Positions 1 through 64,000 of a stretch of 64,000 nt of DNA are shown here, piece after piece (positions within the stretch are counted from its first letter, which is position 1; each line of letters opens with the position of its first letter). Source of the DNA: Polytrichum commune (lineage: Eukaryota > Streptophyta > Polytrichopsida > Polytrichales > Polytrichaceae). The stretch covers positions 24,676,001-24,740,000 of the forward strand of contig OX485809.1 of assembly GCA_950295325.1 (NCBI GenBank), in the 5' to 3' direction. Below the pieces are notes generated by a model, which was given only the letters and a program-made list of their open reading frames with translations, ran no database searches and was not told the DNA's origin. The position numbers and the translations under genes are program-made.

Positions 1-53
1 GGATGACTGTAATATAGATCAATTTACGAACATTAAGTGAGCATGATCTGCAG

Positions 54-3000
54 GTAACAGCTCATCTTGATGACACATCTAAATTCACCGACAAGGTTAT
101 AATCGAGGTTGAAGGGGGCACATATTCTGTAACTTTGCTAGCTGTTGGAGTGGGCTCAACACTTGTCTGTAATGGTTTGGCAAATGGAAGCTTGCATTTT
201 GGAACACAATTGAGTTACAGTATTGTGACGAAGCCGTTTGATTTAGACAATCAAGGTAAGTTTCACCAAGTTGTCACGTGGGAGCGAGACCCTGAAGTGA
301 AGAAGAGTGTGAAGGCTATATTCTCATTCACACCTGTGAAGATAACGATGCCGCCTCATACTCCATTCAGCTTCAAAGTTACAGGTTTGTGTTTTTCCAA
401 CAACCTCTTTCATGAGTACATGCTTGTGATCAGTGTTGAACTGGTATCGTCTTTTTTATAAAAAAAAAAAAAACCATTTTGGGTATCTGTAATGAGGATT
501 TCACATTTTTTGATACCAGGATGGTGTGGATATTCGATAGTATTTTTTTTTGGGATACCATTTGGGTCTATATAGCATGCAATAATCTTCATACGTAGGT
601 AAAATCACCCTAGTGTCAATATGGTTGAGAATGGTTTCGACCCAAATAATAGCTCGGGTTTACAAAGATGCTCTCACCTTGACAAGCTTTTCAAATACTA
701 ACATTTGATTAGTGTTATAGTTTTGATACCCGTAAGTAGGTTCATTCGTACCATTATTGATGTTGATTATTGATAGCATGCATTCACGTATATATTGGTC
801 CAACATTGGTAGTGATATGTTTGTCTTCTACTCAACATGTTGTCTTTGGAGATTGATATGGAAATAACTAGTGTTGGATTGGTATTGCCTTTTTTTTGGT
901 GCCACTCGGGTATATATAATGAGGAATTTGTTAGTTTTGATACCAATATGGTATGGGTATTTGAGGATCTATTTGTTTTTGATACCATTCGGGTCTATAT
1001 ACCATCCAAGATCCTTCATACCCCTAGTAAAGTCACCCTAGTAATCAATATGGATCAGAATGGTATTGACCCAAATAGTAATTCGGGGTATACAAAGATA
1101 CGGTCACCTTGTGATACCACCAAGTATTAATAGTTAACTAGTATTATAAATTTAGTTTTGCATGATAGGTTCTTTGATGTCATTATTAATGTTGTGTATT
1201 AATACCATGCGTCCACCTATATACTAGTCCAACACTGGAAATAACGCGGAAACCAATTCTCTTATGTTAAATTTTAGGAAGCTTTCAAGGACCGGGCTTT
1301 TTGAAGGAAACATTTTTCTGCCGAGTCGCGTATGGGAAGCAAAAGGAGCAAGTGTACAAAATGATAGTTGATGCTGATGTGGTTAGCACGAAATTACTTT
1401 TCTCGAAACGGGAGATCCGATTCGTCCAACTCAATGATGGAAAAGAACATCCTGATTATTTGACTGAGCAGCTTACAGTCCAAAATGTTTATGCATCTGT
1501 GCTGACATTCAAGTTTCTTTTGAAGCCTCCATTTGCAATCAGCCAAGTGGATGCAAAACTGGAGCCCACTGAGTCTCTTACAGTGGACCTCACTTTTGAG
1601 TGGCAATATCCGACAGAGCGAAAAAGCACGGTCTGTAGTGGCAAGCTTGAGATCGTGTACACAGACACAGTGCAAAGGGACAGCCTTAATTTGTTTGGAG
1701 AGATTCACTTTCCCAACCTAAGATTATCAGCCCACCACATGGATTTTGAGTAGGTGCCTCAAGTAAAAATGGGTCAGGCTATGTAATGGTATTTTTTGCT
1801 TCAATAAAAGTTGAAGATTTGCTTCAAACTATGAGCTAAAATATCGTAAAACTGTAATGGTGTACACTTCTCATAGAACATTGTTGATTGAAGGACCTAA
1901 ATGCGTAACAGAGGAAATTTCAGAGGCCTCATCCCTTATGGGATGGTCTTGTCACTTACTGGAGCCCAAAAGAGGCCCAACAGATGATTGACAATCTTGT
2001 CTCCATTCTCTCTTTGCTTGCCACCTGCTAAATCAAAATTACGTCTATCCTAAACATCTAATTAGGTGGTGAGTAGATCTTGTATTTTCAAGGAGATCGG
2101 GCCTCGTTTGCATGCAATATAATGTAGGAGAATCTATTGAGCGGCCTTTGAAACAAATCATTGTTGCGAGTGGAACAGATTTCAGAAGTTTTGTCAACAA
2201 AAACTTATGTCAAGTAGCATTCGGTACTACTAATAGGTTGTATGGAAGAAGTTTGTTTGGCGTGATGTACTTGATCATTTTCTAGCAGACTCTGACATGA
2301 ATTTGATAGTTTTTGGTAATGACAGGGCGGTTATTGAGCACACATGTAAGAGGCTTCAAATGAGGATAAAAAATCCAAGTGCCATGGAAGTGAGCTATGT
2401 GTGGGCATTTTACAACCATGATCCACAGGAGGATATCCAGGTTTCTTTTGAAGTTCGCAAAAAATCCAAATGTTTGAAGCTGCCATTGAATCAAATATTT
2501 GACATCCTACCAATTCGAGCAACTCTATATCCAGGCGAACAGGAGTTGGTGGAAGTTTCCTATTATGCATTCCCAGGTTATAAAATACAAGCGACAGCTG
2601 TGTGCAGGGTACCAACTTCCTGTCTCAAATACTTCTTACATTTTTGTTTCTTTCTTCCTGATATACAAATTAAAACTGTTATACCCGGGGCCTAACTCCC
2701 TTGTACAGGTATGAAGCACTTGTTTATAAAGGGATATCTTCAGAGGGCCTATGAAGCAATGCACATATTCATGGGATATTTCACATATCCGATGGCTTAT
2801 TATTAAAATATACCTAATACAATTCAAAATGAAATTCTAGTACCCTAGATATATGTTAAAATTTTGTTTTATAATTTTTACTACTTTAGATTTTATTTTG
2901 CCATATATTTTTTTGAGCATGGTCCTTAATATCACACTAGAGTGACCTCCCTGGGATGTTATATCATGTGTAATGTAATGTTCATGACTACAATCGTTTT

Positions 3001-3479
3001 TCTAGAAATTGAAAATTAATCTCAGGATCACCTAACAATTATGTGTGGCTTGCGGTTTCTTTTTGACACCGTGTCTTTCAAGTCAAATATAGGGATGATC
3101 TAGTTACCAATAAACATATGTTAGTATAAAACTCCACATTTATTTATATTCTTGAGATCAAATTTGGTTTGCTTCTTAACGCATGGTCACACCAGCATGA
3201 TGTAGGTCGAAGGAGGTCCGGAGTACTTTTTGACCTTGGAAGCTGAATCATCCGTGATCAAATACTCAATTAACCGTCTCATCTTGGATGTTGGAATGAA
3301 AGCTTACAACCACACTTCATTTGTGAACAACCTCATGTTGAGAAATATTGGAAAGATACATTTTGATTTTGAGCTTGATTTGAGCCCAATTGTGCGTCCT
3401 AAGGCTGTTCGAATCAGCCCTGTAATTGGGCATTTACGAGGAAGTACGCGACAAAGGTTCAACATTCGTGTCTTTCCAT
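54..3479 (+). CDS. HYDIN: HYDIN exons A-D (54-384, 1278-1749, 2326-2608, 3206-3479)
   Basis: These four exons encode consecutive ASH/MSP-type beta-sandwich segments. The 1278-1749 exon begins in the middle of a Gly codon shared with 384. The 1749/2326 junction rebuilds a DF-EAVIEHT strand that aligns in length with the usual DFG....N.T motif of ASH domains, which supports the junction. The intron 385-1277 is filled by two copies of a hAT-like MITE. The intron 2609-3205 holds one copy of a roughly 230-bp interspersed repeat. Confidence 0.85.
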
Positions 3480-6400
3480 GTGAGTGTCTCTGTCTGACTC
3501 CAAAAACATATCACTTGTTTGCACTTTTACTCAAAATAATGTGTCTCAATATTATAGTTATCCTCAGAAGTCTCTTAAAAACTCACCCCAATTTAGACTG
3601 TGTATGTTAAAGAAATGTTCAAGTGGTAATGGAACCTCCAACAATGGTGCATTGAAGTGGAGGCGTTTGACTTTGACCAGGGTATGATTGCAATAAAATG
3701 AACTCCTTGTCAAACTTTCTAGAGCACCGTTTTAGGTGCCTTCAAAAGTTTGACATGAAATTTATTTCTATGTTGATTACATGTGCACCTTATCACCTAT
3801 GGCCCACCCAATTATAATGGGGATATTTGGTTGAATTGGATATTTTCAACAAACCATGTGGGAAACTAGGGGCTTGCCCATGGGGGAGGTAGGTGCTTGC
3901 CGGTTTGTTTGTGTCTGTTCAAGGTGTTTCACCTTTTAGAGGAGGTGGTAGTCTTTGAGAGACCTCTAATTCTCGTAAAGCGGGTTTCGAGATTACATAT
4001 AGACTTGGACCAACTAAAAAATGAAGCAGCGCCATAATTCACGTTGGTGGCAACATTGGAATCATCTTTCTTTTTTCTTTCTTTTCTCATTTTTATATAG
4101 CCATCTTTTGGCCAAAGTCAAATGCCTCCCCTCCATTTCACCAAAATTAGACGTTTTGGTACCACTTGAACACTCCTTAATCATTGTAAATTGTCAAAAC
4201 TGGGGTGGAACTCCCTTGAGGAACCTTAAGGATAACTCCAATGTGTACTCATAGTGCACTGCAACGAAATGTATGTCTTGGCTACAAGTAAATTTGCAGG
4301 AGTAATAACACATATTCTGAAGGACTGACATGATTTGGGTTAACAATTTTTAGGTATGCCTGTTAAGTTCAAGGAGATGTTTCTTATGCAAGTTGCATAC
4401 TTTGCACCTCATGAAGTAACTGTGATGGGGGAAGGGACATATCCAAGCCTTTGGATTGACGCTCCACGCGTCCGAAACCGCCAGTTTCTTAGCTACGTGG
4501 AACAAGCAAGGAGGAATGTGATTGAGAAATGGATCGAAAACATGATTGCCAAGCTCAAGAATAAGGAGGACCCGGTGGAATTCACAACCGAAGTTGAAGA
4601 AATTGAGGAGGAAGAAGAGGACACTCCGACGGACGAAAGCTCGGGTGATTCAGAGATGGCAATTGACAACGTGTTGTTCACGTCAAGGAGAGACACGACA
4701 GCGATGTTGGAAAGAATTGAAGTGATTGATGAAGACGAAGACGCGAGAAGATTGCAAGAGGCCAAAGATAAAGCTGAAAGAGACCTTAAATGTTGTGGAC
4801 ATGTTTTCCACCGGAAGTCGAGGTCTCCATTGACAGGAAAAGGGTCCCCTTTGGCTGCTGAGCATGGGAAAAAACTTCCATGGAAAAGGCCAAGTTTCTT
4901 TGAAAGACGTTTGGAAGCACAACGTGAGGAGGAGAGAAAACATGAAGCACGTCATCGTTTAGATCATGCTTGTGGACATAGTTATCATCGCAAGTCCAGA
5001 TCTTCACTCACAGGTGCAACTCCATTTACCTGCTCAATTCGAGAAATTCTTGAAATGTCAGGTGATTATTTTTTGTTTTTGTAGGATAGGATTTTTTTTT
5101 TGGCCTTCCATCTGATATACAAATTTGGTGTGCAGCATGCTTCACAAGATAAGACATAGTAGTGGCAATAGACTTATCCTTTAATTCATTGGGACTTTTC
5201 GTCGGGAGTTGGTCCCCTACAAGTTTCTATTGGTTTGTTTTGCACAAAATATCATCAATTTCTTTCCACCTGTGGTACATGTTTGGAGGTGGTGTTTGAT
5301 TTGAAATAAATAGCAATTTATTTTGGTTCATTGAGTGCCAAACTCATTTTAGAATCTCTTGGCATGTCAAAATAAGATCAAAACTCATTGAACTAATATA
5401 GAATTTTCTTTGTTCAAACCTCCAGACCACCTCCAAGCATACACCAAAAACCCACCAAACGTGGAAGGTGTTGTATATAAAACACCAAACTCCCAACCAA
5501 AAGACATGTTGAGTTAGCCCAAGGATGACTCTAATATCATATATACATTAGACTCTAGTGTTTAATTGTCATTATCTTTTTGGTGTTATGAAGGTCCACT
5601 TTCTGAACTAGCCAAAGAGAAGGTGAAAGGTCTACCATGGTTGAGACAAAGCTTCATGGCTAGGGCTGAGGAGAGAAGGATAGCCCAATTGTATGGGGAC
5701 CCTCTTCCTGTTGCATCGGTTCAACATAAGCCCTCACTTTTACCTTTTCCAGTTGAATTTGACCACGGTGGACCTGATGAAGATCCCTATGTGGAGCCTG
5801 AGTATGAGGTTTAGACTAATCCATTTCTAAGAAAATCATACTTTGTAAACTAATGCATTGATTATTACCAGTTGGTTTTTTTTTTTTTTAATCTCAGGGT
5901 GGGCACTTAGCATACTCTGTGGTATACATGTACGTTAGAGGGTGTGTTTATTTTTTGGGGGGTGGGGGGTTATTATGTTCAAGATCCCGATTTGAATGCA
6001 CTCTTTTGTTCTAAAATTTGTCACTTTTTGCGAATTTCATTGACACATTTTTACTTAGATGGTGTAGGAGACATATCTTTACCACACATTATGTTTCTTA
6101 CAAAGGTTAAATTTTGAAGTATTATTGTTGTAGTATCCTTAGCACCGCCATGCCATGCACATATATTCCCTAGCAAAGAAGCATGAGTTTGTCAGAAGAA
6201 ACCCACCTCTAGAATTTATGCGGAGAACCTTGATAGGGAGCTAGACTTGGAAACCTTGAAACAAATAAAAGTTGGTGTTTTTTTTTTGAATGATAAGAGA
6301 TGATAATTAATTTTCATCCAAGTCCAAGTAGACTATATATCAATATGATCGTACATAAATTATAATTTTCTTAGTCCTTTGCTTAGTGTGTTATTAAGTA

Positions 6401-9400
6401 CATGCCTACATTTATTACATGGACTTCATAATAAGGGACCATACATACTTTCTAACATTCTCCTCAAAATTTCAAGGACCCTATGTTTTAGCTCACGTTT
6501 TTACCTAACCTCCCTAGGTGCCTACCCAAAGGTTTTTACTTGGCAAAAGTGCATGTCTTCCTTGCTCATTTGACAATAAAATCTTCTTGTAGTTGAAGGT
6601 ACTAACATGTATAATTATCTAGTAGGTGTATTAAACTTCTGAGTGGCTCAATTTCCTAATAGGAATGGGATGATGAGGCTGAAGACCTAGAGCAAATGTT
6701 TGAAGACATAGATGCTGAGGTGGATCGGTTGATAGTTTTAGAAGGATTTTACACTCCACTGCCATGGGTACCATTTTTCCCACTTGGTGAAGATGAGGAT
6801 CTTTCATCTGAGGAAGAAGAGGACGAAAAAGACTTGCTTTGTAAACATGGATTGCATCGAAAATCAAGGTCACCACTTACAGGAAAATTCTCTCCAATGA
6901 TGCTCGAAGTTTCTTCAGGGAAAGGTCTCCATTGGCTTCGTCGGAGTTTTATAGATAGGGCAGAGCAGAAGCGGATTGAAAAATTGTATAAACTTCGCAA
7001 ATCGATTCTCCGCAAAGAAAGTCTACAAAAAGAGGCAATTCAAAGAGAGTCAATCTTAAAACAAATCGAGGATGGACATAAAACTGCTGATGAACCTCGT
7101 AAGGATTCAGCTGTAGAAGTGCTTCCACTCGAAAATGCGAATGAAATTAAGGATGGCCATGATCACGTCGATGGAGACGATGACCATGAAATTCGTGATG
7201 GTGAATTCCCCGAATCCCCAAACTTGGTGGAAAATGGAGAAGAGAATCTGGAGATCAAGGAGATGCCAGATATTAATATCCAAAAATTGACTTGCAATAA
7301 ATTCGAGGTCGACTTTGGGAATGTCCTGAAGTGTAGGAAAAAAAGAGTCCCAGTGATGTTATATAATGGTGGAGTGTTGCCTGTGGTTCACAAGATTGAT
7401 AAAACCCTTGCTAAATCGAAAGGATTCGACATTCAACCCGATAAAGTTATTGTGCTCCCAGGTGAGCCAAACAACGACAAGGGATATGCACTTCGGATTA
7501 CGTTTCAAACTGAATCTCCAGATTTGCCTGTGGGACCTATCCATGGATGGGTTCAAATGAACGTGAGAGAGGTACATTGCCAAGTGTTCCTTTTTCTCTA
7601 AATAATAATTAAGTTAATCAATATAAAAAATCTGTCAAGTATTTTTAAATTATTTTGGATGCTTAGAGTGTATCTACATTTTTGTACACTAGGTTCAACA
7701 TTAGTACTTAATCACAATCATGAATTTTCTGGTTTCAGGGTCCCATGACAATGCTCTTATTGAAAGCAAATGTGGTTCTACCTGAGCTTCATCTATCCAC
7801 AGAGTATATCGATTTTGGTACTGTGCAAGTTTCACGTTGTAAGGTATTTTGCCTTGTACATGACTTCACTTAAGCCATCAAGAATATATGCAATCACTGC
7901 TACCTGCTAGTTATAACATACACACATGTGTAGATAGCTTCAAAAAGTATCAGAGTGTGTACATGTGATGTTCTCAACAATGTTTCTTAGACTTGTAAAA
8001 ATTTCCAAAATAGAGATATCATTAAAGTTTCCCAAAGACTCATGTTTTGGTAGGGAGTTTCGCCCCATTTTATTTATAAATTATAATGTTCAAGGGAGTG
8101 TTCAAGTGGTGTCGGAGCCCCCAAATTTGGTGAAATGAAGGGGAGGCATTTGACTTCTGCCAAACGACGGCTATATACATACAAACTTGTCAAACTTTGG
8201 AGAGCATTGATTTAGGTGCCTTTCAAAAGCTTGCCATGAACTTCAATTTCATATAGCCATCTTTTCTCCAAAGTCAAACGCCTCCCCTTCGTTTCACCAA
8301 ATTTGGGGGTTCCGACACCACTTGAACACTCCTGGAACATTATGAAATGTCAAAAGTGGGGCAAAACTCCCTACTAAGACATGAGAAACTTTAAAGATAA
8401 CTCTAATACCTTCAAAATAAGTTAGAAAGTTGTTGGACAAGTCAAACTACTTAAATTACTCACCCAATATGTTTGAACATGTAGTAGGTGTGGTATGTTA
8501 GGGTGAAAAATGTCGGAGAGCATATCGCAGAGTGGAGCGTGGAAAAACCTGAATCTACTTCCAATGTGACAAAAGGTCTCATGCGAGACTGGCCCCACTT
8601 CAAATTAGTGCCCAACAAGGCCACTCTACTACCTGATGAGAGTATGGATGTTCAGGTGACTCCAGTTCTATATTTGCTAGCCTTACCCATTAGATGCATC
8701 TTCAATGAAAACCTCTTCCAATTATTTTTAAAAATGCATTAGAGTTATCCTTAAACTCGATGAGAGTATTTTTCACGAGTTGAATTGGTATAATTTTCAG
8801 TGGTGGTGTTCCATAGAAAATAAATGATTTCTTTCCACTTGTGGTGCACGATCGGAGGTAGTGTTTAAACAAAGAGCAACCTATTTCAGTTCATGGAGGG
8901 TCAAACTCAATTATGGACTTCTAACGCATGCCAAATTGACTTTGACCTTCAATGAACCAATATAGAATTTTCTCTGCTCAAACCTCCACACTACACTCAA
9001 GCATGCATCAAACACTTACCAAACAAGGAAGGTCTTGTATCCAAAATAACCAACTTTTGATCAAAAGTTAAGGTATGCAGGTGTTATTATTGGACACCTA
9101 TGTATGAATGGTGTGTGGTGAGGTATGGATCCAAGAACAAATACCATAACAACATATGTTCAAAAGAAATTGGACTATGTCTTCAAATTTTCATCAACTA
9201 CTCTACACTCACTAGTGAACACAGTTGGGAGGACCTATGTGTTCACTTATGAAGGAATCAACATACATGCACTTTTGATAGCCATAACTAAACAAGGGGA
9301 GGTTTGATACTTAATCCGATTTTGTTGATGTTCCATGATACACTTGCTAATAGAGCACAACTTCAAGAGGTAAAATTGATCAATAGAAGATGAAGAACAA

Positions 9401-12400
9401 GAAAAATGAGGCACTTAACACATGTGTACCTTAAGTTGACTTGAAGGATAAATCTAAGGTGCATGTTTATAAGTGGGTGGCATGAAATGGATGCATTTAT
9501 CAGATGCAAAACAAATATAATATGAAATATATTGCAAATGCATGTCTTATTATAAGATTTAGGTGCTTTCTTTGGTAGTTGCATAAGATGAAGGGTGGCT
9601 TCAACCCAAGGCCTTAACCAGGATCCCATGGGAACTCCAAAGTTAAGCTCACTAAGGCCGAAAGAGTCCTTGAATGGGGCGACCCTCCTAACTCCGGTCC
9701 ACCCAATCATAGTGGGGATACCCAAGTGCACTAGATGTTTGCAACCAACCATGTGCAAACCCATGGGCTTGCCCTTGGGGGAGATAGGTGTGCCCATTCA
9801 GGGTGTTCACCTTCGAAAGGAGGCAGTAGTTGTTGGGAGCCCTCTAATTCTTGTAATGCCCATTTCGGGATTACATCATATGTCTTCGACCAACTTCAAA
9901 ATGGAAGCAACACCATAATTCATGCCAATGGCAACATCGGAGTCGTCCTGTTTTTTCCTTTCTTGTTTGCATAGATGGTGGGATTGAGTGTTTGCATTTG
10001 CAGGTGCAATTCTCACCTGTCTACAAGTTAATGAAGACACAATATTTGACAGAAATCCCCCTCCGAATCATCGACAACATGAACATGCCTGTAATTCATT
10101 GCATGGGAAGAAGCTTCTACCAAGCAGTCACAATTGATCCACCTTTTATGGAGCTCGACCCTATTCTTCCCAGTGCACCCACCCCTGCAATTATCCCCTT
10201 TACAGTGCGGAACAGGTCTGAACATCCCATCGAAATCTACTCCCTGGAGTTTGACACCCAATACGTTGCCGAAGAGCACATACTCCGAGCTTGCAAGAAG
10301 TACAATGAAGATGGCATCATGCACTTGAAGGTCCGGGGCGCCGGAGAACCCTTTTGGGAGGATTTAGCAGCTGAAGATTCATTACTACGAGGGGGGGAGG
10401 CTCCTACTGCAGTTCAATCCGCACCCAAAGACACTCCCCCTCCTCCAAAAGGTAAACCTGATCCCAAAGCAAAAGAGGCCAAACAATCTCTCAAAGTTAC
10501 GGACCCAAGTACTCCTGCAATCAAAATGGGACCTGTTATGGTTATTTACGGCGCGCCGTTTTCCGGGAAAACCACACAAGCAAGGCTTCTTGCAAAGAGG
10601 TACAAATGTCCAGTTATTGATGTGGATGACCTTTTGGTGACTGCAGCTGAAAATGAAACCCTAATTTTGCCTCCCCCTCCAGGCACAAAAAGTGATGAGC
10701 TTGTCAAAGAGGAAACTCCACCACCTCCGCCACCTCCGATTCCACCTCCAAAAGGGAAGAAAGAGTCATTGAAACCGGTAGGTGAGCCTGCGAAACCTGG
10801 AGGAGGTGATTTTGAGGCTACTTTACAAGCGTTGTTGAAACTTAAAATGCAAGAGCCTGGGAGTGCAAATGGTATCATATTTGATGGCCTAAGCTCAAAC
10901 CATGTCCCAGTTCTCACTCTCATTAAAACTATTTTGGGTGCCATTGGTTTGCAAGCTTTTGAAGGGGTGTTGGTAACCCCTGCAAAAGGCGATGAACCGG
11001 AGAAATCTGAAACTAAAATGGTGTGGAAAGGTGATACGATGGTTCATTTCATTAAACTTCGAGCGAGGAAGCGGAGGCTTTACCGTCGGTTTTTGGATTT
11101 AGAAGACCAACATCATGCTCGAGTGCGAAAATATGAAACTCCCGGTGAGAAAAAATTGCATGGAGATGATGTAGGAGAGAATTCCAGAAGCTCGGTTTTG
11201 GTTGAGGTTGAGAAAAAGAATTCTGTTGCCAAGGGCTCGATTAAAGGCAACGCGGACTTGATGCCCGTCGTGGAGGCTGAACCCGTTGAAGAAGTACAGA
11301 AGGTTCTCACTGAGGACGGAATTGATCCGGACCTTTTGATCCCACCTGAGAGGTTTAATCCACTGTACCCTTGATTTTGAAACATCTTGGAAAAAATTAA
11401 TATTTTTTGAAAAAACAAAGTTTTTAAAATGATTTGGTAGAGATCAAAGGTAATGATCCTTATTCCAACTGTATGGATATAGTCCAGAATTATCTATCTA
11501 AATTATTTCCTCTCGTTTGTCAATTTCAAATGAGGTTTCTAATTGAATCATAGTTTATAATACATTTGTGAATCAAGCTAAAGCCCTTGGGGGTTTCAAG
11601 GGGTTAAAAAAATTCCATTGGTTTTAACCAAGGACATAATTGATCCGGACTTTTTGATCCCACCTAACAGGTTTAATACACCGTACCCTTGGTATTTGGC
11701 ATTTCCAACTGCGGAGGAAGTTGCACGCTATTACACGAGTGAGGAAGAAATTCTTGTTGTGTTGGGGGGGATTTTGACACCGGAAAATATTGTTGCGCTT
11801 GACACGAAGTTAATTTTGGCAATAACTGATGGGATGCAAGACCAGAAAATAGTGCATGAGCAAATGCTTGAGTCACTCCCACTGCCTCCAGACCATGATG
11901 TGTTCACACCCCCTCCTAAATTGTACCAATCTGTGAAAAAACCTCCGTACAGGAAAATGGTTTTGGACCCCCAATTTCCATTTTCATTTTTGACAAAACC
12001 AGAGGGCCTTGACTCACCCAAGTCTATGGCCTCCACCGCCACAAAAGGACCAGCGGCTCCAAAAGGGAAACCTCCTGATCCAAAAGCCGCCGCCGCCACC
12101 GGCACAGTATCTGAGCTGACACCTCATACCGTTCCTCCACCCGGCTATGATAAAAAAACGCGTTGGGTAATTCCTGGCTACGAGAAATTGGATTTGGCTC
12201 TTTTATTTTGGTCACGCAACATTGAGGAATTTGAACACACTTTTAGGTTTGAGGTTTTGGGATGGCAAGGCTACTCCACCCTACAAGTTGAAGCTATTTG
12301 TGATGTACCTCGCATTCTACTTCGGCAAGTTACACATCCAAGCCGGAAACTCCGCATTTCTCCTTGTCATGGAGTGACCCCAAAACACCCGCGTGTTTTG

Positions 12401-15400
12401 CTCAAGATTGTCAACCAACTTATTGACTTTGGACCCGTCAACACCGCGCCATTGCCGGCCGGGTTTCCCGAAATACCGGACTCCGAGCATTGCTACCGGG
12501 TTGATGTTGAGAACATTGGGCAATTCGACCTCCACGTGGACTTTCACCTTGTGCAAGATGTTGGGGCACCCTCGCCGGCGCCTACGGATAAAAGTGCGGC
12601 TCTAGCCGCAAAGAAAGGCGCGAAACCGGGTGGCGGGGGTGGAGGAGCTCCATTCATCCTTCATCCGTCATCCTTGGATCTCAAGATTGATGAATCCAAA
12701 GATTTGTGCATTTACTCTTATCCAGCCATGGTAAGGTTAACTGCAAAATATTATCTAGTTCTGGTGGATGGCCATAACTTGTAAAGTGGATGTTTATTTT
12801 GTGTCAAGATAACCTATTTGGGGTCTCTCATCGCAAAATCCAAGTGACCACCAAAATATTATGCATTTTTGGACAGGTACGGTTCCCTGTCACTTCTATT
12901 GTCACTTTTTCATTCATTTTTTGACAGGCTCACCCACGGTCACTTCTATTTTTGGTGACCTTGTGTAAAATGAAGTAGGACCGCCACTCATTTCTCAGCC
13001 AATGAGGATTTTCAAAAGCGGTGGTCATGATCAATGGTCACTAGTGTAGATATGCCCTACGTGTTGAAGTTGTGGTCAAATGCAATACAACCTAATATGG
13101 TTGATTTTTGTTCTTTTGGGAAAAAAAAATTGTGAGCAGGGGACGCAGGGCAAACTCAATTACAAGCTCATATGCGCGATTGTAAACAATCCTCGCCAAA
13201 TGGAATACAATGTCACGTGCCATGCAGATACACCCAAAATTGAATTAGACCCAGCTGTGCTAAATATTGGGCGTGTTCTACTTGGTTGCCGAACTACCAA
13301 AACTGTGATGATCAAGTAAATTTTTTTGACTCATATACGCACTCTTTTCATTGATGAGAATGCTGATTTTGTTGATTGACAATTTCGTTATCAACTCAAG
13401 ATGTGTGAATTTTGCGTGCCATTTAGATTTTCATACTCTTGTTTGTTTGACAAAATTGTGATGCTTGGAAAATAAATATAGGAATTTGTCGGAGCTCAAA
13501 GTGGCATGGACGATTGCTCACCTTGAGGAACTGCCAGAGGAATTTGAGATAGCCCCAACCCAAGGGAAGATAAAAGCCAAGGCTTTATATCCATTTAAAA
13601 TACTTTTCAAATCTATTGAAGAAAATATCTTCAATTTAAAAGTTGTCTTTCAGGTATAGACACAAAAACATTTTCCAAATTTGATCTAGCAACACCATGT
13701 TGAACTTAAAGCTATATAGATTTACAAATTCCCAAAACTATTGGCTATTAGAGAGAGATTGTGAAATGTAAGCATTAAAAAAAGAATATTATTCAAGATG
13801 TGACTTTGTGATCATTGAACATAATCATAGCTAGACTTATACATGATGATGCATAATGGCAGGTATCTGACAGTAAAGAACCTGATCATAAAGTTGAACA
13901 AGAGGTGATTTATCCGGTCGCAGCAGAGGCATATATTTTGGACGTAGTGGTCAAATACCCAAACAATCCTGACGGTAGTGAAGCTCATGGTGGCCTAAAC
14001 TTCGGAACAGTGAAAGTGGCCGAAGCCCAAATGAAGCCACTCGTCCTTGAAAACAAGGGGAAATACAAAGTGGGGTTCAAATTTGTTCCACAAACTCTTT
14101 TGGTGCATGATCTATTTGTTTTTGTTCCTAATGAAGGAGAGATAGCACCAAAAGGTCAACAAAAGGTAAATGACTGCATCTTGTTGTGTCACTTTGCATA
14201 TTTATATGATAAATGAAACAATAATTTACATGTTTATGGACGTCTAACTTTACTTTGACTAAAAACTTTGGTTTATATCCTATACAAGGCTCTTCACTTG
14301 CCACTAGTTGTGCAGGTGGATGTCTATTTCAACAAGGACCAAAAACTTGTAAGTGAGGTGAGCCTCAAGCGTTCAAGGGACCTTCAACTACACCTGATAG
14401 AATGCGAAACAAATGTGGTTGAGAAAATTTTGACAATTTTTTTAGACCTCATAGCCGTGCACTCGCAGTTTCTACTCTTACCGGCTCATGGGCTTCATTT
14501 TGGGTACGCTGTTGCGGGTCACCTCTCTGAGGGTCGAATCCTCAAAATTCTCAACCGAGGTGTCTTCCCTTTTGATTTCAACATTTCAAGCCCAACATCT
14601 CTTGGATACACAGATGCACCTAAAGTGTCAAAATCCGATGCCGTCTCTCAAGCAAGTGGGGCAACAAGGAAAAGCTCAAAAACTGTTGCAAGTGCAAAAA
14701 CGACAGCCACAGCCAAAACTAGTGCAAGCAAAAGAAGCTCAAAAAGTGATAAAGGTGGAGGTGGAGGTGGTGCTGCAAAAGCACTCGAATTGCAAGGCTT
14801 TAGACTTAGCCCTGCGGCCGGTAACATTCTTCCAGGTGAAAAAATCGATATTCTAATTTTCTTCAAAGGGCCCCAAGAACCTGAGATTTTGACTGAGCAA
14901 TTGTTGATCAACATCACCGATAAAGACCCTGAAAAGTATCCCGAAGACATTAAATACGACTTAACAGGAGAATCAAAGCTACCAGGAATTACTACCATCC
15001 CAGATGTAATATTTGAAGAACATCAAATTATAGATAAGTTGGAAAATCCAGCCGTGACTCCACCCTTTGGTGTATACTCTCGACATGACCATGTTTTCTC
15101 ATTTGGAGCATTCATTATAGATTGTGACCGACCTTTCGATGGTGGGCCTCCTAAAATTGCACCGAAACCATCTGTTCGGTTTACGGGGGATGCACCAAAG
15201 CCAAAGGTGGTGAATGCTCCAATAGGCCGAAAAGTGGAGGCTAATTTCCGTATCGATAATCCATTCAAGGTTCCGTGTATTGTGGATTTTGTAATAACTC
15301 CAACTCTACCGGAAAAAGAGACACAAGCCCCGTATGAGGATCCCTTTGCAATGTTTGTACAACCACCGATGCTTGAAGTCCCACCTCACGAGTTCCGGTA

Positions 15401-18400
15401 GTGTCTCTTTCTTGCTTTGGTGGTTGCAATGACTCGCAACATGTATATGAATAATCTATAGTAAGATCATCTTCATAATGTGGTGAGTTGTAATAAGTCA
15501 TCATAAGAAGTGTATTTGGAATATATATCATTCATATTAAGTTCATTGGCAATCATCATCGCTCGTTATTGATGTTGTCAGATTAAGTTTAGCATGATAT
15601 ACTGTATCTATAAACCTAGTTCTTTTAATGTTGCAGTTATGTTTGTGTTGCATTCCAACCATTATCAATGCAATGTTATTTTGCGATTTTTGAGGCGCTT
15701 GTGAGAGATGGAGGTGACAACATGCAAACAAAAATATTTAAGTGTCATCTACAAGGGGAAGGCACATTACCACATTTGCAAATCACGGACCCAACCACAT
15801 TGTCTCCATTGGGGGTCACATGGCTCCAATTTCTTCGATTGCGTGTAGGGAAAACAACGACAAAGTCATTTAAGGTAATCGACTCTAATACACATGTAGG
15901 TGAGTAAGTTTTTATTTTATTTTAAGAATAAATTTTAGAACTTTACAACTATGATACTGAAAAAATACTAAGATTGAAATAATTTTATTTATTTTTCCTT
16001 CCTGTTGTGATGATGTTTTGGACTTGATCTTCTACTCACATTTTGTTGTTCAAGGATTGTTTTGATATTCTTATGAATCTTTGTTGGTATGAGGTCATTG
16101 ATGTGCACATTTGTTGTTGCTTGAATGACCAATCTAGTTGCAAAACAAAGGAATTGTCCCTGCTGTGACCACGATTGATGTCAAAGGTGGAGGTGTTCCA
16201 TGGTGTTTATTGAGCCACCAAAGTGGGATAATTGAGACTCCTCTTTATCCTGGTCAAACACTCACCATAAAACCCAAATGCAAGGAAACATTTTTGGTGA
16301 CATTTGTGCCATTAGCGGGTGAATCGTATGAGCGGGAAATAAAGCTGGACATTCAAAATAATCCATATGCCGGGTTAAGTATTGTTGTAACGGGTGAAGG
16401 CTATTGGGAGGAGGTTGAGTGCATAGGATTGCCTGGAAATCGAGAAGACGTGATTTGGTTTGGTGACGGTGGGTTTGGTGTCCCACGTGTTGTCAAATTT
16501 ACCATAAAAAACAATGCGAAAGACAAGCATTGGAGATTTGCATGGCCAGTGGTTGAAAAATTCACCTTCTCTCCTGCTACTGGGCACCTCCATGCCGGTG
16601 CATCAAAAACCATTATTGCCACATTCTTTGCCACTGAAGCAACTCAAATCTTGGACCAACCGATGAACGTCTCATTATATAATATTGAATTTCCGGAGGG
16701 CGAAGAAACTCCACCTGATTGGGACTCCGATATTCCTGACCTTGTTATGATCGCCTTGGCACCCGTGCCTACTGGAGGTGTTGACCCCAAAGCCGGCGGT
16801 GCAAAAGGCAAGTCTTACCTACTTGAGGCCCATCATTCTTTATAATAAGAATATATTTTTCTCACTAGTTCAGTTTTAGTATTTTGAATCCCAACTCTAA
16901 ACTGACTTTTAAAATGGTGACCCATATTTATTTTACAAGAGTTGTCACCTCACGCATGAAGGCTTTGGCTTCAATCCCAACCTCAGGGTGAGAACTCTTC
17001 TTTCTAGAGTACTTCCTTATTTCCCCTCTCTAATGAATCTAAGAATTTATGACTGTTTGTTGTGTATACCATATGTAGATACATGAGGAGTTCAATGACA
17101 CCATAAGTGTCTAATCATAACAAATTTGCACCTACAAAATTCTATTTACTTATGCATAATAAATAATATTATGCTAGAGTCACTGTCAAACCCCCTTCAC
17201 TCTCCATAAGACTTTTAAATCTATCATAAGGAAATATGTTTTAGTATCTTATGAATATACAAGTATTTCTAAAAATAAGAGTGTGTTCTTATCAAAAGTT
17301 CTAATATTTGAACTCCAACTTTCAATCGAAATCTAAGATGGTGAATGTGCTTATCATATAGGTGCTGCCCCTGCAAAAGGAAAACCAGATGCGAAAGCTT
17401 CAACTTCAGATGTGCCTCCGCCGAATCCCGATGCAGGACCCCAAGAACCGGCCCATGAAATTGTGGCGGATTCTAATAAAGCGTTGCCCCTGAAATTGCA
17501 CGTGGTTGTGGACAGTGCAAGGTATGAATGTGAATGCCAAGGAATTCATTTCAAGACAACAATGATGTACCAGAGTCGGACTCACACATTCACAATCAAG
17601 AACTTGAGCACCGCCATACTTCCACTACGATGGCAAATCTTGAAAGAAGACGGCAATCCCGGTGAACATGAGATTTATCACATTGACTCCCCAGCCATGG
17701 TAAAAGCAGGTGAAACCGAGACAATTGCAGTGAAGTTTGGCCCTGTCGAAGTCGAAGATTGTACAAGGTTTTTGGTTTGTGAGATCGACTTCCTTGAGCC
17801 GGGATACACGAGCATAAATATACCATTGACAGGGAGTGTCACACGACCATGGTGTCATTTTAAGCTTCCAAAGAGTGATTACATTTCGGGTTTACGGCGA
17901 GACGCGGATGCACTGGGACCCAATGGGTATGCAGGCCCATTGGATCCTGAGACACGAGTGATTGAGTTTGAATCTTTGGGCATTCATGTTCAGAACATCA
18001 AATACTTTATTGCACTTAATCCCACTAATACGACGTTCACATTTGAGTGGGAGAAAGTTCCCGACCCATCCCAAGAATGGAGAGAAGATGAAACTGATCG
18101 CATGGCAATCATGAGTTATCTTTCAAATCCTTTCAAGTACTTAAATCGGTTCCTCCTTTACCATACACCATAACCAAGTTGTTGTATTATTCAGTTTCTG
18201 CATGTTATGAAATACTCTACACTACTATAAGAGAAGTTCCAATGGATCATAACGCTACATAACAATGCTACCACCCTATCATTCAAGTTCACATAATTTT
18301 GGTGAGGAATAATAGTAATATAATTAAAGGCTTGTCAACCAAGGGTGTAAGATAACCTTCATTTGTCCCTCCCCCTGTGCCCCGCTTTTTAACCTTTAGA

Positions 18401-20172
18401 TTTTTTTATTTTAAAAAAAGATTGATATTAATCATGGGTTACAACCTCTATAGCCACTTGTTGATCTTTTTTGTTTTCTATATGTCTTTATGAAAGAGAA
18501 GTCAGTCTATCTTCGCGAAGGTATCTACCTAAAAGCCTTTTATATCATTCAGATGATTTTTCAAAGGTAATTTAAAAAAGAACATCAAACAAGTTTTTCT
18601 AGCATTTAGTGTTCTTTTGAGAGGTCCATTTTGGGCCTATATGTGATGATTGTTGAAACTCATGACGAGTGCCTACGATATTGTGAAACAATACATATTG
18701 CTAGAAGTTTGAGCCTAACAAATGAATCACACAAAGAATTTGGTTGGTTTAATATGGTTAATGTCACTTATGTATCATTCTAGAGCCTATTGGTGTTGCA
18801 AAGTGTTGGACACACACTTGTGTCGATTAAAGTTTCATTTGATTGTGTATTGATGTCAACTCAAAAGTTGTTATGGGCTTCTTATTACCATCCTCGCGAT
18901 CTTCCCAACTACTAATCAATAATATTTGCATGGCACACTAGTGGATTTGAAGTGATTTTTGATACTTATGGCAGGTGTCTATGTAAGCAAGGGGTGATTG
19001 AGGCAGGCCAATCACATGAAATGGGGTTTGAGTACACACCCAATAAACATGAATTGGTGGAGGCATTTTGGATATTTAAGATCGTGGAAATTGGGCTTGT
19101 TGTACCATTCCTTTTGGTGGGTAGTGTCATAAAACCCGATTTGTGCTTAGACACACAAACCATCAACTTTGGGCGTGTCCTTGTGGGTGAGAGACAACAA
19201 CTTTGGGTGAAACTCAACAACAATGAAGACACACCCTTCCCATTCAAATTTGATAAACAAGACTACGAACGCAAGCGTGACACCGGAGTGTACATGAAGG
19301 AATTGCAAGGGTGGCTTCATAACGAGATTGTTGTTATTCCTGACTTGATCTTTGAGCCAAATCAAGGCATGGTGCCTGCCAATGGCGCTCGTGAGATTCT
19401 AGTTACATATTCTCCCATATGTGAGGGAAAGCAAAACTTTAATGTAATTTGCCATGTAAAACGATCGTTACAAATCAACTTGAATATCAAAGGTGAGGGT
19501 TATTCGGTTCACGACAAAATTTTCTTGGAGATTGTTGAAGACATGTTGCCGGTGCAATTATCTGCTACAACGCCAAACATTATTATGTTTGGTGAAGTCT
19601 TGATCAACGACAAAGTCTTCAAAAAGTTCCTCCTTACAAATGTTGGCGTATTCTCTTTCGAATTCTTGTGGTTGGTTGGTAAAACCAATGAGGTTGTGAT
19701 GACTCCATTGGCGGGAGTGATTGGTCCTGAGGAAAAAATTGTGTGTGAGATGGCATATTGCCCAAGTACTGTTGGTCCCATTGTCAATTTTCCTGTCACG
19801 TGCAGGGTAAGTGATGTATTCATCAATCTCAAGGAAATTTAAATATCATAGATATCATTCACTAGAGAAAATGCCATGAGGAATTGGCATTTTCCTAACG
19901 AAGAAAGTCTTTGCGTCGTGAGCCAATTGACAAAAATCCAATCCAATCTACTGAACTTTAATGGATGTTGATTGTATTGCCAAAAACCCTTGTTCTTTGA
20001 TAAGTGTCATTGAAGCTCACTGTGTTCAAATACATTTAGGCCACTTTTATCAATACAATATATTGGTTGTTGTCAAGCATTATAGAGGAATCTCATGCGG
20101 CTCCTATATTGTTATACAATGATGTGAAATGGACAGTTTGTTTCTTAAGTCACATTTGGATAAGTATTCATG

Positions 20173-20210
<38 letters not shown>

Positions 20211-23200
20211 AACTATATATTTATGTTTAGCAAGTTTGAAAATTAATCTAAATTTAAGTACATATGAACACTTGTTGTCTAGTCACAACTCACAACAACG
20301 TCATCCTCGCATTCCAACAATCTTCTTACATGGTGTTTGTGAGTGGCCAAGTAACATTATATAAGCCCATTGATGCATTACATTGAAATATAGTTCCATT
20401 GAAATTGACTGCAGGTTTTCAAGAGCAACCGATATAAGTTGTTGTTTAATGGCCTTTGCTACCGTGCAAGGATTAGTTTCAGTTGGTACCACTTTGACTT
20501 TGGCCCAACATTCCTTCATGTCCCCACGCGGGAGGCCCCTTCATGTATGTTGTTAGCAACAAACACGGGTGTTGAACAAAACATCGTGGAGCTTATGTAC
20601 AATAGTACACCACAATTGGAGATTGCACACACTACATGGGTCATGCAAGGTGGCCAACAAGACTTCCTCATGATCCATTTCATGCCACGTGAATACATCA
20701 AATACAATGAAAAAGTGACCTTCCTCATCAATGGTCTAGATACCATGAGCGTTTGGGTCCATGGTGAAGGCACACCGTTGATTGTGGAGCTTGTGGACCA
20801 ATCGCAAAAACTTCTCTCGTTTGGCCAAGTTCATATGGGCGAAGTTTCCATCAAAAAAGTAAGCCCTCAAAAGATAGCTATCATTGAATTTGTTTCAATT
20901 ATTTTTTGAACGTTTTTTTTTTTTTTCAAATACATTATTTTGTAATTGTTGAAACTCATTTGATGTTTAATTTTGCAGGTTGCGATCATCAATAAGAGTG
21001 AGGCTTTGTTGCCTATCTCATTTGAGCCAAGTCGTCAAGCGATGGCTGAAATTGACATTGAGTTGCTACCATATGATGGCCTACGGTTGAAGCCCCACCA
21101 GGTGCACACACACACACACATATGATATGAACACAAAGCTGAGTATATAATTTGTGATACATGTCTGAAATCTCTTGAACATATGGATATATGATCAGAT
21201 TGTAGTCAGAAATTAATATAATCTTATTTTGGCCTTCTAGTGCCAATGTGGTATATTTTGACTTCATCAGTCCATAATTCGTTGCCATTTGACTCTCTCT
21301 TTCATAATGAAACAAAAACAGTTTCTCTCTGGAAGAGAGTGAATGTGGAAATAATGTAGCTGTAATAGTAACACACACCTAAATCTGGGGAGAATGCAGA
21401 TTGGCATCTGTGAGGTGATCTTTGCTCCCAAGCAACGGGTTCCAAGGTTCCACGAGATTGTCCCCATGGACATGTCGGGTGTAGAAATTGTATTGCTTTC
21501 GGTGGCTGGTATAGGCATTGGTACAGATATCATTCTAAGCACTCAAGTGTTGCACTTCGGAACCATCGTCTTGGGTTCCAAGAAAACTATCCGCATGCAG
21601 GTAAGAACCTAATCTTCCGTTTAACGCCAATACCCACCTGTCCACAAACTTATTCACTCCATCATCTTTGAAGCTTGCATGATCTGTCCGTAGTGTCTTA
21701 GTGCCTTAGATGGGTGGTTTAGTGCGGCATTACAATTGATGACATGCCATGTCCATTAAAATGACTTCCATTAAAATGACTTCATGGAGCAGCAAGTGTT
21801 TCATGCCATCTTCTTTGGTTGTCACTCAGTGATTGCAAGATCATTAATGTGGGTTGATAAATGATGTGCATCACCCTAAACATGATCTATAGTGTAAACT
21901 TCTGAGTAGTTTCCATGTAATACATACAATTTACTCATTAAATTATCTAGCCTAATGTGTTTAGAGTTACGGTTTTTGTTGTGGTAACGGGATGAGCATC
22001 TATGAGTTGCTCTTAAGCGATCTCATATTCAATGTTGAATTTGGATGTGTAGCTCATATGCCTTAGCATATCGTAACACAAGTTTGTTGAGGTTATACGG
22101 TCCACAAAAGCCTTTGAAAGGGTTGATTGATGTTTTGCCAGTGTCAGTTCATGGTGTTGAATTATATATAAGTCAAGAAACAACCAACCGCATCATGTTG
22201 ACATTGAACTTGAGCCCACCCTCTAACTCTTGGTGTGGGGGAACTAAAATGCAGGTGGAGAATGTGGGTGAGTTGGGCTCCTTGTTCACATGGGACACCG
22301 AGACATGGGTCTCAGAACTTACATTCTACCCGCCAGATGGGTTCCTTGCCCCTCACCAAGTGACAAATATCGACGTGACATTCCATCCATCCTCCGTCCT
22401 CTATGACATCCGTCTCGAGAGGATCGGATGCACTGTCGTGGGTGGGGAAACCCTTTATCTCACTGTGACTGGAGGGTGCATTGAGAAGGACTTACCCGAG
22501 AATTACAACTTTGAAGCCCCCGTTCGAAGCTCAGACATGAAAACCATTCCACTTGTCAATACTAGCACCAGGCCTTGGTGTTTGTACCCTAAGATTATGC
22601 ACAAGTTCTTTAGTGGCTTGGGTGTGGTCACCGTGCCCGCTGGAGACACCGCGGAGTACGAAGTCACGTACAAGCCTATGACCATGACGAAGCCACCAAA
22701 CGAGGCTCAACACGAAGGGTCCATACTCTTCGGACTTCCCGATGGAAGTGTCTTATTTTATGGCCTAATTGGGGTGGCCAATGACCCTTTGCCGGAAGGG
22801 GAATTTACATATGACGTCAAAGCGCGGGCCACAACGGACATCTATTTGTCTTTATACAATTGGACCAAGGTGTCCCAACACTTGAGGTTAGATGTGACGG
22901 TGCCACCTCACCCTGGCTATGGCATTGTTTCCACTTTGGAGGGGTCCCCCATTGTCGAGGTTCCCGGATTAAGTACCCGAAAGTGCCAACTTTATTTCAT
23001 GGGTCACAAAACTGGAGTGTATCCATGTGTCGCAAAGTTCATTGACAATAAAACGCGAGAATTTCTTTTCTTCAACCTCACCTTCAATGTACGAGATGCA
23101 GATGTGGTCGATCGAATACCGTTCAACACAGTCACAAGGGAACTTCGTGTGCACACCCTACATATCCGCAATCCGCTTGATATGATGGTCTCATTCAACG

Positions 23201-24497
23201 TCAAGTGTGATGACCCTGAGGTGAGCATGACTTTTACGGATTGTTAAATTCTTTCATTGTAAAGAATTCACTAAATCTCAAGAAGAACCGAGAATGAAAT
23301 TATCATAAATAAATATAGACAATGTATAGTATTATAAGTATATTATAAGTATATACACAAGCAACTTGTTTGTTGTGCATGCAACAATAAACCACACCCC
23401 ATTGTATATTTATCATAGTTGGTTGCTCGTCGTAAATGTCAAAGGTTTACCTTGTGTCAACATATGCATGGTCAAGCACGCTATGAAATGCGAGAGAAAT
23501 CAGGTTCTTGTATTGCATTTCTTGTAGCCTTGCAATGGCAAAGAACAACATGTAAGGGTGCCCAAAAATGATAGATGAACAAATGTCATCACGAAAACAT
23601 GATAACATGACCATTTGTGTGACAATATAAAATTAGTAGTATAGATATAGATATGTAGAATGAGTATGGAAGGTGATTCACACTACTCATCATTGTTGAA
23701 GCTCATGATTTGATGACAAGTCTGGTGGTTGTGAGTTAATCGCTTTGTGCTAATGGCAGGTGCGTGTTCCGAGCAATTTGGATGTCCAGCCACTCGATCT
23801 CGGGGCGATTGACATTCAAGTTCGACTCATTCTTCCATGCCAAAAAGTAGGCATCGTCACGTTTAGTAGCGACATACTCGGCGATTATATCTACGAGCTT
23901 CTACTTCGAGCTGTCCAAGCAGGGCCTGAGCCCCCGATCCACTTCGACGTTCCACTCGGGAATCGCCACACGCAAAAATTCCAGTTCGTTCATTTCTTAC
24001 CGAGCAAGGTGCTGTACACGTGTACGTTGTCGAATGAGGCAGTGGCATCTGGATTCCTCATTGAGAAAAACACGGTGGATGCAAACCCGGCCGACTTGGA
24101 TGGGCTCGAAGTGCAAGTTCCACTCACGTTCGAGCCATCTGCAATTGCCAGTAATTACACGGGCTTGATGACCGTCGAGAATCCATTGGGGGGTGTATAC
24201 ACGGTGAAACTATACGGAAGTTGTCACCCGCCTATCCCCCAAGGTCCGATTATTATTAAAGGTGGTGCAGGTCAGGTGAACTTCCGGAACGTGTTTAATG
24301 ACCCCGTGGATTACTTGTTCCAGACTGATAATCCGGCATTCACGGTCGGGAAAGGAGAAAAAATGCCTGCCAAAAAACCGACCAAGATCAAAGTTTCATA
24401 CAAGAGTATCCCAGGGGCTCCTGCAAATGGAAAGCTCATGGTCAGTTGCCCAGAATACGGGCCGTGGATTTGGATCTTCTATCTTCAAGGTGTTTAG
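54..24497 (+). CDS. HYDIN: HYDIN homolog, axonemal central-pair protein (5' end outside window)
   Basis: HYDIN is a giant central-pair (C2 projection) protein built of tandem MSP/ASH immunoglobulin-like domains and needed for motility of 9+2 cilia and flagella. I place 24 exons: 54-384, 1278-1749, 2326-2608, 3206-3479, 4354-5013, 5594-5808, 6663-7571, 7739-7843, 8488-8655, 10004-11352, 11671-12730, 13140-13315, 13482-13653, 13863-14165, 14316-15397, 15637-15874, 16138-16807, 17362-18136, 18975-19806, 20415-20858, 20979-21101, 21400-21600, 22255-23220, 23760-24497. Every junction keeps phase, giving 4,182 codons including the TAG stop. ASH signatures of the type DFG..N...F.W recur (for example NFGRVLVGERQQ in the 18975 exon). 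The hydin-type adenylate-kinase-like P-loop segment is present near 10550. Animal HYDIN has about 5,100 residues, so roughly the first fifth probably lies to the left. Exon ends are inferred from GT/AG sites and frame, not from transcripts. Confidence 0.93.
431..808. mobile_element. hAT-like MITE, copy 1 (HYDIN intron)
   Basis: About 378 bp with terminal inverted repeats CAGTGTTG.../...CAACATTG and no coding capacity. The flanks 423-430 and 809-816 agree at 6 of 8 bases, as expected for a decayed 8-bp hAT target duplication. It is similar throughout to the copy at 869-1237. Confidence 0.7.
869..1237. mobile_element. hAT-like MITE, copy 2, with intact 8-bp target duplication
   Basis: 369 bp with ends TAGTGTTGGA and TCCAACACTG, matching the YARNG-type ends of hAT elements. 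It is flanked by a perfect 8-bp direct repeat GAAATAAC at 861-868 and 1238-1245. Internal sequence repeats the words GATACCATT and GGTATGG in both orientations. No transposase is encoded. Confidence 0.82.
2725..2965. repeat. Interspersed repeat family E, copy in HYDIN intron
   Basis: About 230 bp, shared in order with 25855-26055 (words CATATTCA.GGGATATT, TTATTATTA, TAGTACCCT, GACCTCCCTGGGAT). No ends or target duplications are clear to me and there is no coding potential. Confidence 0.55.
3556..4238. mobile_element. Foldback element (family B), split by a nested SINE-like insertion
   Basis: The left arm (3556-about 3770) and right arm (about 4095-4238) match the two arms of the intact palindromic element at 8022-8404, ending in GATAACTC-type termini. 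The middle is interrupted by the repeat at about 3785-4100. It lies in HYDIN intron 3480-4353. Confidence 0.65.
3785..4100 (+). mobile_element. 5S-derived SINE-like repeat, 5'-truncated copy
   Basis: This matches 9690-9965 from the CCACCCAAT word through a pyrimidine-rich 3' end (CATCTTTCTTTTTTC), but lacks most of the 5S rRNA-like head present in the other copy. 5' truncation together with a T-rich tail fits retroposition. It is nested in a foldback element. Confidence 0.6.
4354..7571 (+). CDS. HYDIN: HYDIN exons E-G with a triplicated CxH...HRKSRS..LTG module
   Basis: Exons 4354-5013, 5594-5808 and 6663-7571. After an ASH segment (FLMQVAYFAPHEVTVMGEG, the HYDIN-type strand) comes an acidic linker, then three copies of a module of about 50-60 residues. 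Each has C-x-H-x3-HRKSRS-x-LTG, then a short spacer, then (K/G)LPW-x3-SF-x2-R followed by a charged helix. The copies start near 4794, 4968 (split across the intron 5014-5593) and 6837. The module alternates with acidic stretches, and the final exon returns to an ASH segment (FEVDFGNVLKC). I do not recognise the module from a named domain family. A zinc-binding or phosphorylatable basic motif is possible but unproven. Confidence 0.85.
5150..5545. repeat. Interspersed repeat family D, copy 1 (HYDIN intron)
   Basis: Shares ordered similarity with 8741-9072, including AATATAGAATTTTCT, CTCAAACCTCCA-like words and a terminal GGATGACTCTAA that mirrors TTAGAGTTATCC at the other copy's start. Probably a non-autonomous element with inverted ends; no ORF. 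Confidence 0.55.
7739..8655 (+). CDS. HYDIN: HYDIN small exons H and I (7739-7843, 8488-8655)
   Basis: Two phase-0 exons of 35 and 56 codons. The first encodes an ASH opening strand with YIDFGTVQVSRCK and is too short to stand out as an open frame; it is supported by a CAG acceptor, an AAG|GT donor and frame continuity. The second encodes KNVGEHIAEWSVEKP, the following strand. The intron between them carries a foldback element at 8022-8404. Confidence 0.8.
8022..8404. mobile_element. Foldback MITE (family B), near full-length palindrome
   Basis: The two halves are imperfect reverse complements over almost the whole 383 bp. The left end AGAGATATCATTAAAGTTTC pairs with the right end GAAACTTTAAAGATAACTCT, and the inner GTTCAAGTGGTGTCGGA pairs with TCCGACACCACTTGAAC. 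A TA dinucleotide at each border would fit a Tc1/mariner-type target duplication. There is no coding capacity. The transcript of the intron could form a long hairpin. Confidence 0.75.
8741..9072. repeat. Interspersed repeat family D, copy 2 (HYDIN intron)
   Basis: Second copy of the family at 5150-5545, in the same orientation. It contains CTTTCCACTTGTGGT and GGAGGTAGTG near the start and an inverted counterpart near the end, suggesting a partial foldback. Confidence 0.55.
9078..9285 (-). repeat. Interspersed repeat family F, diverged copy (HYDIN intron)
   Basis: Similar in order to the other family F copies read in reverse: a GTGTGTGGTGAGGTATGGATC-like start, then GTTCAAAAGAAATTGGACTATGT. 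The short open frame inside is not conserved and I do not regard it as a gene. Confidence 0.5.
9600..9965 (+). mobile_element. 5S rRNA-derived SINE-like element (HYDIN intron)
   Basis: Positions about 9615-9695 align with the second half of plant 5S rRNA. GGATCCCATGGGAACTCC is followed by AGTTAAGC (5S box A region) and then AATGGGGCGACC (5S box C region) at the correct order and nearly correct spacing. A body of about 250 bp follows with no protein-coding signal, then a T-rich end (TGTTTTTTCC) that could act as a Pol III terminator. A second, 5'-truncated copy lies at 3785-4100. Alternatives are a Cassandra-type TRIM LTR, which also carries 5S sequence, or a 5S pseudogene fused to an unrelated repeat. 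I saw no flanking second LTR. Confidence 0.62.
10004..12730 (+). CDS. HYDIN: HYDIN exons J-K: ASH segment, P-loop adenylate-kinase-like domain, ASH segment
   Basis: Exons 10004-11352 and 11671-12730. A Walker A motif GAPFSGKT lies at about 10550-10576, followed by an acidic VIDVDDLL segment, proline-rich linkers (a PPPPPPPIPPPKGKK tract near 10717) and an Arg-rich helix near 11060. This matches the kinase-like insert known in animal HYDIN. The next exon continues with YPWYLAFP and further ASH segments, plus a Gly-rich linker near 12630. The intron 11353-11670 is unusual: its donor and acceptor lie in two copies of the same exonic sequence (see findings). Confidence 0.88.
11302..11691 (+). repeat. 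Tandem exonic duplication bounding HYDIN intron 11353-11670
   Basis: The 72 bases from 11302 are repeated from 11620 (offset 318) with 11 differences by my count. Both copies encode the same peptide (core IDPDLLIPPERF / IDPDFLIPPNRF). Each contains AGGT at 11351 and 11669. The first AGGT supplies the donor and the second the acceptor. The intron is 318 bp and splicing restores the frame, whereas unspliced reading meets TGA at 11372. Confidence 0.8.
13140..15874 (+). CDS. HYDIN: HYDIN exons L-P (13140-13315, 13482-13653, 13863-14165, 14316-15397, 15637-15874)
   Basis: Five exons with introns of about 150-240 bp encode further ASH repeats, for example LDPAVLNIGRVLLGCRTTKT and LNFGTVKVAEAQ. A low-complexity Ser/Lys/Ala then Gly run (about 14640-14780) separates two ASH segments. 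Junction phases 2/1, 0/0, 0/0, 2/1 all close correctly. Confidence 0.85.
16138..19806 (+). CDS. HYDIN: HYDIN exons Q-S (16138-16807, 17362-18136, 18975-19806)
   Basis: Three large exons of ASH domains, including a VIKPDLCLDTQTINFGRV strand. The first intron (16808-17361) is best read as a GC-AG intron: the boundary AAG|GCAAGT at 16805-16813 keeps the frame, while the nearby GT does not. The intron 18137-18974 uses a plain CAA|GTACTT donor. Confidence 0.83.
20176..20210. repeat. (TA)n microsatellite in HYDIN intron
   Basis: An uninterrupted run of about 16 TA dinucleotides in intron 19807-20414, likely length-polymorphic. Short (CA)n and (A)n runs also occur in neighbouring introns. Confidence 0.9.
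20415..24497 (+). CDS. HYDIN: HYDIN exons T-X, including the C terminus
   Basis: Exons 20415-20858, 20979-21101, 21400-21600, 22255-23220, 23760-24497. I start the 22255 exon at the CAG|GTGGAG acceptor, because joining KKTIRMQ to VENVGELGSLFTW recreates the ASH strand order. The open stretch 22045-22254 before it is then intronic. The last exon ends in an ASH domain closing with WIFYLQGV and a TAG stop. Confidence 0.85.
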
Positions 24498-25684
24498 AGT
24501 TGATGAGTTTTGGGGGAATTAGCTTGAGACTGTGTCACTGAGTCCCCGTTCTTTCTCCTTGTGGAGATACCCGGCTAGAAATTACATGGTGGGAAATTTG
24601 AGTTTCTCATTTTCTGGAATTGGTTCTTGCTTCTTAAATTTTAGGGACCACATTTAAGGTGTGGTCAGTACTTGGTCACCTTCTGGGTGCGTTTTTTCCA
24701 GGCGCACCCTAAACACACATAGGTAGAACTGGCCTCGATACAAATTGATACTTGGTACTGCTCCATGTTCATGGCATAATCTAAGTCTTAAGGATAGTGC
24801 CTTAAATTGATAAGGAAATGCAACCTACTTTTGAAGGCTCCTGGAACAATTTGTGGAGATATCTCACCATTCCGCATCCAATCGAGGCACACCCGTAGCA
24901 GTCTTTAAGGATGTCTTTACTCATTGTCTGCAAACAGCAGAAACATTTTAAATTTCTTTTAAATCGCTATTCATAAATTACAAAAGCTTCATTTCCCCGA
25001 AGGTAGAGTCAGATGGAATTTATGATTTGTGTCAAGGTGAAAAGGGGTGAGTAGACGTTGGAGACATCATGCAAAATCCAACAGGCAAATAGTAGTGTTG
25101 GCACCATGTAGGTTTATCAAGAAAGTTATGCTAAATTTCTTGTAGTCTCCCACAAACACCATGCAAGCAGGCAACATCTTTATTCAATGGCAGAGACTTT
25201 GGATGCAGGCACTTATGCTTCCCATGCTAATTTAAGTCTTAATTTATCCAGCCTGGACACTGGGGGTTCCGGTGTCAGCGAACATGATGTCCTTCCACCT
25301 GAGTATGTCATAACTCAACCACAAAGAGTCCCATATGTCAAATAGATCATTCTGATGTGAACGGCCAACTAGTGTAACTTTTAAGTAGCAACAAATGGAC
25401 AAATCCACCGCCTTCACCATGGTGGGTACCCATGATGATTTCCTTCGACTTTGAAAACATTCCTGCACATTTTGATTGCCTAAACATTGATTTAGTCAAG
25501 TAATGCTTGCAAGTCACAGCATTTATCTTCATCTCAGGTGCCACTTATGGGCCTGTCAGAGGCCAGGAATTTACGGATGCACCAAATGTATCCCAGCAAC
25601 AGCACAAGCTCCATTCGTCATATTTTGCTGGAATCTCAAGCACACTAGACAGGCTCCTTAATTATGATAACGTTAGGTGCTGAA
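24498..25684. other. HYDIN 3' flank, no gene seen
   Basis: Contains the HYDIN 3' UTR of unknown length. I see no canonical AATAAA close to the stop and no recognisable gene or repeat family in the rest. Confidence 0.5.
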
Positions 25685-25828
25685 ATTAAAATTTGGAGCT
25701 TTTCATATGATTTTTATGGGCTTCATGAACCTGACCATTTTGAGAGCTCAAAAACCCAACACAAATGGTATCGTTGGTGCCATTGGAAGTGATGAGGTCA
25801 AATTCAGAAGACGTGCAGGCAGAATCAA
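25685..25828 (-). pseudogene. BAHD acyltransferase 3'-end fragment
   Basis: Direct-repeat copy of about 26056-26196, the last roughly 140 bp of the BAHD gene, running from a shared GGAGCTTTTCATATG to the GGTGCCATTGGAAATGAT region. It carries point changes and indels and ends in an in-frame stop, so it is non-functional. It is separated from the real gene by a family E repeat at 25855-26055. Confidence 0.7.
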
Positions 25829-25854
25829 CCACTTGCAGTAAAGGGCTGTTTTGA

Positions 25855-26055
25855 GGGGGGCTATGAAGTAATATGCATATTCACGGGATATTCTGTGTAT
25901 TTTATGGATATTATTATAATATATTCTCCAAAACCTATTTCTAGTGCCCTGTATTTATGTAATTGTTTTGTAGATTCTCTTCATTTGGATTTTATTCCAC
26001 CCTATGTTCTTTTGCACGCAGTTCTTAATACCTTACGAAGAGTGGCCTCCCTGGG
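25855..26055. repeat. Interspersed repeat family E, copy between BAHD gene and its fragment
   Basis: Second copy of the sequence at 2725-2965, ending in a CTCCCTGGGATTTGGAGC junction with the BAHD 3' region. Its position between two copies of the gene end suggests that element and duplication arose together. Confidence 0.55.
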
Positions 26056-26067
26056 ATTTGGAGCTTT

Positions 26068-28463
26068 TCATATGTTTTTGATGTGCTTCATGAACCTGAC
26101 CATGTCGTGAGCTCGAAATCCCACCACGAGATGGACGCCACCATCGTCGGTGCCATTGGAAATGATAAGGGCAAATTCGGAAGACGCGGGGGCAGACGGG
26201 CCTCCATAAATAGGCTTCCCCCACCCAAAGTCGTGCTCATAGAATGGAAACCGATACCATCCTGACACGAGAACGTCTTTTTCTTTCACAATGGCCGGCA
26301 TTCCACCATGGATTTGTAACCAGTCAAGAGCTGACCGGACATACCGCTCATCAATTCTGGCTATGGCTTCCTGGACCTTGGCGACACAAAACGAGAGGGG
26401 CTTCAAGCAAACATCCTCCGCACAAGCAGAAACGTGCCCGGAAATCACCGTGTTTCCACAAAATGTGTGCGGAATGGGGGGGGACACCTTTTCTCGGAAG
26501 TCCACTGCAAATAAAATCGTGGAGGGCTCATGAGGCTCAAACTCCAAGGTTCGAGTTCGCGCCTGCCACATGTGGGCGACCATGACCTCGAAGAATGAAC
26601 ACTTTGTGATTTTCTTATCTGCCAATGCGCGGGCCTTCAAGGCTTGTAGCTCACCGAGTGACAGGGGGATGACCTTGGAGTTATAGTTGAGTTGCGTGGA
26701 AATTGGCGGTGTTGATGGCAAGTCACAGAGTTTGACGCACTCGGAATGCTCGAATTCAGGTGCGGGCGGATTTCGTGGTTTCAAAATGGTTCGGTCGGGG
26801 TCGGGAAATATGGTAAGTTTCTCCCCACGGGCTAGCTTACAGAAGCTGTTGAAGAACTGGGCTGACGAGATGCCATCGCAAATTGCATGGCTCATGCAGA
26901 AGCCTACACTGAACCCACCACACTTGAATTTCGTCACCTGCATCAATGCAAGGGTACTTGAGAGACCACACGATGTCAAAAATTTATTGGTGAAGTTGTT
27001 CACAGCAGCAGATGTCTTCCGTTAGTGACTCCATAGTGATAAGGCCAAGCGGTTTAACGAGTTGACGTGTTTATTCCTGATTTGGATTCCAGGATGCTCA
27101 TTCTACATCACCCATACTAGATAGCCATGTCATGACCTGACCATTATGTCCGTAATGGTCACCTGCATCAATGCAAGGATACTTAAGAGACTAGGCAACA
27201 TCACAATTTAGTGTGAAGTGTTGTACACACCAAAAGTCTAGCATTATTTAGTGATGCCCATGTCATGATCTGACCATGACATTCATAATGATCGCTTGCA
27301 TCACTGCATGGATACTTAAGAGACTAGGCAATGCACAATTCAGTGAAGGTTTTTACACAACAAAAGTTTAGCATTCGTTACTGTGTAATGGTCATGTCAA
27401 GCGGTTTTGTTGACGTGTTTAGTTTTAATTGAATACAAGGAGGCACATTATCACCCATAATTGTTGACCATGTCATGGTAGGAGCATTTGTCCGTAATGG
27501 ACATGTGTCACGTTGCCATCAATTGGAGCAAGTACCAATACCTACCTTGTCACTACCAAGGCTTGGTAAGTCGGATGCCTACTACTGCCTTTGATAGGGC
27601 TCCTCACATCCAAAACCTAGTTCATAATATAGTGGCAAATAGAGTGTAGACAACAAACTAGCGGAAAGAAGGAAAAAGATACATCAGTGTAGTGCAATTA
27701 TGACGCACGATGTCCATTCACAAAGTGGGCATGGGGGGCGTGAAGGTGACTAAATGGTTGATTCGAAACAGACTAGCATTACTGTGAGGTGCTTCCTGGA
27801 TCACTAGTTCTGATGCAAAGTCTGGCGTCCACGTAAGATTTGAAAGGTGTCAAGCAATATAAGACTGCCATGTGGCAATATCTGAACAAGAAAAAATCAT
27901 AAAAGCCGAAGAAAGAAGCACTCCACAATATCAGTCCATAAGAATGGAGCGGTATGAGATAGGAGAGGTATACGAACCTGCACCATGAGGAGGAAAGAAT
28001 CCTCCACACTAACACATTCATTCTCGGGCATGGGCACGAGCTTTCGGTAAATGGGATTCAGTTGTTTGATATCACCAAGCTCGTCAACTGTCTGCTCCGA
28101 AGACGCAGCCACAAAACACACGCCCGCCCGGTTGCAACTGACCTCAAACCTCCCCTCCCTCGCATTCATCAAAATCCTCCCTGCCAGGAAGTGATAAGGC
28201 ACTAACACCTTGGCCAACGCATTCTCCAGAATGCCAAACACATTCTCGGAGCCTATCACTGGGTTCGGTGCGTACACGAAGAAGGACTCGACAGGACTTA
28301 TGAGCATTTGGTCTATGTTGGACAGATAGAGCGTTTCATGCTTTGTTTCGTCGGCAGGTTCAATGGTTTTCACATAATGCACGTTCAGTTCCAGTTGCAG
28401 TACTGTGCGTCCATCAACCAATTCTTGGGCTGCGGTATCAACCACATTGCAGTATGTCCCCAT
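26068..28463 (-). CDS. BAHD (HXXXD) acyltransferase, two exons
   Basis: BAHD enzymes transfer acyl groups from acyl-CoA to alcohols or amines in cytosolic specialised metabolism (phenolic esters, cutin/suberin precursors and others). Exon 1 is 28463-27978 and exon 2 is 26937-26068, joined in phase 0 (DSFLLMVQ then VTKFKCGG), giving 451 aa, a normal length. The catalytic motif HAICD is encoded at 26889-26875 and the structural motif DFGWG near 26231-26217. The N-terminal ETLYLSNIDQ segment is typical of the hydroxycinnamoyl/omega-hydroxyacid transferase-like clades, but the acceptor cannot be predicted. I start at the ATG at 28463, since upstream codons back to 28679 look like leader. Splice-acceptor sequence is repeated inside the 1,040-bp intron. 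Confidence 0.88.
26932..27320. repeat. Repeated BAHD exon-2 acceptor region
   Basis: The sequence around the exon-2 acceptor (plus-strand GTCACCTGCATCAATGCAAGG, start about 26934) recurs at about 27158 and, more diverged, at about 27290. Each is followed by a TACTTRAGAGAC word and a CATGTCATGA..TGACCAT spacer. The second copy keeps a potential CAG acceptor on the minus strand; the third has CAA in that place. Confidence 0.7.
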
Positions 28464-28679
28464 GATCCAGCACACATCTAAAAATGAGTGTCCAGTATAA
28501 CTTAGTTTGTATGTGTGGTTGCAGAATACTTTTGAATTTATGTGCATGTGTGAGGAGATCAGAATTAACTGAACATGCTGGATGCGTGAGTGGCCATCTG
28601 ATTTTCTCCACCAGCTTAGATTCAGTCTGTCGACATGCGATTTGTACAGGCAGGTTAACTTTGCATCAATTACAGCCAT

Positions 28680-29975
28680 AAAATGACCTTGCAGTTTAGC
28701 CTGTCCATGTTTGTGGTCAATCTACCTATGATTCCCAGTTTCCAAAGTTCTCCAGAGTAATGACAGTTTTCCATAATGCCAATTTACAAGTATTGAGGGT
28801 TGTAAATCTTCAATGTAGACATTCATTGGTAGCTACTTTGGTAGTACCAAACTCTGCTAGAAAGCCAACATACACATATGCAGGGGTAGTTGACTAGGAT
28901 GATAACCACTAAGTTTGAAGCTGGTGGGGTCCAACCAACGGTGTGGTCTACCAAAATTGTCATGCGTCACCCTTTTATCACAAATCCTTGACACTTCTTG
29001 AAATAGTTATCATGCTTCTATTTTTGAACTTTAGATAGGTACATAGTCATGATTTAGCACAATTATAATCATTGACATCACATTCAATTGATGGCTTGTA
29101 ATTTTAATCGTAACAGTGTCTCAATCATGAGTCTTTCTTATATGAAAGGACTCCTTTCTATTTAGTCCTTAGTGGTACGCGTTATCATGGTTGAACCCAG
29201 TGAGCAGGATTAAGTTTTTGGTTGTATGAGTATCTGGATGTTGGCTGCACAATGCATAATGAAGAATGTCATTTGGCTTTTTGTTTTTTTTATCCAAATT
29301 TAAAGTTGACAATGGGATGCAATTTTATCTTAAAAATTAGAGTTAGGAAGTACAAGGGAAGAGTTGCCAGGTTTGATGTGTTGGCCATGATAGATTGTGT
29401 ACATGATATTTGATGTGAAGTTGGCACTAACCCACCAAAACACGTTGTTTAGTTGACCTTTTTCACCCTTTTTCCAAATTTGTTTTAGAGGCAAAATGTC
29501 ACCTTACTATTTTAGGTGCAATTTGGTCTAATGAAGTTTTTAAAAACTCCTACTGAGGTGCAAGGTAGTTAAACCATGCCATATTTGCTGACGGAGCACC
29601 AACTAAGGAAGTAGGTGCCACAAAGTATTGTTTAGAAGGTCTCCTTCCAATATGAATCTAAACAAATCATTCCACATGAATTTTATGATAGACCTTCCAT
29701 GAAATCAAAGCACTTCAATTATGAATCTCCTGATGATACGATGTCATAGTCAGCTAGATGCACAACTTGTATAAAGAGAAGTCGTTGCATGCAAGTAGAT
29801 TAAGCACACGCCCTCTACATGATAGAGGTAGAGCAAACAAATCAATTGTACAATGTAGTCATTAGTGGTCCACCTTATTGCAGAAGCTCTTCATGAGTCT
29901 CAATGTGCAATCGACATCCAATTCAAGACCAAGACAGATGTTTAGACTCACTCCTTGAAATAGGATGTCTTAAGT
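28680..29975. other. Intergenic region, no gene seen
   Basis: BAHD upstream region. The short open frames here have no recognisable product and no coding-like composition. I see no named repeat. Confidence 0.4.
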
Positions 29976-30240
29976 AGCATTAGTCTAGTAAATAGGTAAA
30001 TGCATTGTATATATAATCAACATTAATAATGGTATCAAAGAACCTACCCGTGGTAATAAATTTTATGAAACCAATCAAATATTGATATTTGGTGGGTATG
30101 CCAAGGTGAGAGAATCTTTATGTACATGAGTTGTTAGTTGGGTCAATACCATTCTAATATACCATATTGATACTAGGACAATTTTGCCTAGATGTGAAGG
30201 TTTTTGCATGGTATATAGACTCAAATGTATCAAAAAGATG
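29976..30240. mobile_element. hAT-like MITE, copy 4, inverted and truncated
   Basis: The reverse complement of this stretch matches the 3' two-thirds of copies 1-3 (words such as ATAATGGTATCAAAGAACC and TCAATACCATTC). The other end is missing. It is intergenic between the BAHD and the membrane-protein genes. Confidence 0.6.
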
Positions 30241-30429
30241 ACTCTTTCTTCAGATTCTCAATAGTTGTGACTACAACCATCCACCTTTCAGCACACAATG
30301 ATCCTTTAGACTACTCTTGCACAAACAAAATAGAGAGGTAAATGTATTTGCAGAACGACCGTTGCCCAAATCGTATGTTTGTACATAGACAGGCTAATCA
30401 TATCCTTGTAGTATGATTATTGAACACTC

Positions 30430-31365
30430 ATGATGCTTTACTGTTACTCGAATCCAATTTGACTGGACTTAGGTTACCATCAGATCATAGAGGCGGCAAA
30501 CGAAGAATGTACAAGCAAAGATTTAGGTTTTAGGGCTTAAGACCCAGGTCGCCCTGCCTCTCTTGCTCTAATTCATCTAAATTATTGTCCGTTTTTATAC
30601 CTACATAACAGTATCCTTGACACAAGCTGCCTTGACTCATTTTTTTCAGATTCTCAATAGCCAGACTAACACCTCCCACCTTTAGCACACAATGATCTTT
30701 TTAAGCACATCAAACCATTTTCAAACGTCACTTTACTGAGCTCAAACACTCTACTCTTGCAAAAACAGAACAGAGAGATGAACATAGTTGCTGAAGGGCC
30801 ATTGCCATCTCATTTCATCATGAGCACTTTCTTTGCTCCTGTACTAACCAAAAACACTGATGCTTTTACTGATACTAAAAGCCAATTTGACTGAACTTGA
30901 GTTACCATCACGTTATAGACCGGAAAAACAAAGAATGTACAAGCAAAGATTTACTGATACTTGCATCCAATGTGACTGGACTTGGATTATCATCAGGCGA
31001 AATTCTTATTTTTGTTTTTTTGCTTTATGTATGATTTTCACTTAAATTCTTGGGACTTCCTGTTTTATATACCCTTATTCTATTTTCATCTGGAGCTGCC
31101 GTGACCTGGGCTCATCATGCTATATTAGCTGGATTCCAAAAAACAAGCTGTTATAGAAGAGGACAAATGAAGAATGTACAAGCAAAGATTACTGATATTC
31201 AAATCAGTTTGACTGAACCCTGAGTTACCATCAGGTTATAAAGGCAAACGAGGAATGTACAAGCAAAGATTTACTGATAATCGCATCCAATTTGACTGGA
31301 CTTGGATTTCTGTCAGGTAGTAGAGGGAAAAAGAAGAATGTACAAGCAAAGATTTTAGGGTTTAG
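30430..31365. repeat. Degenerate repeat array downstream of the GDU-like gene
   Basis: A unit of about 80-100 bp containing ACTGATA..C..ATCCAATTTGACTGGACTT, a GTTACCATCAGGTTATA word and GAATGTACAAGCAAAGATT occurs about five times (near 30440, 30870, 30945, 31190 and 31270), with partial copies between. The last copy ends beside the GDU-like stop codon. It may form part of that gene's 3' UTR. Confidence 0.65.
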
Positions 31366-31368
31366 GGC

Positions 31369-31617
31369 TTAGGGCTTAGGGTCGCCAGCCTGCTTCCCTT
31401 TCTCTAAATCATCTAATTTACTATCTAGATTAACATCTACGTAAGAGTCATTGGGCAGAGGGTGGGCCAAAAATGTGGGCCGCTCCTCACCTGCCATTAT
31501 AACACAAGACAAAGGTGCAACTCTGTCTGCAGTCGCCTTAGGAAGCATCTCAGTGGTTTGATTACCTCCCTGCACAGTGACAACAGGAGCCCCTGGACCA
31601 CCACCCTCATGAACTGA

Positions 31618-31650
<33 letters not shown>

Positions 31651-31878
31651 TGGCCAATAATAAGTGAAAGGGACTGCCTGTCTCATTCGCGCGTTGCGCA
31701 AACGTTCCTGAATTCTGCGCCTTTTGTAGTATAAGCAGCAGAAAAACAGTAATGTTGCTGCACCCAACACAATCATCGTGGCTATGGTGGATATGAAATA
31801 CAACAGGGATGCTGAGTGGTTTCGGTTGCAGTCATCTGTGCCATTGTACCCAGCATAATTTTTGGGGCACCCACTCAT
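31369..31878 (-). CDS. GLUTAMINE DUMPER-like single-pass membrane protein
   Basis: 169 aa. A short N terminus with two Cys is followed by one hydrophobic helix (residues about 24-51, SLLYFISTIATMIVLG...), a basic stop-transfer KRRRIQERLR, an 11-residue Asn run, and then the VIMAG motif in CVIMAGEERPTFLAHP. The VIMAG motif plus a single N-terminal helix is the signature of plant GLUTAMINE DUMPER proteins, which stimulate amino-acid export and act with an E3 ligase in Arabidopsis. The acidic/basic tail ends at a stop near 31369. Just upstream on the minus strand, a GTGCAG acceptor (about 31920) suggests a 5' UTR intron with the transcription start further out, possibly near 33.5-34.2 kb. Assignment rests on the motif, so the family is likely but function in this plant is inferred. 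Confidence 0.75.
31619..31652. repeat. (TTA)n microsatellite encoding poly-Asn in the GDU-like gene
   Basis: A trinucleotide run within the coding sequence that gives 11 consecutive Asn residues between the membrane helix and the VIMAG motif. It is expected to vary in length between individuals without shifting the frame. Confidence 0.9.
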
Positions 31879-31992
31879 CCTGACAATTTGATATAATTTG
31901 ATGTCTTTTCACCTTATCACCTGCACAAAGAGCAATTTATAGCATGAATCCACAGCATTAGTACTAAGGTAGACGTGTCTAATGACAACAAA

Positions 31993-32220
31993 GTAATAAT
32001 CTAGACGCCTATATTCGAGTAGTATGTGGTTAGATGTGGATCTCAAAACGGACACCAAAAAACATCATGTGTTCACAAAATATTGGACTATGTGCTCAAT
32101 ATATGCTAACCATTCTAGGTTCAATAGTCATCAACATAATTGGGGGGGCATGTATGATCATTTCATGAGCACAAGAATCTTCCTTTTGATAATACATAAG
32201 ATAATCATATGAGCTCCAAG
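31993..32220 (-). repeat. Interspersed repeat family F, copy upstream of the GDU-like gene
   Basis: The reverse complement matches the copies at 46535-46795, 47100-47350, 48755-48930 and 48945-49165: a GAGCTC start, AAGATTCTC, ATGATCAT..., AATGGTTA.CATAT, ACATGATG, and a TAGATCCACACCTAACCACA-like end. Non-coding. Confidence 0.65.
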
Positions 32221-34208
32221 TTTAGCAAATTAGGGCACGATTTGAATTTGCTAGTCAACTCGCACTAATTGCAGATTTCATATCCTACAAGAAGTGGGTG
32301 CAGAGAGAAAAGTATCCAAATAACACACATCTACGTTATGATCACTTGGCTTCACCATAAGATATTTTTCCATATGCATCATGTGGAAGCATATTTTTAT
32401 TTTAGCTTCAAGAATCAATTTCCAAGAACCATGGTCCTTGATCACATGCATGAATGCCATGGAGCATATACTCAAGTGGTAAGCTCTCATTAATGGACAC
32501 CTATCTTTGGAGGAAAAAAAGCCTTCTTCCATTTACCAAAAGTCAATTGGAGATATGAGCCCCCAAAGATATCTTTCTTAGGTTTTCCGGATTACCTAAA
32601 GCATATTTAATTTGCACTGGAATTTGGAATCTAACTACAGCTGCTTAACAATGTTCTGATAACAGCAGTTCTGATTCCATATTGATTTGATGAAACTCTC
32701 AGCTGACAAAGAGACAGGACCAACTCCCTGTCCAATTAACACCATAGCCAACAACCTAACCCTAGCAGAGCAAGTGAAAGGATGTTACTAGCAATTGTGT
32801 ACTCTGGTGGTACCAGGCGAATAAATTGCAGCTTTCCTCAAAAGTTGTCGACAGGAAGAAGTGAACATTACTCCATGTGATAAAGGACATTATTAATTGA
32901 TTTCCAAAGAATTTCTAAAGCATGGTCTCACGACTGACTGACTTCAAGAAGACAATAGCAGATTTCCGAAACTCGTTGGTCACAGCAAAAACTGAAGAAT
33001 CAGACAGACTCTCCAAAAGTGACACTAAATACTTGGTGGCATGAGCAATCGATAAATTCGAACCTTGCTCAGAGCAATCATCCAAATTCCATGTCCATCC
33101 ACTAATTCAGATGACAAGATGGCAGGTGTAATATTTACACAATTTTTTCTTGATCCACAAGTGGTGCCACCACATTTATACTAAACCTTTGAGATGGCAA
33201 TTTGCAATCCAACCGAAACAATTTCAAGCAGACAAAATCCAAGTCAGCAGAAGTATTCAAGAAAATCTGCTCAAAACTTTCGCAAACCCACAGTAATCCT
33301 ACAACACTTACAACTGAAGGCAGGAAAACAGAGGTGATGCAGCTGTAGTTTGGGTAGCAATTCAATTCAGCTCTCTCGACAGAGGGGAAAAAACATGGAC
33401 AAGAAAAGAAGACAAGATTGAGTACATACAACTTACTGGGTGGTGCAGCCGATGATCCAATTCCAAAGATCCCCCTAACCTAAAAACAATCCACTGCCCA
33501 CACTACTGGAGAGCCTTGAAATTCCCACTGAAAATCCCCAAACTGGCTCCTCTGCTGCTCCCACAGATTTTCTCCACACCCGAAAATTCAAGTGACTTCT
33601 TCAGGGTAACCCAACTTGAATGATACATCCTCCTGCAAAATAAAAAGTATTCACACACACACGCACACAGCCTAATTCAGATTCACCAACACGAACCCTG
33701 ATTAAAAAATCTTCCACCTTCCTTTCTTGCTTCCTTGGAAGACTCATCAGCTTCGTTTCCAAAAAAATCTGGCCACCTTCAAAACCTCAGAAAGAGACAC
33801 GTACACAGACAACCTACTCCTACTACTATTTACCTCCTGACGATGAAATTCAGGCTTGTGATTCCGGAATAGCAACTTGAATCCTTGAGAGGAAGTTTGC
33901 GTGACAGAAGAGGAAAGAAGATTGAAGCTCCTTTGAAGAAGCGGCCATGTTGTGGCATCTGTCAACAGCGGGGACACTAACTTCCAAATCTTTGCAATAT
34001 CATATTTATCATACGATACCATCGTCTGCTGTCTGCCATCTGATTAGAATCCGGAACTTGGCAATCCTGGAGTAAGGTAAGTTCAATTACCGGAGTGTGC
34101 GGTGAGATCCGGAGGTTGATTTCATCCCACGGATTGCACTGGCGTTGCATTAATGCTGGCAACACGACAGAGGTGCTGTCGACATTATTGGTCGTGGACG
34201 ATATTTGA

Positions 34209-34213
<5 letters not shown>
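32221..34213. other. Upstream region of the GDU-like gene, probable 5' UTR intron and leader
   Basis: No supported coding exon. Pyrimidine-rich stretches and minus-strand splice-like sites suggest a long leader intron for the minus-strand gene. The open frames at 33747-34022 and 33977-34246 look like leader sequence. Confidence 0.4.

Positions 34214-34240
<27 letters not shown>
34214..34240. repeat. (GA)n tract
   Basis: About 13 GA repeats, immediately upstream of a GCGGCATGG start context on the plus strand and within the presumed leader of the minus-strand GDU-like gene. GA tracts in plant promoters and leaders are bound by GAGA-binding (BPC) factors; here that is only an inference. Confidence 0.85.
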
Positions 34241-34244
34241 CGGC

Positions 34245-34301
34245 ATGGCCGCTGATGCGGCAGCCGACGCGGATGCCGCTGCCGCCAGCGCCTGGGCGGA
34301 G
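34245..34301 (+). CDS. Possible Ala-rich first coding exon
   Basis: An ATG in strong context opens 19 codons (MAADAAADADAAAASAWAE) of much higher GC than the surroundings, ending at a GCGGAG|GTAAAA donor. I find no convincing continuation downstream to 38.7 kb, so this may be an orphan exon, the start of a gene with a distant second exon, or a chance frame. Confidence 0.25.
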
Positions 34302-37300
34302 GTAAAAGGGAGTTTTTATTGTTTTTTACATGTGACTCTAACCTATACCTATGGCTTGGTTTATTAAAAATAACATGTATACATGATATCAAGTAATACC
34401 TAATCAACATCATGAATACGGCTTGGATTTTGCAATGTTTACATATTCTCATTTCTAAGCCCAAGGCAACGGACTACCGTTTTTGTTAAACGGAGTTTAT
34501 TTACGTGGTTTTGAGATTATCACTTGTTGTAAGGTGGTCCCTTATCGAAGGGTTCTTCTTTTTATCATGACTGAAATTAGGAGTAATAGATTATTGATTT
34601 TGTATCAATATGTTTAGATGTCCATAATTAACAAGTTTGAAGTCTTAATAAGGGCAGTCATGAGCACTTCCAATCCCACCCACCTACATAAGGGAGTTCA
34701 GAAAAGGCATGTATGACACTCTCCTCCTCCTCTGTTATCTATCCTCCTTTTGAGGCTCTTGGTGGTTGTGATCTCGGTTTGTAGAATATGTGTTTGTAAC
34801 TCTTGGTTTGCGGAGAGTTGTTTGTAGCGATTGGAATATGCTTTTAAAAGTTTAGAACATGCCTTCGTGATCTTTCTTATACCATTCTTGAATCTCCCAT
34901 AGTCTCCTAGTTTTTAATCAATATTAGATCCCTCTTGATCTTTCATCTCTCTTGGATCTCTCTTAAATTCTAGATATCATTCTTAGTTTCTAAATTATAT
35001 TGGATTTCTCTTAATCTCCTAACTCTGAAGCATTAGTGAATCTCTCATAGTCTCCTAGCTTTTGCTCATTATTGAATCTCACTTACTAGTCTCCCATTTG
35101 TCTCTTAGATCTCTTCTAAATATTAGACAACTCTCTTAGTTTCTTCACCTTGAATTATCATTGGATCTCTTTTAGTTTCCTTAATTTGAAATGTTATTGG
35201 ATCTCTTTTAATTTCTTAATTCTAAACTAAAATCGGATTTCTCTTAGTCTCTTAAATTTCTCTTTTGATCTTAAACCTCTCTTAGTTTCCAAAAAAAAAA
35301 ACACAAAATCACATCAAATACACACAAAAAATAGAAAAAAAACCCAATACAAACCAACACAACACAAAACACCACAATGTACAAAAACAAATTACACAAA
35401 AAACATAATAAAATGTAAAATAAAATAAAACAACAAAATAAACTAAAACAAAACAAAACAATAAACTTTAGAAACAATCTTAGTTGATATCCTAACTGTA
35501 GGTCCTTCAACACCTTAATTAAAGCTAATTTCCACCACAAATCAAGATATCATCAACTGTAACATGCATTCTCAATTAATATCCTAATCTTAGGTGTTTT
35601 AACACCTTAACCTAGAATATAGACTTATGTGCCTCATAGGTTGGGGTATCAACTGTGTACACTCTCTCAGTAGATACTCTACATAAAGGAATTTTAAAAC
35701 CTTAACTAAAATTTCAAGCTAATATCCACCGAAGGTTAATAAGATCATGTCAATTTTAATTATTAATATATTACTTTCTTTAATTCAATAAATATCAAAG
35801 CAGATAAAATAGATTTCCAAACACCTAGAATATGCAATAAATATGAAGTGCAAAGACAAATATAACATGTGTTTGAAAGCAATTCAAAAAAATACCATGT
35901 ACCATCAAATGCATTTAAACTTTTATTGCATGAAATAATTTACCAACAATAATAACATATGTAGGGTTAGAGTCACATAAAAAATAATGATGTTTAACAC
36001 ATCTAGTATGTTGGAATGTCAATAATAACAGGTGAAAAAAAATTTACTTAATACATATTATATGTTTGATGCATTACACAAACACCTAAATCCAAGCAAT
36101 TATATGTAAAAATCGATTTCTTTTTATGAAAATCAAATGAAAACATTACCCCTAAAATCCTACATCATAGGCAAACCCTAAATCCTACAAGATTACAAAT
36201 CATTCTAATATGTTTATACAATGAAATAACATGAATAAACAAATGAAAGATAACTCCGATGTTGTCGCTGATGTGAAATATGGGGTTGCTTTTTGCTTTT
36301 TAGTTGGTCTAAGTGTATTTATAATCTTAAAACAACATTACAAGGACTAGAAAGTTTTTATACACTTGTGTTCGTGACTTATAAGTGCAACATTAAATAT
36401 GCCAACCTCGATTTTTGTTTCTTTGTTATGATATGTGAAATGCATATGATGTATGTAATTTTTGGTTGTAAGAAATAATAATAATAATAATAATAATATT
36501 ATAGATATATGCCATTTATTGGTAATGAATGAAGCATAAATAATACAAAAAATGTTGGTTAAGGGTATTATCACATAATAGTACTAGGCTAGAGTATCAA
36601 TGTTACACTTTCCACTAGAATAAAGAGCAATCATGTTCTGGAGATTGGGTTAGGATATGGAGCAATTGGCATATGATTAAGGATATCAGCTATAACACAT
36701 ACTCTTGGTATAGACCTAATGTTATGATATCAACTAAAAGGATTGTGGTTTGACAATTCCATATAACAATACTCCACATGACATTATTAGAATAGTATGT
36801 TTATTATTAGAAGTCGATGCTTTCAATTTAAGTGTTTGGATTGCTACAATACAAAAAATAGAATTTCATGGAATAAAATATATCCACGATTTTCAACAAA
36901 ATGTAGATAAAAATATAGAAATCAATAGAGTTCCTAAGATATGAGCAATCAAACAAGCGAGGTGGATTGTTTCAATAAATTAATAAATGTAAGTCAACAA
37001 ACAATGTTATTTGATTGGTAAATTTAAAAAGAAAGATCCAAAACCATATCATGCACACCCTCTTCCCACTTTGCCTCAATAACTTTAGAAAACAACAACA
37101 TGAATTCATCATGTGCACATGCGTTGTTTTCTTTTTCATTGAAATTAATAAATAGGAGACAAAGAGGGCCTACCTGCAACTTGCACTGTACCTTTTGAAA
37201 CAAGATCCATCCCACCACCCGATGAGCTTACCCAAATTTGTTACTGGATGAGTTCACATATACATTGCGAATCCCTGGCCCATCAATACAACCTAACCTC

Positions 37301-38704
37301 TGTAATGTCTCCTTTTGTAATGTCACTCGCTTTTTTATATTCCAAAAGCCTAGATAAAAGATGTGTTCAATATAAATTTACCCTCTTGTTGTCACATGTC
37401 CCTTCCATACATCACATGTTTTGACACTAAAATAATCCACCAATTAATTCAAACCACGTGTTCGCACGCATCATGTTGTCATCATTGTAATTATTGTCAA
37501 TATTGCAATGTTGACATTGTGTTGTTTCATAATGTCACAAGCTACAATAACGCTCTATTATTGCGCATCCATGTTAACACTATAAACCCCTTGATTAAGG
37601 AGGTTAGAGGGTAGCATCAAATAACATGTTTGTTGTTAAATCAACCACACAATAGTTAGCATGACCACAGTCAATATGACGTCAATAAGGTGTTGACTAG
37701 GCATTGACTTGTCAGCCAAGTTGGCCAAATTGATTGTTTCTAACACATAACTGACACCTTGCTTCTTGTCATGTGTTTGATGTGAAATTGGATTTTGTCA
37801 AGCCATGTGACCGTGCGACACATCTTTGTGGTTGTTTAAACAAAATACGTGGTCGATTTAACAATTCCATATTAAAAAGATCCTAATTCCCAAATACGGC
37901 GATAGCATTTATGTGTTGCGACAAAGAGGTCTTAGAATACGTGGATAATTATATTTGGGTCATTTCAAATTCGTGAACATATTGATAGTACGGCATATAT
38001 ATGCTAGCATATTAATTTCTTCCATGTATGTAAATTGGAATGGTGTTGAAAACAAAAATATCGTCAAATATCCATATCATTTTGAGCTCAAAATTTGTTA
38101 AATTGTCATTATGTAGACCAAGTGCTAGAGTGGTGCCGGAGAAACCAATTCGATAACATACCAACACTTGTCGCAACAAACATCAACTAGAAACTCGTAT
38201 ATTTTCTCCACCAACTACTTGTCAAAAATTAAATAATTCATAGAAATAATTTTAAAAAAACTTGTTCTATCTTCTAGTACACCACCGTTTACTAGTGGAA
38301 AATCATTTATACACCCCCCCCCTCTAGCCAAACAATAGACAATGTGCTTGACAAGCTCATTTCCTAACTTGAAATTGGGGGGGGGGGGTGTTCTTTCCAA
38401 GAAACAAAATAATGAGCAGCAAATATCGAATGACAAGTGTCCCTAAAAATGTTGAGAATCAAGAAGCAACACCACATCCAACACAATGGGAGTCGATGCA
38501 ACAATCATTCACTTCAAGTGATTGGTCGCATGTTCATTATGACATTGTGGTCAAACTGCTCTGGTTACTTGTCAACCACAGTTGCCTTGATGCCCACTAT
38601 TGAACCATAAACTTTGTCTTGGCCCAATTACCCCCCTCTTCTCAAACCACCCTATGAAAAAACTTAGGAATCGTGACAACCATCTTCTCGGGTATTAGGT
38701 AAAA
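34302..38704. other. Non-coding AT-rich region with low-complexity tracts
   Basis: 34860-35280 is a degenerate pyrimidine-rich tandem (ATTGGATCTCTCTTAGTTTC-like units). 35290-35465 is an A/C-rich low-complexity tract. About 36475-36500 is an (AAT)n microsatellite. 38375-38390 is a G homopolymer run. No gene is recognisable. Confidence 0.5.
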
Positions 38705-38975
38705 ATGCATCCTTACAAAGGTATGGCTGATTCAACCCAACTCGATCTCACTAGACTATGTCGAAGTCGTTGTTGCTCATCCCAAGATCAAGTCTCCTCC
38801 AAAACAACAACAACAACAACAACAATTATGAGCTATATAAGTTCCGAAGCATTTCCGCCTCCGGCGACTCCGCCACGAATCTTTGGCCCTTACAATTAAG
38901 AAGCATGGTACGTAGCAATGCATTGGATGGATCACACCCTGCGCTTTTCACCCGCTTTTTTTAAAGAGCAAAAGG

Positions 38976-39257
38976 ATGTGCATTTATTGGAAGCCGACAA
39001 CGGCCGTGCCGAAAAAAAAATCCAACGCCGGCCATGATTTCTACAATGACGAGCACCCGGCCCCACAAACCCATTTACACTTGTCACACGGACTCTTGCA
39101 TGCTATAAGGTATATGTTGGCGTTATGTGGTTTGTTCTTCATGTTCGCCAACTTTTACCTTAAGGTACATGCGGCTAATTCGGTTAGCTTTCTTAATCGG
39201 ACACCTGTTTTGGTTCTTAATCAGCGGTACGATTGTTTTAATTTGGTGGGTGATTAA
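38976..39257 (+). CDS. Possible type II membrane protein exon (unrecognised)
   Basis: A 93-codon frame, richer in GC than its surroundings: a Lys-rich start, a hydrophobic segment (YMLALCGLFFMFANFYL) and then SVSFLNRTPVLVLNQRYDCF. The last part (from about 39179) is duplicated at 44906, where frame-breaking changes are present but a better GGTGG|GTGAGT donor survives. Together these suggest the first exon of a gene whose remainder is missing here. This copy reads into TAA. I cannot name it. Confidence 0.35.
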   Translation: MCIYWKPTTAVPKKKSNAGHDFYNDEHPAPQTHLHLSHGLLHAIRYMLALCGLFFMFANFYLKVHAANSVSFLNRTPVLVLNQRYDCFNLVGD

Positions 39258-39807
39258 TACATGGTGATTTAGTTGTTGCCTTGATGATATTTGGGTTAGT
39301 CACCTTCGCGAAAGTCAGACTACACCCACCATCCTCCATCGTTAGGAGTGCTATCCACTAAGCTATGACACGCTTGATTTTTGTGCATGAGGTGGGTAGA
39401 TTAGGAGGCGGCATGTGGATGTGAGGTGGTGACTAACTTGTATTGTGGGTATTCTACAATGAAAAAACAATTCGGCAACATTTCATCTTACATGTCACCA
39501 CTTTAGAGACATGACACAACCAATATTGGCATTAAACTTGGTTTTCATTGGCAAATGACCCATGTAGAATTTTTTAATGGTGTTGTCTGCTTACATAACA
39601 TTGAATGATGAAAGAGTCCCCCCCCCACCCCTCCCCTATAACACTACATTGGGCAGTAGAGAATCTTTGATTCCAGAGCTTAGATCAACACTTTCTTCAA
39701 CTAGGATTTCAACGATTTCAAATTGTTTTGCCCTAATTTGCAACTGCTAACCTGCTCAACCTTCTAATGCTCGAATCCATTGGTTAGATGATTCCATAGA
39801 GTTGGAG
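39175..39807 (+). repeat. Segmental duplication G, copy 1
   Basis: About 630 bp in direct orientation with 44900-45528, including the exon-like GGTTAGYTTTCTTAATCGG start, a tRNA-like stretch and a segment from about 39508 that is identical for more than 60 bases in both copies. Confidence 0.8.
39301..39373 (-). pseudogene. tRNA-like sequence (SINE head or tRNA pseudogene), copy 1
   Basis: On the minus strand, TAGCTTAGTGGATAGCACTC resembles a tRNA D-arm/box A. A CTCCTAA loop follows, and 25-30 bases later comes GTAGTCTGACTTTCGC, resembling a T-arm/box B. Total length is about 73 nt. The acceptor stem pairs poorly, so a functional tRNA is unlikely. Confidence 0.45.
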
Positions 39808-42800
39808 GTGTCCACATTAGCCTCATCTACCTTATTACATTTACGCAACAAAACTTGTGTTGCACTAGCAAATTTATGATGAAAGATATGCAAAGACCGG
39901 ATTGAAAATCGGATATCCCTTGACTTAGTTGTGGTTATAAGAAGTGCATGTTTGTTGATTTCTTAACTAGATACATAGGTCCTCCCAATTGTGTTCACTA
40001 TCATAACATTAAGTAGCAAGCCTGGAATGACCTTCTCAAAAGAGCAAATGTAGTGTTGCCTTTGAGTTTTACTTAAGCTATTTTAAATCTATTTGGGTAG
40101 TAAATTTCAATGCTTACAATTAATTATGTCAGTTTCTAAGACAAAACTAATGTCAAGTGGTGGCAAAGGTTCTAATCTAAGCTAAATTATGATCTAAACA
40201 AATCTAAATAGCTATAAAGCAACGGGAAAGTTGGTGAGGTAAACAAGGTAGTTGCACTTTCTAGAAAAGTCTCCCGACACCCGCATTGGAAACCTCTTTG
40301 ATACCTTTTTGAAGCTACTATAATTGACTAATCATCCATTCTTTCACCCTTGCTTTGCAAGCTTTTCCCTTCTTGTCGAGGTAATATTACGGGTACTCAA
40401 AGGGTAGACTCCTAGCATTGCTACTTTGCATGGATTTGCATACTTCCTTATAAACAATGATTGTTCTATGTGGAGGAATGGTATGAGTGTTTATGCAATA
40501 GAAAATTACAATGTATAATGCAAAGCATTTTATATGAGCCCCTTCCTCACCCTTTCACATGATATCTTGCAAACACTGGCCTCAAGAGTTGTGTGTATCA
40601 CTCATTGAACTTGAGACTTTTAAGAAAATTTCAAACCATTCAAGTAAGCAATATACTAGAGACTTGTAAGTAATAAGCTTAAGACTTGTGCACTATAAAT
40701 CTGTCTTGTAGCTATTGAGTACGGGGTAGTCAAATTATAGTTGAAGACATAGTCCAATCTCAAATTTTAAACATGTGCCTTTATGGTGTTTGTTCTATGA
40801 TCCTCACTAAACTACACACTAATCAATTAAAAGTGCCCATTTTTTTACAAAAGAAAAAACTAAATGACACCTGCACACCTTAATGATGTAGTGAAAACGT
40901 AAAAAAAAATCTCAACTACTAAAGAATTCTACCTACTTTGACTGTTTATGAATATGTTCTTTGAAACGTTCTACTTGGCAGTCTTATATTGCTCGATATC
41001 AACTCAAATTGCATGTGAAAATTATAGTTCAACATCAATAAGATGGATTAGGAAGCACCTTTCAATATACACATGCACCTTTTAAGGTGAGGAACAAGGA
41101 CTTACAATCAAATAAAATCAAATGAACATCGACAACTTATGGTTGATGACGCCATTGAGTGCACGTTCATCCTCTCCTATCCATGGAAAAGGGTTTACCC
41201 CTATTTCTTTTGGTATAGGGTTATTACCCACCATTTGATAGGGGAGGGGCACTGTAATTAAAGGTCCTAAATTGTAACATCAAGTTCTAAGTAAGATCTA
41301 AAATACCATATTGGACTCAATTTTGATGACACAACATGTGGCTTGGATTTTAGGATCTCAAGAGAAGTGCAGAGGAGGGTAGTGGGGTAATTTGGTAAAT
41401 TTGACGTGTGTGCTTAAGTGCATACTCTAGTCAGTAGTGGGACATGTTGAGGGTGTGTGGTCCAGTGGAGAGGAAAATTTTGGTCACCCACGTGAGATGT
41501 TTTGTGAGTGTAACCTTCTTGTAGTGTTGATGTGCATGTTTGGGTGACTTTGAGTGACCATCGTGATCACCTACACAAATGAGAAAAATGAGAATAGAAT
41601 CATCTATCTAATGACATCACAAAGCTTTAATTTTTGTACAGGCTAAAGGACCTAATTGTACCATAATGGGACCCTCAATTTTAAATGATTAGATTTTGCT
41701 CATAATTGTTTTTTAGCACTTGTTTTACCCCCCATACGTAGGTATTGAAAATGTTGTTCGCTTCCAAAGCTTGATCATACATTAAATTCAATAAATGGTT
41801 TTCCTCTATGCCTCATGAAGTTTTCACATTTCAAGAGACATTTATGATAATTTTGATTAGTTCAATCATATTAAGATTGCAAATTTTCACTATTCTATAA
41901 CACATGTCATTTCAAAATGTATCATTCTTCTCATCAAAGCAATGAGATTTGTGAACATCATGAGTTTTAAAGTTTTAATTACTATGAGATGATCATCATA
42001 TATTTAATTTATAGTACATTTTTTATCCTTGAATTTTCCTCATGGCAACTTTTCATTTATGTAAATCATCAAATAAATAACCCTTGGAAACACTTCATAA
42101 TGCAAAGACCCTTCACCCCTCATGCCTTTGTCTATTTGTTCGAAAGAGAGTTGAGAGAAAGATCAATATTGGACCTAGGTAGTCTATGAGAGGCCACTCA
42201 AGGAGACAAGCTGAGAGCATGATGCCTTTGAGGTGGTGACATAGAACTTAGAAATAAACAAAAATCTTATTGGTCATTTTGAGACAACTGATTTAAAATC
42301 GACATGCCTTAAGTATCTATTCATATCTTGAGTGCTTCATTTGCATTTATATTGGGTAGTAGCTAGAACTGGAAGTTTGTTTCGAGCATAATAGACATTA
42401 CAAGCTTGTTTGAATTTGAAGATTTTCAAAGAATTTTTGGAGAACTAATTTGTCACATACATCATTCTCATCTCATTGCATGATATGTTATAATATTATA
42501 CCATTTTTTGTATAAGATTGTATTGGTGGATATTTGGCCTTTGTCTAGAATTGGGCGCATCTATCTATGGATCTATGATGTTATAAATACTATGGTGGAT
42601 AATTTATTTCTTTATACTTTTGTGTATGTCCTATTTGCATTTATGCATTGGTGTGCGCACAATAGCTTCTAGTAGTGAAAGTTGCATGTCCATAGAGGAC
42701 AATGGCTACATGACAACCACTCTAAAAAATTAAAACGCCCTGCATTGCTACCCAAAATCAAAGAAGCCCCCAAATTCGCTTTTTGAGGTCGCCTTTTGAA

Positions 42801-42906
42801 GTGTATGGAAGTACCTTACATGAGCATGCATTCGAAGAGGCTCTTTACTTCTGCATGCAAGTTGCTTCCTCATGGCAATAATAATAATAATAACAATTTT
42901 ACCACA
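39808..42906. other. Non-coding region, nothing recognised
   Basis: AT-rich, only short open frames, no family-level similarity seen on either strand. Confidence 0.4.
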
Positions 42907-43061
42907 CTATCATAACATTATTCAGATCCATAACAATGTTTTGTGGGATAAATAGTATTCCACATAATATTTTCCACATTCATATTAAATATGGGAAATA
43001 TTATGTGAAATACTATCAATCCCACAAAACACTGGTATGGATCTGAATAATGTTATGATAG
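42907..43061. repeat. Long near-perfect inverted repeat
   Basis: CTATCATAACATTATTCAGA at 42907 pairs with TCTGAATAATGTTATGATAG ending at 43061. The arms of about 70 bp continue inward through TTTTGTGGGAT/ATCCCACAAAA and AATATT.CCCA-type pairing to a short centre. Probably a small foldback MITE; transcription would give a hairpin. Confidence 0.85.
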
Positions 43062-44899
43062 CTTGCTAATTGAAATGACATATAAGAATCATTTTCTGCA
43101 CATTGTTGCCATGCTTTGTTATCACATTGGTTGGAACCATGCAGACTACCAGTTGGAAATTACATTTCAATATTGAAGGGTGTGGCTGGACCAAAGAGAC
43201 ACTAGTGTGGTAATCCTACATGCGTGACCCAACAAACCTTTCACAAGATGCTACATGATTGTGATCCATATATGAGACCCAATGTTTTCAAGTTTGGCAA
43301 TCTATTGCCAAGTGGCAATTCTAATAATAATACAAAAAAACATCCTTCAATTCTCCATGTTAAAGTGAACAAATGTTGTCCCCTGTCACTTTAGAGGTAC
43401 AAGTAGCCACATTTTTTAGTTATATAACTCAAAATAATGATAATGATTCATATTAAAGTTACTAATAAGGTGGATCACGATGTTTTCATACATATATTTG
43501 CAAACTACATGATTTACATTCATAGAAAGTACATTCTAAAGTTTGTAGAATCTATTGTCATGATTATCAATTTTCAGAAAGTGAAGATGAAGTGCACCTT
43601 AAGAAAAATCATAACAAATTTTGATATGAAGTAGGTTTTCACTCAAATCCACCACCCAGTTTAGGTACCACTTAGTACGTATCACCATAATAATACTAAC
43701 GAGGCACACATTTTGTACTATGTTGGGTTGAAACCCATTGGAGGGTTTCATTGTCTCAAAATGACTTTTTGTATTAAATTGAGCCCTACTTCCCTTACTA
43801 TATATGGAAACTATCCCATAATGGAAGGGCATACCACTTTTCTTGTTCACTTTACCATGCTTTGGCCTTTTACCGATGGATAACATCACCATAAATCTCC
43901 CAAATCATAAAACTGGATGAAATGGCTAGAATTGAGATGAATGTGTACAATTTTGGATGGAAATTTTACATTATCATCCACATGTGGCTTCATCACTCCA
44001 AAGATTGTAGCCAACGCTTCACTCTTCAAAATCCCACTTGTGTGGAGTGATGTGACAGGGGACTAATCCTATGAATGTGCAGAACCGACAGTTAGTTACA
44101 GATGAACCGGTTGAATTTGAGAAATGACCGGTTGAAGTTCAAGACTTCAGAAAAATTACCCATCACTTTAGAGGAGGAATTTATGGAATATGCCTCAAAT
44201 TAATATAGAAAAACCGAAGGATGTCAAGTTGTCAACATGTAACTGGTTGGACTTGCAAACACTAGGATCTCAACCGATTATATATGCCCAAAAATCTCCC
44301 CAATCTTCTGGAAGTTATCCCATTCATTAAAAGCTCCCACAGCACGGAAACCTCTGCAGCAATTTGAGTTTCCTTGTCGAAATTGCTCCATAGATGGGGG
44401 TCTTTTAATGAAACTTTCCAGGCAAAGGTACTGGATATAATTAAGTAGCAGATTGTAGTCAAGACAAGTTTTGATCTGCAAGGAAACCAGTGTCGAAACT
44501 TGAGAGTCAGAATCAGATCCTGCATGTCAGCAGGATTATTAAATCTCAGAGTCCAACTTCAGGCTCAACCAGCTGCTGGAGTTTTCCAGACTCCAGTCCC
44601 ATTTTTTGCATGTCAGGACTCGGGAGTTGTGTATCTCTCAGCCCTTGACCTTCTTCCAAATTTCTACGCTCACTTACAGGAGCTGAAATGTGGTCATAAA
44701 TACATCAACACATGCAACTTTCAACGAGACTGACAAGACTGACACCTCTCTTGATGATCGGACTGATTCCTTGACTTGAATCTCTCTTGACTCTTGAGGA
44801 CCTATGATGAGTACAGTACGCCAATGCCTGACGATTTTCTCTGGAGTGCAATTTCGATCGAAAGTTTTACAGATTCACTTGCTCGTAAGGTAGATGAGG
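43062..44899. other. Non-coding region, nothing recognised
   Basis: Short open frames (for example minus strand 44262-44525) have no recognisable product. I cannot exclude an isolated small exon. Confidence 0.4.
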
Positions 44900-45528
44900 C
44901 TGGATCGGTTAGTTTTCTTAATCGGACACCTGTTTTTGGCTCTTAATCGGCGACGCAATCGCTTCGATTCGGTGGGTGAGTGATATATGGTGATTTAACC
45001 ATATGTATGGTGATTTAACCATTGCCAAGATGATGTTTGGATTAGTCGCCTTTGCAAAAGTCAAACTACACTCACCATCCTCCATAATTAGGAGTGTTAT
45101 CCACCGAGTTAAGATACGCTTGATTTTTGTGCTTGAGGTGGCCAAATTGAGAGGCAACATGTGCGTGTGAGGTGCTCACCAACTTGTATTGTGGATATTC
45201 TATAATGAAAAAACAATTCGACAACATTTTATCTTACATGTGACCACTCAAGAGACATGACACAACCAATATTGGCATTAAACTTGGTTTTCATTGGCAA
45301 ATGACCCATGTAGAATTTGTTAACGGTGTTGTCCACTTACACAACATTGAACAATAAAAGATTTCCCCCTTATAACACTACATTGGGTAGTATTGAATCA
45401 TTGATTCCAGAGCCTAGATCAACACCTTCCTCAACTCCAATTTCAACTTCTTTGATCATGATTTGCAACTGCTAACCTGCTCAAGCTTCTAATGCTTGGA
45501 TCCATTGGTTGGATGATTCCACACAGTT
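44900..45528 (+). repeat. Segmental duplication G, copy 2
   Basis: Second copy of 39175-39807. The exon-like part is frameshifted and there is a local duplication of ATGGTGATTTAACCAT near 44990-45020. The central block is strongly conserved compared with its flanks. Confidence 0.8.
45047..45119 (-). pseudogene. tRNA-like sequence, copy 2
   Basis: Counterpart of 39301-39373 in the second copy of duplication G, with CTCGGTGGATAACACTCC and GTAGTTTGACTTTTGC. The consensus of both copies is closer to a tRNA than either alone. Confidence 0.45.
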
Positions 45529-46534
45529 ACAAAGTTATGAAGTTATGAATTTCTAGGTAACATTATAAATTCAAGAGGTTATATAATTAGGTGTAACTAA
45601 GGGTTGGTTTAGACTACGGTGAAGAAGTGCACCGGACAAGAATTTTAGGAGAATGGAGTCCTTCACAAGCCGGGTTTACACTACAACCAAGACTTCTCTA
45701 ATGAAGAACTTCAAGCATGGATGACAAAATGACATGGCTGCCAATGTGGCAACAATTTTCGCTATTGGAGTTCTCTGGAGGTCAAGTTTCTTGGGCAACC
45801 TCAAACCCTTAGACAAGCAACTTGATTTCCAAAGAACTCCAACTTGAAACATTTTTTAAATTGTTTTCCCATCTTGGTCGCTATACCAACCATAATAACC
45901 TTTGTTTGAAATCTTGGCTGTAATTCTTGACCGACCAGTGCACTTCTTCACCATAGTCTAAACTGGCCCTACGTTAAGTTAATTCAACCTCAGGTTCTAG
46001 CCAGCTACTATTTATGGAGCAACTTGTCACTTTGAAACCTACCTATCCTCCTGCTATATTAAATGCAAGGTTTTCAATCTTGCTACTCATAAAAAATTTC
46101 ACCACAGAATTTCATGGGGTCAATATGAAGTGGGTACAGAGCTAAATGTGTCCATTTTAGGCCCACTTACGTAAGGTCACTGCATAAGTTCAGCGGTGAT
46201 CATTTGTATCAGATTAAATCATATTTTGTACTTGGGTTTGGGAACTTCAAAACTCACCCTACCTTGGATCGCATTTCGTACAGATCTACCTAAACAAAGA
46301 GCACTGAAAGTGTGATTCAACTTCAGATGTGAGATACAACCTGTGGAATGTTTAGATATGAGCCATTCATTATTCTTATCCTTCATTTCTACAATGTGAA
46401 ATATATTGATCCATTGGGTGTTTTGGAGTTCATCTGTAGTTTTGTTAAATGTGATCAAAGATCTGGAATATGGTTAATTACATCTCCAAGGTTATCAAAT
46501 ATGTCTTTGGTAAGCTTGAAACTCGAATTGGTGC
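45529..46534. other. Non-coding region, nothing recognised
   Basis: No supported gene. The words AAGAAGTGCACCGG near 45620 and CAGTGCACTTCTTCA near 45940 are inverted relative to each other with GTCTAAAC/GTTTAGAC-like neighbours, hinting at an element about 340 bp long with inverted ends. Confidence 0.35.
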
Positions 46535-46795
46535 CATAGCCATTTTCCTCATAACTTTTGGAGCTTACATGGACAGCTTACTCATTATCAAAGTGAAGAT
46601 TCTCTTTCTTTTTGAATGATTATGTAGGTTCCCTCGATTATGTTGACCATCCAACCTATGATAGTTAGCAAATTTTGAGCATGTAAACCTATCTCTTTCA
46701 AAGACATGATGCCTTTTTGGTGCCTGTTCTTAGATCCACACCTAACCACACACCATTAGAAAATAGGTGTCCTGTTAAGATAAGTAACCGAATTA
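46535..46795 (+). repeat. Interspersed repeat family F, copy
   Basis: Begins TTTTGGAGCT and ends in TAGATCCACACCTAACCACAC plus a GGTGTCCTGTTAA tail; matches the copies at 47100 and 48945. Non-coding. Confidence 0.65.
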
Positions 46796-47099
46796 GGCCT
46801 CTTGTCCTATAATGACATGCACTTATTTCTTTCTACTGCAGAAATAAGCCAATGTGCACAATGTGCTGATATCAAAGTCTGTCAAATGTCAAGAACCAAA
46901 CATCTCCACCAAGAAAATTTCCAGAGTTTTTTAGATTTGTGTTCTCTTTGTGGAAACTTTTGGATCTAAGTGACAAATGCAATTGCGTCAATGCAAATTA
47001 AGGTAGAAAGGTCTTAAATGGTTACTTTTTCCCACTAGCCCACTTCTCCTAGGATATGAAACACACACTTAGTACAAGAAGCTTAGCAAAACCCAAAAT

Positions 47100-47350
47100 G
47101 AGGTCATAGCCACTTCCTCATTATTTTTGGAGCTCACACGAATATCTTATTCATTATCAAAGTGAAGATTCTCATGATCATTACATGGTCACATGCGTCC
47201 CCCCCATTTGTATTGACTATTAGACCTAGAATTGTTATCATATTTTGAGCACGTACTCCAATCTCTTTTAAACACATGATGCCTTTTTGGTGCCTGCTCT
47301 TAGATTCACACCTAACCACACACCACTCAAATATAGGTGTCCAATAAAGA
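47100..47350 (+). repeat. Interspersed repeat family F, copy
   Basis: Same order of words as 46535-46795 (GGAGCTCACACGAATATC, GATGCCTTTTTGGTGCCTG). It lies just downstream of the exonuclease stop codon. Confidence 0.65.
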
Positions 47351-47446
47351 ATTGGGTAACCAAATTAGGCACGTCCACCTTAATGCACCAATTTGGCAGA
47401 GGAATCTATTCAAAAACAAAAACAAAACCTTTGGTAATTGGATTCA

Positions 47447-50400
47447 TCATGTGTCCTTCGATAGGTTTTCGCATTTAACTAATTCTTGATGGATCGCATA
47501 CGCAACCCATGCATCAAGACTCGCATACTCCACTTGAATCCGGTCCAAGTCACATTTTGCCCAGTTGCTCATAGTAACCCTCTTTGGTTTGTCCATGTCA
47601 AAATCGATGACCGCTTTGGCTAAGGTTTTGAGCCCCGCATTCTTGAGCTCCTGTTGGCCTCGAATTATGGATGCTAGATAACCGAGGTCGACTGCACCTT
47701 GAATCTTGAGGCCCCAGTCCTTTTCAAGCTTCTTGGCATCTCCAGAAATTCCGACTCCGTGCAACAATATTCTTGGGTCTTTCAGAAAATTAACAAGAGC
47801 CAACGGGATGGAGTCCAGGTACAGCATCTGGACAATCATACACTCTCTGTCCCCAGAGATCTGCACCAGTAAAACACCCTAATCGTTAATGACTGATTAA
47901 ATAACATCTCTGTAGGAGAACACTATTATACATATCTTATATTTGTGTTTCATACACTCTCTGTCCTCAGAGATCCGCACCACTAAAACAACCAGATGTT
48001 AACGACTGATAAAATGACATCTCTATAGGAGAACACTATTGTACATATCTTATATTTGTGTTTCATACACTCTCTGTCCCCGGAGATCTGCACCACTAAA
48101 ACAACCAGATGTTAACGACTGATAAAATGATGTCTCTGCAGGAGAACACTATTATACATTTCTTCTATTTGTGTTTCATACACTCTCTGTCCCCAGAGGT
48201 CTGCACCACTAAAACAACCAGATGTTAACGACTGATAAAATGACATCTTTGCAGGAGAACACTATTATACATATCTTATATTTGTGTTTCATACACTCTC
48301 TGTCCCCGGAGATCTGCACCACTAAAACTACCAGATGTTAACGACTGATAGAATGACATCTCTGTAGGAGAACACTATTATACATATCTTCTATTTGTGT
48401 TTCATACACTCTCTGTCCCCAGAGATCTGCACCACTAAAACAACCAGATGTTAATGACTGATAAAATGACATCTCTGCAGGAGAACACTATTATACATTT
48501 CTTATATTTGTGTTTCATACACTCTCTGTCCCCAGAGGTCTGCACCACTAAAACAACCAGATGTTAACGACTGATAAAATGACATCTTTGCAGGAGAACA
48601 CTATTATACATTTCTTATATTTGTGTTTTGCCCATAGTATTTCTAAGTGGTGTAAGGTAGATGGGTCTGAAATGTTTACTTTTTCCAACTAGCTCACTTT
48701 TCGTAGCCCATAACAAGCAATTAGTACCTAAATCGAGGTTGTAGCCACTTTCCTCATCATTTTTGGAGCTCATACGAATATCTTGTTCATTATCGAAGTA
48801 AAGATTCTCGTGCTCATTAAGTAATCATATAGGGCCCCTCCCCCAAATAAGTTGACTTTTGAGCCTAGAATGGTTATCATATATTGAGCATGTAGTTGAA
48901 TCTCTTCTAAACACATGATGCCCATAGGAAAATTGTTGTTGGTCTTCAGAGCTCGCATGATTGACTTATTCATTATTGAAGTGAAGATTCTCATGGTCAT
49001 CAAATGGTCATTTAGGTCCCCCCAATTATTTGACTATTGACCCTAGAGTGGTTAACATATTTTGAGCACAATATGCAATCTCTTTTATACACATGATGTC
49101 TTTTCGGTGTCCGTTCTTAGATCCACACCTAACCACACCCCACTCATTATGGGTGTCACACATTTTTTTAGGTGTTGGATTGACACCGATCTACATTATA
49201 CAAAGGTGAGATTCTCTTTGGTGATGGCTTTCAGTTGAACCTTGGTAGATGGGAGACGGCTTTGTCTGAAAATAGATAACAATGAAGTGTCAACTAAATG
49301 AGAGCTTGTGACTTGACTATGCTTGGCATTCACGCAATCAAGGACCTTGATTCTTGGATATATTCTTGCAGCTATAATAGAAAGATAATAATGTCTTTAC
49401 ACATTCTATCCATTGTTTGCACTACACAAGTAGAGTCTGGGTTTCCGCTCACCTAAGTCCAATAAATGCACATTCACCTCATCATTTGATTCAAACCATT
49501 TATATAAGTGAACATTTTAATATTCTCATACCTGAAAGATAAATCAGGAGCACACAGAAACAACCAAATGATGAATGCATTAGTGTTAATCCTTAAAGTC
49601 TCTCAAAAACTCATGTTTGGGTAGGTTGTTTCACCCCACTTTTGACGATTTATGATGTTTGAGGAGAGTTCAAGTGGTACTACTCAAAACATGCGATTTT
49701 GGTGAATTGAAGAGGAGGTATTCGACTTTGGCCCAGAGACAGTTATATAAAAATGAATTTCGTGTCAAACTTTTGAAAGCACCGTTACAGTGCAGTATGA
49801 ATTCAAGTATGAATATGGTACCTGCAGGAGGGCGACTTTGTGTTCGCTGCTGCCCTTCATGAAGTTGGGCCTCCACTCAACATCGAGACCAAAATCCTTG
49901 CCTTTCTGCCTCAATATCCATTCTTGCACAACCAGACCTTCTTTTGTGATCGTCACCGCTAATTGCTTCGCACCTGCAGTGACTTCTGACAGAATTGTCT
50001 TCTCCCCAGACCCCAGCTGCAGCCCTACTATGTCAGAGTTAGTCAAAAGGAACAATTATGCCTCAAGAGCAAATATACCAGCGTTGGATTGGTATCATCT
50101 TTTTTTCATACCATTCAGGTATCTATAATGAGGATTTCACATTTTTCTTATACCAGTAGGGTATGGGCATTTGACAATATTTTGGTTTTTGATACCATCC
50201 AAGAACCTTCATATCTAGGCAAAATCTCGCGAGTGTCAATATGGTCTGGAATGGTATTGACCCCAATAATAACTTGAGCATACAAAGATTCTCACCCCTT
50301 GACATACCCACTAAATATCATTATTTCACTGGTATTATAATTTTGATGCCCATGGGTAGGTTCTTTGATACCATTATTGATGTTGGTTATTGAAACCATG

Positions 50401-51450
50401 CAATCACCTATACACCAGATCAACACTGTAACATTCCTTCATATTCTATCTACCACGAAATTTGCAATTTCTTGGTGGCCATAGAACATATTAATATCTT
50501 CGCATTCACCCTCTCAATCAACAAGTATCAATACAACAAACTTGACCGTCCAGAAACTGCTACTGACTATCCTAAACCTGGATTCATCACAAGTGACAAA
50601 AGTGGCAGACCATTTTAAGCCTTAATCACTCATTTTTATTCATAGCTCTAACTGGCAATAAGAGCTTCTAAAGTGCATTCAAAGTCGCAACTCACCCGCA
50701 ACTCACACATAATAGACAATTCAGCAAGCCAAAATGTTCCATTCATGCCTTGAATTTTGTAACTCAAAATTAAATTGGCATCTTTTTAGATTCTTCACAC
50801 TCAAGTGGAGGCTTATGGTCCAATTCTGTCATTTACAGCAGTTTTCCATCTTACACTACTTGAAGCAGCCAGTTTCTGGATGGTCGAAGTATGGCATTGA
50901 CCTACTGAGCCTGAATTTGGAAGCAACAAAGGGGCAGACAATTTTAACCCTCAATCACTCATTTTTATTCAGACCCCTAGTTCGCAACAACAACAACAAC
51001 AACTGCTTCTGAACAGCATTCGAAGACGCATGCTACTGCACCCCATTACATATTACACAGTTCAGCAAGCCAAAATAATCCATCAATGCCTTAAATTTGT
51101 AGCTCTAAAATTTAATTGACGGCAATTTTGAGCCTTCACATTTAAGTGGAGGCTAGCTGTCCAATTTTGTGATTTACAGCAGAATATTTGCTCTGTACCT
51201 TGAACTGCTACTGAGTTGAAAGAATCCTCGACATACCACAACCACATGATCGAAGTTGAGGTAGGTCTAAATAGTGAAGAAGAAGAAAAAGAAGAAGAAA
51301 CAACCATACCTTGTCATCAATGAGTCTGTCTCCAGCCCTGATCTCGCGAATTTCGTCAGTAGCCTTCCGTTTCCTCCCTCGATTCCTCTTTTTCCTCTTC
51401 CGAAATTCACTTCCAGTGGCTTCGCCAGAGACTAAAGCGTGCACTTCCAT
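47447..51450 (-). CDS. WRN-like DEDDy 3'-5' exonuclease, three exons
   Basis: A DnaQ-fold 3'-5' exonuclease of the Werner exonuclease-like plant family, expected to degrade or trim nucleic acid 3' ends in the nucleus. Exon 1 is 51450-51310, exon 2 is 50016-49822 and exon 3 is 47860-47447, all phase 0, giving 249 aa. Exon 1 encodes a basic stretch (RKRKKRNRGRKRK) resembling a nuclear signal. Exon 2 carries Exo I (GLDVEW, with the D-x-E pair). Exon 3 carries the Exo II region (GVGISGDAKKLEKDW) and Exo III (YASLDAW, the Y-x3-D pattern of the DEDDy class). Exon-2 acceptor choice (CTGCAG at 50022-50017) is set by phase. Intron 1 contains a hAT-like MITE; intron 2 contains family B and F repeats and the 113-bp array. 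The substrate is not predictable from sequence. Confidence 0.87.
47838..48628. repeat. 113-bp tandem array, seven copies, spanning the exonuclease exon-3 acceptor
   Basis: The word CATACACTCTCTGTCC starts at 47838, 47951, 48064, 48177, 48290, 48403 and 48516, exactly 113 bp apart. The first unit contains the first 23 bases of exon 3 and its CAG acceptor. The other six lie in the intron and preserve a CAG acceptor and much of the exon start (minus-strand GTGCAG followed by AYCTC.GGGGACAGAGAG). Confidence 0.95.
48755..48930 (+). repeat. Interspersed repeat family F, partial copy
   Basis: Matches the first two-thirds of the family (GAGCTCATACGAATATCTTG to ACACATGATGCCC) and is cut at its 3' end by the next copy. 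Confidence 0.6.
48945..49165 (+). repeat. Interspersed repeat family F, copy
   Basis: Begins near GAGCTCGCATGATTG and ends near TAGATCCACACCTAACCACA. Tandem with the partial copy before it, within exonuclease intron 2. Confidence 0.65.
49588..49795. mobile_element. Half copy of foldback family B (exonuclease intron 2)
   Basis: Matches the left arm and loop of the 8022-8404 element (ACTCATGTTTGGGTAGG, TCAAGTGGTAC, CTTTTGAAAGCACCGTTA) and stops shortly before the exonuclease exon-2 donor at 49822. The right arm is missing. Confidence 0.6.
50079..50428. mobile_element. hAT-like MITE, copy 3 (exonuclease intron 1)
   Basis: About 350 bp, starting CAGCGTTGGATTGG and ending CAACACTG, in the same orientation as copies 1 and 2 and similar along its whole length. 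Flanks match at only 5 of 8 bases, so the target duplication has decayed or the ends are slightly misplaced. Confidence 0.72.
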
Positions 51451-51495
51451 GTCCTCTTCAAAGCTGCAAGTGTATATTTCTTCCCTGTTTACCGT

Positions 51496-51654
51496 ATGAA
51501 GCAGTCATGGCCATGGTTCATTCCTCGGAAACCTAACCCTAATCGACAATCAACACTCCCGCCATGTAAGAAGAGCAAGAATGAGACACCCCAACTCGTG
51601 AGGCCAACAATCATCGCCCAAAAATCACTGCTGGTGGCTCCGTGCAACATGAAG
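51496..51654 (+). CDS. Possible first exon of a divergent gene, truncated by later insertions
   Basis: An ATG 46 bp upstream of the exonuclease start, on the opposite strand, opens 53 codons (MKQSWPWFIPRKPNPNRQ at the start) ending at a strong AAG|GTAGGTAAG donor. No matching acceptor exon is seen before the retrotransposon region. It could equally be exonuclease 5' flank. I do not recognise the peptide. Confidence 0.3.
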
Positions 51655-51752
51655 GTAGGTAAGATAGGACATCTAATTCCAAAAGAGCAAGACTTGGATC
51701 AAATTTCCATCCAAGACATTATTAGTACCAAACAGAGCCCTACATTGGGTGC

Positions 51753-51905
51753 CCATGCCCACCCATGCCCATGGGTTTTGGGTGGGCATGGGTGGGCACG
51801 GGTGGGCATGGCTGCGATATTATTGGGCACGGGTGGGCATGGGTTCGTTATTATAATGGGTGGGCATGGGTTCGATATTATTGTTCATGGGTGAGCATGG
51901 GCTAA
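51753..51905 (+). repeat. GGGTGGGCAT minisatellite, G-quadruplex prone
   Basis: Repeats of about 10-20 bp built from GGGTGGGCAYGGG, with at least four G-runs within 30 bases, alternating with GATATTATTG spacers. It lies about 300-450 bp upstream of the exonuclease start on the opposite strand. Confidence 0.85.
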
Positions 51906-53228
51906 AGCAAAGCATATTGGAAGGGGTCATTGAATGAGCTCTCATTCAATGCTTTTGAGGGTAAGAGCACCGAATCACCTTCACCTAGTAAGGTGAGTCC
52001 ATCCTTCAAATGGAGGTCCCCGCAAGATGGAGATCCCCGATGCTTTAATTACTAAGGCGAAAGCAAAACTAAGGGAGCTTATGCGCTCGATTGGCACAAG
52101 GGAGGTTTTAGCTAATTTGGATCACGAGAAAGATGATGCACCGGCCCCACCACAAAAGAAGCGCCGTAATGATGACACGACATCTATGTACTATGAGTTT
52201 GAGGATGAGTGCGAGCCTAATTTTTGGCCAATTAGTTTAACTATAGACATATAGTTGAGTCTTGGATGAAGTTCTCCAAGCGGATGAAAATAGTTGAACT
52301 ATGGGCTAGGAAGTTGGTTATAACTATTAGCACGGCCATAGGTGGCCTTAGTCAGTTACGATAACTATCGTCTTCCCCCGCCAAGCTAAGAGGGTTGGTG
52401 AGGGAGAAGCAAGCAGACATTACTTTGATCATTTTTGAGCGCATTGTTTACCTGATAGTCTTGTCTCCTTTGATACAGATTGTGCGAGGACAATAATTAA
52501 CTATATTCTTTGGGTGATCACTGCAGTGATTGCGGGTTACCAATTTCCATGAAGGAACTTTGTTATTTGAATTTATGAGTTATGATGAATGGCCGAGAAG
52601 GGTTGAACTACTATCTATTTTTATTACTGGAATGCAAGAGTGAAGCATTGTTGAAGCTGCAATTGAATGAGAGTTGCAAGCAAGATTGTGTAATGTGAAC
52701 GAGCAAGAGTATGAATCAGAAGTGAGATTGAGAAACGTAATGTGAGGTAGAATTGCTAAGAAGAGTGTGTGAAATTATCGTCGATTGTTGAGATTGCAAT
52801 GGGCTAAATTCGAGAGTGAGAATGAGATTGCTTGAGTGTAAATTACAGAGAGCAATGCTAGATTGTGGGAGGAATTGAAGGATTTTAAAGTGTGAGAAGA
52901 ATTGAGAGTCTAAGAGAGAAATAATCAATCCATGAATGAAAGGGAGCACAAAGGAGAAAGATGAATAAATAATGAGGAAGTGATTGTTAATTGAGTAATC
53001 TGAGAGGAATGAAGAATCAGAGGGTGAAATCCAAAGTAAAAACTATGAGCGGAAAACAGGGAACGAGAAGATTGTTATGTGAGCGAACTATGATCAGAGC
53101 GCGGAGTTATCTTCTGTCTGAGAGAAATCGAGTGATTTAAATGTGAAGAGTGAGGAGTTACGCTGAACTATAATCATAGGATGTTAACCTAACGCAGAGG
53201 GTGAAGAAGTAGAACTATCATTGGGTGA
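51906..53228. other. Unassigned G/A-rich region 5' of the retrotransposon
   Basis: Contains a 75-codon frame at 52027-52254 (basic KKRR then YYEFEDE) that I cannot identify; it may be a remnant of another transposon protein. The rest is G/A-rich and non-coding, with a style (GAGAGAAAT, GTGAGAGG) like the sequence after 63165. Confidence 0.4.
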
Positions 53229-53663
53229 TGTCACGTGAGGTGACATCGGGGGCTAAGTTACGTCAATTTAGGAGTAAATGGACTCCATTAGGAGTCCATG
53301 TGTGTTGGGATGAGTAACGGACTCCATTGGGAGTCCTAGTTAGTTGTTCATCCACTTCATGGATGAACTCCACATAGGATTGGGGTTGTATGGAGAGGAA
53401 GGCCTCTTGACTTGCCATTGTTGTCAAGTCAAGTCTTGTGAGTGTGTTTTGAGAGAGAGAGAGAGAGCTTGTTGTTGCTTTCTCATGGCTATGGTGTAGT
53501 AAATTATGAGTAAAGCCTTTGCATTCTTTCTCCCTCACTTGCATTCTTGGATTCTCCCTTCGTGGAGTGAGAGATAGCTTGACTCTTGTGTGTGAATTTT
53601 AGAGTTTCTTAAGCTTTGTAAGGAGACATTTTAGTTTCTTAAGCTTGGAGAGAGAAACCCTCA
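53229..53663 (+). repeat. 5' LTR (unit B)
   Basis: 435 bp, TGTCACGTGAGG...ACCCTCA. Near the start it carries three short palindromes: GGACTCCATTAGGAGTCC, GGACTCCATTGGGAGTCC and TCATCCACTTCATGGATGA. A (GA)n run follows later. Compared with the 3' copy it lacks the 108-bp unit A in front. Confidence 0.88.
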
Positions 53664-54972
53664 TACTTGACAACAATGGCTCAAATTTTTCATTTTTTGG
53701 TTGTATTTCTGAGCTAGAATGGCCCAATATTGAGAGCAAATGAGTGATACAAGTGTTTGAAAGCTTAGTTTGTCATTTCTTGCAACCCTCAAGAAGATTT
53801 TGAGAGAAATCTTCCCATTTTTCTTTTGTTGTCTCTTTGTGTTTTCTTCAAGTGTTGATGGTTGAATCTTGAGATTCCATTTGGTCTCAAGATTCTCAAG
53901 TCACATCATTCTTGCTTGCAATTTGTAAAAGCAAAGTTTAATTTTTTTTTAAATTTACAAACAAACACAAACCAAACTTAAAATCCGAATTATTATTATT
54001 ATTATTATTTTTTGGAGCTCCGGAGCTCCACGGACACTCTTGGAGCTCTTGGAGCTCCTGGAGCTCCAATTCTGAACCCCGGGGGCGGCAAAATCCCGGG
54101 CCGGGGGCGGGCGGGCGGCAGCCTGGCCCCCCCTTTATTTCAAGGTAAGCCTTGTGAGATTAAGTTAGTTAATTAATTACTTAATTAGGTTAGTTTGCTA
54201 ACTAATTAGGTTAGTTAATTAGGTTAATTAAGTTAGTTCACTTAATTAGTTAATTAGGTTGGTTAATTAAGTTAGTTAATTAAATTAGGTTAGCTTAATT
54301 AGGTTATGTTCAGTTTAAGTTAATTAAGTTAGGTTGAGTTAAATTAAATTAATTAAGTTAATTCATTTAAGTTAATTATGTTAATTATGTTTATTTTGTT
54401 TTTGTTATTTTGTTATTTTTGTTATTTTGTTTTGTTTAATTAAAACAATTATTTTATTTTATTTTATTTTTCACATTTTTACTTTCACCTTTCAAACTTG
54501 GCATCCAATTCTCACAAACTTTGAGGTTCGAATTTGGGGGCATACTAGCTCCGATTGGAGTGAAATTTGAGCCTATCTTGTGTGAAATTTGCCAAGGAAT
54601 CCAATGGTCTAATTGGATTGTTGATTGGAATTCAAAATCATTGCTGAAATTATTAATTTCAACGCTAATTTTTGTTTTTGGGAGCAAATTAACTCCGATT
54701 GGAGTGAAATTTGAGCCTAATTTGTGTGAAATCTTCCTAGGAGTCCATTGGTGCACTTAGTTTGATGATTGGAGTCCATAATCACCTTGGAAATGAGCAT
54801 TTTCAACGCTGATTTTTAATTTTAATTACCAATCTCAAACCTTTGCACAATTTTGGAATTCTGGAGGCATATACATTTGGCATTTGGCAAGGGATTGCCA
54901 TTTAGATAGCCCGCAACAGGTGCAGGTTGCCATTACCTTGTAGATAGTTGCAGGTACTCAAGTGATTATTTT
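53664..54972 (+). other. Retrotransposon leader between 5' LTR and Gag
   Basis: 1.3 kb without coding signal. It contains clustered GGAGCTCC palindromes (54014-54068), a very GC-rich block (54075-54133) in AT-rich surroundings, a TTAATTAGGTTAG-like array (54145-54385) and a 144-bp unit present twice (about 54520-54808, CTCCGATTGGAGTGAAATTT at 54549 and 54693). A packaging or primer-site role is possible but not shown. Confidence 0.6.
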
Positions 54973-57108
54973 ATGGTGCAAACTAGGAGCCGATATTATC
55001 GATCTCCATCACCAGATTACTTGGAGGACGTGCATACCACAAATCTTGAGCCAGAGGTAGATACCAACGAGGCTTTTGAGCCTATTTCGGCGTTGGACAC
55101 TACTAGTAGGCTTCGGATTTGGAGTGTCGGCACGTTCGACGAAATGGAGGACGATCGCCACAATTCAGTGCGTGATCGGTTTTCAGGTCGAGCTGGGGGC
55201 ATTTCCTTGCCCGATTGGAAACTCCGGTTTCGTACCTGGATTAAGGAGAAACGCCAAAGGTCTTCCAATTTCAATGATTGGTATGCCTTTGAACTTCTGC
55301 CTGAACATTTGGAGTATGAGGCACTCCAAACTTATGAACGCTGGACAGAGGGTCATCAACGACAACTTCGGGAGGTGGAGCAGTATTGGGAGGCTCGGGT
55401 TGAGCTCGTTTCAACCCTTAAGGATGGGGCGGTTGCTACCTTAGCTCCACCCACCTTAAAGGAGGAGGAATCGCCGGCGGAGTCTAAGGACACGGAACTG
55501 GCACTTGGGCCAATGGTGGCTAGCAGTAGCACGGCAACCCTTTCACGGGTGGCACGTGCTACACAGGCAGCATTGACGGTTGTTGGTCCACCACCTCCGT
55601 TTAATCCCCTTATTGAATTTGTCGCACATTTGGAAGTGGAGTATGGTGGGTTTCGGCGAGACCAGATGCAGCGCATCCAGGATTTCCGCCGAGAGAAGGA
55701 TGATACTCCACGAACCATGTATACGCGATTCGCGCGATTTGCTGTGGAGTCGGGAGGTATTTTTGCTGAGAGTCAGCTTGTTAAAATCTTTTTGTCTAAG
55801 ATTGACAAGCGGCTACTTGAGTTGGCATCACCTCGGATTATCCTCGACTACGAGGGCCGAGCTACGCTTGCACAAGCGTTTGCCGTGGTTGAGAGATGTG
55901 ATCGGGCTCTTTGCCAACATTATGCCACGGATATGGTATCTTGGATGACAGAGAGTCTGAAACCAAGAAGAATTGTCACAGCTACTAGTAGTTTAGCTGA
56001 GACTCAACCCGTCAAGGAACAAAAGATTTTGCATTGTTGTGGTTATGGAGAAGCTGGTCATTCGAAGAATGATCCCAATTGTCCTAAGAAGAAGAAAACT
56101 CAGCCTTTGGGAAAATTAAAACAAAAGATGGAACCAGTAAAGGCAGGGGACAATTCTAAGAAGAAACAATTGAAATGTAACCATTGTGGTGGCACTAATC
56201 ACGATGTGGATCATTGTTTCCAACTTCATCCTGAGATGCGGCCTGCCAGTTATGTCACTGGAAAGTCTCCAAGGGAGCAGAGTCTTGAGGCTAAGGTAGC
56301 AGAGTTTGAACAAAAGCTCAAATTTTCTGCATCTTTTGCTCAAATTTCTGAGCCGCATGTGGGTGGTGGCACCTCGGGTTCGGACATGTATATGTTTGGA
56401 GCAGCTGGAGAGGTGGTGGCGGCGGCTTCTACTCGCTCACAAACATTGGCAGATGTAGTGGCTTCCACGAGTGGTGGTAGCAACGAGGTGCTACATCTTC
56501 GCCATGTCGGACCAGCTGATCAAATTGGTCAAGCACGTTTACCTCTTTCATTTGGATTGGTAGACACCACTGTTGTTGGGGCTAAAAACCCTATACCTTT
56601 GAGAGATGGGGATTCCATCTCGAAGGATGTTACGCAGGCATTGGCATATAAAATTCTCCATATGCCAATTTTCTCGGGTTCGGAATTTATGGCTTCGGAT
56701 TTCAAGCCTGCTGCAGTTTTTCATTTAGCTGGGAGAATGTTAGAAGGTAAGGCGGATTTGCCATCCCTTCAAGTATCCCAAGCTGTGGTTGACGTACCTG
56801 TGGCTGAGGAGGTGGAGGACTTAGCCAATTTGCGAGCGAATCTTGCGGATGCGGCGATCATTGCTTTTGGTAAGCAAACTGATATTCCTCCAGCGTTAAT
56901 TTCAGCAGTGGATACGTCATTTTCGAATTATGCGTCGGGAGCATCATATCTTGCAGACATTTCTGCAAGGCCTGCTCGCGAACGGCATAATTTGCAACCT
57001 GGAGTTGTACGGCTAATGAACGACAAATCTTTGTTTGTCGTTTCACGCACGGATATGCCCACTATCCGTGCTACACCACTGAGAGTTATGATGGATTCCG
57101 GTGCTTAA
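54973..57108 (+). CDS. gag: Gag and start of protease (retrotransposon)
   Basis: 711 codons from an ATG (MVQTRSRYYRS), with a retrotransposon Gag helical region about residues 70-330. There are two zinc knuckles at about residues 354-370 and 394-410. The second is intact CX2CX4HX4C (CNHCGGTNHDVDHC). The first has Tyr in place of its second Cys (codon 56044-56046, TAT), which probably disables it. A Gly/Ala-rich linker follows. The frame runs directly into the protease active site (MMDSGA, about 57091-57105) and stops at TAA 57106-57108. The same frame continues beyond the stop, so Gag and Pol were one polyprotein or this stop is new. Confidence 0.85.
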   Translation: MVQTRSRYYRSPSPDYLEDVHTTNLEPEVDTNEAFEPISALDTTSRLRIWSVGTFDEMEDDRHNSVRDRFSGRAGGISLPDWKLRFRTWIKEKRQRSSNFNDWYAFELLPEHLEYEALQTYERWTEGHQRQLREVEQYWEARVELVSTLKDGAVATLAPPTLKEEESPAESKDTELALGPMVASSSTATLSRVARATQAALTVVGPPPPFNPLIEFVAHLEVEYGGFRRDQMQRIQDFRREKDDTPRTMYTRFARFAVESGGIFAESQLVKIFLSKIDKRLLELASPRIILDYEGRATLAQAFAVVERCDRALCQHYATDMVSWMTESLKPRRIVTATSSLAETQPVKEQKILHCCGYGEAGHSKNDPNCPKKKKTQPLGKLKQKMEPVKAGDNSKKKQLKCNHCGGTNHDVDHCFQLHPEMRPASYVTGKSPREQSLEAKVAEFEQKLKFSASFAQISEPHVGGGTSGSDMYMFGAAGEVVAAASTRSQTLADVVASTSGGSNEVLHLRHVGPADQIGQARLPLSFGLVDTTVVGAKNPIPLRDGDSISKDVTQALAYKILHMPIFSGSEFMASDFKPAAVFHLAGRMLEGKADLPSLQVSQAVVDVPVAEEVEDLANLRANLADAAIIAFGKQTDIPPALISAVDTSFSNYASGASYLADISARPARERHNLQPGVVRLMNDKSLFVVSRTDMPTIRATPLRVMMDSGA

Positions 57109-57669
57109 CCGGTTATGATTGGCAAAAGACTTGCTGACAGTCTTGGATTGACGCCAGCAAGCTTGGATCCTTGTCCATTTACTATTGTGACTTCAGTAGG
57201 GGACACTGAACGTGCAACAGGTTACACCAAGACACCTCTACGTTTGATTTTTCATGTGGGGGCAGGGCCTACTTACACTCATTTGTCAATGAAGTGTGTT
57301 GTTACTAATGCTACCAACTATGATATATTTGTTGGTCAGCAAGCTCTTTACCCACTTGGCTTTGGTTTGGATAATTAGACGGAAGAGGCATGGATTAGAC
57401 CGGGATGGTCCACTGGAGATGGCAGGAAGGAATTTATTCCCGTCACATTTGCAGCCACTGCTATGACTATGGTTGCGGAGGCAATGTTTGGTTGCAGCGG
57501 TTCAGTTGCAGATTTGCCTTGTGCTCCAGTTTTATTGGAGGAAACAATGAACTACACTTGTAATGCGGCAGAACAACAATTTTTACCATCTTTTCAAATT
57601 CCTGCTCGACATTTCAAGGATCCACCTCCACCATGGCGAACTCCTAAGGAGTTATCCGACCATTATTAA
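57091..57669 (+). CDS. Retroviral-type aspartic protease and linker (retrotransposon), interrupted
   Basis: Continues the Gag frame after the TAA at 57106. The D-S-G active site comes just before it, then GKRLADSLGL, and NYDIFVGQQALYPLGFG ends the protease fold (the last part resembling the flap-to-ILG region of gypsy proteases). Further in-frame stops lie at 57376-57378 (TAG) and 57667-57669 (TAA). The linker to the methyltransferase is hydrophilic. Confidence 0.75.
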
Positions 57670-57675
57670 CACATT

Positions 57676-58704
57676 GTGGCGGATTTGGAGCTTGGAGAGG
57701 CACCTCCAACTTCATCCTCATTTTCTTTTGCTCAATCCATTCGTTGGCAACCATCACCTGAAGGTATTGTCATTGTGGAGATCTTTGGAGGCATTGGCAC
57801 AGGTTTGGCGGTAGTGTTGGAAGCTGGAATTACAGTTTGGCGATATATTCATGTGGACATTGGGTATGCAGCCAACAGAGCCGTCCGACACCACATCCAA
57901 CAATTGTTGTTGAGATACCTCGCACAATTGTCAGCCTCTGCCATTCATGGATGTTGTGGTCAACTTCCTCAAGATGTCACTATGATTAGTGATGAGGATT
58001 TGAGAAGGTTGGGCCACGTGGATTTGATTATTGCAGGATGGCCTTGTCAAGGCCATTCGCAGGCAGGAACTGGCCAGGGATTGGATGACCCTAGGTCTAG
58101 TTTGTTTGCGGATTTGATGCGATTGACACAATGGTGGTTTACCCACCAATCAACTCCGCCAAGGTACATTTTCGAAAATGTACCATTATTGGGTGATACC
58201 CGGCACAAAGTGGTGAAGGATGGTGAGTACATTAACCAAATTCTAGGTACTCCAACATTTATGGATGCTGCATCTTTGGGATCCTTTGCTCATCGGCCTC
58301 GTTGGTTTTGGACCAACTTGGTATCACCTCGGGTGCTTTCAGCGGCGATTGCCCGCATTCCCCGCCTTATGGATCGCAAGGTGGATGACATTTTAGATGA
58401 TCATCGTGTTTCCTTGGCAATTACCAAGGATGACACCTTGTCATTTGTATTAATTAACAAGGTGGGCATTCCGAGAGGTGCACTACCTACTTTTGTGACA
58501 TATCCACAGTCTTTTGCATTTCGATCTCGTGGACCTGGCATGGTTTGGGATTCAAAATCCCAAACTTACGAGGAGCCTACGGCAAATGAGCGGGAACGCG
58601 CCATGGGTTTTCTTACAGGTACCACGGCTGCTCACGGGCTTCAGGAAGGTCAGAGACGTTTCCTATTGGGCAAGCTATGGATCTTAATAGCATTGTGTGG
58701 ATAA
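57676..58704 (+). CDS. C5 cytosine DNA methyltransferase domain within the retrotransposon polyprotein
   Basis: Same frame as Gag and protease. C5-MTase motifs appear in order: motif I EIFGGIGTGL (about 57778-57807, AdoMet binding), motif IV GWPCQGHSQ with catalytic Cys codon 58045-58047, motif VI ENV (58174-58182), motif VIII RPR (58294-58302), a region of about 100 residues for target recognition, then an ERERAMGF/GTT motif (about 58588-58620) and a FLLGK...MDLNS stretch at the position of motif X. The domain is compact, about 330 aa, with no other regulatory domain. A one-base loss near 58672-58674 moves the end of the domain to the next frame (from 58677). All catalytic residues are present. 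Cytosine methyltransferases in retrotransposons have been described from a charophyte alga and dinoflagellates; this is a plant-like genomic setting. Confidence 0.9.
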   Translation: MADLELGEAPPTSSSFSFAQSIRWQPSPEGIVIVEIFGGIGTGLAVVLEAGITVWRYIHVDIGYAANRAVRHHIQQLLLRYLAQLSASAIHGCCGQLPQDVTMISDEDLRRLGHVDLIIAGWPCQGHSQAGTGQGLDDPRSSLFADLMRLTQWWFTHQSTPPRYIFENVPLLGDTRHKVVKDGEYINQILGTPTFMDAASLGSFAHRPRWFWTNLVSPRVLSAAIARIPRLMDRKVDDILDDHRVSLAITKDDTLSFVLINKVGIPRGALPTFVTYPQSFAFRSRGPGMVWDSKSQTYEEPTANERERAMGFLTGTTAAHGLQEGQRRFLLGKLWILIALCG

Positions 58705-59069
58705 TTGGAATTTGTCTTGCTGCTCAACAACGTATGGATGACCAATTGCTTACTCTGAGGGCAGAGAACAATGGTCAGAGGGCAATGGAGTTGCAATCCA
58801 AGGATCACATTGAGGTCAATGACACCGAGAGATTATTTCCTTTGAAACTTCATGTTGCGGAAGAGCTTCGAGCCCAACGTGTTTTTTCGGCTTTGGCCCA
58901 AGAGTTTGGGAAGTTGGAGGCCCATAAAATGTTTCCACCTCTATTTCTTGGTGATACTTCATATGTGGGTAGCTATTTAGCTACCCAAACTGATTGTAGT
59001 GGAGAGGATACACATTTGGATTCAAGTGCAGATGATGGGGGCAAAGGTGTTGCCCTCTCCACGGACTAG
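58677..59069 (+). CDS. End of methyltransferase domain and linker to RT (frameshifted)
   Basis: 130 codons in the frame used by the rest of Pol. The first 20 (MDLNSIVWIIGICLAAQQR) complete the methyltransferase C terminus. The remainder is a hydrophilic linker (KLHVAEELRAQRVFSALAQE) leading to the RT. It stops at TAG 59067-59069, after which the same frame continues. Confidence 0.7.
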   Translation: MDLNSIVWIIGICLAAQQRMDDQLLTLRAENNGQRAMELQSKDHIEVNDTERLFPLKLHVAEELRAQRVFSALAQEFGKLEAHKMFPPLFLGDTSYVGSYLATQTDCSGEDTHLDSSADDGGKGVALSTD

Positions 59070-59081
59070 CAATCACAGGCT

Positions 59082-60460
59082 ATGCTGGCACCAAATGGCA
59101 ATCCTTCTATGAAGAAGGAAACCACGGAGTTTGACGATTGGCCAATTGAAGTGGGGCCAAAGCTTACTGGTGCCGAAACACGAAAGGTACGGGCATTTAT
59201 TCGCTCTTACCGTAATTGTTTTGCCTTTAGTCTTCATGATCTTGAAGGATATAAAGGTAAACCTGTTCGTATTCAACTCGAGGACGACCACCCTATTTTC
59301 AGACGGCCGTACAGACTTAGTACCTCTGAAAGGTTGGGTGTTCAAACTCGATGTCAAGAGTTATTGGAAGCGGAATTGATTGAACTCTCCAATGGAGAGT
59401 ATGCTTGTGCCACGGTTATGCCGTCAAAAAATGATATCTTTGGCAACTGGACGGAAAAATGGATGTGTGGTGATTATCGTCTAGTCAACCGTAAGACTAA
59501 GTCGGATCGATATCCAATGCCGATGCCGGAGGAGTTGTTTGATGCACTGGGATTTTCTAGAATCTTCAGCACTCTGGATTTAAGGTCTGGTTATCACCAA
59601 TTACCTTTGTTGTTGGGTGATCGGGTGAAGACCGCATTTTGGGGAATTGATAAAGATGGCAATGATCAACTTTATCATTGGAAATTTTTGCCATTTGGTC
59701 TCAAGAATGCACCAGCTGAATTTCAGCGGGTAATGGACCAATTATTGGCTGGTTTGCCGTTTGCTAGATGTTACATTGATGATGTTATCATCTTTAGTAA
59801 TAGTCCACAGGATCATGTGAGACATTTGCAAGCGGTATTTGAACGACTTCAACAGTGGGGACTCCGTTTACATCATGGAAAATGTAAGTTTTTCCATGAT
59901 CAATTGCCCTATTTAGGCCACATGATTGTTTATGGCGGTCTTGGTGTGCAACAGGCGAAGGTGGATGCTTTGCACAAAATTCCCGCACCTAGTGATGTAC
60001 GACGGCTTCGTGCATTTCTAGGATTGGCAAATTATTATAGGAGGTTTGTCAAAAACTTTATTTTGATTGCCAAACCTCTTACCATTCTCACGGGGAAAGA
60101 CCAACCATGGATTTGGAGTCGGGAACAACAACAGGCATTTGATACATTGAAGCAGAGGCTCGGTTCAGCGCCAGTGCTTTGACGCCCGGATGTGTCTAGA
60201 GCTTTTCAATTGCACACGGATTGGAGTGCAGTGGGATTGGGAGCGGTATTGACACAGAAAGATGAAGAGGGAAAAAAATATGTGGTGGTTTATGCATCTA
60301 GAAGCAATAATAGTGCTGAATCTAATTATTCTTCTTATGAAGGCGAGGCCTTGGCGGCCGTTTGGGCCATTGCACATTTTCGACCGTATTTATATGGGCA
60401 AAAGTTTACTTTGGTGACTGATCATCAGCCTTTAAATGACTTATGGAATCAGATAAGCTC
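59082..60460 (+). CDS. Reverse transcriptase and RNase H (retrotransposon)
   Basis: RT fingers and palm: RPYRLSTSER, DYRLVNRKTKSDRYPMP, FSTLDLRSGYHQL, FLPFGLKNAPAEFQ, the catalytic YIDD at 59772-59783, and LGHMI then FLGLANYYRRFVKNF in the thumb/connection. A TGA at 60180-60182 interrupts the frame. RNase H follows with its acidic residues in HTDWSAVGLGA, SYEGEALAAVWAI and VTDHQPL. The frame breaks at about 60440-60460, where a short segment also appears to be missing before the C-terminal RNase H part (EVVHRAGIANLDADGLSR) in the next frame. Confidence 0.88.
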
Positions 60461-61768
60461 ACCGGGAAACTTCAGGAATATGATTTTGAAGTTGTTCACC
60501 GAGCAGGAATTGCCAACTTGGATGCAGATGGATTGTCTCGCAATCCAAGTCCTTCAGATGAGGATTTAACTGAAGCCAGGTGGCATGGAGATTGTGATCG
60601 TGAGGCAGTGCCAGGTTGGCATGCTGCCACATATCTTACAATGATGTCGGGATTGGCTGCTGAGATCCTTGTAAAAGAGCAAGATGAGGAGGTTGATAAA
60701 TCTCTCATTGTTAGTGATGTGTGGGAAGACCAGGCAGTCTTGCACAAACTTCAACAAGGGATATTTCCTCTTGGACTATCTGCTATGGAGCGAGATAGAG
60801 TTAGTCACCGGATAACAAGGTTTCGTTGGGCAAACAGCTTGTTATTTCGTGTGTGGCCGAACGGAACGAGGCGCATCGTTCCAAGGCCAGATCAAAGAGC
60901 TTCTTTGGCGCGGCAAGTGCACGAGGAACTTGGATATTTTAGAGTGCGAAGGACGCACTCTATGTTGCGCAACCAATATTGGTGGACTGGTATGTATCAA
61001 CAGGTTGCCACTTATGTTTCTCGGTGTGAAGTATGTGACCGGGTCAAGTCAAATTTTAATACTTTGTCACCTCAACTTCAGCCTTTACCTATTATGGGCT
61101 TGGGATATCGTTGGTCTTTGGATTTTGCCGGACCGCTTACTATCACTCCATGTGGTTCCAAGTATGTGCTTGTGATGGTGGAGCATTTTAGTAAGTGGAT
61201 TGAACTCGTGGCTCTTCCCCAAAATTCCTCAGAATTGGCGGCTATGGCATTTCTTGATCGAGTTTTGGCACGGTTTGGAGCACCTGCAGAGATGTTGACG
61301 GATCAAGGGAGAGAATTCCTTGGATCTTTCGAGACTTTGTGTACCAAGGCTTTGATTGATCATCGGATAACTTCCAGAGATCACCTTGAGGCAAATGGCT
61401 TAGCTGAACGAGTTGTTCAGACGGTTAAGCGCGGTTTGCGGAAGTATGGATTGCTTCATGGCAACCATCGCGATTGGGACTTGATGTTACCATGGATAGC
61501 AATGGGTTATCGTTTCAGCAGGCAAGCATCTTTGGCATCCTATAGTCCTTACCAACTCTTGTATGGACGGGAACCAATTTTACCTAGCTCGGTGCGAGAG
61601 AAATTGGCTCCCGTGGTAAACTTGGATGATCCAGATGTTTGGGCTCAATGTCTTCATGACCGACCAACGTTCTTCCAAAAAGCCATGCCTATGGCTATGG
61701 AGAACTTAAATATTGCTCAACATTGTGATACATTACGGTATGCCCGGATCCGCAGTGGAGCTTATTGA
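60443..61768 (+). CDS. End of RNase H and integrase (retrotransposon)
   Basis: After the RNase H tail comes an HHCC zinc-binding domain (HEELGYF...TH, then CEVCD at about 61025-61039) and a DDE core: SLDFAGPL, LTDQGREF and, 35-40 residues on, EANGLAERVVQT. YSPYQLLYGREP follows, resembling the GPY/F-containing C-terminal region. The frame ends at TGA 61766-61768 and continues beyond it with a further TAA at 61811-61813. Confidence 0.88.
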   Translation: MESDKLTGKLQEYDFEVVHRAGIANLDADGLSRNPSPSDEDLTEARWHGDCDREAVPGWHAATYLTMMSGLAAEILVKEQDEEVDKSLIVSDVWEDQAVLHKLQQGIFPLGLSAMERDRVSHRITRFRWANSLLFRVWPNGTRRIVPRPDQRASLARQVHEELGYFRVRRTHSMLRNQYWWTGMYQQVATYVSRCEVCDRVKSNFNTLSPQLQPLPIMGLGYRWSLDFAGPLTITPCGSKYVLVMVEHFSKWIELVALPQNSSELAAMAFLDRVLARFGAPAEMLTDQGREFLGSFETLCTKALIDHRITSRDHLEANGLAERVVQTVKRGLRKYGLLHGNHRDWDLMLPWIAMGYRFSRQASLASYSPYQLLYGREPILPSSVREKLAPVVNLDDPDVWAQCLHDRPTFFQKAMPMAMENLNIAQHCDTLRYARIRSGAY

Positions 61769-61831
61769 CCTCAGGTTCGTAGATTTTCCAAGGGGGATTA
61801 TGTTTACTTGTAACGGGAGGCGCCTACGACA

Positions 61832-62170
61832 TTGGATGTCAAGGCTGGGCGCACGATTTTGCGGGTAAAAGATGTCTTGCGAAGTGGTATATTATTGCTT
61901 GAAGGCAAGGATGGACGGGAATGCCGTGAGCATTCAAAGAATTGTACTCCATGTCACCTTCCCATCGACGGCTCTGTGCATCCCGAGTTGGCGGTTGTAC
62001 CACAGGGTTTGCCTTGTTATGTTTGTGGAGAGAAGAAAGGAGCTGCAACAATGTTATTGTGCGACCAATGTCAACGTGGATGACACATGGCATATTGACA
62101 CCTCCCATTTTTATTCTTCCTTCTGGCAATTGGGTTTGTCCTCGTTGTCGGAAAGCCTCTCATTCCGTGG
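61832..62170 (+). pseudogene. Terminal PHD finger of the retrotransposon polyprotein, broken
   Basis: Continues the integrase frame. A Cys-rich run (NCTPCHLP) is followed by a C4HC3 PHD pattern: Cys codons at 62015 and 62024, then CDQC (62060-62071) and His at 62084. The residue expected to be Cys three after the His is Tyr (TAT). The frame then shifts, and TPP...PSGNWVCPRC with the last Cys pair at 62137 and 62146 lies in the next frame. TGA at 62081-62083 replaces the invariant Trp before the His. PHD fingers read histone H3 tails, so targeting of integration or of the methyltransferase to chromatin is a reasonable inference for intact relatives. Confidence 0.75.
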
Positions 62171-62514
62171 CCGTTAATGGTCATGATTGAGAATTTTGTG
62201 GATGTTTACCATATGTTTTAGTGGTGAAGTTATTATTTAGTTGGTTGGAATTTTTATGGGATTAAGACCACATTAAAAGAGTTATCCAAGAATTTAACAT
62301 TAATTGTTGAAGGCGATTAAGGATGGGGCTCACATTGCACCCAACCTACAGTTCTTGGATTACTTTGTCAATCACGAGTTTAATTCCTTCGATTACTACT
62401 ACCCAATTAAGTATGTATAGATGTAGCAACAACTTCATCATGTTCAACAACTCTACCGATGAGTGTGTTTGTTCCTAGCCGATTGGAGGGGCTCCTTATC
62501 TGCTAGTGGGGGCA
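62171..62514 (+). other. Retrotransposon 3' untranslated region with polypurine tract
   Basis: Non-coding. A purine-rich TAGTGGGGGCA at about 62504-62514 immediately precedes unit A and is the best candidate for the plus-strand primer (polypurine tract). Confidence 0.5.
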
Positions 62515-62622
62515 CTTGAAGAGGTGGTTGTTTAGCATTTTAGTTTGCTATTTTATTTTATTAATTGATGTTGACAACGACACTCGATCTGTTGTGTTTA
62601 ACGATCTTAGTTTACACGACAG
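62515..62622 (+). repeat. Unit A before the 3' LTR
   Basis: 108 bp, CTTGAAGAGGTGG...CACGACAG, repeated at 63058-63165 with two transitions. Because it follows the polypurine tract, A may really be the beginning (U3) of the LTR, with unit B as its end; A would then be missing from the 5' LTR. Confidence 0.7.
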
Positions 62623-62623
62623 C

Positions 62624-63056
62624 TGTCACGTGAGGTGATATCGGGGGCTAAGTTACGTCAATTTAGGAGTAAATGGATTCCATTAGGAGTCCGTGTGTGT
62701 TGGGATGAGTAACGGACTCCATTGGGAGTCCTAGTTAGTTGTTCATCCACTCCATGGATGAACTCCACATAGGATTGGGGTTGTATGGAGAGGAAGGCCT
62801 CTTGACTTGCCATTGTTGTCAAGTCAAGTCTTGTGAGTGTGTTTTGAGAGAGAGAGAGAGCTTGTTGTTGCTTTCTCATGGCTATGGTGTAGTAGATTAT
62901 GAGTAAAGCCTTTGCATTCTTTCTCCCCCACTTGCACTCTTGGATTCTCCCTTCGTGGAGTGAGAGATAGCTTGACTCTTGTGTGTGAATTTTAGAGTTT
63001 CTTAAGCTTTGTAAGGAGACATTTTAGTTTCTTAAGCTTGGAGAGAGAAACCCTCA
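62624..63056 (+). repeat. 3' LTR (unit B)
   Basis: 433 bp, colinear with 53229-53663. Differences: seven transitions and a 2-bp shorter (GA)n. Flanked on both sides by unit A. Confidence 0.88.
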
Positions 63057-63057
63057 T

Positions 63058-63165
63058 CTTGAAGAGGTGGTTGTTTAGCATTTTAGTTTGTTATTTTATT
63101 TTGTTAATTGATGTTGACAACGACACTCGATCTGTTGTGTTTAACGATCTTAGTTTACACGACAG
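63058..63165 (+). repeat. Unit A after the 3' LTR
   Basis: Second copy of 62515-62622, starting one base after the LTR end. It is followed by sequence not otherwise present in the window. Confidence 0.75.
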
Positions 63166-64000
63166 TGAGATGATTGTTAAACAAAGGGCCCTGGCTGAAT
63201 GATAGTCTGAGTAGCCTGAGAGAGAGAGGACGAGTCCTGTGAGAGACAAACCTTGAGAGAGGGAGGCATTTGGAAGGCCAAGAGGCAAAGGAGGGTTAAA
63301 CTATGGACAATAGTTGACACCTGTTATCGGCTGTAAGGAAGCCGAAAGGCCAGGTGTCAGGCCAAGTGAGAAATCATGGACTATTGTTAGCCTGAGAGAG
63401 GCACTAAGAGGAGATTGTAAGGCCAAAAGCCAGACCACAAAGTGGAATAATTGAATATAGTTGAAGCCTGTGAGAGGTAGTGATGAGGAAAGTGAATACT
63501 TCAGCCAAAAGAGATTATAGTTGAATCTTGAATGTTAGGCTGATAGGATTATAATTTGGAAAGTGAAGTTAACGAGAGGAACCCTAATTAACTGAAGTGA
63601 TGAGAAATCATTTTTTATGAGTTGATTAGAGGGGATTTGAGAAGTTAGGGTTATTGAGAGTAAGTCTAAGTTAGAATGAACTTGGGATTATAAAGGAAAC
63701 CTAGGCATAAGTTATTCTAATCTTAATTAAAGTTGTAAACTGATATTTAGTCAAGGGATTTGATCTTTGAGTATGAGATGCACATTAACGTAATCAACTA
63801 TTGTTTTGTGTGTTACCCTGGTTGTTGTTGTTGTTGTTGTAGTAGGTTGTGCAAGGCGACCAAGATTATAGCTAGCTGTTAAGCTTTGTTAGTTGCATAA
63901 GTTGTGAGTAATGATTAAATTTGAAATTAAGGAATAAACAATTTGTCTTGTATTGGAATTAACATTGACCAAGTAATGAAGGAATTGTTGTGATTTGAAG
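63166..64000. other. 3' flank, G/A-rich, no gene seen
   Basis: GAGAGAGG-rich repeats with words such as CCTGAGAGAG and AGGCCAA repeated irregularly, and a (GTT)n microsatellite at about 63823-63840. Possibly part of another copy of the same element family or its long terminal region extending past the window. Confidence 0.45.

What the first reader, a model, noticed from the sequence alone, without database searches (positions are those of the whole stretch)
53229..63056. Ty3/gypsy retrotransposon encoding its own C5 cytosine DNA methyltransferase between protease and reverse transcriptase
Motifs I, IV (PCQ), VI (ENV), VIII (RxR) and IX/X-like occur in the same frame as Gag and protease and lead into RT, so the methyltransferase is part of the polyprotein rather than a host gene nearby. 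Methyltransferase-bearing retrotransposons are known in Klebsormidium and dinoflagellates; here the surroundings (HYDIN, BAHD, GDU-like, WRN-like exonuclease) suggest a land plant. An element that methylates DNA could mark its own copies, change host silencing or protect its DNA.
Basis: partly seen in the sequence, partly recalled or inferred. Interest (0 to 1): 0.92.

Follow-up and report, generated by a model that had tools for sequence, protein, structure and literature searches.

The report
Moss jumping gene carrying DNA methyltransferase
A multi-copy, recently active retrotransposon in what is probably a moss genome carries its own DNMT3-type DNA-methylating enzyme, placed before a probably leaky stop codon, and it inserts with an unusual split-repeat layout, so it may methylate its own DNA and may move through a circle.

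Summary
Window 53229-63164 is a decayed copy of a multi-copy element whose MTase frame (57670-58704) lies between protease and RT. By profile and predicted fold the MTase is DNMT3-type. In the same genome 106 of 111 scored RT copies have the MTase upstream; at the other 5 no element DNA was found there. Corrections: (1) The repeats are not plain LTRs but split direct repeats, A-coding-B-A-B. A 4-bp target duplication flanks the outer TG..CA ends in 19 of 22 copies with both ends visible. (2) In better-kept copies the MTase ends the Gag-PR frame at UAG-CAA-YCA (a tobamovirus-type leaky context), and RT-RH-IN-PHD follows. (3) Priming looks self-primed, with co-varying primer and target. (4) The A2|B2 joint equals the predicted LTR-LTR junction in 15 of 16 copies, suggesting a circle opened by a DDE integrase. 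Closest known: KnitGypsy-Dnmt3 of Klebsormidium (2018), which shares Gypsy domains, Dnmt3 and A-coding-B-A-B. Relatives occur in Marchantia, Calypogeia, Sphagnum and Closterium. New variant of a known kind. MTase activity, readthrough and the circle are inferred, not shown; the host species was not identified.

The parts
53225..53228 (+). left 4-bp target site duplication GTGA
   Evidence: identical to 63165-63168; exact 4-bp duplication in 19 of 22 copies with both outer ends seen, of 29 examined
53229..53664 (+). repeat A1 (left terminal, begins TGTCACG)
   Evidence: 427 of 434 aligned positions identical to A2
53414..53429 (+). self-primer segment GCCATTGTTGTCAAGT in A1, possibly at the RNA 5' end
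   Evidence: exact reverse complement of the leader 53665-53680; the RNA start is inferred
53665..53680 (+). primer binding site ACTTGACAACAATGGC directly after A1
   Evidence: pairs with a segment of A in three sequence variants
54910..57108 (+). Gag with zinc-knuckle-like Cys-His clusters (by eye) and the start of PR (DSGA)
   Evidence: aligned with Gag of L029 and other relatives; no Pfam match in the window piece
57109..57378 (+). aspartic protease, rest; interrupted by stops in this copy
   Evidence: Pfam gives only sub-threshold protease matches in copy c2 and none in the window piece
57670..58704 (+). C5 cytosine DNA methyltransferase, DNMT3-type; open, but the frame is lost in motif X
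   Evidence: PF00145 7.5e-13; PDB profile best DNMT3A 5.7e-19; Foldseek rows listed are all DNMT3A/B/C entries (model of copy c2)
58045..58047 (+). catalytic Cys of motif IV (PCQ)
   Evidence: C126, invariant in 20 aligned sequences
59067..59069 (+). UAG between MTase and RT, followed by CAA TCA (UAG-CAR-YYA)
   Evidence: TAG CAA TCA in 9 of 10 fetched copies and L029, TAG CAA CCA in the tenth; known leaky context (PMC3542737, passages)
59070..60182 (+). reverse transcriptase
   Evidence: RVT_1 4.2e-31
60183..60569 (+). RNase H; frame broken in this copy
   Evidence: RT_RNaseH 5.4e-31
60440..61768 (+). integrase (H2C2 and rve/DDE core)
   Evidence: Integrase_H2C2 2.8e-15, rve 2.6e-12
61990..62190 (+). 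remnant of a PHD finger at the end of the integrase frame
   Evidence: Cys-rich segments, no Pfam match in the window; PHD in L029 PF00628 4.3e-10
62506..62514 (+). polypurine-tract-like GTGGGGGCA directly before B1
   Evidence: G-run followed by CA before B1 in L029 and in the 16 copies with both repeat pairs (the script located B1 by this run)
62515..62621 (+). repeat B1 (ends CACGACA)
   Evidence: 106 of 108 positions (one base of the spacer included) identical to B2
62622..62623 (+). GC spacer of the B|A junction (ACA-GC-TGT)
   Evidence: 15 of 16 copies (d7 has GT) and L029; 242 such junctions in the genome at up to 2 mismatches, reversed-pattern control 0
62624..63057 (+). repeat A2
63058..63164 (+). 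repeat B2 (right terminal, ends CACGACA)
63165..63168 (+). right 4-bp target site duplication GTGA

Best explanation
Shown: this is one decayed copy of a multi-copy Ty3/gypsy-type retrotransposon family that carries a DNMT3-type cytosine methyltransferase as the last domain of its Gag-PR reading frame. RT-RH-IN-PHD follows in the same frame after one UAG in tobamovirus-type leaky context. Most copies examined have the order A-coding-B-A-B and a 4-bp target duplication outside TGT...ACA. Inferred, fairly strong: the stop is read through; the RNA primes itself; RT makes a linear DNA with B-A at each end; those ends join (joint A|B) and the DDE integrase cuts and pastes at the abutted B|A site ACA-GC-TGT, so an LTR-type copying route ends in a DIRS-like circle. 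Inferred, weaker: Gag-PR-MTase is made in excess over Gag-PR-MTase-RT-IN, so the MTase is packaged at Gag level and methylates the element's own cDNA or circle de novo before or at integration.
For: MTase: PF00145; DNMT3A/B best by profile and fold (pLDDT 87.6, pTM 0.86); dN/dS 0.07-0.12 in the 9 between-subfamily or L029 pairs with a finite (but near-saturated) dS. Family: 127 MTase places scored of 567 first-look candidates and 111 RT places scored of 2187; 106 of 111 RT with MTase. Stop: UAG-CAA-YCA in 10 of 10 copies and in L029. Ends: of 21 copies with long end pieces (c1-c10, d1-d10, window) 16 show A-coding-B-A-B, 3 A-coding-B, 2 were unresolved (d1, d4); target duplication in 19 of 22; of 89 listed A|leader sites one has B|A 300-800 nt upstream and 42 have it 7.5-11 kb downstream. 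Self-primer: 13-16 nt complement at a fixed place, in three variants. Junction: A2|B2 equals the A1 end joined to the first base after the purine tract in 15 of 16, in two subfamilies with different sequences; the exception c6 has a small deletion.
Against: No transcript, protein, methylation or circle data. The yeast test of the Klebsormidium element's DNMT showed no methylation, inconclusive in the authors' words. Motif IV reads PCQ where DNMT3A reads PCN. Within ten young copies mean MTase dN is 0.013 against mean dS 0.020, ratio near 0.65, so selection since the last burst is not shown. The element is not CpG-poorer than the rest of the window (observed/expected 0.67 against 0.51), so no methylation footprint is seen there. 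Three copies (c1, c8, d10) have only A-coding-B. Three of 22 copies lack a perfect target duplication (d7, d8, e6). Another RT route could give the same layout without a circle.
Confidence: 0.7

Rival explanations
1. The MTase methylates host or neighbouring DNA, or lowers the element's own activity to spare the host, rather than treating the element's cDNA.
For: The enzyme would be made at Gag level (stop placement); a PHD finger after the integrase points to a chromatin link. The 2018 authors discuss a host-sparing option.
Against: Nothing here places the enzyme on chromatin; copy number is high and insertions are recent in the copies read (A1/A2 with 0-1 mismatch in 8 of 16, though these copies were picked for long frames).
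Confidence: 0.2
2. The MTase domain acts by binding nucleic acid (RNA packaging or chaperone) or by methylating RNA, not DNA.
For: It sits in the Gag frame with the zinc knuckles; the 2018 authors raise RNA methylation for LINE DNMTs.
Against: The Cys of motif IV is invariant and motif VI ENV nearly so in the 20 aligned sequences, and the fold matches DNMT3, not an RNA methyltransferase.
Confidence: 0.15
3. The repeats are ordinary LTRs (B-A) and the A-coding-B-A-B layout comes from later rearrangement or tandem insertion.
For: B starts right after a purine tract and A ends right before the primer site, as LTR ends would; at one place (C3:7794023, near copy d4) B|A lies 590 nt before A|leader.
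Against: Target duplications flank TGT...ACA, not the LTR-type ends, in 19 of 22 copies; B-A-coding order at 1 of 89 listed sites; the same layout in two subfamilies.
Confidence: 0.04
4. The A-coding-B-A-B DNA is made directly as a linear molecule by template switching during reverse transcription, with no circle.
For: Split repeats in DIRS-like elements are explained by RT models using the internal B-A copy (recalled, not from a call).
Against: The A2|B2 joint follows the LTR-end rule in two subfamilies and has a small deletion in c6, as end joining gives.
Confidence: 0.35
5. The MTase has no current function in this genome and is a hitch-hiker on its way out.
For: dN/dS near 0.65 among ten young copies and 0.32-0.38 within subfamily 2; the window copy is broken in several genes.
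Against: Kept in 106 of 111 scored RT copies, in frames of 1386 aa, conserved between subfamilies and present in liverworts, Sphagnum and Closterium.
Confidence: 0.08

Closest known systems
KnitGypsy-Dnmt3 of Klebsormidium nitens (de Mendoza et al. 2018, PMC5890265; abstract and sections 9-11 read, further passages by term search)
   Same: Gypsy domain composition, Dnmt3-type DNMT inside the element, repeats 'the same as' in DIRS elements (legend of Fig. 4), which section 6 describes as A-coding region-B-A-B; purifying selection on the DNMT.
   Different: There the DNMT is said to lie in the Pol polyprotein ORF; here it ends the Gag-PR frame before a leaky UAG. In its text 'PHD' and 'target site' occur 0 times; self-priming was not in the passages I saw.
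SymbioDIRS-Dnmt3 of dinoflagellates (same paper, passages)
   Same: Dnmt3 in a retrotransposon, A-coding-B-A-B repeats.
   Different: Uses a tyrosine recombinase; ours has a DDE integrase (rve) and target duplications.
MTase-bearing elements of Closterium sp. NIES-53/54, Marchantia polymorpha, Calypogeia fissa, Sphagnum troendelagicum (unnamed or hypothetical proteins)
   Same: PR-MTase order; Gag-PR-MTase frames of similar size in Marchantia; PR-MTase-RT-IN in Closterium P0108.
   Different: The Closterium P0108 frame runs on without a stop (1928 aa); MTase identity of the bryophyte relatives is 38% (Sphagnum, to the window) and 44-51% (Marchantia, Calypogeia, to L029).
Mostly unnamed RT-RH-MTase-IN elements (P0097, P0100, P0114-P0116, P0118, P0120, P0121, P0124-P0127)
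   Same: Homologous MTase, rve integrase, a PHD finger in all of these but P0114.
   Different: MTase sits between RT/RNase H and integrase; the ten with long enough RT form a separate group on a quick RT tree.
Tf1/Sushi and Tcn1 self-primed Ty3/gypsy elements (PMC6317226, passages)
   Same: Self-priming predicted or known.
   Different: Those are LTR elements, and chromoviruses mostly carry chromodomains; ours has split repeats and PHD, with no chromodomain found by Pfam in L029 frame B.

Membership tests
KnitGypsy-Dnmt3-like elements | Gypsy-type RT, RNase H and rve integrase | tested here: met
KnitGypsy-Dnmt3-like elements | Dnmt3-type DNMT domain | tested here: met
KnitGypsy-Dnmt3-like elements | A-coding-B-A-B repeats | tested here: met
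KnitGypsy-Dnmt3-like elements | DNMT in the Pol ORF | tested here: not met
   DNMT ends the Gag-PR frame, separated from RT by UAG
KnitGypsy-Dnmt3-like elements | direct sequence kinship with the Klebsormidium copies | not tested
Ty3/gypsy LTR retrotransposons | Gag-PR-RT-RH-IN order | tested here: met
   (with the MTase between PR and RT)
Ty3/gypsy LTR retrotransposons | identical LTRs at both termini | tested here: not met
   split repeats; 1 of 89 listed A|leader sites has B|A shortly before it
Ty3/gypsy LTR retrotransposons | short integrase-made target duplication | tested here: met
   4 bp in 19 of 22
DIRS-like (tyrosine recombinase) elements | split direct repeats A-coding-B-A-B | tested here: met
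DIRS-like (tyrosine recombinase) elements | tyrosine recombinase gene | tested here: not met
   Pfam finds rve and H2C2, no PF00589, in the window pieces and L029 frame B
DIRS-like (tyrosine recombinase) elements | no target duplication (defining trait recalled) | tested here: not met
DNMT3 methyltransferases | DNMT3 fold, motifs I, IV, VI, X in canonical (not DRM-rearranged) order | tested here: met
   motif IV is PCQ, not PCN
DNMT3 methyltransferases | de novo DNA methylation activity | not testable with these tools
   needs an assay
Tf1/Sushi-Tcn1 self-primed elements | self-complementary primer site | tested here: met
Tf1/Sushi-Tcn1 self-primed elements | chromodomain after the integrase | tested here: not met
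   PHD, no chromodomain, in L029 frame B

The most novel reading that the evidence does not exclude
A Gypsy-type retrotransposon copies itself by an LTR-type, self-primed route, joins the two ends of the product into a circle, and its DDE integrase then opens the circle at an internal abutted-end site (ACA-GC-TGT) and inserts it with a 4-bp duplication. This is a DIRS-like life cycle reached without a tyrosine recombinase, and it carries a DNMT3-type enzyme at Gag level that can methylate the circle before insertion.
Probability: 0.4. Interest if true: 0.86.

Novelty: new variant of a known kind. Interest (0 to 1): 0.74.

Why it matters
DNMT-bearing retrotransposons were reported for dinoflagellates and a charophyte alga. 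This shows a multi-copy family, apparently recently active, in what is probably a moss genome, with kin in liverworts, Sphagnum and Closterium, so the question of why a transposon carries the host's silencing enzyme can be put to tractable land plants such as Marchantia. The split repeats with integrase-type duplications are a second, separate surprise: such repeats are usually taken as a mark of tyrosine-recombinase elements (recalled), and they give a concrete, testable circle model.

Tried and rejected
Plain LTRs: rejected. Host gene or assembly join: rejected. Bacterial or phage MTase capture: the IMG/VR scan gave 28 loci with distant matches of 26-55% over parts of the query, which I did not follow up. 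The single genome-contig hit (L029) is a 9.3-kb contig with overlapping ends, filed under a cyanobacterial bin but encoding this element, so I take it for bin contamination. tRNA primer site: none seen after A1 by eye; the self-primer fits. Klebsormidium comparison: the last protein search was meant to reach it and listed no protein named Klebsormidium. Methylation footprint: A1/A2 and B1/B2 differences in 15 copies are 39 transitions to 2 transversions, but the CG/CHG/CHH split of the transitions (6/1/32) is close to composition (9/2/89%), so no context preference is shown; CpG observed/expected of the window element (0.67) is not below that of the rest of the window (0.51). Genome-wide count of the A2|B2 joint: not completed. 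Copies lacking MTase: 5 of 111 scored RT copies have non-element DNA in the expected stretch, three of them with a same-strand MTase 8-39 kb upstream by my reading; RT copies beyond the 111 scored were not examined. Host species: not identified; no protein search was left for a host gene. Copies whose ends could not be used: d1 and d4 (one side not found), e1-e3, e5 and e7 (one or both outer ends outside the short pieces).


Full report
What is there. The MTase frame at 57670-58704 is real (PF00145, 7.5e-13). It lies between Gag-PR (54910-57378, same frame, broken by stops) and RT-RNase H-integrase (59070-61768). The window copy is decayed: protease, the protease-MTase linker, the end of the MTase, RT/RNase H, the integrase C-terminus and PHD are interrupted. 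Its repeats are A1 53229-53664, B1 62515-62621, A2 62624-63057 and B2 63058-63164. A1/A2 agree at 427 of 434 aligned positions and B1/B2 at 106 of 108, so both pairs look to be of one age. GTGA flanks the whole.

It is a family. The window lies in a 407.8-Mb genome of 64 contigs; by the contig lengths shown, seven of them hold about 406 Mb. A search with the window MTase scored 127 places of 567 first-look candidates, one with the RT 111 of 2187; the tool calls such counts lower bounds. Of the 111 RT places, 96 have an MTase in the lists or 71 upstream on the same strand, 86 of them at 1314-1319 nt. Of the other 15, direct reading finds MTase in 10; in 5 (L108, L109, L110, L115, L122) the expected stretch holds no element DNA. 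By my count of the tables, 15 of 127 MTase matches are listed with a 1386-aa open frame and no stop inside, and 19 of 111 RT matches with a 1047-aa frame and no stop inside.

Coding plan. I fetched ten copies chosen for long frames (all nine with a 1386-aa frame and one with 1356), so their open Gag-PR-MTase frame is by selection. What follows was not selected: in 10 of 10 the frame ends in UAG followed by CAA TCA (9) or CAA CCA (1), and in 7 of 10 the same frame runs open from the next codon to the end of the fetched piece (833 codons). In c1 it is open only from a later codon, in c4 it is broken, and in c6 the long downstream frame is a different one. L029, a contig of 9285 bp whose 127-nt end overlap makes it a 9158-bp circle, has the same TAG CAA TCA between Gag-PR-MTase (read from two pieces that overlap at the contig ends) and RT-RH-IN-PHD. 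By my reading, 22 of the 101 proteins end in the same short tail at this stop. UAG-CAR-YYA is the tobamovirus type I readthrough context (PMC3542737, passages). Readthrough itself is inferred.

The enzyme. A profile of 29 sequences finds DNMT3A (5.7e-19), 3C and 3B before any other methyltransferase among the 60 of 169 PDB sequences shown; 4onj, a 'DNA methyltransferase' that I recall as plant DRM, follows at 2.4e-10. The predicted structure of copy c2's domain (pLDDT 87.6, pTM 0.86) has only DNMT3A, 3B or 3C entries (many with 3L) in the 50 rows listed of 219 with E up to 0.001 (best TM 0.84 by target length, 0.64 by query length). Cys of motif IV is invariant in 20 aligned sequences. Between the genome's two subfamilies and L029, MTase dN is 0.23-0.30 with dS saturated or near so; dN/dS is 0.07-0.12 in the 9 such pairs with finite dS. 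Among ten young copies mean dN is 0.013 and mean dS 0.020, within subfamily 2 dN/dS is 0.32-0.38, and the window against three copies of its subfamily gives 0.45-1.02, so recent selection is not shown. RT-RH-IN is more conserved (dN 0.078 between c2 and L029, against 0.226 for the MTase).

Ends and replication. Twenty-nine copies including the window were read at their ends. Both outer ends were found in 22, and 19 of these have an exact 4-bp duplication outside TGT...ACA (misses d7, d8, e6). The copies were chosen by frame length, not by their ends. Of the 21 with long end pieces, 16 have both repeat pairs, 3 (c1, c8, d10) are A-coding-B only, each with a 4-bp duplication, and d1 and d4 were not resolved. 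The short forms may be one-unit circles or later B1 x B2 recombination. In 15 of the 16 the A2|B2 joint is exactly the A1 end joined to the first base after the purine tract, in two subfamilies with different sequences (CAT|CTTGAAG and CTC|TGTCGAG); c6 has a small deletion (d2 read again). The junction B|A (ACA-GC-TGT) occurs 242 times and A|leader of the window's subfamily 157 times in the genome at up to 2 mismatches, with reversed-pattern controls of 0. From the first hundred places listed for each I compared 89 A|leader with 100 B|A sites (chromosomes C1-C4 and part of C5): one A|leader site has B|A 300-800 nt upstream (LTR order or tandem) and 42 have it 7.5-11 kb downstream. Right after A1 lies a sequence complementary to a segment inside A: 13-16 nt in 19 of the 20 c and d copies (d4 had no A1 to test), 16 in the window and 13 in L029, in three sequence variants that change on both sides. 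Self-priming is known from Tf1/Sushi and predicted for Tcn1 elements (PMC6317226, passages). The circle step is my inference from the joint and the duplications.

Relatives. Three protein searches returned 127 different proteins. Named plant or algal hosts are Sphagnum troendelagicum, Calypogeia fissa, Marchantia polymorpha (five proteins) and Closterium sp. NIES-53/54; most are unnamed metagenome proteins. Of the 101 from the first two searches, 53 carry at least one other element domain on the same frame; many of the rest are short fragments. Two orders occur, PR-MTase-RT and RT-RH-MTase-IN-PHD, and fall into different groups on a quick RT tree of 25 rows (SH-aLRT 93 and 96, no bootstrap); P0122 (MTase-RT-IN-PHD) stands apart on a long branch. 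One capture or several is open.

Known work. De Mendoza et al. 2018 (PMC5890265; abstract, sections 9-11 and passages) describe KnitGypsy-Dnmt3 with the same repeat layout and Gypsy domains. In the listings of ten searches of the held open-access library I saw no report of such elements in bryophytes and none of target duplications on split-repeat Gypsy elements; most listed papers were not opened, and subscription papers and preprints are not held. PMC12344493 (passages) mentions DNMT3 in Copia and DIRS retrotransposons of streptophytes and dinoflagellates, citing 2018.

Judgement. Identity and anatomy are secure. Readthrough and self-priming are well supported by sequence but not shown. The circle-opening integrase is the best reading of the ends but unproven. 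The role of the methyltransferase, most likely de novo methylation of the element's own cDNA, is inference.

Noticed in passing
window 47836-48628: Tandem array of a 113-bp unit, 7 copies, 93% matches.
   Followed up: no
window 51779-51901: Short G-rich tandem repeats (units of 10 and 31 bp).
   Followed up: no
I did not test it.
   Followed up: no
L029 (CADCWO010000201.1): A contig with overlapping ends (9158-bp circle) encoding this retroelement is filed in a cyanobacterial MAG; P0002 (named Obscuribacterales) and P0125 (named Minisyncoccia) look like the same kind of mis-binning.
   Followed up: partly
copy c3 (L042, L043): A tandem duplication of about 130 bp inside A is present in both A1 and A2, so the A copies seem to be renewed together.
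   Followed up: partly
A1/A2 and B1/B2 of 15 copies: 39 transitions to 2 transversions between paired repeats, with no clear context preference.
   Followed up: partly
G000 C3:7794023-7794632: Probable tandem or head-to-tail copies sharing an A repeat, near copy d4.
   Followed up: no
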